Assembly: GCA_026390695.1 (NCBI GenBank)
Contig: JAPLFL010000072.1
Span: 1 to 48,917 of the forward strand
Direction: 5' to 3'
From: Candidatus Kapaibacterium sp.
GTDB lineage: Bacteria > Bacteroidota > Ignavibacteria > Kapaibacteriales > UBA2268
Length of the DNA stretch: 48,917 bases
Part shown: one piece after another, positions 1 to 48,917 of the stretch
How the letters are laid out: every line of letters starts with the position of its first letter
How positions within the stretch are numbered: the first letter of the stretch is position 1
The notes under the pieces: generated by a model
The model's database searches: none
Told to the model about the DNA's origin: nothing
Seen by the model: only the letters and a program-made list of their open reading frames with translations
Made by a program: the position numbers and the translations under genes

Positions 1-159
1 ACAGAACTATATGAATTGGTTTAGAATACAAAAGACAATGAATGGAAATATAAATAATTACTTAAAGTTAGCGCTGACATCAAATTCATCATTTGTTTCA
101 GCAAACAATTTATCTACACAATATGTTATATCATAGCCTTTTTTATTAACAATCAACCA
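1..159. other. Left-edge spacer downstream of typA
   Basis: No gene is recognised here. On the minus strand the frame of typA stays open for 33 codons (159 down to 61) after the typA stop at 160-162 and closes with TAA at 58-60; the stretch ends in residues EFDVSANFK. It may be chance or the tail of a decayed gene. There is no start with a ribosome-binding site, so it is not called as a gene. No terminator hairpin is obvious. Confidence 0.4.
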
Positions 160-1986
160 TTATTCATTTTCCGACGCTTCATTGCGTAATTTGTTTCTTT
201 TATTTGCATCTAATTCTATTTTACGGAGACGAATATTAGATGGTGTAATCTCAATAAGTTCATCCTCTGCAATAAATTCAATACATTGGTCTAACGAAAG
301 TCTTCTGGGCGGACGCAAAACAACTGTTGCATCGGAACTTGATGCCCGCATATTGGTTAGTTTCTTCTCGCGGGTGATATTGACATTCAAATCTATAGTT
401 TTATTTCGTTCACCGACTATCATACCGTTATACACTTCGGTACCGACATCAATAAACAATTCTCCGCGATCTTCCATGCCATAAGCTGCATGAGCGGTTG
501 CGCGTCCTTGCCGGTCAGCTACCATTGCGCCTGTCATACGCTGTGGTATGGGGCCGAACCAGTGTTCATAACCATCTACTAATGAATTCATAATTCCCGA
601 TCCCTTGGTATCGGTGAGAAACTGTGTTCTGAAACCTATCAAAGAGCGTGATGGAACTTTAAATTCCAACTGGATACGTCCCGAACCGCAATTGACAAGA
701 TTTACCATCAAGCCTTTGCGTGTTTGCAATTTATTCGTTATAATTCCGACATGATCTGCTTGAACATCAATGAATAATTTCTCAACCGGTTCACATAATT
801 TGCCATCAACATATCGGGTAATAACCTGTGGCTTTGATACCATAAATTCATATCCTTCGCGGCGCATGGTCTCAATTAATATTGCCATTTGCAACTCGCC
901 ACGTCCGCATACTTCAAAAGCATCAGTACGTGCCATATATTTAAGATTAATTGCAACATTACGCAATGCTTCGAGCTCAAGACGTTCTTTTAGGTGCCGA
1001 GAGGTCAGGAATTTTCCATCACGGCCGGCAAAAGGACCATTATTTACGTAAAATATCATGGAAAGAGTTGGTTCATCCACATGGATGCGGGGAAGTGGCT
1101 TTGGATTTTCAATCGATGTAATAGTATCACCGATCTGCACTCCCGAAACACCTGCTACTGCAATAATATCCCCAGAAACAACTCTTGGTGTTTGGGATTT
1201 TCTAAGTCCCTGGAAGTGGAAGAGCGCAGAGAATTTTACCTGCCTTGAGGCATTTTCATCGGCACATAGTAAATATTGTTTATTTAATTCCAGCACCCCA
1301 TTTTCGAGACGTCCTAAAGCAATTTGTCCAACGTAAGAATCATAATCAAGGTTAGTGATCAAAAATTGAGGTTCAAGACTGTCATCTGCTTCAGGGCCGG
1401 GAATTTGGTCTAATATCATATCGAAAAGTGGCTTCAGGTCTTTTGATTCATCGCCCATTTTACTTAAAGCAAATCCTTCACGGGCATTTGTATAAATAAT
1501 TTTAAATTCAATTTGAGAATCGTCAGCATCTAAATCAATAAATAAATCATAAACTTCATTTATTACTTCTTCGATTCTGGAATCGGGACGATCAATTTTA
1601 TTTATTACGAGAATAATCGGCAGTTTTCGAGCTAAAGCTTTTTTCACTACAAATCGAGTTTGGGGCAGTGGGCCTTCACTCGAATCGACCAGGATCAGTG
1701 CGCCATCAACAAGATTAAGACTTCTTTCGACTTCGCCACCAAAGTCAGCATGACCGGGAGTATCGACGATATTTATCTTAACATCTTTATAAAAAATAGA
1801 AGTATTTTTAGCCATAATGGTAATACCGCGTTCGCGTTCCAGATCCATGGAATCCATGATGCGGTCTTCAACCGTCTGGTTATCGCGAAAAGTGCCGCTC
1901 TGGCGAAGCATGGCATCAACTAAAGTAGTTTTCCCGTGGTCAACGTGTGCAATAATTGCAATATTACGAATGTCAGATTTTCTCAT
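160..1986 (-). CDS. typA: Ribosome-associated translational GTPase TypA/BipA
   Basis: TypA/BipA is an EF-G-like GTPase that binds the 70S ribosome and supports ribosome assembly and stress or cold growth in the cytoplasm. The N-terminal GTPase motifs are all visible: AHVDHGKTT (G1), the RERGITI switch I region, DTPGHADFGGE (G3) and NKID (G4). The EF-G-like domains and the TypA-specific C-terminal domain follow. The length of about 608 residues is normal for the family. The open frame reaches back to 2004, but the family start MRKSDIRNIAIIAHV corresponds to the ATG at 1984-1986; neither ATG has a strong Shine-Dalgarno. It is monocistronic and divergent from the DUF3160 gene. The assignment is very safe. 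Confidence 0.96.
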   Translation of the reverse strand: MRKSDIRNIAIIAHVDHGKTTLVDAMLRQSGTFRDNQTVEDRIMDSMDLERERGITIMAKNTSIFYKDVKINIVDTPGHADFGGEVERSLNLVDGALILVDSSEGPLPQTRFVVKKALARKLPIILVINKIDRPDSRIEEVINEVYDLFIDLDADDSQIEFKIIYTNAREGFALSKMGDESKDLKPLFDMILDQIPGPEADDSLEPQFLITNLDYDSYVGQIALGRLENGVLELNKQYLLCADENASRQVKFSALFHFQGLRKSQTPRVVSGDIIAVAGVSGVQIGDTITSIENPKPLPRIHVDEPTLSMIFYVNNGPFAGRDGKFLTSRHLKERLELEALRNVAINLKYMARTDAFEVCGRGELQMAILIETMRREGYEFMVSKPQVITRYVDGKLCEPVEKLFIDVQADHVGIITNKLQTRKGLMVNLVNCGSGRIQLEFKVPSRSLIGFRTQFLTDTKGSGIMNSLVDGYEHWFGPIPQRMTGAMVADRQGRATAHAAYGMEDRGELFIDVGTEVYNGMIVGERNKTIDLNVNITREKKLTNMRASSSDATVVLRPPRRLSLDQCIEFIAEDELIEITPSNIRLRKIELDANKRNKLRNEASENE

Positions 1987-2035
1987 CGTGCTTTCAAAAA
2001 ACATGTACAGACGAGTGAAGGGAATAAAATTGTAA

Positions 2036-2049
2036 TTTTTTTTTTTTTT
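2036..2049. repeat. Homopolymeric T14 tract in a divergent promoter region
   Basis: Fourteen consecutive T residues lie between the divergent starts of typA (1986) and the DUF3160 gene (2121). Tracts of this length are prone to slippage during replication. The position, about 70 nt before a surface-protein gene, could alter promoter spacing, but no promoter elements were confidently placed around it. Confidence 0.85.
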
Positions 2050-2120
2050 GGAGACGTTTTGCCATTTTATGTGTCATTATGAATAGGGAATGTGCAGTTT
2101 TGAAAAATTTGGAGAAAAAA

Positions 2121-4703
2121 ATGAAAAACTTATTACTTGTTATCACGATGATTGCTTGTGTTAGCGCTTCTAATGCAGCGTTCGACCCTAAAGGTTATTT
2201 CGATTATCTGAAAACTCATAAGGATATGACTTACGAACAATTGTTAGTTGAATATCCTGCAGGTTACTTTATTAAAAGAAATAATATTAAATTCCCAATA
2301 TTTCAATATGCCGATAGTATTGCACAAAAATACAAATTGACAAAAGATGAGCTTTCACAGATAAATCAACAAGGATTTATGGTGACTGAACGGGTTTCTT
2401 ATCCTAATTATTTATCTGCTTTCTATGACATCTGGCAAAAAGATCTGCCAGTCTATATTTCAACCGATGCACTACTGCATTCGCTTCATTATTCCTTCGA
2501 TAGGATTATGATGGATATTGAAGCCACTAAAGAAGAATGGGGGCTTGATCCATCGCCACAAAGTTTAGTGAATCAAGTAAATTTCCTGATTGAATCAATG
2601 TGGAAGCAAATACCTAGTCTTGAGAAACTTTCTGATAATTCGATATATCTTCGTAGTTTGAAGGATTTCGATCTGTATCTGACAGTTGCCAGAAAATTAG
2701 GGGATTATAATGGATATGGAATAATCCCTTATTTTAATTCAAATATCGTTCTATTTGAAGAATTAATCTCTCAAATTCAGAGTCAGCAATATCAAACCGT
2801 GAATTTATTTGCCGAGAACGGCCGTGAATATGATTTCAGTCAGTTTACTGTTCGGGGACATTATACAAAGAATTATTATTTGGAACATTATTTTAAGATG
2901 ATGATCTGGCTTGGCAGAACAGAGCTATATATAGAAAAGCCTTACTCTGAAAATGAAGAATGTAAAGTGAGTGATGATGATGTAAACCGGCAATTGCTCA
3001 TTATTTCTTTTATGGCAGATGCAATTAAAAATGGAAAATTAATTAATCAATATAATCTCATTCAGGATTTATTAACATTTCTAATCGGTGAACAAAATGG
3101 TTGCTCGGTTAATGATGTAATTATTTGTAGGGATAAAATTGGTGTAAAAAATAGTCTTGATCTTATTGATTATGGCCTCAGATTTCAGTTTCAAAAAGAA
3201 CTTTCATCACTTAATTCATCAAAACAACTTTATCAATCGCAAATTTTAGGAACATATCCCGACAATTTAAATCAGGTGAAACCTGCATCAGTCTTTCTAT
3301 TAATTGGTCAGCGCCCTATTATTGACGGTTTTATTACTGCAAATCTTGTTTATGACAGAGTAATTTATCAAAATAAAAAACAATTACGTATGCTGCCAAA
3401 TTCACTTGATGTACTCTTCAGTTTGGGAAATGACGCATCCATTCAGCTTCTTTCTAATGAGATAAACACATTTAATTATTCTACTAATTTAGCTGCTTGC
3501 AGGTATTTGGTATCCTCACTCGATTCAAATTACTGGAATGAATCATTCTATACCTCATGGCTTAATACAATCCGAATTCTAAATCCACCTTCGGACAGAA
3601 GCAAACTACCGGTTTTCATGCAGACTGCAGCATGGCAGCAAAAAAATATGACAACTCAATTAGCCTCTTGGGCTGAACTTCGCCATGATTTTATTTTGTA
3701 TGCAATGCAACCATACACTGCTTCAGTTTATACTTGTTCAAATCCTGATTTCATTATCGAACCGAATCAGGAATTTTATCATAATCTCTTGTTATTATCT
3801 CAAAAGGGTATAGATATAAGTAAAAAATTTAATTTGGATCCGAACATAAAAAGTTATTTTTATAAAATGAAATCAGTTTATCAGACTTTAGATGGAATTT
3901 GTAATAAAATTATATCAAATTCTACACTTACTTTAAGTGAAACAAATTTTGGTAAATCTATTGTTCAATCATCAATTATTAATGGTTGTGCACCCACAAC
4001 AGTTCTGGATGGTTGGTATTTTAGCTTATTCTATGATACTCAACTTAGTATAAGTAATTTAAATAGAGTACAAACAAATATTGTTGCTGACATTCACACT
4101 TCTCCTACCGATTCAATTGGCATTCCCGTCGGTTGGGTCAAACATATCGGGACAGGAGCTGTAAATCTGGCAGTTATCGGTACAAAAAATTATAATGGCG
4201 CTCCTGTTGCATTCGCTGGTCCTGTTTATAGCTTTTATGAATACACAACGAGTAATTTTAAAAGACTGACTGATGAAGAATGGCTCGATATGTTTAAACA
4301 AAAACTTCCTTTGAAGCCAGTTTTTACAAATTTATATCTTAACGACTTGAATGGTAAACATGGTGGAGATCAATTATCACTATGGGCAAAAATAGAAGGA
4401 GTTGAAAATGAGAAGTTGGTGGTTTCTGTTAATCCAATTGTCGTATGTTACCCAAATCCCTTCAGCACATCTTTTAAGATTGCATTTCAGATTCCGCTTC
4501 AATTTTCCGGCAATAATTGCACTATCACAGTAGTTGATATTCAGGGAAATACTGTCGCCAATTTATTATCCGAAAATATGAATTCGGGAAATTATATAAT
4601 TAACTGGGACTTATCAAAAACAAATATCAATTCAGGATCGTATTTTATCAGTTTTAATATTGGAAATTTTATTAAAACCGAAAAGGTACAGTTTGTAAAG
4701 TAA
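2121..4703 (+). CDS. Secreted DUF3160-family protein with T9SS sorting domain
   Basis: The start is the ATG at 2121, preceded by GGAG at 2111-2114. It gives a Sec signal peptide (MKNLLLVITMIACVSASNA), whereas the upstream ATG at 2079 would spoil it. The body carries the DUF3160 hallmark near residues 115-135 (LPVYISTDALLHSLHYSFDR) and later conserved blocks such as the AELRHD region. DUF3160 is a family of large secreted proteins without a proven biochemical role. The last 75 or so residues form a T9SS type A sorting domain: CYPNPFS, a GNTVANLL strand, NSGNYIINWDL, and a terminal KTEKVQFVK strand. The product is therefore expected to cross the outer membrane and be released or attached to the surface. 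At 860 residues it is of typical size. Confidence 0.85.
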   Translation: MKNLLLVITMIACVSASNAAFDPKGYFDYLKTHKDMTYEQLLVEYPAGYFIKRNNIKFPIFQYADSIAQKYKLTKDELSQINQQGFMVTERVSYPNYLSAFYDIWQKDLPVYISTDALLHSLHYSFDRIMMDIEATKEEWGLDPSPQSLVNQVNFLIESMWKQIPSLEKLSDNSIYLRSLKDFDLYLTVARKLGDYNGYGIIPYFNSNIVLFEELISQIQSQQYQTVNLFAENGREYDFSQFTVRGHYTKNYYLEHYFKMMIWLGRTELYIEKPYSENEECKVSDDDVNRQLLIISFMADAIKNGKLINQYNLIQDLLTFLIGEQNGCSVNDVIICRDKIGVKNSLDLIDYGLRFQFQKELSSLNSSKQLYQSQILGTYPDNLNQVKPASVFLLIGQRPIIDGFITANLVYDRVIYQNKKQLRMLPNSLDVLFSLGNDASIQLLSNEINTFNYSTNLAACRYLVSSLDSNYWNESFYTSWLNTIRILNPPSDRSKLPVFMQTAAWQQKNMTTQLASWAELRHDFILYAMQPYTASVYTCSNPDFIIEPNQEFYHNLLLLSQKGIDISKKFNLDPNIKSYFYKMKSVYQTLDGICNKIISNSTLTLSETNFGKSIVQSSIINGCAPTTVLDGWYFSLFYDTQLSISNLNRVQTNIVADIHTSPTDSIGIPVGWVKHIGTGAVNLAVIGTKNYNGAPVAFAGPVYSFYEYTTSNFKRLTDEEWLDMFKQKLPLKPVFTNLYLNDLNGKHGGDQLSLWAKIEGVENEKLVVSVNPIVVCYPNPFSTSFKIAFQIPLQFSGNNCTITVVDIQGNTVANLLSENMNSGNYIINWDLSKTNINSGSYFISFNIGNFIKTEKVQFVK

Positions 4704-4804
4704 TAAACTTAAAGCCCACTTTAAAAGGATCATATTCTATTTTATGTTCTTTTCAGATAAATAGTAGATTGATTCATTATTATAAAATAATAAGTTATCA
4801 GGTT

Positions 4805-5047
4805 GAGAGATAGCGTCATCGGAAAGAGAGATAGCGTCATCGGAAAGAGAGATAGCGTCATCGGAAAGAGAGATAGCGTCATCGGAAAGAGAGATAGCGT
4901 CATCGGAAGCGTCATCGGAAAGAGAGATAGCGTCATCGGAAAGAGAGATAGCGTCATCGGAAAGAGAGATAGCGTCATCGGAAAGAGAGATAGCGTCATC
5001 GGAAAGAGAGATAGCGTCATCGGAAAGAGAGATAGCGTCATCGGAAG
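4805..5047. repeat. 21-bp tandem repeat array (11 full copies and one 12-bp partial copy)
   Basis: The unit is 21 bp, begins gagagatagcgtcatcgg and ends in aaa. Five copies are followed by a copy cut to 12 bp and then six more copies; the last one ends in aag and is followed by a decayed gagagataac. Copies are identical by eye, which implies recent amplification or homogenisation. The unit length is a multiple of three, so both strands can be read (KRDSVIG on plus, MTLSLFP on minus), and even the 9-bp loss keeps the frame. No start with a ribosome-binding site supports translation. It lies just downstream of the DUF3160 gene. Confidence 0.95.
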
Positions 5048-5482
5048 GAGAGATAACTCTAATAAACTACTTTGTTAACATAAAAACTCTCTTTATTGAT
5101 GTAAATTCATCTCCTTCTATGGTAATCACTGTTATTTCTATGATATTCTATTTATTCGATGTTCCGGTTTCCTTTTTATATGATACTTATTTTTTATGAG
5201 TTTACAATATTTTTCTATTAAATATCTCTTCAGTTCAATCTTTTTTAATCAATTTTATATCATCTATAAAAAATCTTTTTCTTGCTAATCAAAAATCAAG
5301 CATTTTTAAAACCTGTTTGATTTCTAAAATCGTTTCACTAATAATTATTTTCTCTAATTTTATTATTAATTATTCTTTTACTAATAATGAAAAGGATCAT
5401 TTGCTTGCCGCTTCCGTTTCTTTTTCTACATTTATCGGTGGTTATTATTATGATTCTCCGAATTCGATCGGTCAAGAAGTTT

Positions 5483-5606
5483 ATATCATTTCCTATTTCA
5501 GAAAAGTAAAATCAAGCTCAGACGAGGACGTCTAAGCTACTATAAATCAAAGTAGAACAGACGTCCTCGTCTGTTTTATCGATTAATTTCAAATAGGAAA
5601 TGATAT
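5483..5606. repeat. Nested-palindrome element 1
   Basis: Outer inverted arms of 16 bp (atatcatttcctattt at 5483-5498 and its complement at 5591-5606) enclose a GC-rich hairpin with 15-bp perfect arms (cagacgaggacgtct at 5519-5533 and its complement at 5559-5573). The 25-nt loop holds a further 5-bp stem (ctact/agtag), and TTTT follows the hairpin. The element is flanked by a TAT repeat (5482-5484 and 5604-5606) and interrupts an otherwise continuous coding frame. The hairpin core recurs at 19309-19357. Confidence 0.8.
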
Positions 5607-5741
5607 TACTCGGAAATATTTAGAATTGAAAGGGAAAATTTTTCGAAGGAAATCAATCTGCGTAAAGAGAATCCGGGAAAATTTTTTATAAAATTCAGGA
5701 TAAATGACGAAGGAACAGAGAAGGAAATGAATATTGAGAGG

Positions 5742-5937
5742 TAAATTTGAATAAACCCAAATATTTCATTAAGATTTAACGTAATTGAAATATTATAAGC
5801 TAATAAAGAGCTTTCTTAAATCTCCCCTGCCCCTCTTTTGCGGGTGAGTGGAATTTAGTTAAATCCTCCTTTGAAAAAGGAGGTAGGGGGATTTTCTCTT
5901 GCCTAATGAAATATTTGGGATAAAAATAAATTTGAAT
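5742..5937. mobile_element. Element 2: MITE-like palindromic element with 11-bp flanking direct repeat
   Basis: The 11-bp direct repeat taaatttgaat occurs at 5742-5752 and 5927-5937. Just inside it are perfect 16-bp terminal inverted repeats (cccaaatatttcatta at 5756-5771, complement at 5904-5919). The interior has an imperfect C-rich/G-rich inverted repeat (5818-5839 against 5875-5896) that ends in a compact hairpin (cctcctt/aaggagg, 5864-5882). It has no coding capacity. The arrangement of direct repeat, terminal inverted repeat and palindromic core is that of a non-autonomous miniature element; mobility is inferred. Confidence 0.6.
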
Positions 5938-6036
5938 GTAAGAAGACAGTCACTGAATGAAGAATCATCATCCGGTGACGCGTTTGAGATTTACTATTCC
6001 GCTGGATTAAGATGTTTAATCAGGAAAGATTTAGCA

Positions 6037-7977
6037 TCAGTTCTTCACTTTTATTTTAATTGATCTGTTAAGAAAACGTCCTTGTGGAGTCGATTCATCT
6101 GCTTTTTGTTGTTCCTGAAGCATTTCAAATTTAAATTTGCCTTTTGCTATGGATTCAATATACTGTTTAGTATTAGCTGCGCGTTCTTTTGCAAGAATTA
6201 TATTGCGGCTTTCTGCTCCTAAAGCATCGGATGAACCTGTCAAAAGTAAAGTGGCGCCTAAAGGTAATTTTTTTGATAATTGACTGAGTAATTCTTTATT
6301 ATCATCGGAAAGTACGCTGCTATTGTAATCAAATCGAAGTATTGCATCAAAATTTGTCAGATTTAATTCAAAGACTTTTTTTGTTAGTTTACTAATATCG
6401 ATACTGTCAAGAAGTTTGGTTTCAATTGAACTGTTCCCAAGATCAACACGATAAGGCAAATTAATATTTTCATTAGTCAATCTGAATTTCACAGGCAAAG
6501 AAAATGTACCTTTCACTGAGCTTGTAATTGGTTTTGAGCTGATGCTGGAATTAATCGTAAGTTCACTTGAATTTTTTATGTTTCCGAAATCCACATCAAC
6601 AATTAAATTTCCGTCTAATTCAGCATAACGTTGTAAATCGACAAATTCCTGTAATGGTGCATTTTTTACGATAATATCAACTCTTTGGTTTTCGTAAATA
6701 CTTTCTTTAAATTCGGATGAAGACGGGTTCGAGGGAGTAAGCAATGCCTTTGTTATAATTTTATCCTTTGGAACTCCGAGAGAAGTCAATACTTCCTTAA
6801 CAGCATTTGCTCTTTCCTGAGAAAGAATTATACTTCCATCTTCATATTTGCCGGAACTTGCTCCTATTAAAGTAAATTGAGCTTTTGGATTATTCTGTGC
6901 GATTAAAGCAAGCCGTGTGAATAAATATTTATGCAATTCAACGGGATTTCCAGAAAAGAAATTTGTAAAATCGTTTTTGTTTTTTATATAAAAAGGAGGA
7001 ATTTCTGACTTTCCGGCATCGAAAAACACAGCATTAACTAAAGGAACAGTGGCTAACAATTCATTGCCAGTTTGTAGAGTTCCTTGATATATTGATTTAT
7101 TAATATTTACGTAAGGTTTAGGTTTCGGTGGAATCGGATCAATTTTGACAATAATCGGAGGCGGGGGAGCTAAAACAGGTATTATCTCAGGTTCAGGGCG
7201 CTGTTCAAGTCCGAACCTAATACCAAGTTCGAGTCTGATAGCATATTCTGACCAATCGACATCAATGGCAACATTATTAAAATTGTAATCAAAAATTAAT
7301 TGCTGAGTAAAATAAGTTGATGTCCCTATTTTTAATAAATTTTCAAAACCCATGCTTAAACCGATTGCTGGAATTGCAATAGATCTGATATCACCAGAAG
7401 CAATAACTGCATTTCTTGTTTTGATATTTTTAATTGTATCTATAAAATAAGCATTATCCGGTTGAATAATACTATAATTTTGAACAAATGAATGTGTAAC
7501 AGGCAATCCAAAGCGCAAACCAGCCATAAATCGGAAGGGATAGCCTTGCTTCCATTCGGTCAGGATATATCTGATCTGGGGTGTTAATTCAAAATAATTT
7601 AGTGTAATATCTAATGAATTTCTAAATCTTGAATCTGCGAAGTTATAATTTATTGGAATTCTCGAAGGTTCGCTAATATCTACACTTAAATTTCCACTTC
7701 GATTAATATATGCCAAATCAATACCAAAGTGCATTTTTTCAGCAATTAATGTTTCATAACCAAGTAGTGCACTATAACCAAAGCCGCCGCCATTCTCAAA
7801 TATTTTACATTCTTTGCACCCTTGAAATTTGGCAAATGATGAGGAGTAATAATTATATAATCCACCGAAGTTAGCTCTCAAAGCATATTTCTCAAATTCA
7901 AATGTCTTTTCAGCAAATAAGTTTGTGCTTAAACAAATAAAGATTACTAACAAATATTTTAAATTATTTTTTTTCAT
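6037..7977 (-). CDS. OmpA-family outer-membrane protein with two OmpA-like domains
   Basis: Predicted outer-membrane protein that ties the outer membrane to peptidoglycan. A signal peptide (MKKNNLKYLLVIFICLSTNLFA) is followed by a beta-barrel-like region to about residue 255, then a proline-rich linker (PVLAPPPPIIVKIDPIPPKP). Next come two OmpA_C-type segments, at about residues 310-430 (ILSQERANAVKEVL) and about 545-646 (RFDYNSSVLSDDN, with ILAKERAANTKQYI). A strand-rich module lies between them. Two OmpA-like segments in one chain are less usual than one. The start ATG at 7977 has AGGA just upstream. It sits 23 nt downstream of smc on the same strand and may be co-transcribed or have its own promoter. 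Confidence 0.85.
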   Translation of the reverse strand: MKKNNLKYLLVIFICLSTNLFAEKTFEFEKYALRANFGGLYNYYSSSFAKFQGCKECKIFENGGGFGYSALLGYETLIAEKMHFGIDLAYINRSGNLSVDISEPSRIPINYNFADSRFRNSLDITLNYFELTPQIRYILTEWKQGYPFRFMAGLRFGLPVTHSFVQNYSIIQPDNAYFIDTIKNIKTRNAVIASGDIRSIAIPAIGLSMGFENLLKIGTSTYFTQQLIFDYNFNNVAIDVDWSEYAIRLELGIRFGLEQRPEPEIIPVLAPPPPIIVKIDPIPPKPKPYVNINKSIYQGTLQTGNELLATVPLVNAVFFDAGKSEIPPFYIKNKNDFTNFFSGNPVELHKYLFTRLALIAQNNPKAQFTLIGASSGKYEDGSIILSQERANAVKEVLTSLGVPKDKIITKALLTPSNPSSSEFKESIYENQRVDIIVKNAPLQEFVDLQRYAELDGNLIVDVDFGNIKNSSELTINSSISSKPITSSVKGTFSLPVKFRLTNENINLPYRVDLGNSSIETKLLDSIDISKLTKKVFELNLTNFDAILRFDYNSSVLSDDNKELLSQLSKKLPLGATLLLTGSSDALGAESRNIILAKERAANTKQYIESIAKGKFKFEMLQEQQKADESTPQGRFLNRSIKIKVKN

Positions 7978-8000
7978 ATTTCCTAATATAATGATTTTCT

Positions 8001-11000
8001 TTAACTTGCCAAAGATTGAGTTAATCTGACCGAAACTACCTTGGAAACACCTTCTTCGGCTTGAGTAATTCCGTAAAGATTATCTGCTGCTTCCATAGTG
8101 CGCTTGTTATGAGTAACAATTAAAAACTGAGTGTTGCGGCTGAATTCCTTAATTAAATTGATATATTTATCAATATTCAAATCGTCCAAAGGAGCATCTA
8201 CTTCATCTAAAATACAGAATGGGCTTGGCTTTACCAAATAAATAGAGAAAAGAAGTGCGATTGCGCAAAGTGTTTTTTCTCCGCCTGAAAGCATTTCGAT
8301 TGAGTGGGGTCGTTTACCGGCAGGTTTGGCAATTATTCCTATATCGGCTTCAAGCGGATCACCATCGGATAATTGCAGATAACCTTCGGCATCATTTCCG
8401 AATAATAATTTGAATAATTTAACAAAATTGTCGCTAATTTCCTTAAAAACAGTAATGAATTTAGATTGAGCGGTCTGATTAATTTCATCAATTGTTTCTT
8501 GCAGATTTTTCTTAGCTTCGTGAAGATCAGCCAATTGCTTATTATAGAACATCAAGCGCTGATTTTGTTCTTCAAATTCTTCGAGAGCAATAAAATTAAC
8601 GGATCCGAGCGCTGTCAGCTTGGATTTTAAATCATTGACTTTGAATTTGGTTTGCTCAAAGTTGAAGTCAGCATTTGGAGCAAAATTGTCGATTTGAAAA
8701 TCAACAGTGTAGTGTTCAATGATTTTCTCTTTTAAATTTTCAAATTGGTCACTAAGATGAGTAAATTCAATTTCCTTACTCATAAGATTAGCACTTATTT
8801 TATCATGTTCTTTACGAAGTAAATTCAGAGCATTGGATGTATTTTCAAATTGTTCTTTTTCGCCAGATAAAGACTCAGCCAAAAAGTCGGAACTATTAGC
8901 GGCACTCGAAAACTGCTCTCTCAATGTGGCAAGATGGATATTTAAACTTTCACTTTCATTATCGAATCCCCTTGTTTTTGAAATGTTATTTTCATTTTCA
9001 TTAAATAATTCCTTCTTTCTTCGGTTATTATCATCAATTCTGTGGCTCAGGTTCTGAATTTCGCGCTCTATACTCTTTATTTCGGAATCTTTGCGAACGA
9101 CATTAAGTTCACTTACTTTTAATTTTTCATTCTGTATATTCAAATCTTTCTCTAATTCTTTTGTGTCTTCGAATAAATTCAAATAACTTTCATGGGCTTG
9201 GGCCAAAGCTATTTTACCGGATTCAAGTTCCTTGGAAATTGACTCAAATTCAGCCTCCACTGCAACATGTTCATCAGAAAAATTAGAAATGTTTTCTTCT
9301 AAAACACTAATTTTCTTTTCAATGGATTCCTTTTTATAAGTTAATTCTAAAATTTTCTTCTCAATCGATTTTAGAGAATTTTCATTATTTTTAACTAATG
9401 ATGTTAATTTAGGGATTTCAATAGAATTGAGCTCAGAGCGGGTTTCATTATATTCAGCTTCAATCATTTTATACTCTGAGGCTAACTGAGATAATTCTTG
9501 CTTTATAACATTAATCCTTTCTCTTTTACCTACCATAGCGCCTTCTTCGCGTGAATGAGAGCCACCACGATAAATTCCACCACGTCGATATAATTCGCCA
9601 GACAGTGTGACAGCCGTATCTACAAGGTTTGAATCCACAATATTTCTTGCAATTTCGATATTTTCTGCAATGACTGATGTTCCAAGCAGAATTCTTAAAG
9701 CATTCCTGAGCTGTGGCTCTACGCGGACGATTTCAGAAACGAAACCAAACACACCCTGTATATTCAAATTCTCATTCGGCGCATCTGCCGCTGGAATATT
9801 ATCTTTGCAAATAAAAGAAGCCTTACCGCGATTTGAATTTACAAGTAGTGAAGCAGCCAGTGCAGCATCTTCAAAATTATCAGTGATAAAATACTTACCA
9901 GCCTCACCTAATGCAGCTTCCACAGCCAGACGGTAATTATCATCAGTTCCAACGACCTCTGCCAACATTAGCTTATCCTTGCCATGTAGCCAGTTTTTGG
10001 AATCAAGAAGAAATTTGGAGCTAACAGCGCTATCAGTCAGACCTTCCAAGAAGTCGAGAGCTGCTTTCTTTTTACCGGTCTCATTATTTATTGATGATAA
10101 ATTTTGTCTTAACTCTTCGGTTTTTGATTGTAATAATCTCTGATTTTCCTGAGCTAAAGCCAAAGTATGCTCTGAATTTTCTAACTGGGATTTTATTGTT
10201 TCTAAGTCAATGTTAGAATTTTCGAGTGTTTTTTCTGTTATTTTTATATCATCAATAATCTTGGTTTTATCTTCGTAGGCATTTGAAATTCTCTGTCCCA
10301 GTGAGGTTTTTCGTTGTTCAATTGATCTTAATCGTGAAACTTGCGAATTATTTTTAGCTTCTATTTTATAAACTTCATTACTTAGAATAGCAACTTGTTC
10401 ACGTGCCTTGGACACAGAGCTACTGCATAGATTATAAGTTTCTTTTTGAGCTGAACTTGTCCGGTTGGCATCTTCTAACTCAATTCTTAAATTTCTTAAA
10501 TGCTCATGAGAATTTAAAATCTGGTTTGTAATAGCCTGTACAGCGGATTCCGAGCTTTCTATCTCTCTGTTATTTCTTTCAATAAAATTTTGAGTGCTAA
10601 GTTTTTTTTCTTTTAAAACAGCAAGTTTCTGATCAGAAGTTGATATCTGATATTTTAACTGGGATTCATTTTCTTTTGCAGATTTAAATTGTGTATCAAG
10701 AACATTAATCTTCTCCTTGATTACAATAAGCTGCTGTTCATGCGAACTAACATTAATATCAAGTTGAGTTTTATTATTCGTAATATCTTTAATTTCTGAA
10801 TCAAGAGTATTTATTTTTTTATTTAACAAATAAGCATCATGGTGGAATAGTTCAAGCTCTTCGGCTCTTAGTTGTGATTGAAATTCATTATAACGACGTG
10901 TCTTAGCAGCCTGGCGAGCGAGTGAATTAACATTCTTCTGAATTTCACGAACAACATCTTCAATTCTCTCCAAATCATCGTGAACTGAAATAAGTTTTTT

Positions 11001-11534
11001 ATCAGCTTCTTTCTTGCGAACCTTGAAACGATTGACTCCGGCAGCTTCTTCTATCAAATGCCGCCTTTCTTCAGGCTTCCCACTTAAAATGGCTTCAACC
11101 ATTTTTAACTCAATCACGCTATATGAATCAGGCCCCATACCTGTATCCATAAACAAATCCAAAATGTCACGTAAGCGGCACTGAGTCTTATTCAGGTAGT
11201 ATTTACTTTCGCCATTTCTAAACAATCTTCTCGAAATGGAAACTTCCTGATATTCAATAGGTAAAATTTGCTTATTATTTTCGATAGTAATAGTCACTTC
11301 AGCCATTCCGAGTGGTTTACGGGTAGCTGTACCATTGAATATAACATTCTCCATCAGATCAGATCTTAGGATCGATGTTTTTTGTTCACCCAGAACCCAT
11401 CGGATGGCGTCAACAACATTAGTTTTACCGCAGCCATTAGGGCCAACAACAGCGGATAATCCATCAGAAAACTTAAATTTTGTTTTTTGAGCAAAAGATT
11501 TGAATCCGAATATCTCTAAATCTGATAAATACAT
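8001..11534 (-). CDS. smc: Chromosome segregation ATPase SMC
   Basis: SMC forms the bacterial condensin that compacts and separates the chromosome. At 1177 residues it has the family's full length. Walker A GPNGCGKTN is at 31-39. Long coiled coils run from about 170 to 505 and about 665 to 1000. The hinge lies between (about 510-660, with a GGxxRGG-like GGIYRGGSHS near its end). The C-terminal head has the signature LSGGEKTLCAIALLF and Walker B FCILDEVDAPLDD. It follows mreD after 23 nt on the same strand, so it could be read from the mre promoter. No scpA or scpB lies nearby. The assignment is very safe. Confidence 0.97.
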   Translation of the reverse strand: MYLSDLEIFGFKSFAQKTKFKFSDGLSAVVGPNGCGKTNVVDAIRWVLGEQKTSILRSDLMENVIFNGTATRKPLGMAEVTITIENNKQILPIEYQEVSISRRLFRNGESKYYLNKTQCRLRDILDLFMDTGMGPDSYSVIELKMVEAILSGKPEERRHLIEEAAGVNRFKVRKKEADKKLISVHDDLERIEDVVREIQKNVNSLARQAAKTRRYNEFQSQLRAEELELFHHDAYLLNKKINTLDSEIKDITNNKTQLDINVSSHEQQLIVIKEKINVLDTQFKSAKENESQLKYQISTSDQKLAVLKEKKLSTQNFIERNNREIESSESAVQAITNQILNSHEHLRNLRIELEDANRTSSAQKETYNLCSSSVSKAREQVAILSNEVYKIEAKNNSQVSRLRSIEQRKTSLGQRISNAYEDKTKIIDDIKITEKTLENSNIDLETIKSQLENSEHTLALAQENQRLLQSKTEELRQNLSSINNETGKKKAALDFLEGLTDSAVSSKFLLDSKNWLHGKDKLMLAEVVGTDDNYRLAVEAALGEAGKYFITDNFEDAALAASLLVNSNRGKASFICKDNIPAADAPNENLNIQGVFGFVSEIVRVEPQLRNALRILLGTSVIAENIEIARNIVDSNLVDTAVTLSGELYRRGGIYRGGSHSREEGAMVGKRERINVIKQELSQLASEYKMIEAEYNETRSELNSIEIPKLTSLVKNNENSLKSIEKKILELTYKKESIEKKISVLEENISNFSDEHVAVEAEFESISKELESGKIALAQAHESYLNLFEDTKELEKDLNIQNEKLKVSELNVVRKDSEIKSIEREIQNLSHRIDDNNRRKKELFNENENNISKTRGFDNESESLNIHLATLREQFSSAANSSDFLAESLSGEKEQFENTSNALNLLRKEHDKISANLMSKEIEFTHLSDQFENLKEKIIEHYTVDFQIDNFAPNADFNFEQTKFKVNDLKSKLTALGSVNFIALEEFEEQNQRLMFYNKQLADLHEAKKNLQETIDEINQTAQSKFITVFKEISDNFVKLFKLLFGNDAEGYLQLSDGDPLEADIGIIAKPAGKRPHSIEMLSGGEKTLCAIALLFSIYLVKPSPFCILDEVDAPLDDLNIDKYINLIKEFSRNTQFLIVTHNKRTMEAADNLYGITQAEEGVSKVVSVRLTQSLAS

Positions 11535-11557
11535 TTATTGTCCGGTTAATTATCTTA

Positions 11558-12085
11558 TTATAAATTTCGACGAGTTGATTTTACAAGCATCACAACAGTA
11601 GCGAATACTGTTGTGTAAATTGACATGGCTATACCATAACGAAAAAAGAAGCCTGCAAATGAAATTTCACTAAATTTTAGATAGAAGAAAAAATAAATCA
11701 AATTGTGAACAACAGCGGCTATAAAAGTAACCCAAACGAATTTTACGCTTGCAAGCAACTGCTCTGATTTTCCCTGAATAAAAAAATATCCGGCAATGAA
11801 AGCAGCAACAGTTTTAGCAAGGGAATTTGTACCGAAAAGTGCATCATAAGAAAGTAAATCGAAAAGAAATCCAATGATAAATCCGGCAAAAATTCCGATA
11901 AATTGTCCTTCTCTTAAACTGATCCATACAACCAATATTAGCAGCAGGTCAGGAGTTATATTTCCAATAGAAATAAAATCAATCAACATTACATGAGCAA
12001 GAGAAATTAGAAGCGCAGCTATGGCGTAATTTACCATTCTTAATTTAATGTTTTGCGCTCTTCTATTCTCAAAAATAAGTTTCAT
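11558..12085 (-). CDS. mreD: Rod shape-determining protein MreD
   Basis: Small inner-membrane subunit of the elongasome. The 175 residues carry about five hydrophobic segments, with the loop phrase ITPDLLLILVVWISLREGQF and the FxxGFLFDLLSYDALFGTNS pattern that is characteristic of MreD. It starts 4 nt after the mreC stop, so the two are translationally linked. The length matches the family (160-180). The usual next genes, the PBP2 and RodA genes, are absent; smc follows instead. Confidence 0.9.
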   Translation of the reverse strand: MKLIFENRRAQNIKLRMVNYAIAALLISLAHVMLIDFISIGNITPDLLLILVVWISLREGQFIGIFAGFIIGFLFDLLSYDALFGTNSLAKTVAAFIAGYFFIQGKSEQLLASVKFVWVTFIAAVVHNLIYFFFYLKFSEISFAGFFFRYGIAMSIYTTVFATVVMLVKSTRRNL

Positions 12086-12089
12086 CCTA

Positions 12090-12938
12090 TTACTTTTTCC
12101 TTGCTTGTAATTTCATTTCCATATCTTGAATTATTTTTATGCGCTCTGGATCAGGCAATTCAACTATTACGAAAACCTGTTCCAAAGATGAGAAATCAAC
12201 AAAAGGCTTTATACGAATTTTCATAAATAAACTACTTCTATCACGAACCACTTCTTCAATCTTACCAATCGGAATATCCTTTGGGTATCTGTTTACGTAT
12301 TCCGATGTTAAAAGAACATCTCCAACTTGAATATCAAATGATTCGGGAATATTTTTCATAACTAAATATTCGCCACCATCCCAGCTTACTACTCCATTAA
12401 CTCTATTGCGTTCGAGTTTAGACGAAATTTTTGTCATCCTGTTCAGAATAATTTCAACAAGAGAGAAATCATTGCTTACAGATACTATAGTTCCCACAAG
12501 TCCGGCATCGGTACGAACGCACATTCCCTGACTAATGCCTTCTGCACTGCCTTTGTCGATTGTTATATAGTTTCTCATTTCGATATTTGAGTTACCAACA
12601 ACGTCGGCAGTTATCAATTTATTAGGAGTTTTATCTTTAAATGCTAAAAGATCACGAAGTTTTTTATTTTCAATTAAACTATGACGCATCTTTGAAACAT
12701 CGGATGAAAGCTGAAGATTTAGCTCGCGAAGTGCACGGTTTTCATTTCTCAATGCTCCTGGATTGGGAATCCACGTGAATAACTCCTGAAACCAGCCAAT
12801 AGAGCCAACTACAACGGTTCTGAAACCACCGATTTTATTAACATTTCCAATAGAAATAATTGAAAAACTAATAATTACAAGAGCAGTGAGCCCAATGTAT
12901 TCTTTATTTTTTACAACAAAATCTATAATTCTTTGCAT
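12090..12938 (-). CDS. mreC: Rod shape-determining protein MreC
   Basis: Bitopic protein that links cytoplasmic MreB filaments to the periplasmic wall-synthesis enzymes. One N-terminal membrane helix (about residues 14-32) is followed by a short coiled coil (NENRALRELNLQLSSDVSKM). A periplasmic beta-sandwich follows, with typical phrases (TADVVGNS, ITIDKGSAEGISQGMCV, GLVGTIVSVS, YPKDIPIGKIEEV). It has 282 residues, normal for the family. It lies 9 nt after mreB and 4 nt before mreD in a classic mreBCD operon. Confidence 0.95.
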   Translation of the reverse strand: MQRIIDFVVKNKEYIGLTALVIISFSIISIGNVNKIGGFRTVVVGSIGWFQELFTWIPNPGALRNENRALRELNLQLSSDVSKMRHSLIENKKLRDLLAFKDKTPNKLITADVVGNSNIEMRNYITIDKGSAEGISQGMCVRTDAGLVGTIVSVSNDFSLVEIILNRMTKISSKLERNRVNGVVSWDGGEYLVMKNIPESFDIQVGDVLLTSEYVNRYPKDIPIGKIEEVVRDRSSLFMKIRIKPFVDFSSLEQVFVIVELPDPERIKIIQDMEMKLQARKK

Positions 12939-12947
12939 GACGAATTA

Positions 12948-13973
12948 TTAATATCTGGTGCTTTTTATCAATACTGATGAATATTCGTCAAGATTTTCCA
13001 GAACCCGACCGGTTCCACGAACAACTGTTGTTAAAGGATCATCCGCAACGTGCACTGGAAGCGATGTTTCCCGACGTATTCTCTCATCAAGTCCCTTAAG
13101 CAAGGCTCCACCACCGGAAAGCATAATACCGCGATCAAAAATATCAGCGGATAATTCAGGGGGAGTGCGCTCCAGTAGGCTGATTACCGCATCAACTATG
13201 ACTGCAACAGATTCTTCTAATGATTCACGGATATCTGCTGACGAAACTTCAATCATTTTCGGAATTCCCGATACCAAATCTCTGCCCTTAACTTCAATTA
13301 CCATTTCCTCTTCAAGTGGCATAGCAGAACCTACTTCACATTTTATCATTTCTGCTGTGCGATCACCAATGAGAATATTGTGAGTTCGTCTGAAATATTG
13401 ACCTATGGCGTTTGTTAGTTCATCACCGGCGATTCGGATAGATTCATCGGTAACAATACCGGAAAGGGCTATAACAGCTATTTCTGTTGTTCCACCACCA
13501 ATGTCAACAATCATATTACCAATTGGTTCATGTACATTCAGTCCTATTCCGATGGCACTGGCCATAGGTTCAGCAATGAGATGAACTTCTTTAGCACCTG
13601 CATGCTCGCAGCTATCGCGGACAGCACGCTTTTCAACCTCTGTTATACCGGAAGGAACACATACTACAACACGTCTGGCTGGTTGCCATGTTAAAGAGAC
13701 TTTACGAATAAATGCACGAAGCATTCCTTCGGCAATCTCAAAATCGGCTATAGCACCGTCGCGTAATGGACGAATTATCTTTATATCTTTATGAGTTTTT
13801 CCTACCATAGACTGCGCCTCGCGTCCAATGGCTATTATGTGCTTGCTCGATCTATCGAAAGCAACTATTGAAGGTTCGTTCAGCACTATTCCTTTGCCCT
13901 TCATCCATATAAGGGTGTTGGCTGTGCCGAGATCTATTGCTACATCATTTGAAAATAATCTGAATGCGGACAT
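12948..13973 (-). CDS. mreB: Actin-like cell-shape protein MreB
   Basis: MreB polymerises on the inner membrane and directs lateral wall growth in rods. Actin-fold nucleotide motifs are present: phosphate-1 DLGTANTLIW (from residue 14), phosphate-2 DIGGGTTEIAVI, and adenosine motif SGGGALLKGLDE. The sequence RIAGDELTNAI is typical of MreB. At 341 residues it is full length. It is the first gene of mreBCD, and a possible promoter sits upstream at 14014-14021. The presence of mreBCD suggests a rod-shaped cell. Confidence 0.97.
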   Translation of the reverse strand: MSAFRLFSNDVAIDLGTANTLIWMKGKGIVLNEPSIVAFDRSSKHIIAIGREAQSMVGKTHKDIKIIRPLRDGAIADFEIAEGMLRAFIRKVSLTWQPARRVVVCVPSGITEVEKRAVRDSCEHAGAKEVHLIAEPMASAIGIGLNVHEPIGNMIVDIGGGTTEIAVIALSGIVTDESIRIAGDELTNAIGQYFRRTHNILIGDRTAEMIKCEVGSAMPLEEEMVIEVKGRDLVSGIPKMIEVSSADIRESLEESVAVIVDAVISLLERTPPELSADIFDRGIMLSGGGALLKGLDERIRRETSLPVHVADDPLTTVVRGTGRVLENLDEYSSVLIKSTRY

Positions 13974-14013
13974 TTGCTTATAATTTATTAAAAGGAACTT
14001 TTACCATAGCTTA

Positions 14014-14021
14014 CAAAAATA
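14014..14021 (-). promoter_or_regulatory. Possible -7 element for mreBCD
   Basis: On the minus strand this reads TATTTTTG, which fits the Bacteroidota -7 consensus TAnnTTTG, about 40 nt before the mreB start. A TTTG at the expected upstream distance was not seen, so the call is weak. Confidence 0.35.
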
Positions 14022-14103
14022 ACAGAAATATGTCAATAATTTTAGTTATTTTTCAAAATAATTTGAATTGATTTTTATAAAATATGATACTTAGATTATA
14101 AAG

Positions 14104-15426
14104 ATGCAAAATATTCTAAAAATTTCTCTAATAACGATCTTTTGTACCGTTTTTTTTGCTTGTCAGAAGAAGACGATTGAGATTCGTATAAACTTTTCTA
14201 ATCTGGCAGAACGTTATGTTGTGCTGCAATTGCAAATGGGTAATATTGATAAAGAATATGTTGATGCTTATTTCGGTCCTCTTAAATATAAGCAGATGGC
14301 CGATTCAAATAAAATATCCTTAACAGAAATAAGATTAGCTGCGGATTCTCTGCTTTTTGAATTAAAGAAATACAATGAAAATTTTTTTAATCCGCTCTGG
14401 AAGGTGAGATACAGATATATTAAGAAAGAACTATATGCACTGCTTGCAAGAGTTGCAATAGTTGAAGGTAATCGAAAAGCGTTTAATACCGAATCAAATG
14501 AGATATTTAATGTTATTGCACCATTTGTAACAGATGAGGAAGCCGAAAAAGTATTGAAAAATCTTGATGCTTTACTGCCGGGTGAAGGAACGCTTCAGGA
14601 GCGTTTTGAGGAGTTTCATAAAGGATTTATTGTACCAAAGGAATTCGTTCCAATTTTATTCAGAATGGCTTTAGAAGAGCTACGAAGGAAAACCAAACTT
14701 TATATACAATTACCCAGCAGTGAAAAATTTGACCTTGAATTTGTAAACGATAAGCCCTGGGGCGCATATAACTGGTATAAAGGATATTTTAACAGCCATA
14801 TACAAATTAACACTGATTTGCCCATGTATCTCGACAGGGTGCTTGATCTGACATGTCATGAGGCATATCCCGGGCATCATGTTTATCATTCTTCTATTGA
14901 AAAAATTATTGTTCGTGATAGTGGCTGGGTGGAATGTTCGGTTTATCCGCTATATTCGCCACAGTCGGTTGTTTCAGAGGGACTGGCCAATTATGCTGTT
15001 GAGTTGGCTTTCACAAAGGAAGAGCGTATTGAATTTGAGAAAAAATTATGTGACGTTGCCGATATGAATTCTGAAAAGGTTGAACGTCTTCATCGGGTTC
15101 TCAAGGGTGTTAAGAAGCTTGAACCATTTAGTAATGAGGTGGTTAGAAGATATTATGATAAAGTAATAAACAAAGTGCAGGCAGTTGAACTTTTAATGAA
15201 ATATACTTTACGCACTCAGGCACAGGCTGAAAAATTCCTCAGTTTTGTTGATAATTATGGCTCTTATACTGTCACTTATAGCGAAGGTTACAACCTTGTT
15301 AAAAATTATATGGCAAGGATGGGAGTGACGGAAGAAAATACTCATTATCGTTGGCTACTTTATAAAGAGCTGCTTTCTGGGCCATTTCTGCCTTCGGATT
15401 TATTAAAAGATAAATTAAAAGATTAA
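14104..15426 (+). CDS. DUF885-family peptidase-like lipoprotein
   Basis: Predicted zinc-peptidase-like protein anchored by lipid in the envelope. A lipoprotein signal ends at Cys20 (CTVFFAC). The DUF885 hallmark HEAYPGHH lies at residues 252-259, a thermolysin-like HExxxxHH arrangement, and a downstream SEGLANYAVEL supplies the likely third zinc-ligand Glu. DUF885 proteins are often annotated as X-Pro-type or uncharacterised metallopeptidases; the substrate is unknown. The chain is 440 residues, shorter than many relatives (550-600) and mainly short at the N-terminal side. mltG follows 9 nt later, so the two probably form an operon. Confidence 0.8.
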   Translation: MQNILKISLITIFCTVFFACQKKTIEIRINFSNLAERYVVLQLQMGNIDKEYVDAYFGPLKYKQMADSNKISLTEIRLAADSLLFELKKYNENFFNPLWKVRYRYIKKELYALLARVAIVEGNRKAFNTESNEIFNVIAPFVTDEEAEKVLKNLDALLPGEGTLQERFEEFHKGFIVPKEFVPILFRMALEELRRKTKLYIQLPSSEKFDLEFVNDKPWGAYNWYKGYFNSHIQINTDLPMYLDRVLDLTCHEAYPGHHVYHSSIEKIIVRDSGWVECSVYPLYSPQSVVSEGLANYAVELAFTKEERIEFEKKLCDVADMNSEKVERLHRVLKGVKKLEPFSNEVVRRYYDKVINKVQAVELLMKYTLRTQAQAEKFLSFVDNYGSYTVTYSEGYNLVKNYMARMGVTEENTHYRWLLYKELLSGPFLPSDLLKDKLKD

Positions 15427-15435
15427 ATTTAAAAT

Positions 15436-16425
15436 ATGATAAAGAACCTTCTGTTTGGATTATTAGCCGCTATTGCGCTTCTAATGATATATATCTTTGT
15501 TTTGTTAAGTAAAGATTCATGGATTGAGAATGATTTAATTATTGAAATTAAGAAGAATTCCAGCACTTCTGCTATTATCGACTCTTTGAACCAACACGGC
15601 TATCTTAAACCCAGTGCCGTTTTTGCTCCTATAATTAAAATTTATTCTATTTTCTCAGGTAAGTATATACAATCAGGTTATTATAGATTTCCAGCCGATA
15701 CTATCTCAAATTATACTTTTTTGAAGGGGCTTTTTTCAAGAAAATTTGTCTATTCAGTAGATGTGACACTCGTTGAAGGAATGGGAATAGCACAGTTTGC
15801 AGATATTCTCGAAAAAAAATTAGAGATTAATAAAAAAGAATTTCTTCGTTTAAGTAAAAGCGACACTTTACTCAAAAAATATCAGATAAGACAGAAGAGC
15901 TGTGAGGGCTATCTTGCACCTAACACATATAGATTTATGTTCAGGCATAATTCTAAGGATATTCTTATCCGTCTGCTTGAGGAAGCCGATAAAAATTGGA
16001 AAACTCTGTTTTCTGCTAAATCTAAGAAGATAGGGAAAACCAAATCAGAAATTCTGACAATGGCGTCGATAATAGAAGCTGAAGCTGTACTTAAGGAAGA
16101 GCTACCGCGGATAGCCGGTGTCTATTATAATCGTCTGCAAAGAAATATGCGTTTGGAAGCTGACCCTACTGTTCAGTTTGCTGTTGGAAGCAAACATAAA
16201 TTAACAAAAACGGATCTGGAAACAGTGAACCCTTACAATACTTATGTATTTTCCGGTTTACCGCCGGGGCCAATAAATAATCCGGGAATTAAAGCCATAG
16301 AAGCAGCATTGAGCCCTGAAGAGCATAATTATATTTTTTTTGTTGCTGCCGGAGATGGAAGCCATAATTTCTCTGTTAATTATCAAGAACATCTTGCAAA
16401 CGTGGTGAAATACCGCAATAGATGA
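15436..16425 (+). CDS. mltG: Endolytic peptidoglycan transglycosylase MltG (YceG-like)
   Basis: MltG cuts nascent glycan strands at the inner membrane and so sets strand length. One N-terminal membrane helix (about residues 5-24) is followed by the LysM-like part with VEGMGIAQFADIL, then the catalytic domain. That domain has EGYLAPNTYRF, ASIIEAEA (the Glu after SII is the catalytic acid of the family), RLEADPTVQFAVG, YNTYVFSGLPPGPINNPG and the final FFVAAGDGSHNFS. It has 329 residues, normal for the family. It is the second gene after the DUF885 lipoprotein. The assignment is very safe. Confidence 0.95.
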   Translation: MIKNLLFGLLAAIALLMIYIFVLLSKDSWIENDLIIEIKKNSSTSAIIDSLNQHGYLKPSAVFAPIIKIYSIFSGKYIQSGYYRFPADTISNYTFLKGLFSRKFVYSVDVTLVEGMGIAQFADILEKKLEINKKEFLRLSKSDTLLKKYQIRQKSCEGYLAPNTYRFMFRHNSKDILIRLLEEADKNWKTLFSAKSKKIGKTKSEILTMASIIEAEAVLKEELPRIAGVYYNRLQRNMRLEADPTVQFAVGSKHKLTKTDLETVNPYNTYVFSGLPPGPINNPGIKAIEAALSPEEHNYIFFVAAGDGSHNFSVNYQEHLANVVKYRNR

Positions 16426-16459
16426 AGTTTGTAAATTATTTAAAATTCATATTTTTTGA

Positions 16460-16491
16460 TTTGTTTTATAAATAAATTTTTCTTAATTTTG
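16460..16491 (+). promoter_or_regulatory. Bacteroidota-type promoter for the small ORF at 16561
   Basis: TTTG at 16460-16463, a 20-nt spacer, and TAATTTTG at 16484-16491 match the Bacteroidota primary sigma consensus (TTTG, about 19-20 nt, TAnnTTTG). Transcription would begin near 16498, leaving a leader of about 60 nt. The same sequence and the same 20-nt spacing recur at 36661-36692 on the other strand. Confidence 0.65.
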
Positions 16492-16560
16492 TAATTAGTT
16501 GTGCCAAAATTTGAATTTCATTTTTTGGATTGAATTAAATTTTTAATATAGGAGTTTACT

Positions 16561-16728
16561 ATGAACAACTTCCTTTTGCGGCGGGCAATTTTTTTGCTAA
16601 ATGATGATCCTTTGATTGATCAATCAAATTCGGTTAATCTTTCTATTCCCTCTTTTCAATCCTTCCTCAAACAGCCTAAACAGGCCATGCATCAAGCCTC
16701 CTGTATGCGACATAGTCGTATAAAATAA
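16561..16728 (+). CDS. Small ORF of 55 residues, unknown function
   Basis: The ATG at 16561 follows a Shine-Dalgarno-like TAGGAG (seven nt upstream) and a good promoter at 16460-16491. The product begins MNNFLLRRAIFLLNDDPLID, continues with a Ser/Gln-rich stretch (SIPSFQSFLKQPKQAMHQ) and ends SCMRHSRIK. It is not clearly a membrane protein or a signal peptide. I do not recognise it. Promoter plus ribosome-binding site make it more credible than a random ORF. A leader peptide or a small toxin are alternatives without specific support. Confidence 0.5.
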   Translation: MNNFLLRRAIFLLNDDPLIDQSNSVNLSIPSFQSFLKQPKQAMHQASCMRHSRIK

Positions 16729-17057
16729 TCTTTTTCAATTGTCTTCCTATTTTTTAAGTGCTCTGTAAAACAGATTAATCTATAATTTTATTAATTATTT
16801 AGATTTTTCAATTAATCTGAAACAAAGCTGAGGTAATCTATATATTTATATACATTTGCACTTTGTATTTGTTTATTTGGATATTATATCATTTCCTTTG
16901 TGAATTAAAAGATATTGAGGCAGTCTTATAAATTTCATTATGTCATTAATGCAATAACTGAATCCCAATTGTGGTATTGGAAGGGGATTTCTGTATAAGA
17001 GGGATGACAATCAAAAAAAAATTAACTTATTAGACAAGCTTAATGTTTAAATAGGAG
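16729..17057. other. Spacer between the small ORF and the TRIC gene
   Basis: No gene is seen in 329 nt. A 9-bp inverted repeat (cagattaat at 16771-16779, attaatctg at 16811-16819) has a 31-nt gap. A second hairpin-like stretch near 16970-16998 combines aatccc/gggatt and ccaat/attgg. Neither is followed by a T run. A leader structure for the channel gene is possible but unproven. Confidence 0.4.
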
Positions 17058-17150
17058 ATGAATTATAGGATTTATTATATTATTATTATGACAATTTTAA
17101 TTTGTCAATCAATGTTCGGTTTCATTTATAAATTTATGTTAGAAAAAAAA

Positions 17151-17753
17151 ATGGATATTTTAGTTATAATTAGTTTGATCTCAACCTTTTTGTTTGGTAT
17201 AAGCGCTGCTATTAGTGCCATACATAAACGATTTGATTTGATTGGGATATTTTTTATTAGCTTTCTATCGGGTACCGGTGGTGGAATTGTACGTGATGTG
17301 ATGTTGGGCAAATATCCAATTGCATGTGCAAAAGACCCGATATATTTAATTTCAATTATTGTCTCAGTGATGGTAACAATCATTTTCAAGCTCAAGAACC
17401 ATAAGCCTTTGAGAACATTTATTTTAATTGATAGCCTGGGTTTGGGTTCGGCTACAATTCTCGGAATTCAAAAAGCACTTAACACCAATATTAACCCGAT
17501 TATGTCGATTATTTTCGGAGTGATAAGTGCCTGCTTCGGATCCGTTATTCGTGATATTCTATGCAATGAAACACCACTTTTGTTTAAAAAAGAATTATAT
17601 GCCTCAATTTCAATTCTCGGTGGAATAGTTTATATTTTATTGATTCAATTCGGATTAAATATAGTGCCAACATCATTTTTGTGTGTAACTTTAATATTTG
17701 TTTTTCGTATTATCTCTATAAAATATAAACTGACTTTACCGAGAGTATATTAA
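17151..17753 (+). CDS. TRIC-type cation channel family membrane protein (UPF0126)
   Basis: Bacterial TRIC proteins form trimeric, monovalent-cation-selective channels in the inner membrane. The repeat pair with glycine-rich kinks is visible: SGTGGGIVRDVMLGKYPI in the first half and ACFGSVIRDILCNETPLLF in the second, within about seven hydrophobic segments. The open frame extends upstream to an ATG at 17058, but there TAGGAG abuts the ATG with almost no spacing. Family members begin at a sequence like MDILVIISLISTFLFGISAA, which corresponds to the ATG at 17151 and gives 200 residues, the usual length. The 17136 ATG is also possible. Confidence 0.8.
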   Translation: MDILVIISLISTFLFGISAAISAIHKRFDLIGIFFISFLSGTGGGIVRDVMLGKYPIACAKDPIYLISIIVSVMVTIIFKLKNHKPLRTFILIDSLGLGSATILGIQKALNTNINPIMSIIFGVISACFGSVIRDILCNETPLLFKKELYASISILGGIVYILLIQFGLNIVPTSFLCVTLIFVFRIISIKYKLTLPRVY

Positions 17754-17782
17754 TTATTTAAGTTTTAGTCAAGGAAAAAAAA

Positions 17783-17953
17783 ATGTATAAAACAGTTGAA
17801 TTAACATCATCAGATGAGTTAGTAATAAAAATTCCTAAGGAATTTAAAAATAAATTTTTGGAGATTTTTGTTTTACCAATTGAAAAAGCAAAATACGAAA
17901 CGTCTCCCGATCAAAGGGATTACATTGAGGAGATGTCGATGGCTAATTATTAA
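17783..17953 (+). CDS. Small antitoxin-like protein (56 residues)
   Basis: The ATG at 17783 has AAGGA at 17771-17775. The product begins MYKTVELTSSDELVIKIPKE and continues KFLEIFVLPIEK before an acidic tail. The pattern of short beta strands followed by IPKEF...VxVLPIE resembles small AbrB/DUF2281-like antitoxins of type II toxin-antitoxin pairs. No toxin gene follows: 17954-18060 is non-coding apart from a 9-codon stretch from an ATG near 17969. It may be an orphan antitoxin that has lost its partner. The family link is by resemblance only. Confidence 0.5.
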   Translation: MYKTVELTSSDELVIKIPKEFKNKFLEIFVLPIEKAKYETSPDQRDYIEEMSMANY

Positions 17954-18060
17954 TCAGATTTTGTATTATGATTTTCCTTATCTTAGTGCCATGACCCTCA
18001 AAGTGTGGAATTTTGGAATAGACAAATAAGGTTTTTGTAATACGTTATCCGTAATTAAAT

Positions 18061-18621
18061 TTACTGCCTCGTTTTCTGGTTTGTCCCTAATTTGAAAGTC
18101 AGAGCATGGCCGCCATTGCGCGGGACAAGACCAGTTACATTCTCGTTTATTTCGATTGCACCCATTTTATAGCGAACGGTCACCATGCAATCGTTATTGA
18201 TTTTCACCCATACTGTTTTACTCTCACCAACAGAGAGTCTTTCAATATATGAAGCTTGGTCGCAGCCCTCAATGGTGATTCCGCCCACAATTGAGTTAGT
18301 TTCATTTACAAAACTTATACGCATTGTATTGATCAGGAGATAGAAAAACCAAGTATAGAATAAAGCAACTGGCACATTCAGTGCGACGGTTAATATTGTC
18401 CTTACAATTCGCCCTCTGTCAGTCGTAATCTTAATATAATGAATGATCAGAAGAATGACAACAATTGAATTGACAGCCCCGGCAATTAATATGAAAAAAA
18501 ATGCAACAAAGGCTATAGAAGACTCGCTGGAGAGGAATTGCACGGAAAACAACAGGCTTCCGAGTAGGAAAGTAACTAAGGCTATAATCTTAGAATTTCT
18601 GATTAGTTTTAAAGTCGGCAT
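18061..18621 (-). CDS. Unknown inner-membrane protein with an extracytoplasmic tail
   Basis: Not recognised. Of 186 residues, the first 110 contain three clear hydrophobic helices (about 12-30, 36-62 and 79-100). A soluble C-terminal region of about 80 residues follows, with two cysteines (GCDQAS and NNDCMV) that could form a disulfide outside the cytoplasm. The start ATG at 18621 is preceded by a purine-poor region, so the start is moderately sure. It stands alone, with its 3' end facing the small ORF at 17783 and its 5' end facing the LytR_C gene. Coding quality (even composition, no internal stops) supports it as real. Confidence 0.6.
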   Translation of the reverse strand: MPTLKLIRNSKIIALVTFLLGSLLFSVQFLSSESSIAFVAFFFILIAGAVNSIVVILLIIHYIKITTDRGRIVRTILTVALNVPVALFYTWFFYLLINTMRISFVNETNSIVGGITIEGCDQASYIERLSVGESKTVWVKINNDCMVTVRYKMGAIEINENVTGLVPRNGGHALTFKLGTNQKTRQ

Positions 18622-18790
18622 AATGTTTTTCTTTATTTAATGAAAAATACTTAATATGACCAATTGCAAATTAATCAAAATTCATTTCCTAAACAAAAAT
18701 TTCATTAAATGAATTTTCAAATTATTCAATTTGGTAATTCCGGCACACGAATTGCATGTTAAATTTTAGTTTGTTAAATAGGGGGAAAAT

Positions 18791-19243
18791 ATGGATTTCA
18801 AAGACAAAAAAAGTATCATCAATTATTCGTTTATCAGCGTATTGTCGCTTGTAGTCTTCTTTATGGGAAGTTCGCTTGTTTATCGGGTGGCAATTGCAAA
18901 ACCGGTTGATCCTAATCTTGATCGTAATATTCAGAAAAGCACTGTCACTGAGGTGATTCAGGTAAATATCCTGAATGCCTGCGGTGAAAGAGGCTTGGCA
19001 TCGAAGGTAAAATCATATTTGCGAGCCAGAGGATTTGATGTGGTGGAAGTTGGAAATTTTTCTAAAACTTTGGACAAATCTGTAATTTATGATAGGGTAG
19101 GGGATCTGCAGAGTGCAAAAAAAGTTGCTTATGCAGTAGGTATCAATGATTCATTAGTTGCCAGCCAGCTTGATTCGTCGTTATTCCTGCGCACAAGTAT
19201 AGTAATTGGCAAAGATTTTAAAGAGCTGAAGCCATTTAATTAA
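18791..19243 (+). CDS. LytR C-terminal (LytR_C) domain protein, membrane anchored
   Basis: An N-terminal membrane helix (about residues 13-34) is followed by a periplasmic LytR_C-type domain from about residue 55: VIQVNILNACGERGLASKVK, the DVVEVGNF strand, SVIYDRVGDLQSAKKVAYAV, and a final IVIGKDFKEL. This small domain is found at the end of LytR-CpsA-Psr wall-ligase proteins and also alone, as here; its ligand is unknown. It has 150 residues. The ATG at 18791 follows AGGGGGAAAAT. In Bacteroidota it often lies near envelope genes. A hairpin follows at 19309-19357. Confidence 0.8.
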   Translation: MDFKDKKSIINYSFISVLSLVVFFMGSSLVYRVAIAKPVDPNLDRNIQKSTVTEVIQVNILNACGERGLASKVKSYLRARGFDVVEVGNFSKTLDKSVIYDRVGDLQSAKKVAYAVGINDSLVASQLDSSLFLRTSIVIGKDFKELKPFN

Positions 19244-19308
19244 AATCAGGTTTCTGAATCACCGATTCAACGGATTATATTAAGCCTAATAATAAATTAT
19301 ATTTTTGT

Positions 19309-19357
19309 CAGATGAGGACGTCTGACCAACTGTGCAGTAAACCAATGTCCTCATCTG
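19309..19357. repeat. Dispersed hairpin repeat, second copy of the element 1 core
   Basis: Arms cagatgaggac (19309-19319) and gtcctcatctg (19347-19357) pair perfectly over 11 bp around a 27-nt loop that holds a small inner palindrome (actgtgcagt). The left 15 nt differ from the 5519 copy by one base (T for C at arm position 5), and the opposite arm changes G to A to keep the pair. The hairpin lies between two converging genes (LytR_C and dciA) and is followed by TTT on the plus strand, so it may also terminate transcription. Confidence 0.75.
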
Positions 19358-19434
19358 TTTAGTTGTAGATACATATTAGATTTTATATAATGAAATTAAA
19401 GAAATTGAATAATTATAAATCTAACTATTAAATA

Positions 19435-19731
19435 TTAGCTAAACACAATATCTTTCACAACAGATTTCCCATACTTTGCATTCAGATCGGCTATCAATTT
19501 ATCTTTGCGAAGCAAAAGCTCGGCATGCCATGTGGATGATTTAACTTCCACAATAAGTTTGCCATGAATGAATTTCTTCAGCTTTGCATGTTTAATTACA
19601 AGTTCACCGGCATGATCTGCCCAAATAACCTTTAATTCCTTCAGAACAAGCTCATCCTCGAAACCTGCAATTTTAGCAACATCTTTAAGGTAATCGCCTA
19701 TCGAAATTCCTGAATATGTGTATTTAGCCAT
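19435..19731 (-). CDS. dciA: DUF721/DciA-like helicase-loading protein
   Basis: DUF721 proteins (DciA) recruit or load the replicative helicase in bacteria that lack DnaC/DnaI. The 98-residue product shows the family pattern: an N-terminal helix (SIGDYLKDVAKIAGF), then LKVIWADHAGELVIKHAKLKKF, GKLIVEVKSSTWHAELLLRK, and a final helix. It lies 31 nt downstream of recF on the same strand, an order also known from other phyla, which supports a replication role. The symbol is given by family; direct function in this organism is inferred. Confidence 0.8.
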   Translation of the reverse strand: MAKYTYSGISIGDYLKDVAKIAGFEDELVLKELKVIWADHAGELVIKHAKLKKFIHGKLIVEVKSSTWHAELLLRKDKLIADLNAKYGKSVVKDIVFS

Positions 19732-19762
19732 TAACCATCTACTTTACAAACTTTATTAACTT

Positions 19763-20893
19763 TCAACTCACACGCCCGTCTTCTACCCAAAAATAACTTA
19801 ATTCCGAATTATTCTCAATAGATTTTAAAATATTTGTATCGGTAATCGTAATAAAAGTTTGAGTATTCGATGATCTCAAAATATCAATAACCTTGGCAGA
19901 ACGCTCAAGGTCTAATTCTGCAAAAATATCATCCAACAAAACCACAGGAGTTTCATTTTTAATCTCTTTAAGATATTCGAATTCACCGAATTTCAGGCTG
20001 ATAAGCAATGATTTATGCTGTCCCTGCGAAGCAGAGTCTTTAGCACTGCGTCGATTTACTAAAATCTTAATATCGTCCTTTTGTGGCCCGAAAAGAGTAG
20101 TTCCTCTGCGCATTTCGTCATCGGAAATCTTGTGGAAGTAATTAATCAAATTCTCCTTTATCATATTTTTATCTTGGTTGCACAAATTCTCCGTTGAAAT
20201 ACCGTTTGGCTGATATTCTAACGAAACAGTTTCCTTATCAGAGGCAATAATTTTATAATAAGATTCAAAAATAGGTGTGAAAGATTTAATGAACTCATTA
20301 CGACGCAAATAAACTTCAACTGCATTATTTATAAAAAATTCGGTCCATATCTCAAATTGATTTCGGTCTAATGTTTTATGTAATTTATATTGATTAAGCA
20401 AATTATTCCTTTGTTTCAGACTTTTTTTCAGATTCAGAATATGATCAATATATAGTCTGCTTGATTGTGAGAGAATTTTATCTAAAAATTCACGCCGGTC
20501 TTCTGGAGAGCCAAATGTGATGGCTTTATAGTCCGGTGAAAGAACAACAATCGGAACTTCTCCTATTATATCTTTGGGATTTAAATTCTCTCCGTAAGTT
20601 GATGAAATTTGTTTTCTACCACCTCGTTCATAGACAATTTTTACTTTATAATCCGAATCAAGAGAATTTTTTGCATTAAGTTCAATTCTGTAAAAATTCA
20701 ACTGAGCCTGAATCAGGGAAGAATCTGAAACCGGCAAAAAGCTCTTTGAGAGCGACAAAACAGTAATTGCTTCGAGAATGCTTGTTTTGCCGGATCCATT
20801 TTTCCCGACAAAAACATTTATTCCGTCACTAAGCTGAATTTCGCTATGGTCGTGATTTCTGAAATTATTTATTATAATTTTTGTTATGTTCAT
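19763..20893 (-). CDS. recF: DNA replication and repair protein RecF
   Basis: RecF is an SMC-like ATPase that helps load RecA at single-strand gaps with RecO and RecR. Walker A GKNGSGKTSILEAI, the RecF-type GDRREFLDK-like EDRREFLDKILSQ, signature SQGQHKSLLISLKFGE, and Walker B VVLLDDIFAELD are all visible. The open frame extends to a TTG at 20920, but the family start MNITKIIINNFRNHD is the ATG at 20891-20893, giving 376 residues (normal). It is divergent from the methyltransferase gene with only about 30-40 nt between the starts, so their promoters must overlap. Confidence 0.95.
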   Translation of the reverse strand: MNITKIIINNFRNHDHSEIQLSDGINVFVGKNGSGKTSILEAITVLSLSKSFLPVSDSSLIQAQLNFYRIELNAKNSLDSDYKVKIVYERGGRKQISSTYGENLNPKDIIGEVPIVVLSPDYKAITFGSPEDRREFLDKILSQSSRLYIDHILNLKKSLKQRNNLLNQYKLHKTLDRNQFEIWTEFFINNAVEVYLRRNEFIKSFTPIFESYYKIIASDKETVSLEYQPNGISTENLCNQDKNMIKENLINYFHKISDDEMRRGTTLFGPQKDDIKILVNRRSAKDSASQGQHKSLLISLKFGEFEYLKEIKNETPVVLLDDIFAELDLERSAKVIDILRSSNTQTFITITDTNILKSIENNSELSYFWVEDGRVS

Positions 20894-20930
20894 TTCGTTT
20901 ATAATGTTTTGAAATTGCAAATTAGTGAAA

Positions 20931-21710
20931 ATGATTGAAATAACCGATATTAATGATCAGAGAATCAGTTTATACAAAACTTTGAAAAAAGCCAAAATCG
21001 AACATTTTAGCCAAAATGTATTCATTTCTGAAGGAAAAAAAATATGTGAATGCTTATTAGATTCGGATTTAAAAATCATTTCATTTTTTTGCATTGAGCA
21101 TGAGTTGGCAATGTATTATGAGAAGCTTTTGCAGAAGGGTTTAAATTCAGATCAAATTTATTTTGCGGATATAGACTTGATGAATAAAATTGTTGGATTC
21201 CGCTTGCACAGCGGTATTTTGGCAATTGCTGAAATCCCTAAAGAATCTCGGATTAGTGATTTAGCTGCACCACTTGTGCTATTAAATGGGATTGTTGATT
21301 CTGAGAATGTAGGAGCTATTGCGAGGAATTGCGCAGCATTTAATATTAAATCTATAATAACAGATGATAAGACAAGCAGTCCTTGGCTTCGACGAGCGGT
21401 TCGAGTGTCTATGGGAGCTATCTTTGGGCTTGATTACAGAGCAGGGAAAAATCTTGTGGCTGAAATTAAACAATTAAAGTTAAAAAATATTCAAATTATT
21501 GCTGCAGAAGTGGCTAATAATGCAATTAGTATTAATGAATGTAAATTACCCAAAAATTGTGCTGTAATATTCGGTAGCGAAGGAAGAGGAATAGATTCGG
21601 AGATACTGGCTTTATGCGACTTTATCGTTGAAATACCGATAAGTCAGAAAGTGGCATCTTTAAATGTTGCAGCCACAAGTGCAATAATTTTGAATAGGAT
21701 TAAACCATAG
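20931..21710 (+). CDS. SpoU/TrmH-family RNA 2'-O-methyltransferase
   Basis: SPOUT-class enzyme that methylates ribose in rRNA or tRNA using S-adenosylmethionine through a C-terminal knot. An N-terminal substrate-binding part (residues about 10-95, with SEGKKICECLL) precedes the three SPOUT motifs: motif 1 LNGIVDSENVGAIARN, motif 2 VIFGSEGRGID, motif 3 IPISQKVASLNVAATSAI. The length of 259 residues fits the RlmB/TsnR-like group; the exact RNA target cannot be read from sequence. GTG 20925 and ATG 20931 are both possible; ATG was chosen because neither has a clear Shine-Dalgarno. Confidence 0.88.
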   Translation: MIEITDINDQRISLYKTLKKAKIEHFSQNVFISEGKKICECLLDSDLKIISFFCIEHELAMYYEKLLQKGLNSDQIYFADIDLMNKIVGFRLHSGILAIAEIPKESRISDLAAPLVLLNGIVDSENVGAIARNCAAFNIKSIITDDKTSSPWLRRAVRVSMGAIFGLDYRAGKNLVAEIKQLKLKNIQIIAAEVANNAISINECKLPKNCAVIFGSEGRGIDSEILALCDFIVEIPISQKVASLNVAATSAIILNRIKP

Positions 21711-22052
21711 CTACATTCCTTGAAGAAATAATAAATTTTATAGAATGAACAACAAACTTTATAAATTTTATAAACTTTCAATTTTAAACTCAATTATTGT
21801 ACAATTATGAACAAAAATCGCCTTGTGGCTAAAAGTGCTTTTTAATATTGTCCAATATATTTCATAATAAATTCTCAAATAAGGAATAGAATTTCTTTTT
21901 AGTTTCACCTAATTTTCATTATAATTTACTTCATGGCTTTAGGAGCTATGTTTCAGGTACTGAATTTTAATTATTATTAAATATAATTTTTGGCATATTC
22001 CTTGTATTGTCTCATCCAGTTAGTTAAAAAATTGAAAATTTAGGAGAATGCC
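21711..22052. other. Long spacer before the helix-turn-helix gene
   Basis: 342 nt, very AT-rich, without a credible gene. A short stretch near 21944-21973 (GGCTTTAGGAGCTATGTTTCAGG) resembles an intergenic repeat type I associate with Bacteroidota-like genomes, but there is only one copy here, so this is weak. The promoter of the gene at 22053 must lie here; no TAnnTTTG with a spaced TTTG was confidently found. Confidence 0.35.
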
Positions 22053-22346
22053 ATGGAAGGCACAACTTTTACAAGAAGAGTTAGAAAAGGAAAACCGGAA
22101 GATTTAAGATTCCAGATGAATGGAGAAGAATTCAAGTTCATTCGGGAACGTTTCGGTCTGTCTCGCCGGCAACTTGGTGAGATAGCCGAGAAAATAATTG
22201 GTAAACAAGTAAGCTCTAAGACTATATATAACTGGGAATTGCGTGAGCAACTCAATTATCTTCAGATTAATTTATTGCGAAATTGTATGCCTTCGGACAT
22301 GTTCGATGAAGCTCGAAAAGAGTGGGAACTCGTTATAAAAAATTGA
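22053..22346 (+). CDS. Small helix-turn-helix protein (XRE-like)
   Basis: The 97-residue protein holds an XRE/Cro-like helix-turn-helix at about residues 28-66: EFKFIRERFGLSRRQLGEI then VSSKTIYNWE. The first 25 residues are basic (RRVRKGKPED) and the last 30 form one further helix. The ATG at 22053 follows TAGGAG at about 8 nt. It stands alone with a long upstream spacer and its own terminator, which suits an autoregulated transcription factor. Target genes are unknown; the VIT-VWA gene next to it is a candidate by position only. Confidence 0.7.
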   Translation: MEGTTFTRRVRKGKPEDLRFQMNGEEFKFIRERFGLSRRQLGEIAEKIIGKQVSSKTIYNWELREQLNYLQINLLRNCMPSDMFDEARKEWELVIKN

Positions 22347-22371
22347 TTCATATACTCCCAACCACCATCTC

Positions 22372-22405
22372 AATCCTCGTTGGCTCCGGCCGGTGAGGAT
22401 TTTTG
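22372..22405 (+). terminator. Rho-independent terminator of the helix-turn-helix gene
   Basis: Stem aatcctc (22372-22378) pairs with gaggatt (22395-22401). The GC-rich loop can form an inner GGC/GCC stem, and TTTTT (22400-22404) follows. It lies 25 nt after the stop at 22346. Confidence 0.65.
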
Positions 22406-22475
22406 GTTTAATAATTATTTTGTTGTTAATAAATAAATTCATAATTTACTACAAATCAATCTACTTGAGGTAATT

Positions 22476-25196
22476 ATGAAAAATTATATTTCTATTCTAT
22501 TGGCATTAATTTTATGTACATTAGCCGCTATGGCTGATAAACAAGAAAATTCCGACAAAACCGAGTCACCATATTTCTATGTAAACAGTGGTGATAGTTC
22601 ATTGGAAGCTCTGCCACTTCTTGCTACTTTTGCAGATATAAAGATTTTAGGAACCATTGCCGACGTGACTGTGCACCAGACTTATGTCAACCGCGGGAAA
22701 AGTCCGATTGAAGCTACTTACATGTTTCCCGCTTCAACACGTGCTGCTGTTTATGGAATGACTATGCAAATTGCGGAAAGAATACTCAAAGCAGAAATTC
22801 AGGAAAAGAAAAAAGCTCGCCAGACTTATGAAACAGCCAGAAATGAAGGCAAAAGCGCTTCATTATTAGAACAAATCAAACCTAACATGTTCCAGATGAG
22901 TGTGGCTAATATTATGCCCGGTGATACCATCTATGTTGAATTAAAATACACTGAACTTTTGGTGCCAACTGAGGGTGAATATGAATTTGCCTATCCGACC
23001 GTTGTTGGGCCACGCTATACCACAAGTAAGGACCCGAATAATCCTTCCAAACAGCCATATACCCATTCTGGCGAAAAACCGACTTATAAATTCGGACTGA
23101 AAATAAGACTGACAGCCGGTATGCCGATAGATGAAATAAAATGTCAAACGCATGAAATTAGAATCGAACATCCTGAAAATTATATTGCTGATATTTATTT
23201 AGATCCAAAAGAGGAAGACGGCGGAAACCGTGATTTTATCCTGAAATATCGGCTCAGTGGATCAAAAATAGAAACCGGTCTGATTTTGCAGGAAGGAAGG
23301 AAAGAAAATTTCTTTATGCTTATGTTGCAGCCACCAAAGCGGATTGAGGCAAAAGAAGTTGCTCCACGCGAATATATTTTTCTTGTTGATATTTCCGGTT
23401 CTATGCACGGTTACCCATTGGACAAAGCGAAAATAATGATGGAAAAGCTGTTTGATGGCTTTCGTCCGGATGATTTTTTTAATGTAGTATTGTTTTCTGG
23501 CTCAACTATTCAATTTTCGCAGAATTCTGTTGCTGCCACAAGTGATAATATCAAAGATGCATTAAAATTGCTGAATACTCAGATGGGTGCTGGTGGAACT
23601 GAAATGTTGAATGGGATAAAACGTGCCATGTCCATACCTCAAATGCAAGGGTATGCGCGGACTTTAGTAATTATTACTGATGGATTTGTCGATTGTGAAC
23701 CTGAAATATTTGATTTTATTCATAATCATTTGGGTGAATCTAATTTCTTCTCCTTTGGCATTGGGACAAGCGTTAATAGAATGTTGATGGAAGGTATAGC
23801 TCGTGTTGGGCTTGGAGAGCCATTTATCATACAGGCAGCAAGTGATGCTGATAAAGCTGCGGAAAGATTTTATAAATATATTTCTTCTCCGATTTTAACA
23901 AATATTTCAGTCAAGTTTGATGGATTTGATGTGGAAGACGTGGAACCACCGACGATTCCCGATCTTTTTGCTGAACGACCTTTGATTATCCACGGGAAAT
24001 GGCACACACCGATGAGCGGAAAAATCATTGTTAATGGTACTTATGCTGGTACCGATATTCATGTTGATATTCCAGTCAAGCAATTTGAAACACACGATAC
24101 AGGTGCAGCCCTTAGAAATTTATGGGCAAGAACCAAAATCAGTCGCCTGAGCGATATAGCCATTATGAAGAAAAGGGAAACAGATAATGAAGTTGTAGAT
24201 TTAGGTATTAAATACAATCTGCTTACTCAGTACACTTCGTTTGTTGCTGTTGATTATGAAGTTAGAAATAATGAACTGAAATTTATCAAAGTACAGCAAC
24301 CACTGCCACTGCCTGAAGGGGTGTCTGATTATGCAATCGGAAATTCAGTTATGATTTCAGGTGGAATTGCAAATTCAAAGTCTTTTTACATTGGTGGTAG
24401 AAGCAGTGGAAGTGGTGGTTCTAATCCTCTTGATCCGGGAGGTGCTCGTGAAGTTTTCTATCTTGGAATAGATTTCGAAATTAAATCGGGAACTGGAAAA
24501 TCATTTAATTCTCATAGTTTCTTCAGAACACTTGATAATAATTTTAAATTAAGTGATGGATCTAAATACAGCATTAATTCTCATGGTTATACCATTGGTA
24601 TTAACTATAACCTTTCAAAATTTGATGAACGTTCAAATTTTAATGTGTTCAGTTCGATTGAGTATTCTTCAGTAGCCACTGATGCAACGATTGATATAAG
24701 TGACATAAACACTAAATTTTCTTTAATTAATTTTAAGGGAAGAGAACCTGCTGCTAAAAATATCACGCCACAACTAAATAAAAAAGCCGATATTTCTTTT
24801 CTGACTTTTGGGCTTGAACCTCGCTTAGACTTCTTCAAATCTGATTTCGGGGGATTAGGTATATCTTTTGGGATTCATCCGGGTTTAATGCTTAAGAATA
24901 ATTATGAAGAAAAATTCCTATTGAATAGCACAGATACAAGTTTAAAGTTCTTTCAATATAAAAATTCAACAGTCTCACAAGACGGTAAAACTCTTTTGTA
25001 CCAAAAAACCGAAGGATCAACTCATTTCATTATTGGATTCAAGCCTGGAATTTATTATGAAATGTTTTTAAAAAGCGGACTGAGATTAAATATAGGGTTT
25101 GGCTATGACTATTCTCTTTCGGCATCTGAAGCGCAGAGACTGAACCAGCAGAATTATTTCTTTAGATTCAGGATTAATTATGGATTGGCTTTTTAA
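22476..25196 (+). CDS. VIT-VWA domain protein fused to a probable outer-membrane beta-barrel
   Basis: A signal peptide (MKNYISILLALILCTLAAMA) is followed by a VIT domain (about 45-165: VHQTYVNRGKSPIEATYMFP, then EKKKARQTYETARNEGKSA) and a von Willebrand A domain (about 298-470). The A domain has an intact metal-ion-dependent adhesion site (DISGS, residues 305-309), with later GGTEM and TDGF motifs. This is the inter-alpha-trypsin-inhibitor-like layout, usually linked to adhesion or protein scaffolding. A Ser/Gly-rich linker (GGRSSGSGGS, about 645) leads to about 235 residues of alternating strands that end FFRFRINYGLAF, as outer-membrane barrels do. The barrel would anchor the chain in the outer membrane. 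906 residues; it appears monocistronic. Confidence 0.82.
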   Translation: MKNYISILLALILCTLAAMADKQENSDKTESPYFYVNSGDSSLEALPLLATFADIKILGTIADVTVHQTYVNRGKSPIEATYMFPASTRAAVYGMTMQIAERILKAEIQEKKKARQTYETARNEGKSASLLEQIKPNMFQMSVANIMPGDTIYVELKYTELLVPTEGEYEFAYPTVVGPRYTTSKDPNNPSKQPYTHSGEKPTYKFGLKIRLTAGMPIDEIKCQTHEIRIEHPENYIADIYLDPKEEDGGNRDFILKYRLSGSKIETGLILQEGRKENFFMLMLQPPKRIEAKEVAPREYIFLVDISGSMHGYPLDKAKIMMEKLFDGFRPDDFFNVVLFSGSTIQFSQNSVAATSDNIKDALKLLNTQMGAGGTEMLNGIKRAMSIPQMQGYARTLVIITDGFVDCEPEIFDFIHNHLGESNFFSFGIGTSVNRMLMEGIARVGLGEPFIIQAASDADKAAERFYKYISSPILTNISVKFDGFDVEDVEPPTIPDLFAERPLIIHGKWHTPMSGKIIVNGTYAGTDIHVDIPVKQFETHDTGAALRNLWARTKISRLSDIAIMKKRETDNEVVDLGIKYNLLTQYTSFVAVDYEVRNNELKFIKVQQPLPLPEGVSDYAIGNSVMISGGIANSKSFYIGGRSSGSGGSNPLDPGGAREVFYLGIDFEIKSGTGKSFNSHSFFRTLDNNFKLSDGSKYSINSHGYTIGINYNLSKFDERSNFNVFSSIEYSSVATDATIDISDINTKFSLINFKGREPAAKNITPQLNKKADISFLTFGLEPRLDFFKSDFGGLGISFGIHPGLMLKNNYEEKFLLNSTDTSLKFFQYKNSTVSQDGKTLLYQKTEGSTHFIIGFKPGIYYEMFLKSGLRLNIGFGYDYSLSASEAQRLNQQNYFFRFRINYGLAF

Positions 25197-25381
25197 TCAC
25201 TAATGACGATTAATAAATCCTGATAAAAAAGTGAAATATATAAAAAAAATAGTTAATTTGCATATCGGAGTATCATATTTTTAAATAATTTAGTCTAAAA
25301 TTTGTTTTTGATTTGAACCTTGAAATAATTAATAAAAGAAAATTTACTTGATAAGTTGCTTTTTCTGAATCCGGAGTTAAA

Positions 25382-25963
25382 ATGGAAAATACTGTATTCT
25401 TTTCTTGTCATTATGAGGAAGTAAATGATTTTCGAGTAGAAGTAATTAAAAATTGTGAAGGTATCAAAGATATTTCTTCGTTTGTAGATCCAGTCGCATG
25501 GAGGGTAGCTAAGAAGAGTGGAGAAATAAGTTTGAGGGCTTTAGTTACAGCCGAAATAGTGGGATCTACGGTTACAGCGGTTCTTATAAGTGAAAACACC
25601 TTCCATCGGGAATGGATAAGATATGAAATTGCAAAAAGCGTTGAAAAGGGCAATAAACTTATCGGCATTCATTTAAATCATATAAAGGATATTAACTCCG
25701 AGACATTAGCATTGGGTAAAAATCCTTTTGATTACCTTGGATTATGTAAAAATACAAATGGTAGAGTTAATTTAATCGAAAAGAGTGAAACTGATCATCG
25801 CTGGCGCTGGTATCCCAGATTGGACGTTGGAATAATTAGTAGCATTTATGTATATAGATATGATGTGATGCCACTATCGGACGTTGTTCCTGTTTATGAC
25901 TGGGAAAAACAAGACGGATATAATAATTTTGGAACTTGGATAGAGAATGCGGTCAAAGTTTAA
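25382..25963 (+). CDS. TIR-like domain protein (DUF1863/Thoeris ThsB type)
   Basis: The 193-residue cytoplasmic protein begins VFFSCHYEEVNDFRVEVI, a beta-A/alpha-A pattern typical of TIR-like DUF1863 proteins (usually ...ISHS/SFHYxxD). SGEISLRALVTAEIVGSTVTAVLIS, HREWIRYEIAKSVEKGNKLIGI and GKNPFDYLGL follow. In TIR enzymes the Glu in WxxYEI (here E82) is the catalytic NAD-binding residue, so activity looks intact. ThsB of Thoeris antiphage systems belongs here, but no ThsA-like partner or other defence gene is adjacent. A rough C-terminal part with WRWYPRLDV is also seen in that family. It stands alone with 185 nt of upstream spacer. Orphan signalling or defence TIR is the best description. 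Confidence 0.78.
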   Translation: MENTVFFSCHYEEVNDFRVEVIKNCEGIKDISSFVDPVAWRVAKKSGEISLRALVTAEIVGSTVTAVLISENTFHREWIRYEIAKSVEKGNKLIGIHLNHIKDINSETLALGKNPFDYLGLCKNTNGRVNLIEKSETDHRWRWYPRLDVGIISSIYVYRYDVMPLSDVVPVYDWEKQDGYNNFGTWIENAVKV

Positions 25964-25994
25964 ATATTTGTAATGTTTGAGTGTGGTCTAAAAG

Positions 25995-26189
25995 TTAAAT
26001 AACACTTTTGATAGTTGATGTGAAATTCCTGACAACAGACCAGTCGCCTTGATTTTCCGCTCCCTTGGTGTGAACTCTCCAAAAATATTTGGTATTGTAA
26101 TCCAAATCGAATGGGGTTATCAGACTTGTATCAGGCAAGTTTTGTTTATCAAGAATAAGACTGGCAAATTTATTTTTCAAATAGTTCAT
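25995..26189 (-). pseudogene. Fibronectin type III domain remnant
   Basis: The 64-codon stretch reads like the second half of a fibronectin-III domain from a large secreted protein: LDKQNLPDTSLITPFDLDYN then TKYFWRVHTKGAENQGDWSV and RNFTST. The YxWRV...GDWS...FTT pattern is diagnostic. There is no signal peptide, no preceding domain and no Shine-Dalgarno, and the frame ends right after the domain. It is best seen as the leftover of a deleted gene just upstream of the tRNA promoter. Confidence 0.6.
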
Positions 26190-26229
26190 AAATAATTAAT
26201 ATTTTCTTTTTCATTTCTAAAAAAAGTGT

Positions 26230-26237
26230 TAATTTTG
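26230..26237 (+). promoter_or_regulatory. -7 promoter element for tRNA-Leu
   Basis: TAATTTTG, identical to the -7 elements at 16484 and 36661. It ends 14 nt before the tRNA, so the transcript would start about 7 nt upstream of the mature 5' end. The -33 position has CTTT rather than TTTG, so the upstream half is weak. Confidence 0.5.
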
Positions 26238-26251
26238 TAAGCTATACCAAT

Positions 26252-26333
26252 GCGGTCGTGGCGGAATTGGTAGACGCGCCAGACTTAGGATCTGGTGAGG
26301 AAGCTCGTGGGAGTTCGAGTCTCCCCGACCGCA
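26252..26333 (+). tRNA. tRNA-Leu, anticodon TAG
   Basis: The acceptor arms GCGGTCG and CGACCGC pair perfectly and the discriminator is A. The anticodon stem CCAGA/TCTGG encloses the loop CTTAGGA, giving anticodon TAG (reads CUA and related Leu codons). A long class II variable arm and TTCGAGT in the T loop fit leucine tRNA. CCA is not encoded. The trigger factor gene starts 30 nt downstream, with no terminator between them, so the two may be co-transcribed. Confidence 0.95.
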
Positions 26334-26362
26334 CAGAATTTTAAAATATATTTGGGGAAAAT

Positions 26363-27790
26363 GTGGAAAAACAAATCATTAAATCCGAGGGTTGCGATAG
26401 AGAAATTCAATTTACAATCGGTAACGCTGAACTAAAGCCATATTTCGATAATGCTTATCGCGAATTGATTCCTAAATTAGAAATGAAGGGATTTCGCAAA
26501 GGCAAAGTACCAATGCACCTTGTGAAACAAATGTATGGTAAAGCCGTTGAAGAAGATACAGCGCAGGAGATTATTACAGATTTTTTTAATAAAACAATAA
26601 GTGAAGATCAGCTCAGAGTGTTAGGAGAACCGGAACTTATTTCCATGGATCGTAATGATGCAGGAATGGTGGCTGTTGTTGGATTTGATCAATATCCCGA
26701 ATTTACTGTTTCTGACTATCGCGGAATTTCAATAGACGAACCAGTGCATAATGTTTCCGATGAAGAAATTGATGCCGAAATTCAAAAAATCTGTCTAAAA
26801 GATGCAAAAATTGAATATGCCGATCAAGTTACGGATTATAATTTTGTTGTAACTGTAAGTTACAGAAAGATTGATCCTGATACTAACGCTCCTATTGCCG
26901 ATCAAGAACCGATGCGGTTGCCTTTGTTCCTTGCTAATCCAGAAATAAACCTTGAAGCCAGAGATGCTTATCTTAACGCTAAAATCGGAGATACTTTTAT
27001 TGGTAAATTCCCTGTTTACTCACCCAGTGCTGAAACCGAATCATTTCAAATAACCGTTGATGATGTTCAGAAAATCGTACCTCAGGAATTTAATGACGAT
27101 TATGTCCAACTTATTACTGAAGGACGCTTGCAGACAACTGAAGAATTAAATACCGAATTAGGTTATTCATTGCAGATGAAGTGGAATGAGCGTAGCCGCG
27201 AGGAAATGGACAGACAGATAACAAATCACTTGCTCACAACAAATGATTTTCCTCTTCCCGGAAGAGTTATAAGTAAACTTCAAAATATGATGATTTCAGA
27301 TTATTTTGAGCAACAGAAAAAGAATAAAAAACCTCTGAAGAATCTAACTGACGAAGAAATTGAGATATTCAAAAAAAATGCCGAATCATCTATTAAATGG
27401 TCACTCCTTCAAAATGAAATTATCAAACATGAAGGTTTAGCAATAGATGATGATGACCTTGAAAGCCACGTTGAAACAGAAGTAGCACGTTCCGGTAAGA
27501 GTTTTGAATCTGTTAAAAAAGCCCTCAAAGAAGATGAGCAATTCATTCGCTATTTAGAAAATAAAAAACTTTTGGAATTTATTCTTGATTTTGCAATCAC
27601 AAATGAAATTCCCTTCAAAGAATATTATGAAAAATACGGAATGAATACTCAACCTGAGTATAATGATAACTTTGATGATGATTATTCTGACGAAGATGAT
27701 GATTATTCTGATGACCACGACCACGAAGGACATGACCATCATCACCATGACCATGACCATGACCACGAAGGACATGACCATCATCACTAA
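26363..27790 (+). CDS. tig: Trigger factor (ribosome-bound chaperone) with His-rich tail
   Basis: Trigger factor docks at the ribosome exit tunnel and shields nascent chains. The ribosome-binding signature GFRKGKVP is at residues 43-50. A weakly conserved FKBP-like middle (about 150-245) and the helical C-terminal substrate-binding arms (about 255-430) follow. The start is GTG at 26363, preceded by GGGGAAAAT; an ATG two bases before is out of frame. The last 37 or so residues are unusual: an acidic DYSDEDDDYSDD, then repeated HDH/GHDHHH, with about 14 His. This tail looks like a nickel or zinc binding extension (compare SlyD), but is not part of the chaperone core. 475 residues against about 430-450 normally. 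Confidence 0.93.
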   Translation: MEKQIIKSEGCDREIQFTIGNAELKPYFDNAYRELIPKLEMKGFRKGKVPMHLVKQMYGKAVEEDTAQEIITDFFNKTISEDQLRVLGEPELISMDRNDAGMVAVVGFDQYPEFTVSDYRGISIDEPVHNVSDEEIDAEIQKICLKDAKIEYADQVTDYNFVVTVSYRKIDPDTNAPIADQEPMRLPLFLANPEINLEARDAYLNAKIGDTFIGKFPVYSPSAETESFQITVDDVQKIVPQEFNDDYVQLITEGRLQTTEELNTELGYSLQMKWNERSREEMDRQITNHLLTTNDFPLPGRVISKLQNMMISDYFEQQKKNKKPLKNLTDEEIEIFKKNAESSIKWSLLQNEIIKHEGLAIDDDDLESHVETEVARSGKSFESVKKALKEDEQFIRYLENKKLLEFILDFAITNEIPFKEYYEKYGMNTQPEYNDNFDDDYSDEDDDYSDDHDHEGHDHHHHDHDHDHEGHDHHH

Positions 27791-27822
27791 ATAAGTTTGT
27801 AAAGTTCAACGTAGATAAAAGT

Positions 27823-27853
27823 AAAGGGTTCAATGAATGAACCCTTTTCTTTT
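27823..27853 (+). terminator. Rho-independent terminator of tig
   Basis: A 10-bp perfect stem, aaagggttca at 27823-27832 and tgaacccttt at 27838-27847, with a 5-nt loop (atgaa), is followed by a T-rich stretch (TTCTTTT). It is 33 nt past the tig stop. Confidence 0.85.
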
Positions 27854-27982
27854 AAAAATACTGATGTTGATTTAGTTTCTAATTCAAATTTTTAACCAAA
27901 TTGATTATTGCAAAAAGTTAATCGACAATGTTCAAACAATGTAAAATGAAATATATGGCAATGAAGATTCTCAATAAAAATT

Positions 27983-28339
27983 TTACTCTTCGATTTCCTC
28001 ACCTTCGAGCGATTCAATAGCTTCATCAACCGAATCAAAAAATTCAAACAAATGCTCCAACTGCGAAATTCGAAGCATACTTTTTACCATACTCCTAACT
28101 GAAATGAGACCAATCGGAATATCGTATTCCTTCAAAATTCTATAAGCTAATAGTAAAGCTCCAAGTCCGGCAGAATCTATCTGCTCTATATTCGAAAAAT
28201 CTAAGATAAGACTTTCTATGTCCGGTTGACAGACAATTAAAAACTGTGCTTTCAGTACAGGTGCATTCACAGCGTTTAATTGCTTATCTTTTAAAGTGAA
28301 AATTACTTGTCCGCCTCGATTTTCAACTGAAAAATTCAT
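27983..28339 (-). CDS. STAS-domain anti-sigma factor antagonist
   Basis: SpoIIAA/RsbV-like partner-switching protein of 118 residues. The STAS core is complete: strands around VIFTLKDKQLN, and the phosphorylation-site motif IDSAGLGALLLAYRILKEY, where the Ser of DSAG would be phosphorylated by an anti-sigma kinase. The LRISQLEHLFEFFDSVDEA end is typical of the family. An acidic tail (EGEEIEE) closes it. No RsbW-like kinase or RsbU-like phosphatase gene is nearby, so its partners lie elsewhere. It is divergent from the GT9 gene with 86 nt between the starts. Confidence 0.88.
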   Translation of the reverse strand: MNFSVENRGGQVIFTLKDKQLNAVNAPVLKAQFLIVCQPDIESLILDFSNIEQIDSAGLGALLLAYRILKEYDIPIGLISVRSMVKSMLRISQLEHLFEFFDSVDEAIESLEGEEIEE

Positions 28340-28425
28340 ATTTCAAATACTTTTTTATTAAAATTGATCAATTATTTTCGTAATTTAGTATTTTTTTGTT
28401 CATTGTCAAAGAAAAAGTTTGAAAA

Positions 28426-29460
28426 ATGTTCTTTCATAGGATCCTAATAGTAAGATTAAGCTCAATGGGTGATGTCATTTTGACAACACCTATAGTTCAT
28501 GCCGTGAAGAAAAAATTCCCAGGTGCTCTGATTGATATTATTACTTCAACCCAATATGCGGAAATTTACAAGTTTAGTCCTTATATAAATGAAATTTTAG
28601 ATTATGATAAATCTTTAAGTCATAAAGCAAATCAAGAAAATCTTAAACGACACATGTCGATGATAAGAATTAAAAAATATGATTTGATAATCGATTTACA
28701 GAACAATTACCGCTCTCATGCTCTTTTAAAAGGACTTGGCACAAAGACTGTCCGATACAAGAAAAACAATTTGGCTAAATTCCTTTTAATACATTTTAAA
28801 ATTAGAATGGGCAAAGTTACTCATGTTGTCGATAAATATTTCCAAACAATTAAACAATTTGGGATTGAAAATGCCGGGTTCGGGCTTGAGCTGTGGCTAC
28901 ATCGTGATTTCAACAAAGGTGTTTATACACCATATGATAAGAATTATTTTCATAAAATAATAATAACTATTGCTCCGGGAGCGCACTTTAAGACAAAACG
29001 CTGGCCAGCAGATAATTTTGTTGCACTAATTAAAAAATTGATAAGTAGCTATTCCTGCGAAATTATTCTTATTGGTGGCGAAGATGATGTTCCACTCTGT
29101 AAATATATACAAAGTAAACTTTCGTTGAGAATACAGAATTTATCAGGCTCAAGATCAATTCTGGAAACTGTTGATGCAATTGAAAATTCTAATGTCTTAA
29201 TAACTAACGATACAGGTATCATGCACATTGCTTCTGCAAGAAAATTACCAGTGATAGCCCTGTTCGGTTCAACTACCACAGATTTTGGTTTTACACCCTA
29301 TCGAACCTCCAATATTATTGTTGAGGCTATAACGCCATGCAGACCATGCACACACATTGGACGCGATGAATGCCCGAAAAAACACTTTGATTGTATGTAT
29401 GATATAAGTGTTTCACAAGTTTTTGATGCATTCCGCAAAATTATGAAATTACCAGTATGA
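28426..29460 (+). CDS. Glycosyltransferase family 9 (heptosyltransferase-like)
   Basis: GT9 enzymes transfer heptose from ADP-heptose onto the LPS core in the cytoplasmic leaflet. The start MFFHRILIVRLSSMGDVILTTPIVHAVKKK is the family's N-terminus (residues 1-30). Later motifs include APGAHFKTKRWPADNFVALI, ILIGGEDD and TNDTGIMHIASARKLPVIALFGST (donor site). A Cys-rich stretch (PCRPCTHIGRDECPKKHFDC) near the end is usual in this group. 344 residues, normal. The stop overlaps the next start (ATGA at 29457-29460), so it is translationally coupled to the K+ channel. A GmhB-like phosphatase at 41442 supports a heptose pathway. Confidence 0.87.
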   Translation: MFFHRILIVRLSSMGDVILTTPIVHAVKKKFPGALIDIITSTQYAEIYKFSPYINEILDYDKSLSHKANQENLKRHMSMIRIKKYDLIIDLQNNYRSHALLKGLGTKTVRYKKNNLAKFLLIHFKIRMGKVTHVVDKYFQTIKQFGIENAGFGLELWLHRDFNKGVYTPYDKNYFHKIIITIAPGAHFKTKRWPADNFVALIKKLISSYSCEIILIGGEDDVPLCKYIQSKLSLRIQNLSGSRSILETVDAIENSNVLITNDTGIMHIASARKLPVIALFGSTTTDFGFTPYRTSNIIVEAITPCRPCTHIGRDECPKKHFDCMYDISVSQVFDAFRKIMKLPV

Positions 29461-30515
29461 TAATTAAGAGTGCTGACGAAAAGAAAAAGCCTGTTCTCAA
29501 AAAGCCGATTGTGCCGGGTATATTATTAGCAATTACAATCATTACCGGAATTATTGGTTATTATTTATTATGGTATAATATTGATTCCGGATTAGTTGAT
29601 GCAATCTATATGACTTTTACAACCATATCTACTATCGGTTTCGGTGAAATTCACCCTCTCAATTCTTATGGTAGAATATTTACTATGATTATTGGAATTG
29701 GCGGCATTGGCAGCCTTTTTTATATATTAACAGAAACAATGGAAAATTTGGTAATTCTTCAACTGTTCAATTACCGTGGGAAACAAAAAATGATAAAAAA
29801 ATTAAATAATCTTACAAATCATATTATTCTTATTGGTCATGGACGTGTCGGAAAACTGACTGCCAGAGAGCTTTTCAATAATAATGAGCAATTTGTTATA
29901 ATCGAAAGATCATTTAAAGATGCGCTGATTGACCTTGATAATCCCAATGTATATGCGATTGAAGGAAATGCTGCCGATGATTCCGTCCTGATTCAAGCAG
30001 GAATAAAAAATGCAAGATGTATGATAGTTGCTACCGGTAATTCATCTACTACTGTATTTGTTGTGTTAAGTGCAAAAGTTCTTAATCCCGATATATTTAT
30101 TGTCGCTCGTGCAGATGATGATTCACTTTTTGAAAAACTAAAGCATGCCGGTGCTGATGAAGTAATCAGCCCTTATACGACCGGTGGTCAGAGACTGGCT
30201 CTTGCTGCAACTCATTCTGAAATTCATGATTTTATGGAATCCGGATTCAAAGCTGGAAAAAAGCGTTTTAATATGCAGAAATTTACTGTTTCCATGGAAT
30301 CCAATATGCATGAGAAAACGTTGAAGGAACTCGATATTCGCCACAATAGCGGAGTAACAATTATTGCTGTAGTACGTGATGATAAACCTTATTTTAATCC
30401 GAATGCCGACTATCAACTTCTAAACGGTGATGAATTAATTACCATCGGAACAACAAAACATATTACCACATTCGAAGAGTTTTATAAATTGCCTAAAACT
30501 GACGATTTCTCCTAA
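29457..30515 (+). CDS. Two-TM potassium channel with RCK (TrkA) regulatory domain
   Basis: MthK-like ligand-gated K+ channel. TM1 is at about residues 20-40, the pore helix at 48-58, and the filter STIGFGE at 58-64 (the TVGYGD of other channels). TM2 is at about 72-92. An RCK/TrkA-N Rossmann domain starts HIILIGHGRVGKLTARELF (about 122) and a TrkA-C domain starts at about 255 (KFTVSMESNMHEKTLKELD). 352 residues. The filter change from YGD to FGE is tolerated in many prokaryotic channels. It overlaps the GT9 stop by 4 nt. Confidence 0.88.
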   Translation: MIIKSADEKKKPVLKKPIVPGILLAITIITGIIGYYLLWYNIDSGLVDAIYMTFTTISTIGFGEIHPLNSYGRIFTMIIGIGGIGSLFYILTETMENLVILQLFNYRGKQKMIKKLNNLTNHIILIGHGRVGKLTARELFNNNEQFVIIERSFKDALIDLDNPNVYAIEGNAADDSVLIQAGIKNARCMIVATGNSSTTVFVVLSAKVLNPDIFIVARADDDSLFEKLKHAGADEVISPYTTGGQRLALAATHSEIHDFMESGFKAGKKRFNMQKFTVSMESNMHEKTLKELDIRHNSGVTIIAVVRDDKPYFNPNADYQLLNGDELITIGTTKHITTFEEFYKLPKTDDFS

Positions 30516-30548
30516 TTGTTGAAACAATTTAATTCTTTAAAAAAAGAA

Positions 30549-32399
30549 ATGAAAATGACAGTTCGAGTTTTATATATAAATATATTATCAGTCATTTTAT
30601 TTTTCCTTTTATCCTTGGGGATAACAAATTCTCAAATAATTGTTCATTCAGTAATTGATGAAAATCAGATTATAAGCTATATCTCACCATTTATATATGG
30701 AACTAACGGTTATAAATACAAATCTAAAATTCCTGCTCTCCGTCTTGGTGGAAATCGCTTCAGTTCTTATAATTGGGAAAATAATGCATCTAATGCCGGA
30801 AAAGACTGGTTCAATCAAAACGATAATTACCTCCCTTGGATTATGGGTATTCCAAATGCAGAATGGGATATACCGGCGTCTGTAATCACTTCATTTTTAG
30901 ACACCTGTTTCAGAAACGGCTCCTACCCTTTGTTTACAGTTCAGATGGCTGGATACGCTGCCAAGGACAAATTGGGTATTGTTCCTGATGCAAAAACAGC
31001 ACCATCCGATCGCTGGGTTAAAGTGAATAACACAATTTCAGGATCAAGTAATTGGATTCCTGATACTACTGATAATAATTTATACATTGATCAGATGTTT
31101 GAATTTCTTAAAGTAAAATATGGTCAGCAATTCGGCACAACACAGATTGGTATTTCGTTAGATAATGAGCCCTGTCTATGGTCGGAAACTCATCCTATTA
31201 TTCATCCAAGTAAAACGACATGTGATGAATTGATAAAAAAATCTGTTGATCTTGCAAAAACAATAAAATCTATCAACCGAAAATTTTTCATATACGGGCC
31301 GGTTTTATATGGCTTCAATGCGTTTCAGACTTTTCAAGATGCACCGGATTGGAATCTTTATTCAAAAAAATATTCATGGTTCATTGATTATTATCTTGAC
31401 AGAATGTCACAATCCTCACTTTCAGCTAATGGCAATTTACTTGATGTGCTCGATCTGCACTGGTATCCCGATATTCAAGGTGTTTATAATGGCGATACAA
31501 GCAAAGCAGTTTCAATTGAAAGAATGCAGTGTATTCGCAGCCTTTGGGATAAATCATATAAAGAAAATTCCTGGATAGGACAATATTTCTCTCCGGTTGC
31601 TCTTATTCCGCACTTATTAAATTCAATAAATACTTATTTCCCATCGGTGAGGTTATCATTCTCAGAATATGATTATGGTGCTAATTGGCATATATCTGGT
31701 GGAATAGCAGAAGCTGATTTTCTTGCAAATCTAGGAAAATATGGAGTTTATCTTGCTACAAAATGGAATAATGCAGATAAATTTTGTGGATCGGCTTTCA
31801 AATTATTTACTGGTGACATTAATAATCCACCATATGGTAACTCTGCTATCGAATGTTCAAATGATGACCAGTCAAATGCTTCAATCTATGCCGCAGTTGA
31901 TAGAAAAATCTATGGCCGAGTTCATATTCTTGCTATCAATAAAAACTATGACAGTTCAATAAAATTGAATGTTGATTTCAAAACGCAAAGGAATTTTGTA
32001 AAGGCTTATGCTTATTATTTCGACCAAAGCGATACAATAATCAAATCAATAAACATTGATAAAAAAAATTTAGAAAATAACAAATTCATTTTTAATCTAA
32101 CTCCGCTCTCAGTGTATCATTTCGTTCTTGAGGAAGCAACTCTTGATGTTAAAAAAAGTCCGAATGATTTGATCATATTCTCTTATATATCACATGACCA
32201 GTCAATTCATATAAAATCAGATCTTAACTTAGACAAGATTGAACTTTATAATTCAATTGGCGAATTATTATTTATCAAAGGATTTGATATTAATCAGAAT
32301 AATTATTTGATATATTTACCTTTGTCCGACGGAGTATATTTTATCAGGGCAAAATCAGGACTGAGCACTATTTTCAGTAAAATAATTATAAATCAATAA
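30549..32399 (+). CDS. Secreted glycoside hydrolase family 44 endoglucanase with T9SS sorting domain
   Basis: GH44 enzymes cut beta-1,4 glucans and xyloglucan. The family markers are present: RLGGNRFSSYNWENNASNAG, GISLDNEPCLW (acid-base Glu, residue about 207) and SFSEYDYGANWHISGG (nucleophile Glu, about 373). The start ATG at 30549 gives a signal sequence (VLYINILSVILFFLLSLGIT); the frame is open to a TTG at 30516. After the catalytic domain (to about 540) comes a T9SS sorting domain with ELYNSIGELLFIKGFD, LSDGVYFIRAKSG, and a final FSKIIINQ. No carbohydrate-binding module is visible. The enzyme is probably exported to the cell surface. Confidence 0.85.
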   Translation: MKMTVRVLYINILSVILFFLLSLGITNSQIIVHSVIDENQIISYISPFIYGTNGYKYKSKIPALRLGGNRFSSYNWENNASNAGKDWFNQNDNYLPWIMGIPNAEWDIPASVITSFLDTCFRNGSYPLFTVQMAGYAAKDKLGIVPDAKTAPSDRWVKVNNTISGSSNWIPDTTDNNLYIDQMFEFLKVKYGQQFGTTQIGISLDNEPCLWSETHPIIHPSKTTCDELIKKSVDLAKTIKSINRKFFIYGPVLYGFNAFQTFQDAPDWNLYSKKYSWFIDYYLDRMSQSSLSANGNLLDVLDLHWYPDIQGVYNGDTSKAVSIERMQCIRSLWDKSYKENSWIGQYFSPVALIPHLLNSINTYFPSVRLSFSEYDYGANWHISGGIAEADFLANLGKYGVYLATKWNNADKFCGSAFKLFTGDINNPPYGNSAIECSNDDQSNASIYAAVDRKIYGRVHILAINKNYDSSIKLNVDFKTQRNFVKAYAYYFDQSDTIIKSINIDKKNLENNKFIFNLTPLSVYHFVLEEATLDVKKSPNDLIIFSYISHDQSIHIKSDLNLDKIELYNSIGELLFIKGFDINQNNYLIYLPLSDGVYFIRAKSGLSTIFSKIIINQ

Positions 32400-32640
32400 T
32401 TTTATGAACTTGAATCCACTTTAAAAGCTATTATATTTCTCATTCTAAACTTATAGCAGAATCAATATATGGCTGCTGGAGCGTTTATTCAATAAGTTCC
32501 TAATGAAAACCACTTCAACCAATCCTTGGATTGGATGGGAAAATGGGAATAGTCATTTCCCCAGGAATCTGACTCAAAAGTTTAGTTTCTGTCATTTGTG
32601 CGCATGAGCTTGTGTTAAGACCAACAATATCCTTGGATTG

Positions 32641-32714
32641 TTAACCTGAGCGAAGCGAAGGATCTCTCTTACAGCCACTTTCGGAAAGATTCTTCACTTC
32701 GTTGAGGATGACAT
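32641..32714. repeat. Imperfect inverted repeat of the GAGCGAAGCGAAGGATCT type
   Basis: The left part ttaacctgagcgaagcgaag (32641-32660) followed by gatct, and the right part attcttcacttcgttgagg (32689-32707), form an imperfect inverted repeat around a short centre. The core phrase resembles an intergenic repeat widespread in Bacteroidota and other phyla. Only one copy is in the window. Confidence 0.55.
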
Positions 32715-32721
32715 CTTTGGA

Positions 32722-32803
32722 TAAACCCCCTAACCACTTTTGAAAAAGGGGGAACAAGAACTCAGGTTCTTATCCCACTTTTTCAAAAGTGGTTAGGGGG
32801 TTT
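32722..32803. repeat. Long perfect inverted repeat, C5TAACCAC type
   Basis: Arms of about 26 bp (32722-32748 and 32778-32803) each contain ccccctaaccacttttgaaa or its complement, with a loop near 30 nt. The loop-proximal side starts gggggaac. The arms match perfectly by eye. The C-rich/G-rich nature and the run of A/T at the inner ends resemble the core of element 2 (5818-5896), so they may belong to one broad class. Confidence 0.8.
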
Positions 32804-32988
32804 AAATTATCTTGTCATTTCCACCCCTTTAAAAGCATTGCGTTTATAATTGCCTCTGGATGACATTACACAAATTTCTCCGTTTTTACACAGTCTCACT
32901 TGCATCAATTTCAAAAACATAACTTTTGAGTCTGACTCGAAGATGATTTTCTGAAGTCTGCCAGCCCAAATTTTTTATTCCTTAACCA

Positions 32989-34350
32989 TTACTTGATAAC
33001 TTTTCGAACCTTCAACCTTGAAATATAATTACCTGGCAAATGCTTAGGGTAATTTTTATCATCATGACAACTCGAACAAATCGGTTTATCCGAATAGATT
33101 TTATTTTCATGACAGGATTCGCAATCCATCTCAATATGGCTTTTACTTAGTGCTAATCCAGTTCTTTCATGTTTGAATTTACCCAAAGTCCATGTGGAAT
33201 GGCAGCTGTTACAGTTGCTCTTAATTTTATGTGGAGGACTTTGGTTTACATGGCATTTCTCGCATTCAAGATCCGAATGAAATGATTTTAAAGCCCAACC
33301 TGTAGAACGTAGATGATCAAAGGCGTTCATTATAACTTTACTGTGGCATTTGGAACACTTATCATCTTTATGGCAGTTACCGCAAGGTTTATGATGATCC
33401 TCATGTGTTTTGGTATGCTTGACTGCAATAGATTCATTCTCTTCAAATTTAGCAACTGTATTGGTTTTATTGTGGCATTTAACGCAATTATCTTCCAAAT
33501 GGCAGGTTTTGCAATCAATATTAAATAGCCCTGAATGCTCATCGTGATAAAAAGTAACAATTTGTCCTTTTTCATAATTTGTAGTCCAAATCATACGTTT
33601 TGGAAAAGGAACTTCCGGATGGATTTTTCCTTCAAGACGCTTGATCTGGTCTTTAGTACGTGCCTCTGAATCTTTATCAATCGGAACATGGCAGCTATTT
33701 TCACAACTATTTGTTTTGCTCCATTGACGGTGGCAATTCATGCACTGCCTGTGGATGGCTCCTTGCAGATCGGGAAGGCTGATATTTTCACGTTTACGGG
33801 CAACCTCGTGGCATTTTTTACAATTGAGAATAGGGCCTGTTGTATTGTAATGATGACATCCTCCACAACCTGTGGACATAGCTGACATCTGAGCATGTTG
33901 TTTATGTGAAAAAACTACTTTTGAATACCTTTCCCTGAGTTCATCTATGATAACAATTTCCGGCCCTTCCGAAGGGGCATGGTAAATTGAAATCATTTCG
34001 TTTTTGGGACAATTTATCAGGCATGGATCTTTTTTTGTAGGATATTCGCAATTATGGCATGTCTTACAATTTATTGCACCTTTTGAGTGAATATTTTTCC
34101 AGTCCGTAGCTTGAGCCACAGTTTTTTGACTCTTTTTAACTTCTTTATGAGGTAACAGCGGATTTGAAAATAAAGCAAATATTCCGAATGAGATAAATAT
34201 TAAACAAATTATAGAAAATCCTTTAAGACTAATCTTACCTAAGGAGCCATGGATCAAATATCTTTCTGCTGTTTCATTTTTATTATTTGATGGAAAATGA
34301 TTATTCAGCAGTTTCAAAATGACTTTTTTAAAATCAATTAGCTTTCTCAT
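32989..34350 (-). CDS. Membrane-anchored multihaem cytochrome c (12 CXXCH plus one CXXXCH)
   Basis: Periplasmic electron carrier. An N-terminal cytoplasmic part of about 43 residues precedes one membrane helix (about 44-63, SIICLIFISFGIFALFS), then a haem-rich body. Canonical haem motifs: CKTCH, CGGCH, CKKCH, CMNCH, CKTCH, CVKCH, CGNCH, CSKCH, CEKCH, CNSCH, CESCH, CSSCH (twelve). A thirteenth site is CENSCH, a rare CXXXCH. Many extra His provide axial ligands. It is the third gene of the Fe-S/NrfD/cytochrome operon; it overlaps nrfD by 4 nt. It is related in style to HmcA/Tmc/class III cytochromes but the exact subgroup is unclear. Confidence 0.9.
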   Translation of the reverse strand: MRKLIDFKKVILKLLNNHFPSNNKNETAERYLIHGSLGKISLKGFSIICLIFISFGIFALFSNPLLPHKEVKKSQKTVAQATDWKNIHSKGAINCKTCHNCEYPTKKDPCLINCPKNEMISIYHAPSEGPEIVIIDELRERYSKVVFSHKQHAQMSAMSTGCGGCHHYNTTGPILNCKKCHEVARKRENISLPDLQGAIHRQCMNCHRQWSKTNSCENSCHVPIDKDSEARTKDQIKRLEGKIHPEVPFPKRMIWTTNYEKGQIVTFYHDEHSGLFNIDCKTCHLEDNCVKCHNKTNTVAKFEENESIAVKHTKTHEDHHKPCGNCHKDDKCSKCHSKVIMNAFDHLRSTGWALKSFHSDLECEKCHVNQSPPHKIKSNCNSCHSTWTLGKFKHERTGLALSKSHIEMDCESCHENKIYSDKPICSSCHDDKNYPKHLPGNYISRLKVRKVIK

Positions 34351-35612
34351 AATATCACCTTTGATTTTGTTTTTGCGATTTCTACATGATTATGATTTTG
34401 AGTAATAACTGGGAAAATCATGACGCATGCCCTATAGAATAGAACAAGCATTGCTACAAATCCGATAGTTACAGAAAGTTCACCAATAGAAGGATAATAA
34501 GCCACTTTTGCATAAGGTGGCTTATATGCAGTGATGAAATTATTTATTCTATTGAGCAGTACTCCAAAAATTACCAAAGATGAAGCTGTGAAGAGTAATT
34601 TTGAACTTTGGAGTACTTTTTTATTTAAAAACATTATTAGAGGTACAATAACTCCGATAATCATTTCAGAATAAAACATAATTGCAGGGAAAGTCAATTC
34701 TTTTAAATAAACAAAAGTTTCTCGGATAAACATATCTCCGAGTTTGAAAGCTAAGTAAATTCCAAGAATCGGGCCAACCATAGAACCTAATTTGGATAAA
34801 ACATGCATTTCAGGTGCAAGTTTAAATGATCTTGAAGCCAAAATGGATTCGAAAATAACCATCGGAAAGCCTACGGATATAGCGGAAACCAAGAATAGAA
34901 GCGGTAAAACCGGAGTTTGCCAAAGTGGGTGCATCTTATCTCCGGCAATTACCATAAGTGTACCAAGAGACGACTGATGCAGCGTGGATAGTACAACACC
35001 TGCAATAATAAATATAAACATGACTTTGTTTATTGTTTTATCAGTTAGTCGAAGAAAAAATTCAAGAATCGGATTAAAGATTTTTAGAAATCCCCACATT
35101 TTAACCCTTCCCATAAATCTTTCTGTAACTAATGGTAAAAACTCAATGTAAAGAACTGTTAAATAAATCATAACACATATACCAACCTCGAATAATGCTG
35201 AATTGCCGTTCCACATAACGAGTGGATGCCAAATATAATAGTAACGACCGATATCGACAAAAACTCCGCATGCAACAAAAGTATATCCAAGCAATGCGGT
35301 TAATAGAGCTGGTCTGACAATTGAATGATACTCATCTTTGTGCATAACATGTCCCAATGCAGCCGATGTAAAACCACCGGCGGCTAAAGCAACACCTGCT
35401 GCCACATCCACTCCAATCCATAGCCCCCACGGATAAAAATTATTCAAATTAGTAACGGATCCAATACCAAATAAAAAACGTCCTGCAAGAAAAACTAATC
35501 CGTTGAGTGCAAACAAACATAAAATAATAACTCCCGGAGTAAAGAACTTGAATTTTACTTGAGAAGGAAGATGACTATTATGGCTGATTTGATTTAATGT
35601 TAAATTATTCAT
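34347..35612 (-). CDS. NrfD/PsrC-like quinone-interacting membrane subunit
   Basis: Integral subunit that exchanges electrons and protons with menaquinone. About ten hydrophobic helices are visible, with NNFYPWGLWIGVDVAAGVALAAG, a motif near helix 2 of NrfD/HybB proteins, and DEYHSIVRPALLTALLGY after it. The ATG at 35610-35612 has an excellent GGAGGG and gives 421 residues (normal for HybB/NrfD types, about 390-430). The frame is open further upstream, to 35690, but that would overlap the Fe-S gene by 86 nt. With this start the overlap is 8 nt. No gene-specific family name is assigned. Confidence 0.87.
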   Translation of the reverse strand: MNNLTLNQISHNSHLPSQVKFKFFTPGVIILCLFALNGLVFLAGRFLFGIGSVTNLNNFYPWGLWIGVDVAAGVALAAGGFTSAALGHVMHKDEYHSIVRPALLTALLGYTFVACGVFVDIGRYYYIWHPLVMWNGNSALFEVGICVMIYLTVLYIEFLPLVTERFMGRVKMWGFLKIFNPILEFFLRLTDKTINKVMFIFIIAGVVLSTLHQSSLGTLMVIAGDKMHPLWQTPVLPLLFLVSAISVGFPMVIFESILASRSFKLAPEMHVLSKLGSMVGPILGIYLAFKLGDMFIRETFVYLKELTFPAIMFYSEMIIGVIVPLIMFLNKKVLQSSKLLFTASSLVIFGVLLNRINNFITAYKPPYAKVAYYPSIGELSVTIGFVAMLVLFYRACVMIFPVITQNHNHVEIAKTKSKVIL

Positions 35613-36597
35613 TTTTTCCCTCCATATCGATTCTATGAATTTTTTCAATTCTCTCTTCTTCTTCGATTTCTTTACTAATTTCAGTATCAATTTCTTTTTT
35701 CATTTTGGACATCCACATCAGACCACCTAATAAAGCGTAAAGTGAGGCAGGTGGTATAAAATATGCAAAAATACCGTGCTGTATTGATTCGGATACACCA
35801 GGAGCAGCTTTCTGGCTGAGTTTTGGGAATCCAATTTCAGTGAATATTTTACTTGCTAAGTAAAGCCATGAAGTCCCACCGGCTTCGTATTCACCATAAA
35901 TATAATCAAGATAAACCTCCGGTTTGCGTTTAATTCTGTTGCGCGCTTCGCGAATTAATTCCGATCGCGGACCAAAGGTTATTGCTTCAACCGGACAAAT
36001 ATCAACACAGGCTGGAATATCGCCACCCTTCTGCCTTTCGGCACAAAAATCACATTTGTAAATCATCGGTTGAATGGCTTTTTCATAGTCGAAGGTAGGT
36101 ACCTGAAACGGACATGCAACCATACAATAACGACAACCTATACATTTGTCGGAATCCCAGACTACGGGACCTTTTGCAGTTTTGGAGAAAGCTCCGACAA
36201 TACATGCCGAAACGCAGGCAGGGCGGTCGCAGTGCATACATTGCTGTTTCACGTTGATCGGGATTAAACGATTCTTTGGATTTTCAAATTCATTGACTAC
36301 GGTTAATGATGAATTACTTGGGCGACGGAATTCTTGAAAAACTTTCCGATTATTAAAACTTTCAATTTCTGGAACCGGCATTTTATGAGCTTTAGCACAG
36401 GCCCATTCGCAATGACGGCATCCGACACAAAGAGTTGTGTCAACTAAGGCTCCAAATCTATCTTCCGATAAAATATTTTCTGCACCTGCATAAGCAGCAG
36501 AATAGCTCAGACCGGCCACACCGGCTCCGACAGTAGCTATCCCTTTCAGAAAATCCCTTCTCGAATTCGATTTGGAATTAACTTCTTCAGGATTCAT
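35605..36597 (-). CDS. Tat-exported four-cluster ferredoxin subunit with C-terminal membrane helix (HybA-like)
   Basis: Electron-transfer subunit on the periplasmic face. A Tat signal (SRRDFLKGIATVGAGVAGLS) directs export of the folded protein. Four [4Fe-4S] motifs are seen: CVGCRHCEWAC (from Cys57), CMHCDRPACVSAC, CIGCRYCMVACPF and CDFCAERQKGGDIPACVDIC. A C-terminal hydrophobic helix (IFAYFIPPASLYALLGGLMW) matches HybA. It heads the operon with NrfD and the multihaem cytochrome c. The layout resembles Hyb, Hmc, Tmc or Qrc type quinone oxidoreductase modules without the catalytic subunit. A clear promoter is at 36661-36692. Confidence 0.92.
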   Translation of the reverse strand: MNPEEVNSKSNSRRDFLKGIATVGAGVAGLSYSAAYAGAENILSEDRFGALVDTTLCVGCRHCEWACAKAHKMPVPEIESFNNRKVFQEFRRPSNSSLTVVNEFENPKNRLIPINVKQQCMHCDRPACVSACIVGAFSKTAKGPVVWDSDKCIGCRYCMVACPFQVPTFDYEKAIQPMIYKCDFCAERQKGGDIPACVDICPVEAITFGPRSELIREARNRIKRKPEVYLDYIYGEYEAGGTSWLYLASKIFTEIGFPKLSQKAAPGVSESIQHGIFAYFIPPASLYALLGGLMWMSKMKKEIDTEISKEIEEEERIEKIHRIDMEGKNE

Positions 36598-36660
36598 TTT
36601 TTTACCCTTAAATTGTTATTTATTAGGTAATCTCATTAATTATTATTAAAGATTACATTA

Positions 36661-36692
36661 CAAAATTAATAATTTAAGTTATAGAAAACAAA
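36661..36692 (-). promoter_or_regulatory. Bacteroidota-type promoter of the Fe-S/NrfD/cytochrome operon
   Basis: On the minus strand TTTG (36689-36692), a 20-nt spacer and TAATTTTG (36661-36668) occur in order, identical in sequence and spacing to the promoter at 16460-16491. Transcription would start near 36654, about 57 nt before the ATG at 36597. Confidence 0.7.
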
Positions 36693-36934
36693 ATATATTT
36701 TAATAATTTGTTGAAATTCTATATATTTAACTATGGCAAAACTTAAAATGAGGTCATCAATCATTTGTTATTAGTTTGATACTTAATAAAATTTATCAAA
36801 TTAGAAATAATGTTGAAAATTTTTGGAAATAGTTAAGAAATAATTTGGAATTTCAATTATTATTGTTTAAATTGCAAAATCAGCCAGCATAAAGTCGAAT
36901 TTTCTTTGAATTGTTAACTAAATAAGTTTTCGTT

Positions 36935-37927
36935 ATGAAAATAAAGACTTTTTTCTATGCTTTTTTAATCCTACTTTTTTCTTGTGTCGGAAGGGATGAA
37001 AACCATTTTCCTGCTTTTCGCACAACTCCTGTCAAGGAGAATTCAGCCAATTCAATAACCATAAAACAAGCCACCAAAGCTAATACCGGATCTAATAACG
37101 GTAATTTTAGTCAATATTCGATTGATGAATTTCTAAAGAAAGGCTCATTAGTAATCGTTAATTTTACTCTTGAGAAAAATGAAATATCATATCTGCTGAA
37201 AGCAGCTAAGGAAGCCAAGAATATTAAATTTTATGCTTCAAAACTTGATAAATCCGAAATAAATAAAATTATTTCACAAAAAGCTACTTTATATTTTGAA
37301 TCATCTGAATTTTCAGTAGATGATTTGAATGCTTATATCAAATATTCAAATTCTCTTAACTTTAAAAATATATATATCTTAATCAATAAATTCGACAAAA
37401 GTACCAAGAATTATATTTTGTCTGATTCTAAATTAAAATTTAATGCAAAAGTACCCTATAATTCATTAATTCAATTAATTGAAATTGCGAAAAATAATAA
37501 TGCTCAAATTGAAATAAACAGCCATGGCTATAGCCCGAAGCAATTGGAAAATTTATTAACATCTGGTGCTAAAATTACAATTAATTCAAATATTGGTGAA
37601 CTTGAACTTAATGAATTAATTAAAAATTATCCAGATAAATTAACTTTATTCTCTTATCAGGATTCAGCGACTAACTTAAGAAATTATATTGAGTCAGGCA
37701 TTAAAATAATAATAAATAATCAGGATAAAACATACATCAGCTCTGAGCTTTCAGCCTTATTGAAAGAATTTCCGAATAAAGCGAAGAATATTTCGATTTT
37801 GGCGCAAAACTTTTTCCCACCCGATCTTGCAATCTTCAGACTGAACAAAGCTAATGTTTTATTTATGTGTGACTCTGATCATCTTGATTTAAAGGATTCC
37901 ATTTCAAGTCATGCAAAGAAAAAATAA
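36935..37927 (+). CDS. Lipoprotein with alpha/beta solenoid repeats
   Basis: A lipoprotein signal ends at Cys17 (AFLILLFSC). From about residue 50 on, the chain is a run of about ten half-repeats of 22-26 residues, each a short beta strand plus a helix: GSLVIVNFTLEKNEISYLLK, ATLYFESSEFSVDDLNAYIK, AQIEINSHGYSPKQLENLL, AKITINSNIGELELNELIK, IKIIINNQDKTYISSELSA, and so on. The strand phrase xIxIN and the LxxLIK helix recur. This looks like a leucine-rich-repeat-like solenoid, suited to protein binding. No catalytic motif was seen and I do not recognise a family. A second lipoprotein follows after 35 nt. Confidence 0.75.
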   Translation: MKIKTFFYAFLILLFSCVGRDENHFPAFRTTPVKENSANSITIKQATKANTGSNNGNFSQYSIDEFLKKGSLVIVNFTLEKNEISYLLKAAKEAKNIKFYASKLDKSEINKIISQKATLYFESSEFSVDDLNAYIKYSNSLNFKNIYILINKFDKSTKNYILSDSKLKFNAKVPYNSLIQLIEIAKNNNAQIEINSHGYSPKQLENLLTSGAKITINSNIGELELNELIKNYPDKLTLFSYQDSATNLRNYIESGIKIIINNQDKTYISSELSALLKEFPNKAKNISILAQNFFPPDLAIFRLNKANVLFMCDSDHLDLKDSISSHAKKK

Positions 37928-37962
37928 TATTGAAATCATTGTTAAACATATAAGATAAATTT

Positions 37963-39183
37963 ATGAAAATATTAATCTCTTCATTCACAGCGGCGCTACT
38001 ATTAATTTCATGTGCTAATCATAAGTTTCAGGAAGAACTTATCGCTCCCTTCCAAAAGAAAGCTGATATTAAAATCGAAAATCCGGAATACGAAATGACA
38101 AATGTTGCTATTACGGATTTGGCAAAGAAATTTGACGGGTTTGTGAAATCATCCTCTGTTGATTTTGCCGCTGCTAATCACAAATCAGCAGTTTTCACAT
38201 TGAACATACCTTTCACATTCTTTAATAATTTTCTTGCTTCTTTCCATGAGCAGTTTAAATCCGATATTAAGTCCGAGGCAATATCAAACGAAGAGGCTCT
38301 GGCACGTGTTTATTATGCTGATGTGAAGAAACTTCAGAAAACTCGCGAGGTTCAAGAAGATTTGATGGAAAATTATACTCATATTGGCAATAATGACCAA
38401 AAAATTATATTAAAGTATGAAATTGACAAGCTGTCAGCCGAATTAGAAGAATTGCAGCAGAGGCGGCTCAGTCTTTTGGAATCACTGAATTATTCAACTG
38501 TTACCATCACATGGTCAGCACCTGCTTTGGCATCTTGTCCACACGAAGAAAAATCGGATAGCCCACATCGCTTTTTCAATTTTCCACCGACAAAGGGAGG
38601 AGTAATCCCCGGTATGCCTGATCTGGAGTTCTTGGATGATCATTCTGGAAAAAAGCATTGTGATGAAATAGGGGAGACTCGTGAGATAATTTTAGACAAA
38701 TGTGGACAGGAAGTGGATTTCCATCTGGGTGAGCCGGTGAAAATAACTATGGACGGGCTTGACATGAATAATACCGATATTATTACGAAGATTGACTATG
38801 AGAACAACAATATAACTTTGAAGGTTGCACCTTATGGTAAGGGTGAAATTAATTTGAATAAAAAGTGTGAAATAATCAATGTAGGATTAGGCCCGCTACC
38901 AAAGATTATTCCCGGATCGGATATTTCTCTTTCCCAGATAATAATCACTCCGAGAGTTGATGATGATTGCAATCTTATTGGCTATGAACTACGAGCGGGA
39001 ACAGTTGAATCGGGTTGTGCAGATGGGCGTCCAAACTTGAAAAGATTGAAAAAGTGTACAACTTTTAAGAAGTTTCTTCCTAAAGAGAATAAAACAAATT
39101 ATAGAAATAATGCGATGCCAAGACACAAATCGAAAGTAAGAACCAAAATTAGTTCGCTGCCGCCACCGCCACCGATTGAGTAA
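37963..39183 (+). CDS. DUF4349-like lipoprotein
   Basis: A lipoprotein signal ends at Cys17 (TAALLLISC). Residues about 30-185 match the DUF4349 pattern: a strand (ADIKIENPEYEMTN), LAKKFDGFVKSSSVD, FTLNIPFTFFNNFLASF, then two long helices (EEALARVYYADVKKLQKTRE, ELEELQQRRLSLLESLNYST) as a coiled coil. DUF4349 is a family of extracytoplasmic proteins without a proven role. The C-terminal 210 residues, with GKKHCDEIGE and a repeated strand-like DDCNLIGY, are not recognised; the chain ends PPPPPIE. The gene stop is directly tail-to-tail (0 nt) with the symporter gene. Confidence 0.75.
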   Translation: MKILISSFTAALLLISCANHKFQEELIAPFQKKADIKIENPEYEMTNVAITDLAKKFDGFVKSSSVDFAAANHKSAVFTLNIPFTFFNNFLASFHEQFKSDIKSEAISNEEALARVYYADVKKLQKTREVQEDLMENYTHIGNNDQKIILKYEIDKLSAELEELQQRRLSLLESLNYSTVTITWSAPALASCPHEEKSDSPHRFFNFPPTKGGVIPGMPDLEFLDDHSGKKHCDEIGETREIILDKCGQEVDFHLGEPVKITMDGLDMNNTDIITKIDYENNNITLKVAPYGKGEINLNKKCEIINVGLGPLPKIIPGSDISLSQIIITPRVDDDCNLIGYELRAGTVESGCADGRPNLKRLKKCTTFKKFLPKENKTNYRNNAMPRHKSKVRTKISSLPPPPPIE

Positions 39184-40389
39184 TCATCGCTGCTCCCACT
39201 TATCTATTACCGCTGACGCTAAACAATTGCCAATCAGATTAGTTGAGGTGCGGGCCATATCCATTAACTCATCCACTCCTAAGATGACGGCTACTCCTTC
39301 AAGTGGCAAACCAAAGGAAATTAATGTGCCGGATAGTATGACAAGTGAGGCTCGTGGAACCGCTGCTATCCCTTTTGTGGTCAACATCAAGGTAAGCATC
39401 ATTAAGATTTGTGTTCCGATAGAAAGATGTACACCGGCAGCCTGAGCCACAAATATTGATGCCACTGCCAAATATAAAGTTGAACCGTCAAGATTGAATG
39501 AATATCCTGCTGGAAGAACAAAAGATACAATTCTTCGGGGTATTCCGAAGGCTGTCATATTCTCAATTGCTTTTGGAAGTGCAGCATCACTTGAAGTTGT
39601 GGAAAAAGCTATCAGTGCTGGTTCTTTGACAGCATTAAAAAATTTCTTTATTGGGATTTTTGCAATTTTTATTATTGGGAAAAATACAAATAAGAAAAAA
39701 ATGATTAATGCTCCATATAATGTCCCGACAAGTTTGCCAAGATTGATCAGAATCGACCAGCCACTGTGTCCGACTGTACATGCCATAGCTGCTCCGATGC
39801 CAAAAGGAGCGAACTTCATAACGATGCCTGTGAATTTGAACATGGTTTCCGCCAATCCTTCGCAGAAATTCAGGATGGTTTCTTTTGGCTTTCCGCTAAT
39901 CTGAGTGAGTGCAATGGAAAATAAAATTGTAAACACGACAACCTGCAATACATCGTTGTTTGCGGCTGATTCTATAAAACTTTTCGGAAAAACATGTTCA
40001 ATTGTTTCTTGCCATGTTAATACTTTGGCTGGAATAATATTGGTTGTTGAACTGGGCGGTAGGATAACTCCTACTCCGGGCTGAGTAATATTAACAGCTA
40101 CCAAACCGATTATCAGGGCTAATGTTGTTACAATTTCAAAATAGATAAGACTTCGGACAGCTAATCTGCCCATGGCTTTTAAATCATTCGAATGACCGGC
40201 AATGCCAACTGTTAATGTACTAAATAGAATTGGAACGATTATTAATTTAATTAATCTTAAAAAAACATTGGATATTACTTTAAGATTCTGCGAAAATTCA
40301 GGGAAGATTCCTCCGATTGCCGCACCTATGAACATTGAGATGATTATCCACTGTGTAAGACTTATTCGTCTGAGCTGCTTAACGATCAT
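39184..40389 (-). CDS. Dicarboxylate/amino acid:cation symporter (DctA/GltP family)
   Basis: Na+ or H+ coupled uptake of C4-dicarboxylates or glutamate/aspartate. About eight hydrophobic helices are present, with the family hallmarks AFSTTSSDAALPKAIENM (Ser-rich HP1 loop), AGYSFNLDGSTLYLAVASIF (NMDGT-like, here NLDGS) and AAVPRASLVILSGTL (HP2). 401 residues, normal. The substitution NMDGT to NLDGS affects a cation site and could modify ion preference. It overlaps ybbR by 11 nt and follows it on the same strand. The exact substrate cannot be read. Confidence 0.9.
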   Translation of the reverse strand: MIVKQLRRISLTQWIIISMFIGAAIGGIFPEFSQNLKVISNVFLRLIKLIIVPILFSTLTVGIAGHSNDLKAMGRLAVRSLIYFEIVTTLALIIGLVAVNITQPGVGVILPPSSTTNIIPAKVLTWQETIEHVFPKSFIESAANNDVLQVVVFTILFSIALTQISGKPKETILNFCEGLAETMFKFTGIVMKFAPFGIGAAMACTVGHSGWSILINLGKLVGTLYGALIIFFLFVFFPIIKIAKIPIKKFFNAVKEPALIAFSTTSSDAALPKAIENMTAFGIPRRIVSFVLPAGYSFNLDGSTLYLAVASIFVAQAAGVHLSIGTQILMMLTLMLTTKGIAAVPRASLVILSGTLISFGLPLEGVAVILGVDELMDMARTSTNLIGNCLASAVIDKWEQR

Positions 40390-41371
40390 TGATATTTGCG
40401 AGTTTAGGATTTAAAAGATTTCCGTTCTTTGTTATCTGTTTATAATGATAAATCAATAATGGTTCGGTATTTAATATTCTAATATTATTAGGAGAATAGA
40501 TCAGTGGCTTTAGAACGCCGGTTGAATCGTGTATAATATCAGTATAATCAATATATGCATAGATTTTATCAGGTGATAAATTTGCTATTTCATTGATTCC
40601 ACCACGAATATTAATACTTAAAATCTGTGGAGCAAGTCTGTGGCCATTTGGCAAGCTTCCGCCCCTGATTTTTACAGGAATATCAAAAAGTTTTAGCTCT
40701 GCTATTTGCTGAATATCACAAGTCAGTTCTACTTTTTCAACATCAAGATCAATTATATTTGAAATGGAATCAATTAGTCCAATTTGAACTTGAATTGGTT
40801 TCTGAATGTTTGTGATTTCAAAATAATTGGTTCTCCATTTTTTAATATTCTTCACTACTTTAGAATTGCCACGAATATTTACGCTGTCGGGTTTAAGATT
40901 TACTTTGCCAACCAATGCAAATCCTTCACGTGGAACAATTTTTATATTAGCTTCCACTGGAACTCGCACGAGCTCTATCTTCCCTGTTTTTACTCCAATA
41001 GCTTCTGGCATTACGTCTAATGCTTCTACATTTAGTAGTGACTGAACGTTTTTTAAAATTTCCTTTCTTGAAATGAGATAATCATCAGTGCTGATATTAG
41101 TTCTGGATAAATCTACAATGCAAGCAACTGATGAATTTAAAAACATATAATTAAACAGGTTCCAACCGCTTCCCCGAATTTCAATTGAGATAAATTCCGG
41201 TGGTAGATCCTCTATGGCTCTATCATTTGGAATTTTTATTTTTAATGGAATTGGTATATATGTCGTATATATGTTGTTCAAATTTGTATAAACCCAAAGC
41301 GCCAACGCAAATAAAATAGAGAAAAAGAATGACTTTGAAAATAATCTCTTTCTTATTGCTTTAGCTTTCAT
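40379..41371 (-). CDS. YbbR-like domain membrane protein
   Basis: A single N-terminal membrane helix (about residues 14-28, FSILFALALWVYTNL) precedes YbbR-like repeats: IPIPLKIKIPNDRAIEDLPP with IEIRGSGWNLF, then VPVEANIKIVPREGFALVG, PDSVNIRGNSKVVKNIKKW and ISINIRGGINEIANL. YbbR domains act outside the membrane; in Gram-positives they (CdaR) control a c-di-AMP synthase, but no cdaA gene lies nearby. 330 residues. It overlaps the symporter gene by 11 nt (translational coupling). The start ATG is at 41371, with weak upstream signals. Confidence 0.78.
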   Translation of the reverse strand: MKAKAIRKRLFSKSFFFSILFALALWVYTNLNNIYTTYIPIPLKIKIPNDRAIEDLPPEFISIEIRGSGWNLFNYMFLNSSVACIVDLSRTNISTDDYLISRKEILKNVQSLLNVEALDVMPEAIGVKTGKIELVRVPVEANIKIVPREGFALVGKVNLKPDSVNIRGNSKVVKNIKKWRTNYFEITNIQKPIQVQIGLIDSISNIIDLDVEKVELTCDIQQIAELKLFDIPVKIRGGSLPNGHRLAPQILSINIRGGINEIANLSPDKIYAYIDYTDIIHDSTGVLKPLIYSPNNIRILNTEPLLIYHYKQITKNGNLLNPKLANINDR

Positions 41372-41441
41372 ACAAATATTTAATATTAATTTAAATTAAA
41401 ATCGTAAATTACAAATTTTCCACTTACAATTATCTAATATT

Positions 41442-41981
41442 TTGAAAAACAGAGCAATATTTTTTGACCGGGACGGTATAGTAAACAAGAGAATTATCGG
41501 TGACTATATTAAAAACACCGATGAATTTGAGTTTATACCTTTTTTTATTGACCTTTTTAAGCTAATAAAAGGTCTGAATTTTTCTGCTATTATTATTAGC
41601 AATCAGCAGGGGGTCGGAAAAGGAATTATGTCTTTTGATGATCTTAACTCCGTTACCGATTTTATGCAATTGAGATTGGAACTTGAAACGGGATTTAAAT
41701 TCGATGATATTTACTATTGTACTGATTTGCATGATAGCCAGAGTTTTAATCGGAAACCAAATCCCGGTATGATTCTGAATGCAATTTCTAAATGGAAAAT
41801 TGACAGAGCTAATTCATATATGATCGGAGATAGTTTAACTGACGTTCAAGCAGGAAAAGCAGCCTCTGTTCAAACAATGTTAATTGGTGATTATAATAGA
41901 AAAAACGCACCTGAAGCTAATTTTATTTTTAGCTCTTTGGCTGAAGTTGTAGATTTTTTTATGGATATGTATGATCAATGA
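41442..41981 (+). CDS. HAD-family phosphatase, GmhB-like (D,D-heptose 1,7-bisphosphatase)
   Basis: HAD-IIIA phosphatase of 179 residues, GmhB size. Motif I FFDRDGIVN, motif II IIISNQQGVGKG, a cysteine-containing YYCTDLHDSQSFNRKPNPGM, and motif IV MIGDSLTDVQAGKAA. GmhB has a zinc loop (CxH...CxC), of which only part is visible, so related histidinol-phosphatase-like enzymes are possible. The enzyme would make ADP-heptose precursors for LPS, fitting the GT9 gene at 28426. The only possible start is TTG at 41442; no Shine-Dalgarno is seen. dusB follows after 77 nt of short repeats. Confidence 0.78.
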   Translation: MKNRAIFFDRDGIVNKRIIGDYIKNTDEFEFIPFFIDLFKLIKGLNFSAIIISNQQGVGKGIMSFDDLNSVTDFMQLRLELETGFKFDDIYYCTDLHDSQSFNRKPNPGMILNAISKWKIDRANSYMIGDSLTDVQAGKAASVQTMLIGDYNRKNAPEANFIFSSLAEVVDFFMDMYDQ

Positions 41982-41985
41982 TTAA

Positions 41986-42032
41986 TTAATGGTTAATGGT
42001 TAATGCAAGAAATAGGAAATAGGAAATAGGAA
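41986..42032. repeat. Two adjacent heptanucleotide repeats
   Basis: Two full copies and a 6-nt partial of ttaatgg (41986-42005) are followed at once by three copies of gaaatag (42009-42029). Both units are 7 nt, which resembles the heptamer short-tandem repeats of some bacteria. They lie between the gmhB-like gene and dusB, and contain sequence similar to a Shine-Dalgarno (agga), which could alter spacing to dusB. Confidence 0.85.
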
Positions 42033-42058
42033 TTTGTGAATAAGGAAATGAAATAAGA

Positions 42059-43072
42059 ATGAATAATGTTTATAAGATAAAGAATTTAGAAATTAGGAAT
42101 TGCCTTGTTCTTGCTCCTATGGAGGCAGTTACGGATATTCCTTTTCGTTTGATTTGTAAAAAAATGGGGGCTGACATTGTTTATTCTGAATTTGTTGCAT
42201 CGGAAGCCCTTATCCGAGATTCTGTCAAATCTTATGCGAAACTCAGAATCTCTGATGTTGAACGTCCGATTGCTTTGCAAATTTTTGGTGGGAATATTGA
42301 GTCGATGGTTGAATCAGCTAAGATTGTCGAGAGATTTGAACCGGATTTTATTGATATTAACTATGGCTGCTGGGTTAGCAAAGTTGTTAAAAATGATGCT
42401 GGAGCTGCTCTTCTGAAAAATCCTCAGAAAATGGCTGACATGACTAATTCAATTGTTAATAGCATCAAAATTCCTGTTACTATTAAAACTCGTATCGGCT
42501 GGGATAAAAATTCAATTGAAATTGAAAAGGTTGCTAAATTACAAGAAGAAGCCGGCGCTTCGGCTATTGCAATTCATTGCAGAACCCGCGAGCAAGGGAT
42601 AAGCGGTAAAGCCGACTGGAGCTGGATTAATAAAGTTAAAGAGCATGTGAAAAATATCCCGATTATTCTTAATGGCGATGTTGCTTCTCCTGAAGATGCA
42701 AAACGTGCTTTTGACGAAACCGGTTGCGATGCGGTTATGATTGGTAGGGGAGCTATCGGTAATCCATTTATTTTCCGTACAACTAAACAATTTCTGGAAA
42801 ATGGTGAAATTGATTGGAAAAATGCTATTGGTGAACGGATTGATACTTGTCTGGAGCATTTGCAGCTTAATATCGAATATAAAGGATTTAAACGTGGTTT
42901 TACTGAGTTTCGCAAACACTACAGCGGTTATATTAAAGGTTTTCGCAATGCTGCCCATGTACGTCAAAAGTTGGTTGTGATGGAGTCAGTGGAAGAAGTT
43001 AGAGACACTTTGCTAAATTATATGGAAGAATTATTAAAATTTGAAAGTGAACAAAATGAGCGAATTGATTAA
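42059..43072 (+). CDS. dusB: tRNA-dihydrouridine synthase (DusB-like)
   Basis: FMN enzyme that reduces uridine in tRNA D-loops. The TIM-barrel part shows LAPMEAVTDIPFRLICKKMG, ALQIFGGN, DINYGCWVSKVVKNDAGAAL, KTRIGWD, IHCRTREQGISGKADW and NGDVASPEDA, then GRGAIGNPFIFR. The catalytic Cys is present, but the usual GCP is GCW here. A helical C-terminal domain follows (TCLEHLQLNIEY...). 337 residues. Its 3' end overlaps cdsA by 17 nt. The assignment to the Dus family is safe; subtype B is by overall resemblance. Confidence 0.9.
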   Translation: MNNVYKIKNLEIRNCLVLAPMEAVTDIPFRLICKKMGADIVYSEFVASEALIRDSVKSYAKLRISDVERPIALQIFGGNIESMVESAKIVERFEPDFIDINYGCWVSKVVKNDAGAALLKNPQKMADMTNSIVNSIKIPVTIKTRIGWDKNSIEIEKVAKLQEEAGASAIAIHCRTREQGISGKADWSWINKVKEHVKNIPIILNGDVASPEDAKRAFDETGCDAVMIGRGAIGNPFIFRTTKQFLENGEIDWKNAIGERIDTCLEHLQLNIEYKGFKRGFTEFRKHYSGYIKGFRNAAHVRQKLVVMESVEEVRDTLLNYMEELLKFESEQNERID

Positions 43073-43973
43073 AAGAGTTTTAGTTGCCATTATCGGTATT
43101 CCACTTGCAATTCTGTTAATATATTTTGGTGGATTATTTTTCACAGTAGCAATAATCAGTATTTCATCTATTGGGCTTTATGAATTTTATATAATTTGTA
43201 AAAGCAAAAATTTTGAATCGGAAATGATATTGGGGATAATTTTTGGAGCTATAATACAGATTTTATATTTTTATTTTATACAAAAAGAAGATTTATTGTC
43301 AACTTTTCTTTCTCAATTTATTGCTTTTATTATATTGATGATAATTTTAATGATAGTTGCATTGAAAAGAGGCGTTTTGGGAGGGATAGCCCGAATAAGT
43401 ACCACCCTAACCGGTATAATGTATATAAGTATGTTTTTTCTTTCTCTTATTGGAATAAGAAGTTTATTTAATATTGAAAAAGCATTGCAGACAAGTCTTG
43501 TTGCTTTTTCTTATCATGTGAGGGCAGCGAATTATGTTTACGGATTAGATGATCGCGGATGTGGATTTATGGTATTAAGTATTTTTATAGGGATTTGGAT
43601 TTGTGATACGGCAGCATATTTTATAGGGCGCCGGTTTGGTAAGCACAAGATTTATCCTGACATTAGTCCGAAAAAAAGCTGGGAAGGTGGCATTGCAGGT
43701 TTAATAGCAGGTGGGACAGCATTTGTTTTATCTGTTCGTTTATTCAATCCTGAATTTCCTTTTTTAGATTCATTATTTATAGGAATGATTGTTGGAATAA
43801 CAGGGCAGATAGGAGATTTTGCGGAATCATTGCTCAAACGTGATGCCAACCTAAAGGATAGTTCAAATATAATCCCCGGTCATGGAGGAATATTAGACCG
43901 TTTTGATAGTATTTTATTTGTATCACCGCTTGTATATATATATTTATTATTACTGGTAATGTTTGGGAAATAA
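43056..43973 (+). CDS. cdsA: Phosphatidate cytidylyltransferase CdsA
   Basis: Makes CDP-diacylglycerol from phosphatidate and CTP, the entry to phospholipid head-group synthesis. About eight membrane helices. The CDS signature is intact in the last quarter: ESLLKRDANLKDSSNIIPGH, then GGILDRFDS (pattern S..KR....KD...PGHGG..DR..D). Before it, DTAAYFIGRRFGKHKIYPDI is also typical. The start is the ATG at 43056 (305 residues); a TTG at 43041 is less likely. It is coupled to dusB by overlap. Confidence 0.93.
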   Translation: MSELIKRVLVAIIGIPLAILLIYFGGLFFTVAIISISSIGLYEFYIICKSKNFESEMILGIIFGAIIQILYFYFIQKEDLLSTFLSQFIAFIILMIILMIVALKRGVLGGIARISTTLTGIMYISMFFLSLIGIRSLFNIEKALQTSLVAFSYHVRAANYVYGLDDRGCGFMVLSIFIGIWICDTAAYFIGRRFGKHKIYPDISPKKSWEGGIAGLIAGGTAFVLSVRLFNPEFPFLDSLFIGMIVGITGQIGDFAESLLKRDANLKDSSNIIPGHGGILDRFDSILFVSPLVYIYLLLLVMFGK

Positions 43974-44015
43974 GTGATACAAGCTCCCAGTTTGTTTTTG
44001 ATAAATCAATAATAT

Positions 44016-44043
44016 AAACTGAAATGAAGATTTTTTTCAGTTT
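44016..44043. terminator. Possible weak terminator hairpin after cdsA
   Basis: Stem aaactgaaa (44016-44024) and tttcagttt (44035-44043), 9 bp with a 10-nt loop ending in T residues. No T run follows the stem, so it is only a weak candidate. Confidence 0.35.
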
Positions 44044-44127
44044 GATAAGATTTATTTGGAAATTATATAAAATATTAGTAATTTGCTGTTGCAATTAATT
44101 ATTTATTAAAAAGACCTAATGATACCT

Positions 44128-47100
44128 ATGAAAAATGTTTTGTTTATCATGGCTTTATCGTTGGTGCTGCTCTGCTTTGCGAGCAGTAGAATTTATTCTT
44201 ATGATTGTTCTTCTTTATGTAATGCAAGTTGGATTAATGCCTCTGGTATTAAGTATTACGGCTTGTGTGCTGTTACTTATAATTATCGGCATCGTGAATG
44301 TCCTGCATTTGGATTACGAGAAGTTGAAGTAGCCTCGTTTAGTGTTAATTCATATTGTGGAACTATCATATCAAGTATGAAGCTTGCCTTAGAGGATGCA
44401 TTGGCTAATTCCAAAGTTGATTTTGGTATAACAAGTTCAGGTAATTATACTTTCGTCGTAAAAGAACCATTGTGTTGGTATTCTTCTGGAAATTTTTATT
44501 ATCAATGCCCAGATAATAACTCCTGTTACAGTTCAACTTTTACAATTACTTATAATTCCAACCCAAGTGCATATTGGCTTAGAAATCAAAGTCATTCGAC
44601 TTATGTAAGCAATTGTAGTGAAATAACAAATTATAATTGCTCAATTGAATTATGTAGCAGTCAAATTTTACCAAATGATTTTGTTTTCTTTAATGAAAGT
44701 ACAGCACCATTATGTGATGATCAGTGCTTTTGGAAACTTTGGGGAAATTCAGGAACAACAATTAGTAATTTCGTTGGAACAAAAGACGATAAAGATTTAG
44801 TTTTTAAAACTAATGCTGTAAATGATAATTATGCAAATATGAGGATTAAAACTGATGGTACAATTCAGATAGGAAGAGAAACCGATGATTTACCAGGAAA
44901 GAATTGTAAAGTTGAAATAAATTGCGGGAGTTGGAATGAAATGAAAGATAAATTTTCATTTTATGAAACCACCAGTTCTTGCTCAACGAAAGCTGCTGTT
45001 TTTAAAATTAGCCAAGTTACAGGTACAAGTTATACAGATTTCATTAATGGTACTGTAAGCTGGGGTATTGAAAATAAAATAGATCCTGTTTCTGGTGGGT
45101 TAAACAGATTTAATATTTTTTATGGGCCTGGATTTGCTCAACCAAATCGAGCTAATTTTTTTACAATTACAGAGAATGGCAATGTTGGTATTGGCGATTT
45201 TGTTTCTAATCCATTTAGTCCTTGTATTCAACCTGATCCTTCTGCTAAACTTGATGTAGCCGGAAACGCAAGAATAAGGGTAATGACTAATACTGGAGGT
45301 ATTAATACCGTGACTTGTGATAATGCAGGTAATTTACATACTCATGATGGAATACCACTTTTTGGAAACGATGCATGGTCAACGAATGGCAATACCGGAT
45401 TGACAAGTTCAAATTGTATTGGAACATTAACCGTTGCACCTTTAAAATTTAAAACTTCACCGACAAATGGTAATACTCTTGAACGAATGATTATTGATGA
45501 AAGTGGTAATATTGGATTAAATACATATAATACTTTTGCAAATCCAACTGCCAGGTTACAAGTACATAATGGTTTTGTTATGTTTGATGGCGATCTGGAT
45601 GACAATGGTAATACCATCCCTTCGGGAACAGACAATAGATTTATGTGGATCCCTGAGAAGGGATCAGTAATTTCAGGAGGACTTGACATTGTTCATGCTC
45701 CATGGTTATCAAATTGGAGTAATTTTAATAATACTTCAACATTACCTGTAGGGCCATTTTCAACTATATTGGGTTTATCGAATTATGCAACTGGCGATAA
45801 TTCCTTTGTTACAGGTCATAATAATCAAGTCAGTGGTTATAATTCAACTGTGTTAGGTTATGATAATAAAGTTAATTTGAGCGACCATTCATCAATAATA
45901 AAAGGTTGTTATATTTTAGGTGAATCAAATACTTTTAATAATATCCGAAGTTCGGATGGGTCATGCATTATTGGATTTGTGAATAGAATTTCAAACTCAA
46001 ATACAACATATGATGGAAATTTCATTTTTGGAGGAGGGAATATTATAGAAAATGCAGCTTTTGACTATGCAATTGGTAATTCAAATACTTTGACATTGTT
46101 TAATTCAATAAGTATAGGAAATTTCAACAAGGTTTTAGCTGCTCATGCAATGACATTAGGAAATAATGTAACAATTGAAAATAATGGACGAGGCTCATGT
46201 ATTATTGGAGATTTATCTTATAATGCGGGATTTACACAATATATTAAAACTTCATCTACTTCACTAAACCAAATGACTATGAGGTTTCTTGGACATCCAA
46301 ATAATCCACATGATATTTGTTATAGATTAATTAGTGGACTGGATTTTAATACAAGTCCAGAAACAGAACTTGGGTTATTTTTATCTAAAGAAAATTCAAT
46401 TGGAACGGGAAAAACAAGTCTGGATGGTATTAATAATGTTGCGTTAGGTGCAAATATATCAATATCTGCAGATTATTCATCGGGATTTGGTTCAAATTTA
46501 ACCATTTCATCAAATACATCTGTAGCAATGGGTTCAAATGTAACTGTTAATTATTCTAATAATGGTTCTTTTATCTTCGGAGATGCTACAACTGGTTTGG
46601 GAGGATATACAAACATTACAACCGCTCCTAATCAAATGACTATGAGGTTTACGGGAGGTGATGAATATAGTTCTGAGCCATGTTATAGATTTATTAGTGG
46701 TATTTATAATAATACCACTAATGAATTAGGATTATTTATTTTAAAGAATAATTCGGTAAAAGGAGGATTATGTGATGTTCAATCAGGGAATTCATTTGCA
46801 TTCGGTGCTGATGCAAATATCAATTCAAGTGCTGCTGGTTCAATTGCTCTTGGTTCTGGAGTTACGATTAATAGTGGCGATAATGGTTCATTTGCGTTTG
46901 GAGATGCAAGTGGTAATATGACATATTCCTCAGCAGCCAATCAGATTACTATGAGATTTACGGCTGATATGACAAGCAACACAAAATCTTATGATTTCTT
47001 TTATGGAGGAACTTATAATTCTAATATTTGTGAAGCGTACTTAAAACCTTATAGTCCTGGCTGGTTTACACCATCCGACAGTAATTTAAAGGAAGATAAA

Positions 47101-47784
47101 AAAATTGTAAATTACGAATCAACTTTAAAAAATCTTCTAAATATAAATATTTATAATTGGAAATTCAAAGGGGATTCAAACAATAACCGTTGGGTAAGTC
47201 CGATGGCACAAGATTTTTATAACACTTACCGACTTGGTCCTCCTGATAGTTGTTTTTTAAATTCTTCACTTATTGATGGTATTGCTTTAGCATGTATCCA
47301 TGCTTTAGCAAATAGAACAGATACTCTCAGAACTGAAGTGAATAAATTGGTAATATCCTATGACAGTCTTAAATGTAACCCTTGTGATAGGATAACAGCT
47401 CTTGAACATAAAATAGATTCCTTGACGCTGAAACTCGATTCACTGACTAAAAAATTTGGCGGAAATGTAATCAATAAGGATGAATCGAATAATTTAATGG
47501 GAAACACAAATTTTGACGATATTATTCTTGAACAAAATAATCCCAATCCATATTCTGAAAATACTGAAATCAATTACTATATCCCTTCAAAATACAAAAG
47601 TAATTCAAGGTTATTAATAACCGATGAAAATGGTACTCATATTTTCAATGAATCTGTCGTATGTTTCGGAAAACCTTGCCAAATCAGTTTTTCCGCAAAG
47701 GAATTAATTACAGGAATTTATTTATATGGAATTGAAATTAATGGTAAATTAACAAAATCCAAAAAGATGATGATTATTAAATAG
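44128..47784 (+). CDS. Giant T9SS surface protein with YadA-like head repeats and peptidase S74 chaperone domain
   Basis: A signal peptide (MKNVLFIMALSLVLLCFASS, start ATG 44128; 44119 also possible) leads to a Cys-rich N-terminal region. A tail-fibre-like part follows, with phrases such as NVGIGD and DPSAKLDVAGNARIRV. Residues about 550-960 are YadA-head-like left-handed repeats (GSIALGSGVTINSGDNGSFA and NVALGANISISADYSSGFGS), including three units of roughly 100 residues with NQMTMRFTGG...CYRFISG...ELGLFILK. At about 985 an S74 intramolecular chaperone starts, with the autoprocessing SDSNLKEDKKI (Ser and Lys of the dyad). After a short coiled coil (EHKIDSLTLKLDSLTKKF), a T9SS sorting domain closes it: NNPNPYSENTEINYYI to SKKMMIIK. 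It is probably a trimeric surface fibre. Confidence 0.85.
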   Translation: MKNVLFIMALSLVLLCFASSRIYSYDCSSLCNASWINASGIKYYGLCAVTYNYRHRECPAFGLREVEVASFSVNSYCGTIISSMKLALEDALANSKVDFGITSSGNYTFVVKEPLCWYSSGNFYYQCPDNNSCYSSTFTITYNSNPSAYWLRNQSHSTYVSNCSEITNYNCSIELCSSQILPNDFVFFNESTAPLCDDQCFWKLWGNSGTTISNFVGTKDDKDLVFKTNAVNDNYANMRIKTDGTIQIGRETDDLPGKNCKVEINCGSWNEMKDKFSFYETTSSCSTKAAVFKISQVTGTSYTDFINGTVSWGIENKIDPVSGGLNRFNIFYGPGFAQPNRANFFTITENGNVGIGDFVSNPFSPCIQPDPSAKLDVAGNARIRVMTNTGGINTVTCDNAGNLHTHDGIPLFGNDAWSTNGNTGLTSSNCIGTLTVAPLKFKTSPTNGNTLERMIIDESGNIGLNTYNTFANPTARLQVHNGFVMFDGDLDDNGNTIPSGTDNRFMWIPEKGSVISGGLDIVHAPWLSNWSNFNNTSTLPVGPFSTILGLSNYATGDNSFVTGHNNQVSGYNSTVLGYDNKVNLSDHSSIIKGCYILGESNTFNNIRSSDGSCIIGFVNRISNSNTTYDGNFIFGGGNIIENAAFDYAIGNSNTLTLFNSISIGNFNKVLAAHAMTLGNNVTIENNGRGSCIIGDLSYNAGFTQYIKTSSTSLNQMTMRFLGHPNNPHDICYRLISGLDFNTSPETELGLFLSKENSIGTGKTSLDGINNVALGANISISADYSSGFGSNLTISSNTSVAMGSNVTVNYSNNGSFIFGDATTGLGGYTNITTAPNQMTMRFTGGDEYSSEPCYRFISGIYNNTTNELGLFILKNNSVKGGLCDVQSGNSFAFGADANINSSAAGSIALGSGVTINSGDNGSFAFGDASGNMTYSSAANQITMRFTADMTSNTKSYDFFYGGTYNSNICEAYLKPYSPGWFTPSDSNLKEDKKIVNYESTLKNLLNINIYNWKFKGDSNNNRWVSPMAQDFYNTYRLGPPDSCFLNSSLIDGIALACIHALANRTDTLRTEVNKLVISYDSLKCNPCDRITALEHKIDSLTLKLDSLTKKFGGNVINKDESNNLMGNTNFDDIILEQNNPNPYSENTEINYYIPSKYKSNSRLLITDENGTHIFNESVVCFGKPCQISFSAKELITGIYLYGIEINGKLTKSKKMMIIK

Positions 47785-47883
47785 CTAATATAAGCCTGTA
47801 AAGCCAGCTTTATCAGTTTATGTAACTATTTTGAGTTTAATTTGTTTATTAATTTTATTAACTAATTTATTGGAAAAAATTTT

Positions 47884-48642
47884 ATGAAAAAGATTTATTT
47901 AATTTTCCTTACACTGACATTATTTATGTCATGTAAAGAGCAGAACCAAATAAAATTTGGTGATATTTATGGCCAATTGGGATATGGTGTTAATGCAAAA
48001 GTTATATTAAAAAATACAGCTTTTAATGCAATCACTGATTCTAATTACAATTTTTTATTTAAAAATGTTCCTGAAGGAATTTATGATTTATTTATAAGTC
48101 TGGATGGATACGATACTACAACTATTTTTGGCATGACTTATACTGGAGATTACTTATATTTAGGAATCAATCAACCCTCAGAAACACCAACTACTGTCAA
48201 ATTTGAAAGTGGATTAGGAATTCATTTATTTGATTTATGCAAAACTAAACATGGAAAATTTAATAATTTCGCTATTGATAGCAATTTTAAATCATTAAAT
48301 GGTGATTCGGTTTTGTCTTATAAATTCAGTATGGAAGCCACATGTACAAATAGTGAAATTGATGTGTTTCTATTTTTCAGTGCCGATAATACTGTAAATA
48401 AATACTATTCCAATAATTGGTACTATACTACTTTTAATAAAGCAGTTTCCATGGCTGGAAATATAAGTAAGAAGTATTTGATTAGCTCTGGCTTTAAATC
48501 CGGTCAGAAGATATATGCCATTGCTTATTGGGGATCACGAGATCAGCAAGTTGGTGTTATTGAGGATAGCAGAAATTCTAATAAACTGTGGGTAGGTCTT
48601 AGCGATCAGCCATCTCAGGTTTTTGAAATTACTATACCATAA
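47884..48642 (+). CDS. Lipoprotein with carboxypeptidase-regulatory-like domain
   Basis: A lipoprotein signal ends at Cys17 (TLTLFMSC). Residues about 22-85 resemble a carboxypeptidase regulatory or PEGA-type beta-sandwich: DIYGQLGYGVNAKVILKNTA then YNFLFKNVPEGIYDLFISLD and GYDT. The following 160 residues are strand-rich and not recognised. It lies 99 nt after the giant S74 protein and could be transcribed with it, perhaps as an accessory surface lipoprotein. No enzymatic motif was seen. The ATG at 47884 has GGAAAAAATTTT upstream. Confidence 0.7.
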   Translation: MKKIYLIFLTLTLFMSCKEQNQIKFGDIYGQLGYGVNAKVILKNTAFNAITDSNYNFLFKNVPEGIYDLFISLDGYDTTTIFGMTYTGDYLYLGINQPSETPTTVKFESGLGIHLFDLCKTKHGKFNNFAIDSNFKSLNGDSVLSYKFSMEATCTNSEIDVFLFFSADNTVNKYYSNNWYYTTFNKAVSMAGNISKKYLISSGFKSGQKIYAIAYWGSRDQQVGVIEDSRNSNKLWVGLSDQPSQVFEITIP

Positions 48643-48673
48643 GAAAAAGAAAACAAAAGAAAACACAGAACCC

Positions 48674-48698
48674 AAGCCGGAATAAAATATTTCGGCTT
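48674..48698 (+). terminator. Hairpin after the lipoprotein gene
   Basis: An 11-bp stem with one G-T wobble, aagccggaata (48674-48684) and tatttcggctt (48688-48698), with a 3-nt loop (aaa). It lies 31 nt beyond the stop. There is no T run after it, so function as a terminator is moderate. Confidence 0.5.
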
Positions 48699-48744
48699 AG
48701 ATTTGAAAAGAAATGACAAAATTATCTGTATATATTAATTAATT

Positions 48745-48775
48745 TCCTTCCGAAGCCTAAACCACTTCGGAAGGA
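48745..48775 (+). terminator. Strong terminator hairpin
   Basis: An 11-bp perfect stem, tccttccgaag (48745-48755) and cttcggaagga (48765-48775), with a 9-nt loop, followed by TTTAATTTTT. Together with the hairpin at 48674 it closes the transcription unit. Confidence 0.75.
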
Positions 48776-48876
48776 TTTAATTTTTCGTTCTATGAAATAC
48801 TGATCTAAGCAAATGAAACAAAGATTTAAGTTCCCAAACTTTCGTAAGCCAAAGAAAGAACGAAGTCCTCGTAAAA

Positions 48877-48909
48877 AGATGGACTCCACCTCCGAGGTGG
48901 AGTCCATCT
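48877..48909. repeat. Perfect 33-nt palindrome
   Basis: Arms agatggactccacctc (48877-48892) and the exact complement (48894-48909) flank a single central C. It is GC-rich compared with the region, and lies in non-coding sequence at the right edge. It has the style of a dispersed hairpin repeat but differs from the 5519/19309 family in sequence; its upstream flank contains cgaagtcctcg. Confidence 0.85.
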
Positions 48910-48917
48910 GAAACGAA

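Follow-up and report, generated by a model that had tools for sequence, protein, structure and literature searches.

The window analysed here, the whole stretch of 48,917 nucleotides, corresponds to contig C4 in a draft genome of Candidatus Kapaibacterium sp. that totals 4.63 Mb in 129 contigs (own genome, G000). Two palindromic elements, element 1 and element 2, sit between two convergent genes: a DUF3160 gene (2079-4703), whose product carries a Por secretion tail, and one of the OmpA family on the minus strand (6037-7977). The features found between these genes are collected in Table 1.

Table 1. Features of the interval between the DUF3160 and OmpA-family genes (window coordinates)
Feature	Position	Strand	Basis or remark
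21-bp tandem repeat array	4805-5055		Tandem Repeats Finder; neighbour, outside both elements
Split ORF, 5' part	5317-5483	+	TTG start, hydrophobic N-terminus; codon score 0.156 per codon over 5317-5481
Element 1 left target duplication, TTA	5481-5483		Comparison of copies and flanks
Element 1, 122-bp, MITE-like, 15-bp perfect terminal inverted repeats, inner hairpin	5484-5605		15 near-full-length genome copies; hairpin
Element 1 right target duplication, TTA	5606-5608		Comparison of copies and flanks
Split ORF, 3' part, to TAA 5742-5744	5609-5744	+	Codon score 0.143 per codon, joined frame
Element 2 left target duplication, ATAAA	5751-5755		Comparison of copies and flanks
Element 2, 164-bp, MITE-like, 16-bp perfect terminal inverted repeats	5756-5919		13 genome copies compared; hairpin
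Element 2 right target duplication, ATAAA	5920-5924		Comparison of copies and flanks
Third coding-like piece (piece 3)	5926-6063	+	End antisense to OmpA gene (OmpA stop 6037-6039); candidate member of split frame only

Ends, copies and target duplications of the two elements

Element 1 has perfect 16-nt inverted arms at 5483-5498 and 5591-5606, and its outer bases are TATCATTTCC at the start and GGAAATGATA at the end. In element 2 the perfect 16-nt arms lie at 5756-5771 and 5904-5919; the element begins CCCAAATATTTCATTA, and its other end is the complement of CCCAAATATTTCATTA. The hairpin of element 1 is strong both as DNA (z -10.6) and as RNA (z -10.1), with 0 of 200 shuffles folding equally well in each case, and none of 200 shuffles folded as well as the element 2 hairpin did as RNA (z -5.7). 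No frame of at least 40 amino acids lies wholly within either element.

Searches against the own genome reveal that both elements are dispersed through it. The comparison for element 1 comprised 15 near-full-length copies, excluding those on contigs C71, C53 and C61 (split by element 2); that for element 2 comprised 13, excluding shorter or rearranged ones at C75, C80, C59, C117, C65 and others. In both families, the sequence identity among the compared copies ends at the same bases. Identical 3-bp duplications, TTA or TAA, flank element 1 at 12 of 15 copies (42/45 bases), compared with a mean of 6.6 when the right ends were permuted (P = 0.003). At element 2, identical 5-bp AT-rich duplications are present at 12 of 13 copies (64/65 bases; permuted mean 1.7), and at none of the 13 do the flanks match at 6 to 9 bp. 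Exact TWATATCRTTTCCT ends, termed type-1 ends, number 127 in the own genome and 0 in a reversed control; among the matches listed, matching duplications accompany 26 of 28 facing TWATATCRTTTCCT pairs less than 500 bp apart, pairs that overlap partly with the 15 compared copies. On one strand of contig C52 (83374-83507, in L169), five exact type-1 ends, each with a duplication (TAATATCATTTCCT), form a series with 24-bp spacing and one gap.

An earlier, sequence-only reading of this stretch had proposed that two non-coding palindromic elements with target duplications were inserted here, and the copies, sharp ends and identical duplications support this well. Its cut for element 1, 5485-5606 between two TAT copies, does rejoin the frame, but lies one base off: the true element is 5484-5605 with a TTA duplication, and the true joint is one residue shorter. 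For element 2 it had taken an 11-bp repeat as the target duplication, in conflict with the 5 bp seen at all but one copy.

The same observations bear on the view that the palindromes are REP-like or regulatory hairpins, such as terminators or small RNAs, which never transposed. The folds are indeed strong and the positions mainly intergenic, as this view would have it. However, it is contradicted by the sharply defined ends and by duplications whose length is fixed and specific to each family, the elements are nested in one another, and a search of Rfam over 4700-6100 gave no match at E up to 0.1; such an origin is thus very improbable, although the palindromes may have a secondary regulatory role. 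REP and BIME sequences are extragenic palindromes tied to a RAYT (Y1) transposase and lack a target duplication, whereas target duplications are present here.

Both elements have the features of MITEs: 122 and 164 bp without a transposase gene, inverted repeats, duplications and dispersed copies. Bacterial MITEs, as part of PMC10969869 describes them, are likewise short, without a transposase gene, and have terminal inverted repeats, target duplications, many copies and hairpins; in contrast to that description, no parent element was found here and one end-set holds several inner sequences. The 5-bp AT-rich duplications of element 2 resemble those of the Tn3-derived TIMEs, whose inverted repeats, in an excerpt of PMC4133298, are 38 bp long and related to those of Tn3; the 16-bp perfect repeats of element 2, beginning CCC, set it apart from that account by their length. 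Among the matches listed in a literature search, neither element family is described. Elements 1 and 2 are new families of an already known kind.

The reading frame across element 1

Removal of element 1 and one TTA (125 bp) reopens a frame of 100 codons, from TTG at 5317 to its TAA; stop to stop, the open frame at the same empty site has 139 codons. The 125 bp are no multiple of 3, and with the element in place the frame stops inside it. Palindromic elements of about 150 bp inside reading frames are also known from Rickettsia. In the portion of PMC10969869 that treats them they stay in frame and are translated, whereas insertion of element 1 causes a frameshift and introduces a stop.

A length of 139 codons was reached by 0.07% of 3000 Markov-1 resamples. 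A control on random "intergenic" points of the window was uninformative, with 28% spanning at least 110 codons because unlisted genes were included; resampling was therefore relied on instead. Codon usage was scored with a model built on 30 long frames of the window, in which 45-codon gene stretches score 0.162 per codon (SD 0.114), intergenic stretches -0.10 (SD 0.16; 90th percentile 0.12, 95th 0.19) and wrong frames -0.16 (SD 0.14). Both halves of the split frame are gene-like by this measure (Table 1), but the whole 139-codon frame scores only 0.067, and the second piece scores 0.125 in another frame that contains 5 stops. The codon evidence for the split frame is modest.

The rebuilt protein matches no Pfam family. 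Among 40 relatives it had no convincing match (10 of the 40 genomes at E up to 1, the own genome included; best non-own match E 0.004). A search of 123 genomes of the order also gave no homologue: 3 had matches at E up to 0.01, one of them the own genome, and the two others (E 0.0016 and 0.004) lay inside frames of 893 and 1189 codons. At 29 loci of OmpA homologues, the best E values among 499 frames were 0.27 for pieces 1 and 2, 0.54 for piece 3 and 0.30 for all, and no intact allele without the elements was present. Since the OmpA homologues at these loci are 38-45% identical and, among the matches listed, their neighbours differ, the missing allele is weak evidence. So is the missing homologue, because no second genome of the genus was among those searched; for the same reason, the failure so far to match the pieces to any one protein is a weak test of the earlier claim that they form one. 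An OmpA query against the genome contigs gave 55 stretches that fit a pattern, none of them confirmed.

These results leave room for the alternative, a real possibility somewhat short of even, that the split frame is no gene and is open by chance, element 1 having inserted into AT-rich DNA between genes, behind a minisatellite in decay. Consistent with chance are the rejoined protein's lack of a homologue, TTG as the sole start codon, and the 21-bp array with its residual periodicity in 5056-5316 (z 3.4). The other copies are mostly intergenic as well, and with some 45 elements scanned for such frames, finding a long one is less unexpected than it would be in one test alone. Against chance stand the length attained by so few resamples, the gene-like codon scores of both halves and the 21-bp periodicity within the frame itself, which is not significant (z 1.3). 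A minisatellite origin of the split frame was considered and rejected, as the 21-bp signal dies away by about position 5225. The broken frame probably encodes a protein, though an orphan one; that it is a gene is plausible, not proven.

Among the 14 further copies of element 1, the longest frame over the empty site has 99 codons. A wider scan of 30 type-1 end pairings with perfect duplications, in which L017 was entered twice with different ends and short-flank sites were dropped, found two frames of at least 100 codons, that of the window and an RHS-like frame of 142. For element 2, frames of more than 100 codons span the empty site at 4 of 13 copies: two of them (L007 and L015) run through tandem repeats, a third (L010) does so in part, and the fourth (L030) matches PF13354 (E 1.4e-38). 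Therefore, insertion into or at genes occurs, but rarely.

Two of these sites can be described further. At L075 (1096-1425, contig C41 of the own genome), a type-1 element interrupts the 142-codon RHS-like frame, whose family was judged by eye. At L030 (1-741, minus strand, contig C34), a copy of element 2 lies at the start of the beta-lactamase-family frame. The present start codon of that frame is within the element 2 end, so that this copy supplies a gene's start.

The sequence-only reading had gone further and placed both elements in one gene for an envelope protein of about 145 residues with a barrel-like C-terminus, broken by both insertions, a version that would include later stop and frame mutations. 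Pieces 2 and 3 do share a frame once element 2 and one ATAAA are removed, a one-in-three chance. However, TAA (5742-5744) and TGA (5748-5750) remain in that frame, so piece 3 joins only with unsupported edits, among them the proposed correction of GAGAG to GAG. The codon usage of piece 3 is ambiguous (0.019 per codon), its last part (6037-6063) is complementary to the final codons of the OmpA gene, and no homologue of the product was found in the sets searched. The larger gene is accordingly quite improbable. Because the TAA precedes element 2, the rejoined frame ends before it, and element 1 is the only one of the two within the frame; element 2 is inserted at ATAAA, six bases behind the stop. 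The earlier reading was acute in observing two insertions and overreached in building one larger gene on them.

In the window, element 1 departs from its family consensus at 1 site, with 0 private changes; element 2 departs from its own at 10, of which 4 are private. Element 2 would by this measure be the older, which suggests that it came first and that element 1 is recent; subfamilies could mimic such an age difference.

The explanation we favour, and consider likely, is that two MITEs inserted between the DUF3160 and OmpA genes and that element 1 broke the frame of about 100 codons. Two different non-autonomous, IS-derived families would have entered this interval, element 2 into ATAAA past the stop of the frame and element 1, apparently the younger, into TTA within it, breaking the frame by frameshift and stop. 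Transposases acting in trans probably mobilised both, each recognising the terminal repeats of its element and making a staggered cut, of 3 bp (TWA) for element 1 and of 5 bp for element 2.

The TWA duplications, we presume, point to relatives of IS5/Harbinger for element 1. The single IS5-type transposase found (NF033581) has ends TGAAAC(A/C)TCTGAAAAAT, unlike those of element 1. Among the matches listed in this draft assembly, no autonomous partner occurs at exact type-1 ends, and Pfam profiles for two transposase families gave 3 matches at 2 loci for PF01609 and 0 for PF13586, none with element ends. High-copy elements are presumably often lost from draft assemblies.

Distribution, nesting and possible exchange of cores

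Within the family, 5 of 54 genomes have matches to element 1, which run end to end in the own genome and, at 71%, once in G014 (contig C35). A further, more diverged candidate lies on C47 of G014 (judged by eye), and core or end fragments occur in G043, G044 and G002. Element 2 likewise has matches in 5 of 54 genomes, end to end in the own genome only, with inner parts in G014 and G021 and short matches in G007 and G015. The weak DNA matches in G002, G007 and G015 were judged to be chance, and no transposase is nearby. Exact type-1 ends number 1 forward and 1 reverse in G014 (control 1), 1 in G043 (control 1) and 0 in G021 (control 1). The core pattern fit 6 stretches of the genome contigs, with about 4 estimated by chance; searches of plasmids with element 1 and of phages with element 2 gave nothing of use.

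In the own genome, one set of element ends can enclose a variety of inner sequences, some of them nested. Type-1 ends also enclose a second core, TGTCATTCCTGCG..., likewise beside TWA, and the element 1 core is found without element 1 ends. Inserts within type-2 ends range from 49 to 348 bp, and some contain whole elements of other types. Among the matches listed are 7 non-standard type-2 pairs, 3 with identical 5-bp duplications and 4, including the 49-bp one, without. In an 800-kb sample, clusters of the TCATTCC core number 19, and flanking inverted repeats, of three kinds, were detectable at 4 of them; of 4 clusters of the CAGACG core, 3 have repeats, 2 of which are type-1 ends; and 9 clusters of the CCCCCTTTGAAAAAGGGGG core have none, under a filter that might overlook cores sitting off-centre, as in element 2.

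These findings invite the tentative idea, which we consider doubtful, of modular and nested elements. Palindromic cores that disperse independently would be interchangeable among a few end-sets (TATCRTTTCCT with TWA duplications, CCCARATWTTTCATTA with 5-bp duplications, and CTCAAAAGCC-type ends), and element families with no relation to one another would trade them. Element 2 may moreover favour sites near 21-bp minisatellites. As part of this idea, the outward-reading ends of element 2 might offer a ready start codon (ATGAAATATTTGGG) able to cap a gene.

The two families also cluster. Counting partial copies, 4 of 18 element 1 copies lie less than 500 bp from one of 15 element 2 copies, compared with an expected 0.43 if all are confined to the roughly 13% of DNA that is intergenic (P 0.0009). 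The window locus, which holds a 21-bp minisatellite too, is one such island of clustered elements.

Nesting takes several forms. Element 2 occurs within element 1, an element-2-like copy encloses element 1, and type-2 ends surround type-1 or other elements. The sites are L013 (about 1441-1733), L003 and L034, L171 (940-1223) and L071 (1223-1469).

Tandem arrays with a 21-bp period, their units unrelated, are found at 6 of 13 element 2 copies at a distance of 217-304 bp, or 38-303 bp when arrays are merged (L007, L010, L012, L014, L015 and L026). In long intergenic gaps, 6.5% of points are as close to such an array (P 9e-5, for a comparison chosen after seeing the data). By contrast, none of 10 type-1 elements in the sample is near a 21-bp array. 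Two points weaken this association: 3 of 15 element 1 copies also have an array within 700 bp, all of them adjoining copies of element 2, and in the window 700 bp separate the array from element 2. In the 800-kb sample (L175-L214), 21 bp is the commonest tandem period of at least 10 bp (41 rows), followed by 42 bp (13), and the 21-bp units are unrelated between loci. An association of an intergenic MITE with a minisatellite, of 23-nt units, is described in part of PMC4596501 for BrickBuilt of Porphyromonas gingivalis; compared with that description, the 21-bp arrays here are outside the element, beside some copies of element 2, and differ in sequence between loci.

What emerges is a genome, without a parent element found, that carries two well-delimited MITE families, element 1 with ends TATCATTTCCT and TWA duplications and element 2 with ends CCCAAATATTTCATTA and 5-bp duplications, and one locus at which a history of insertion can be read. 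The nesting, together with the sharing of cores between end-sets, would let one ask whether the cores move by themselves or are captured by elements.
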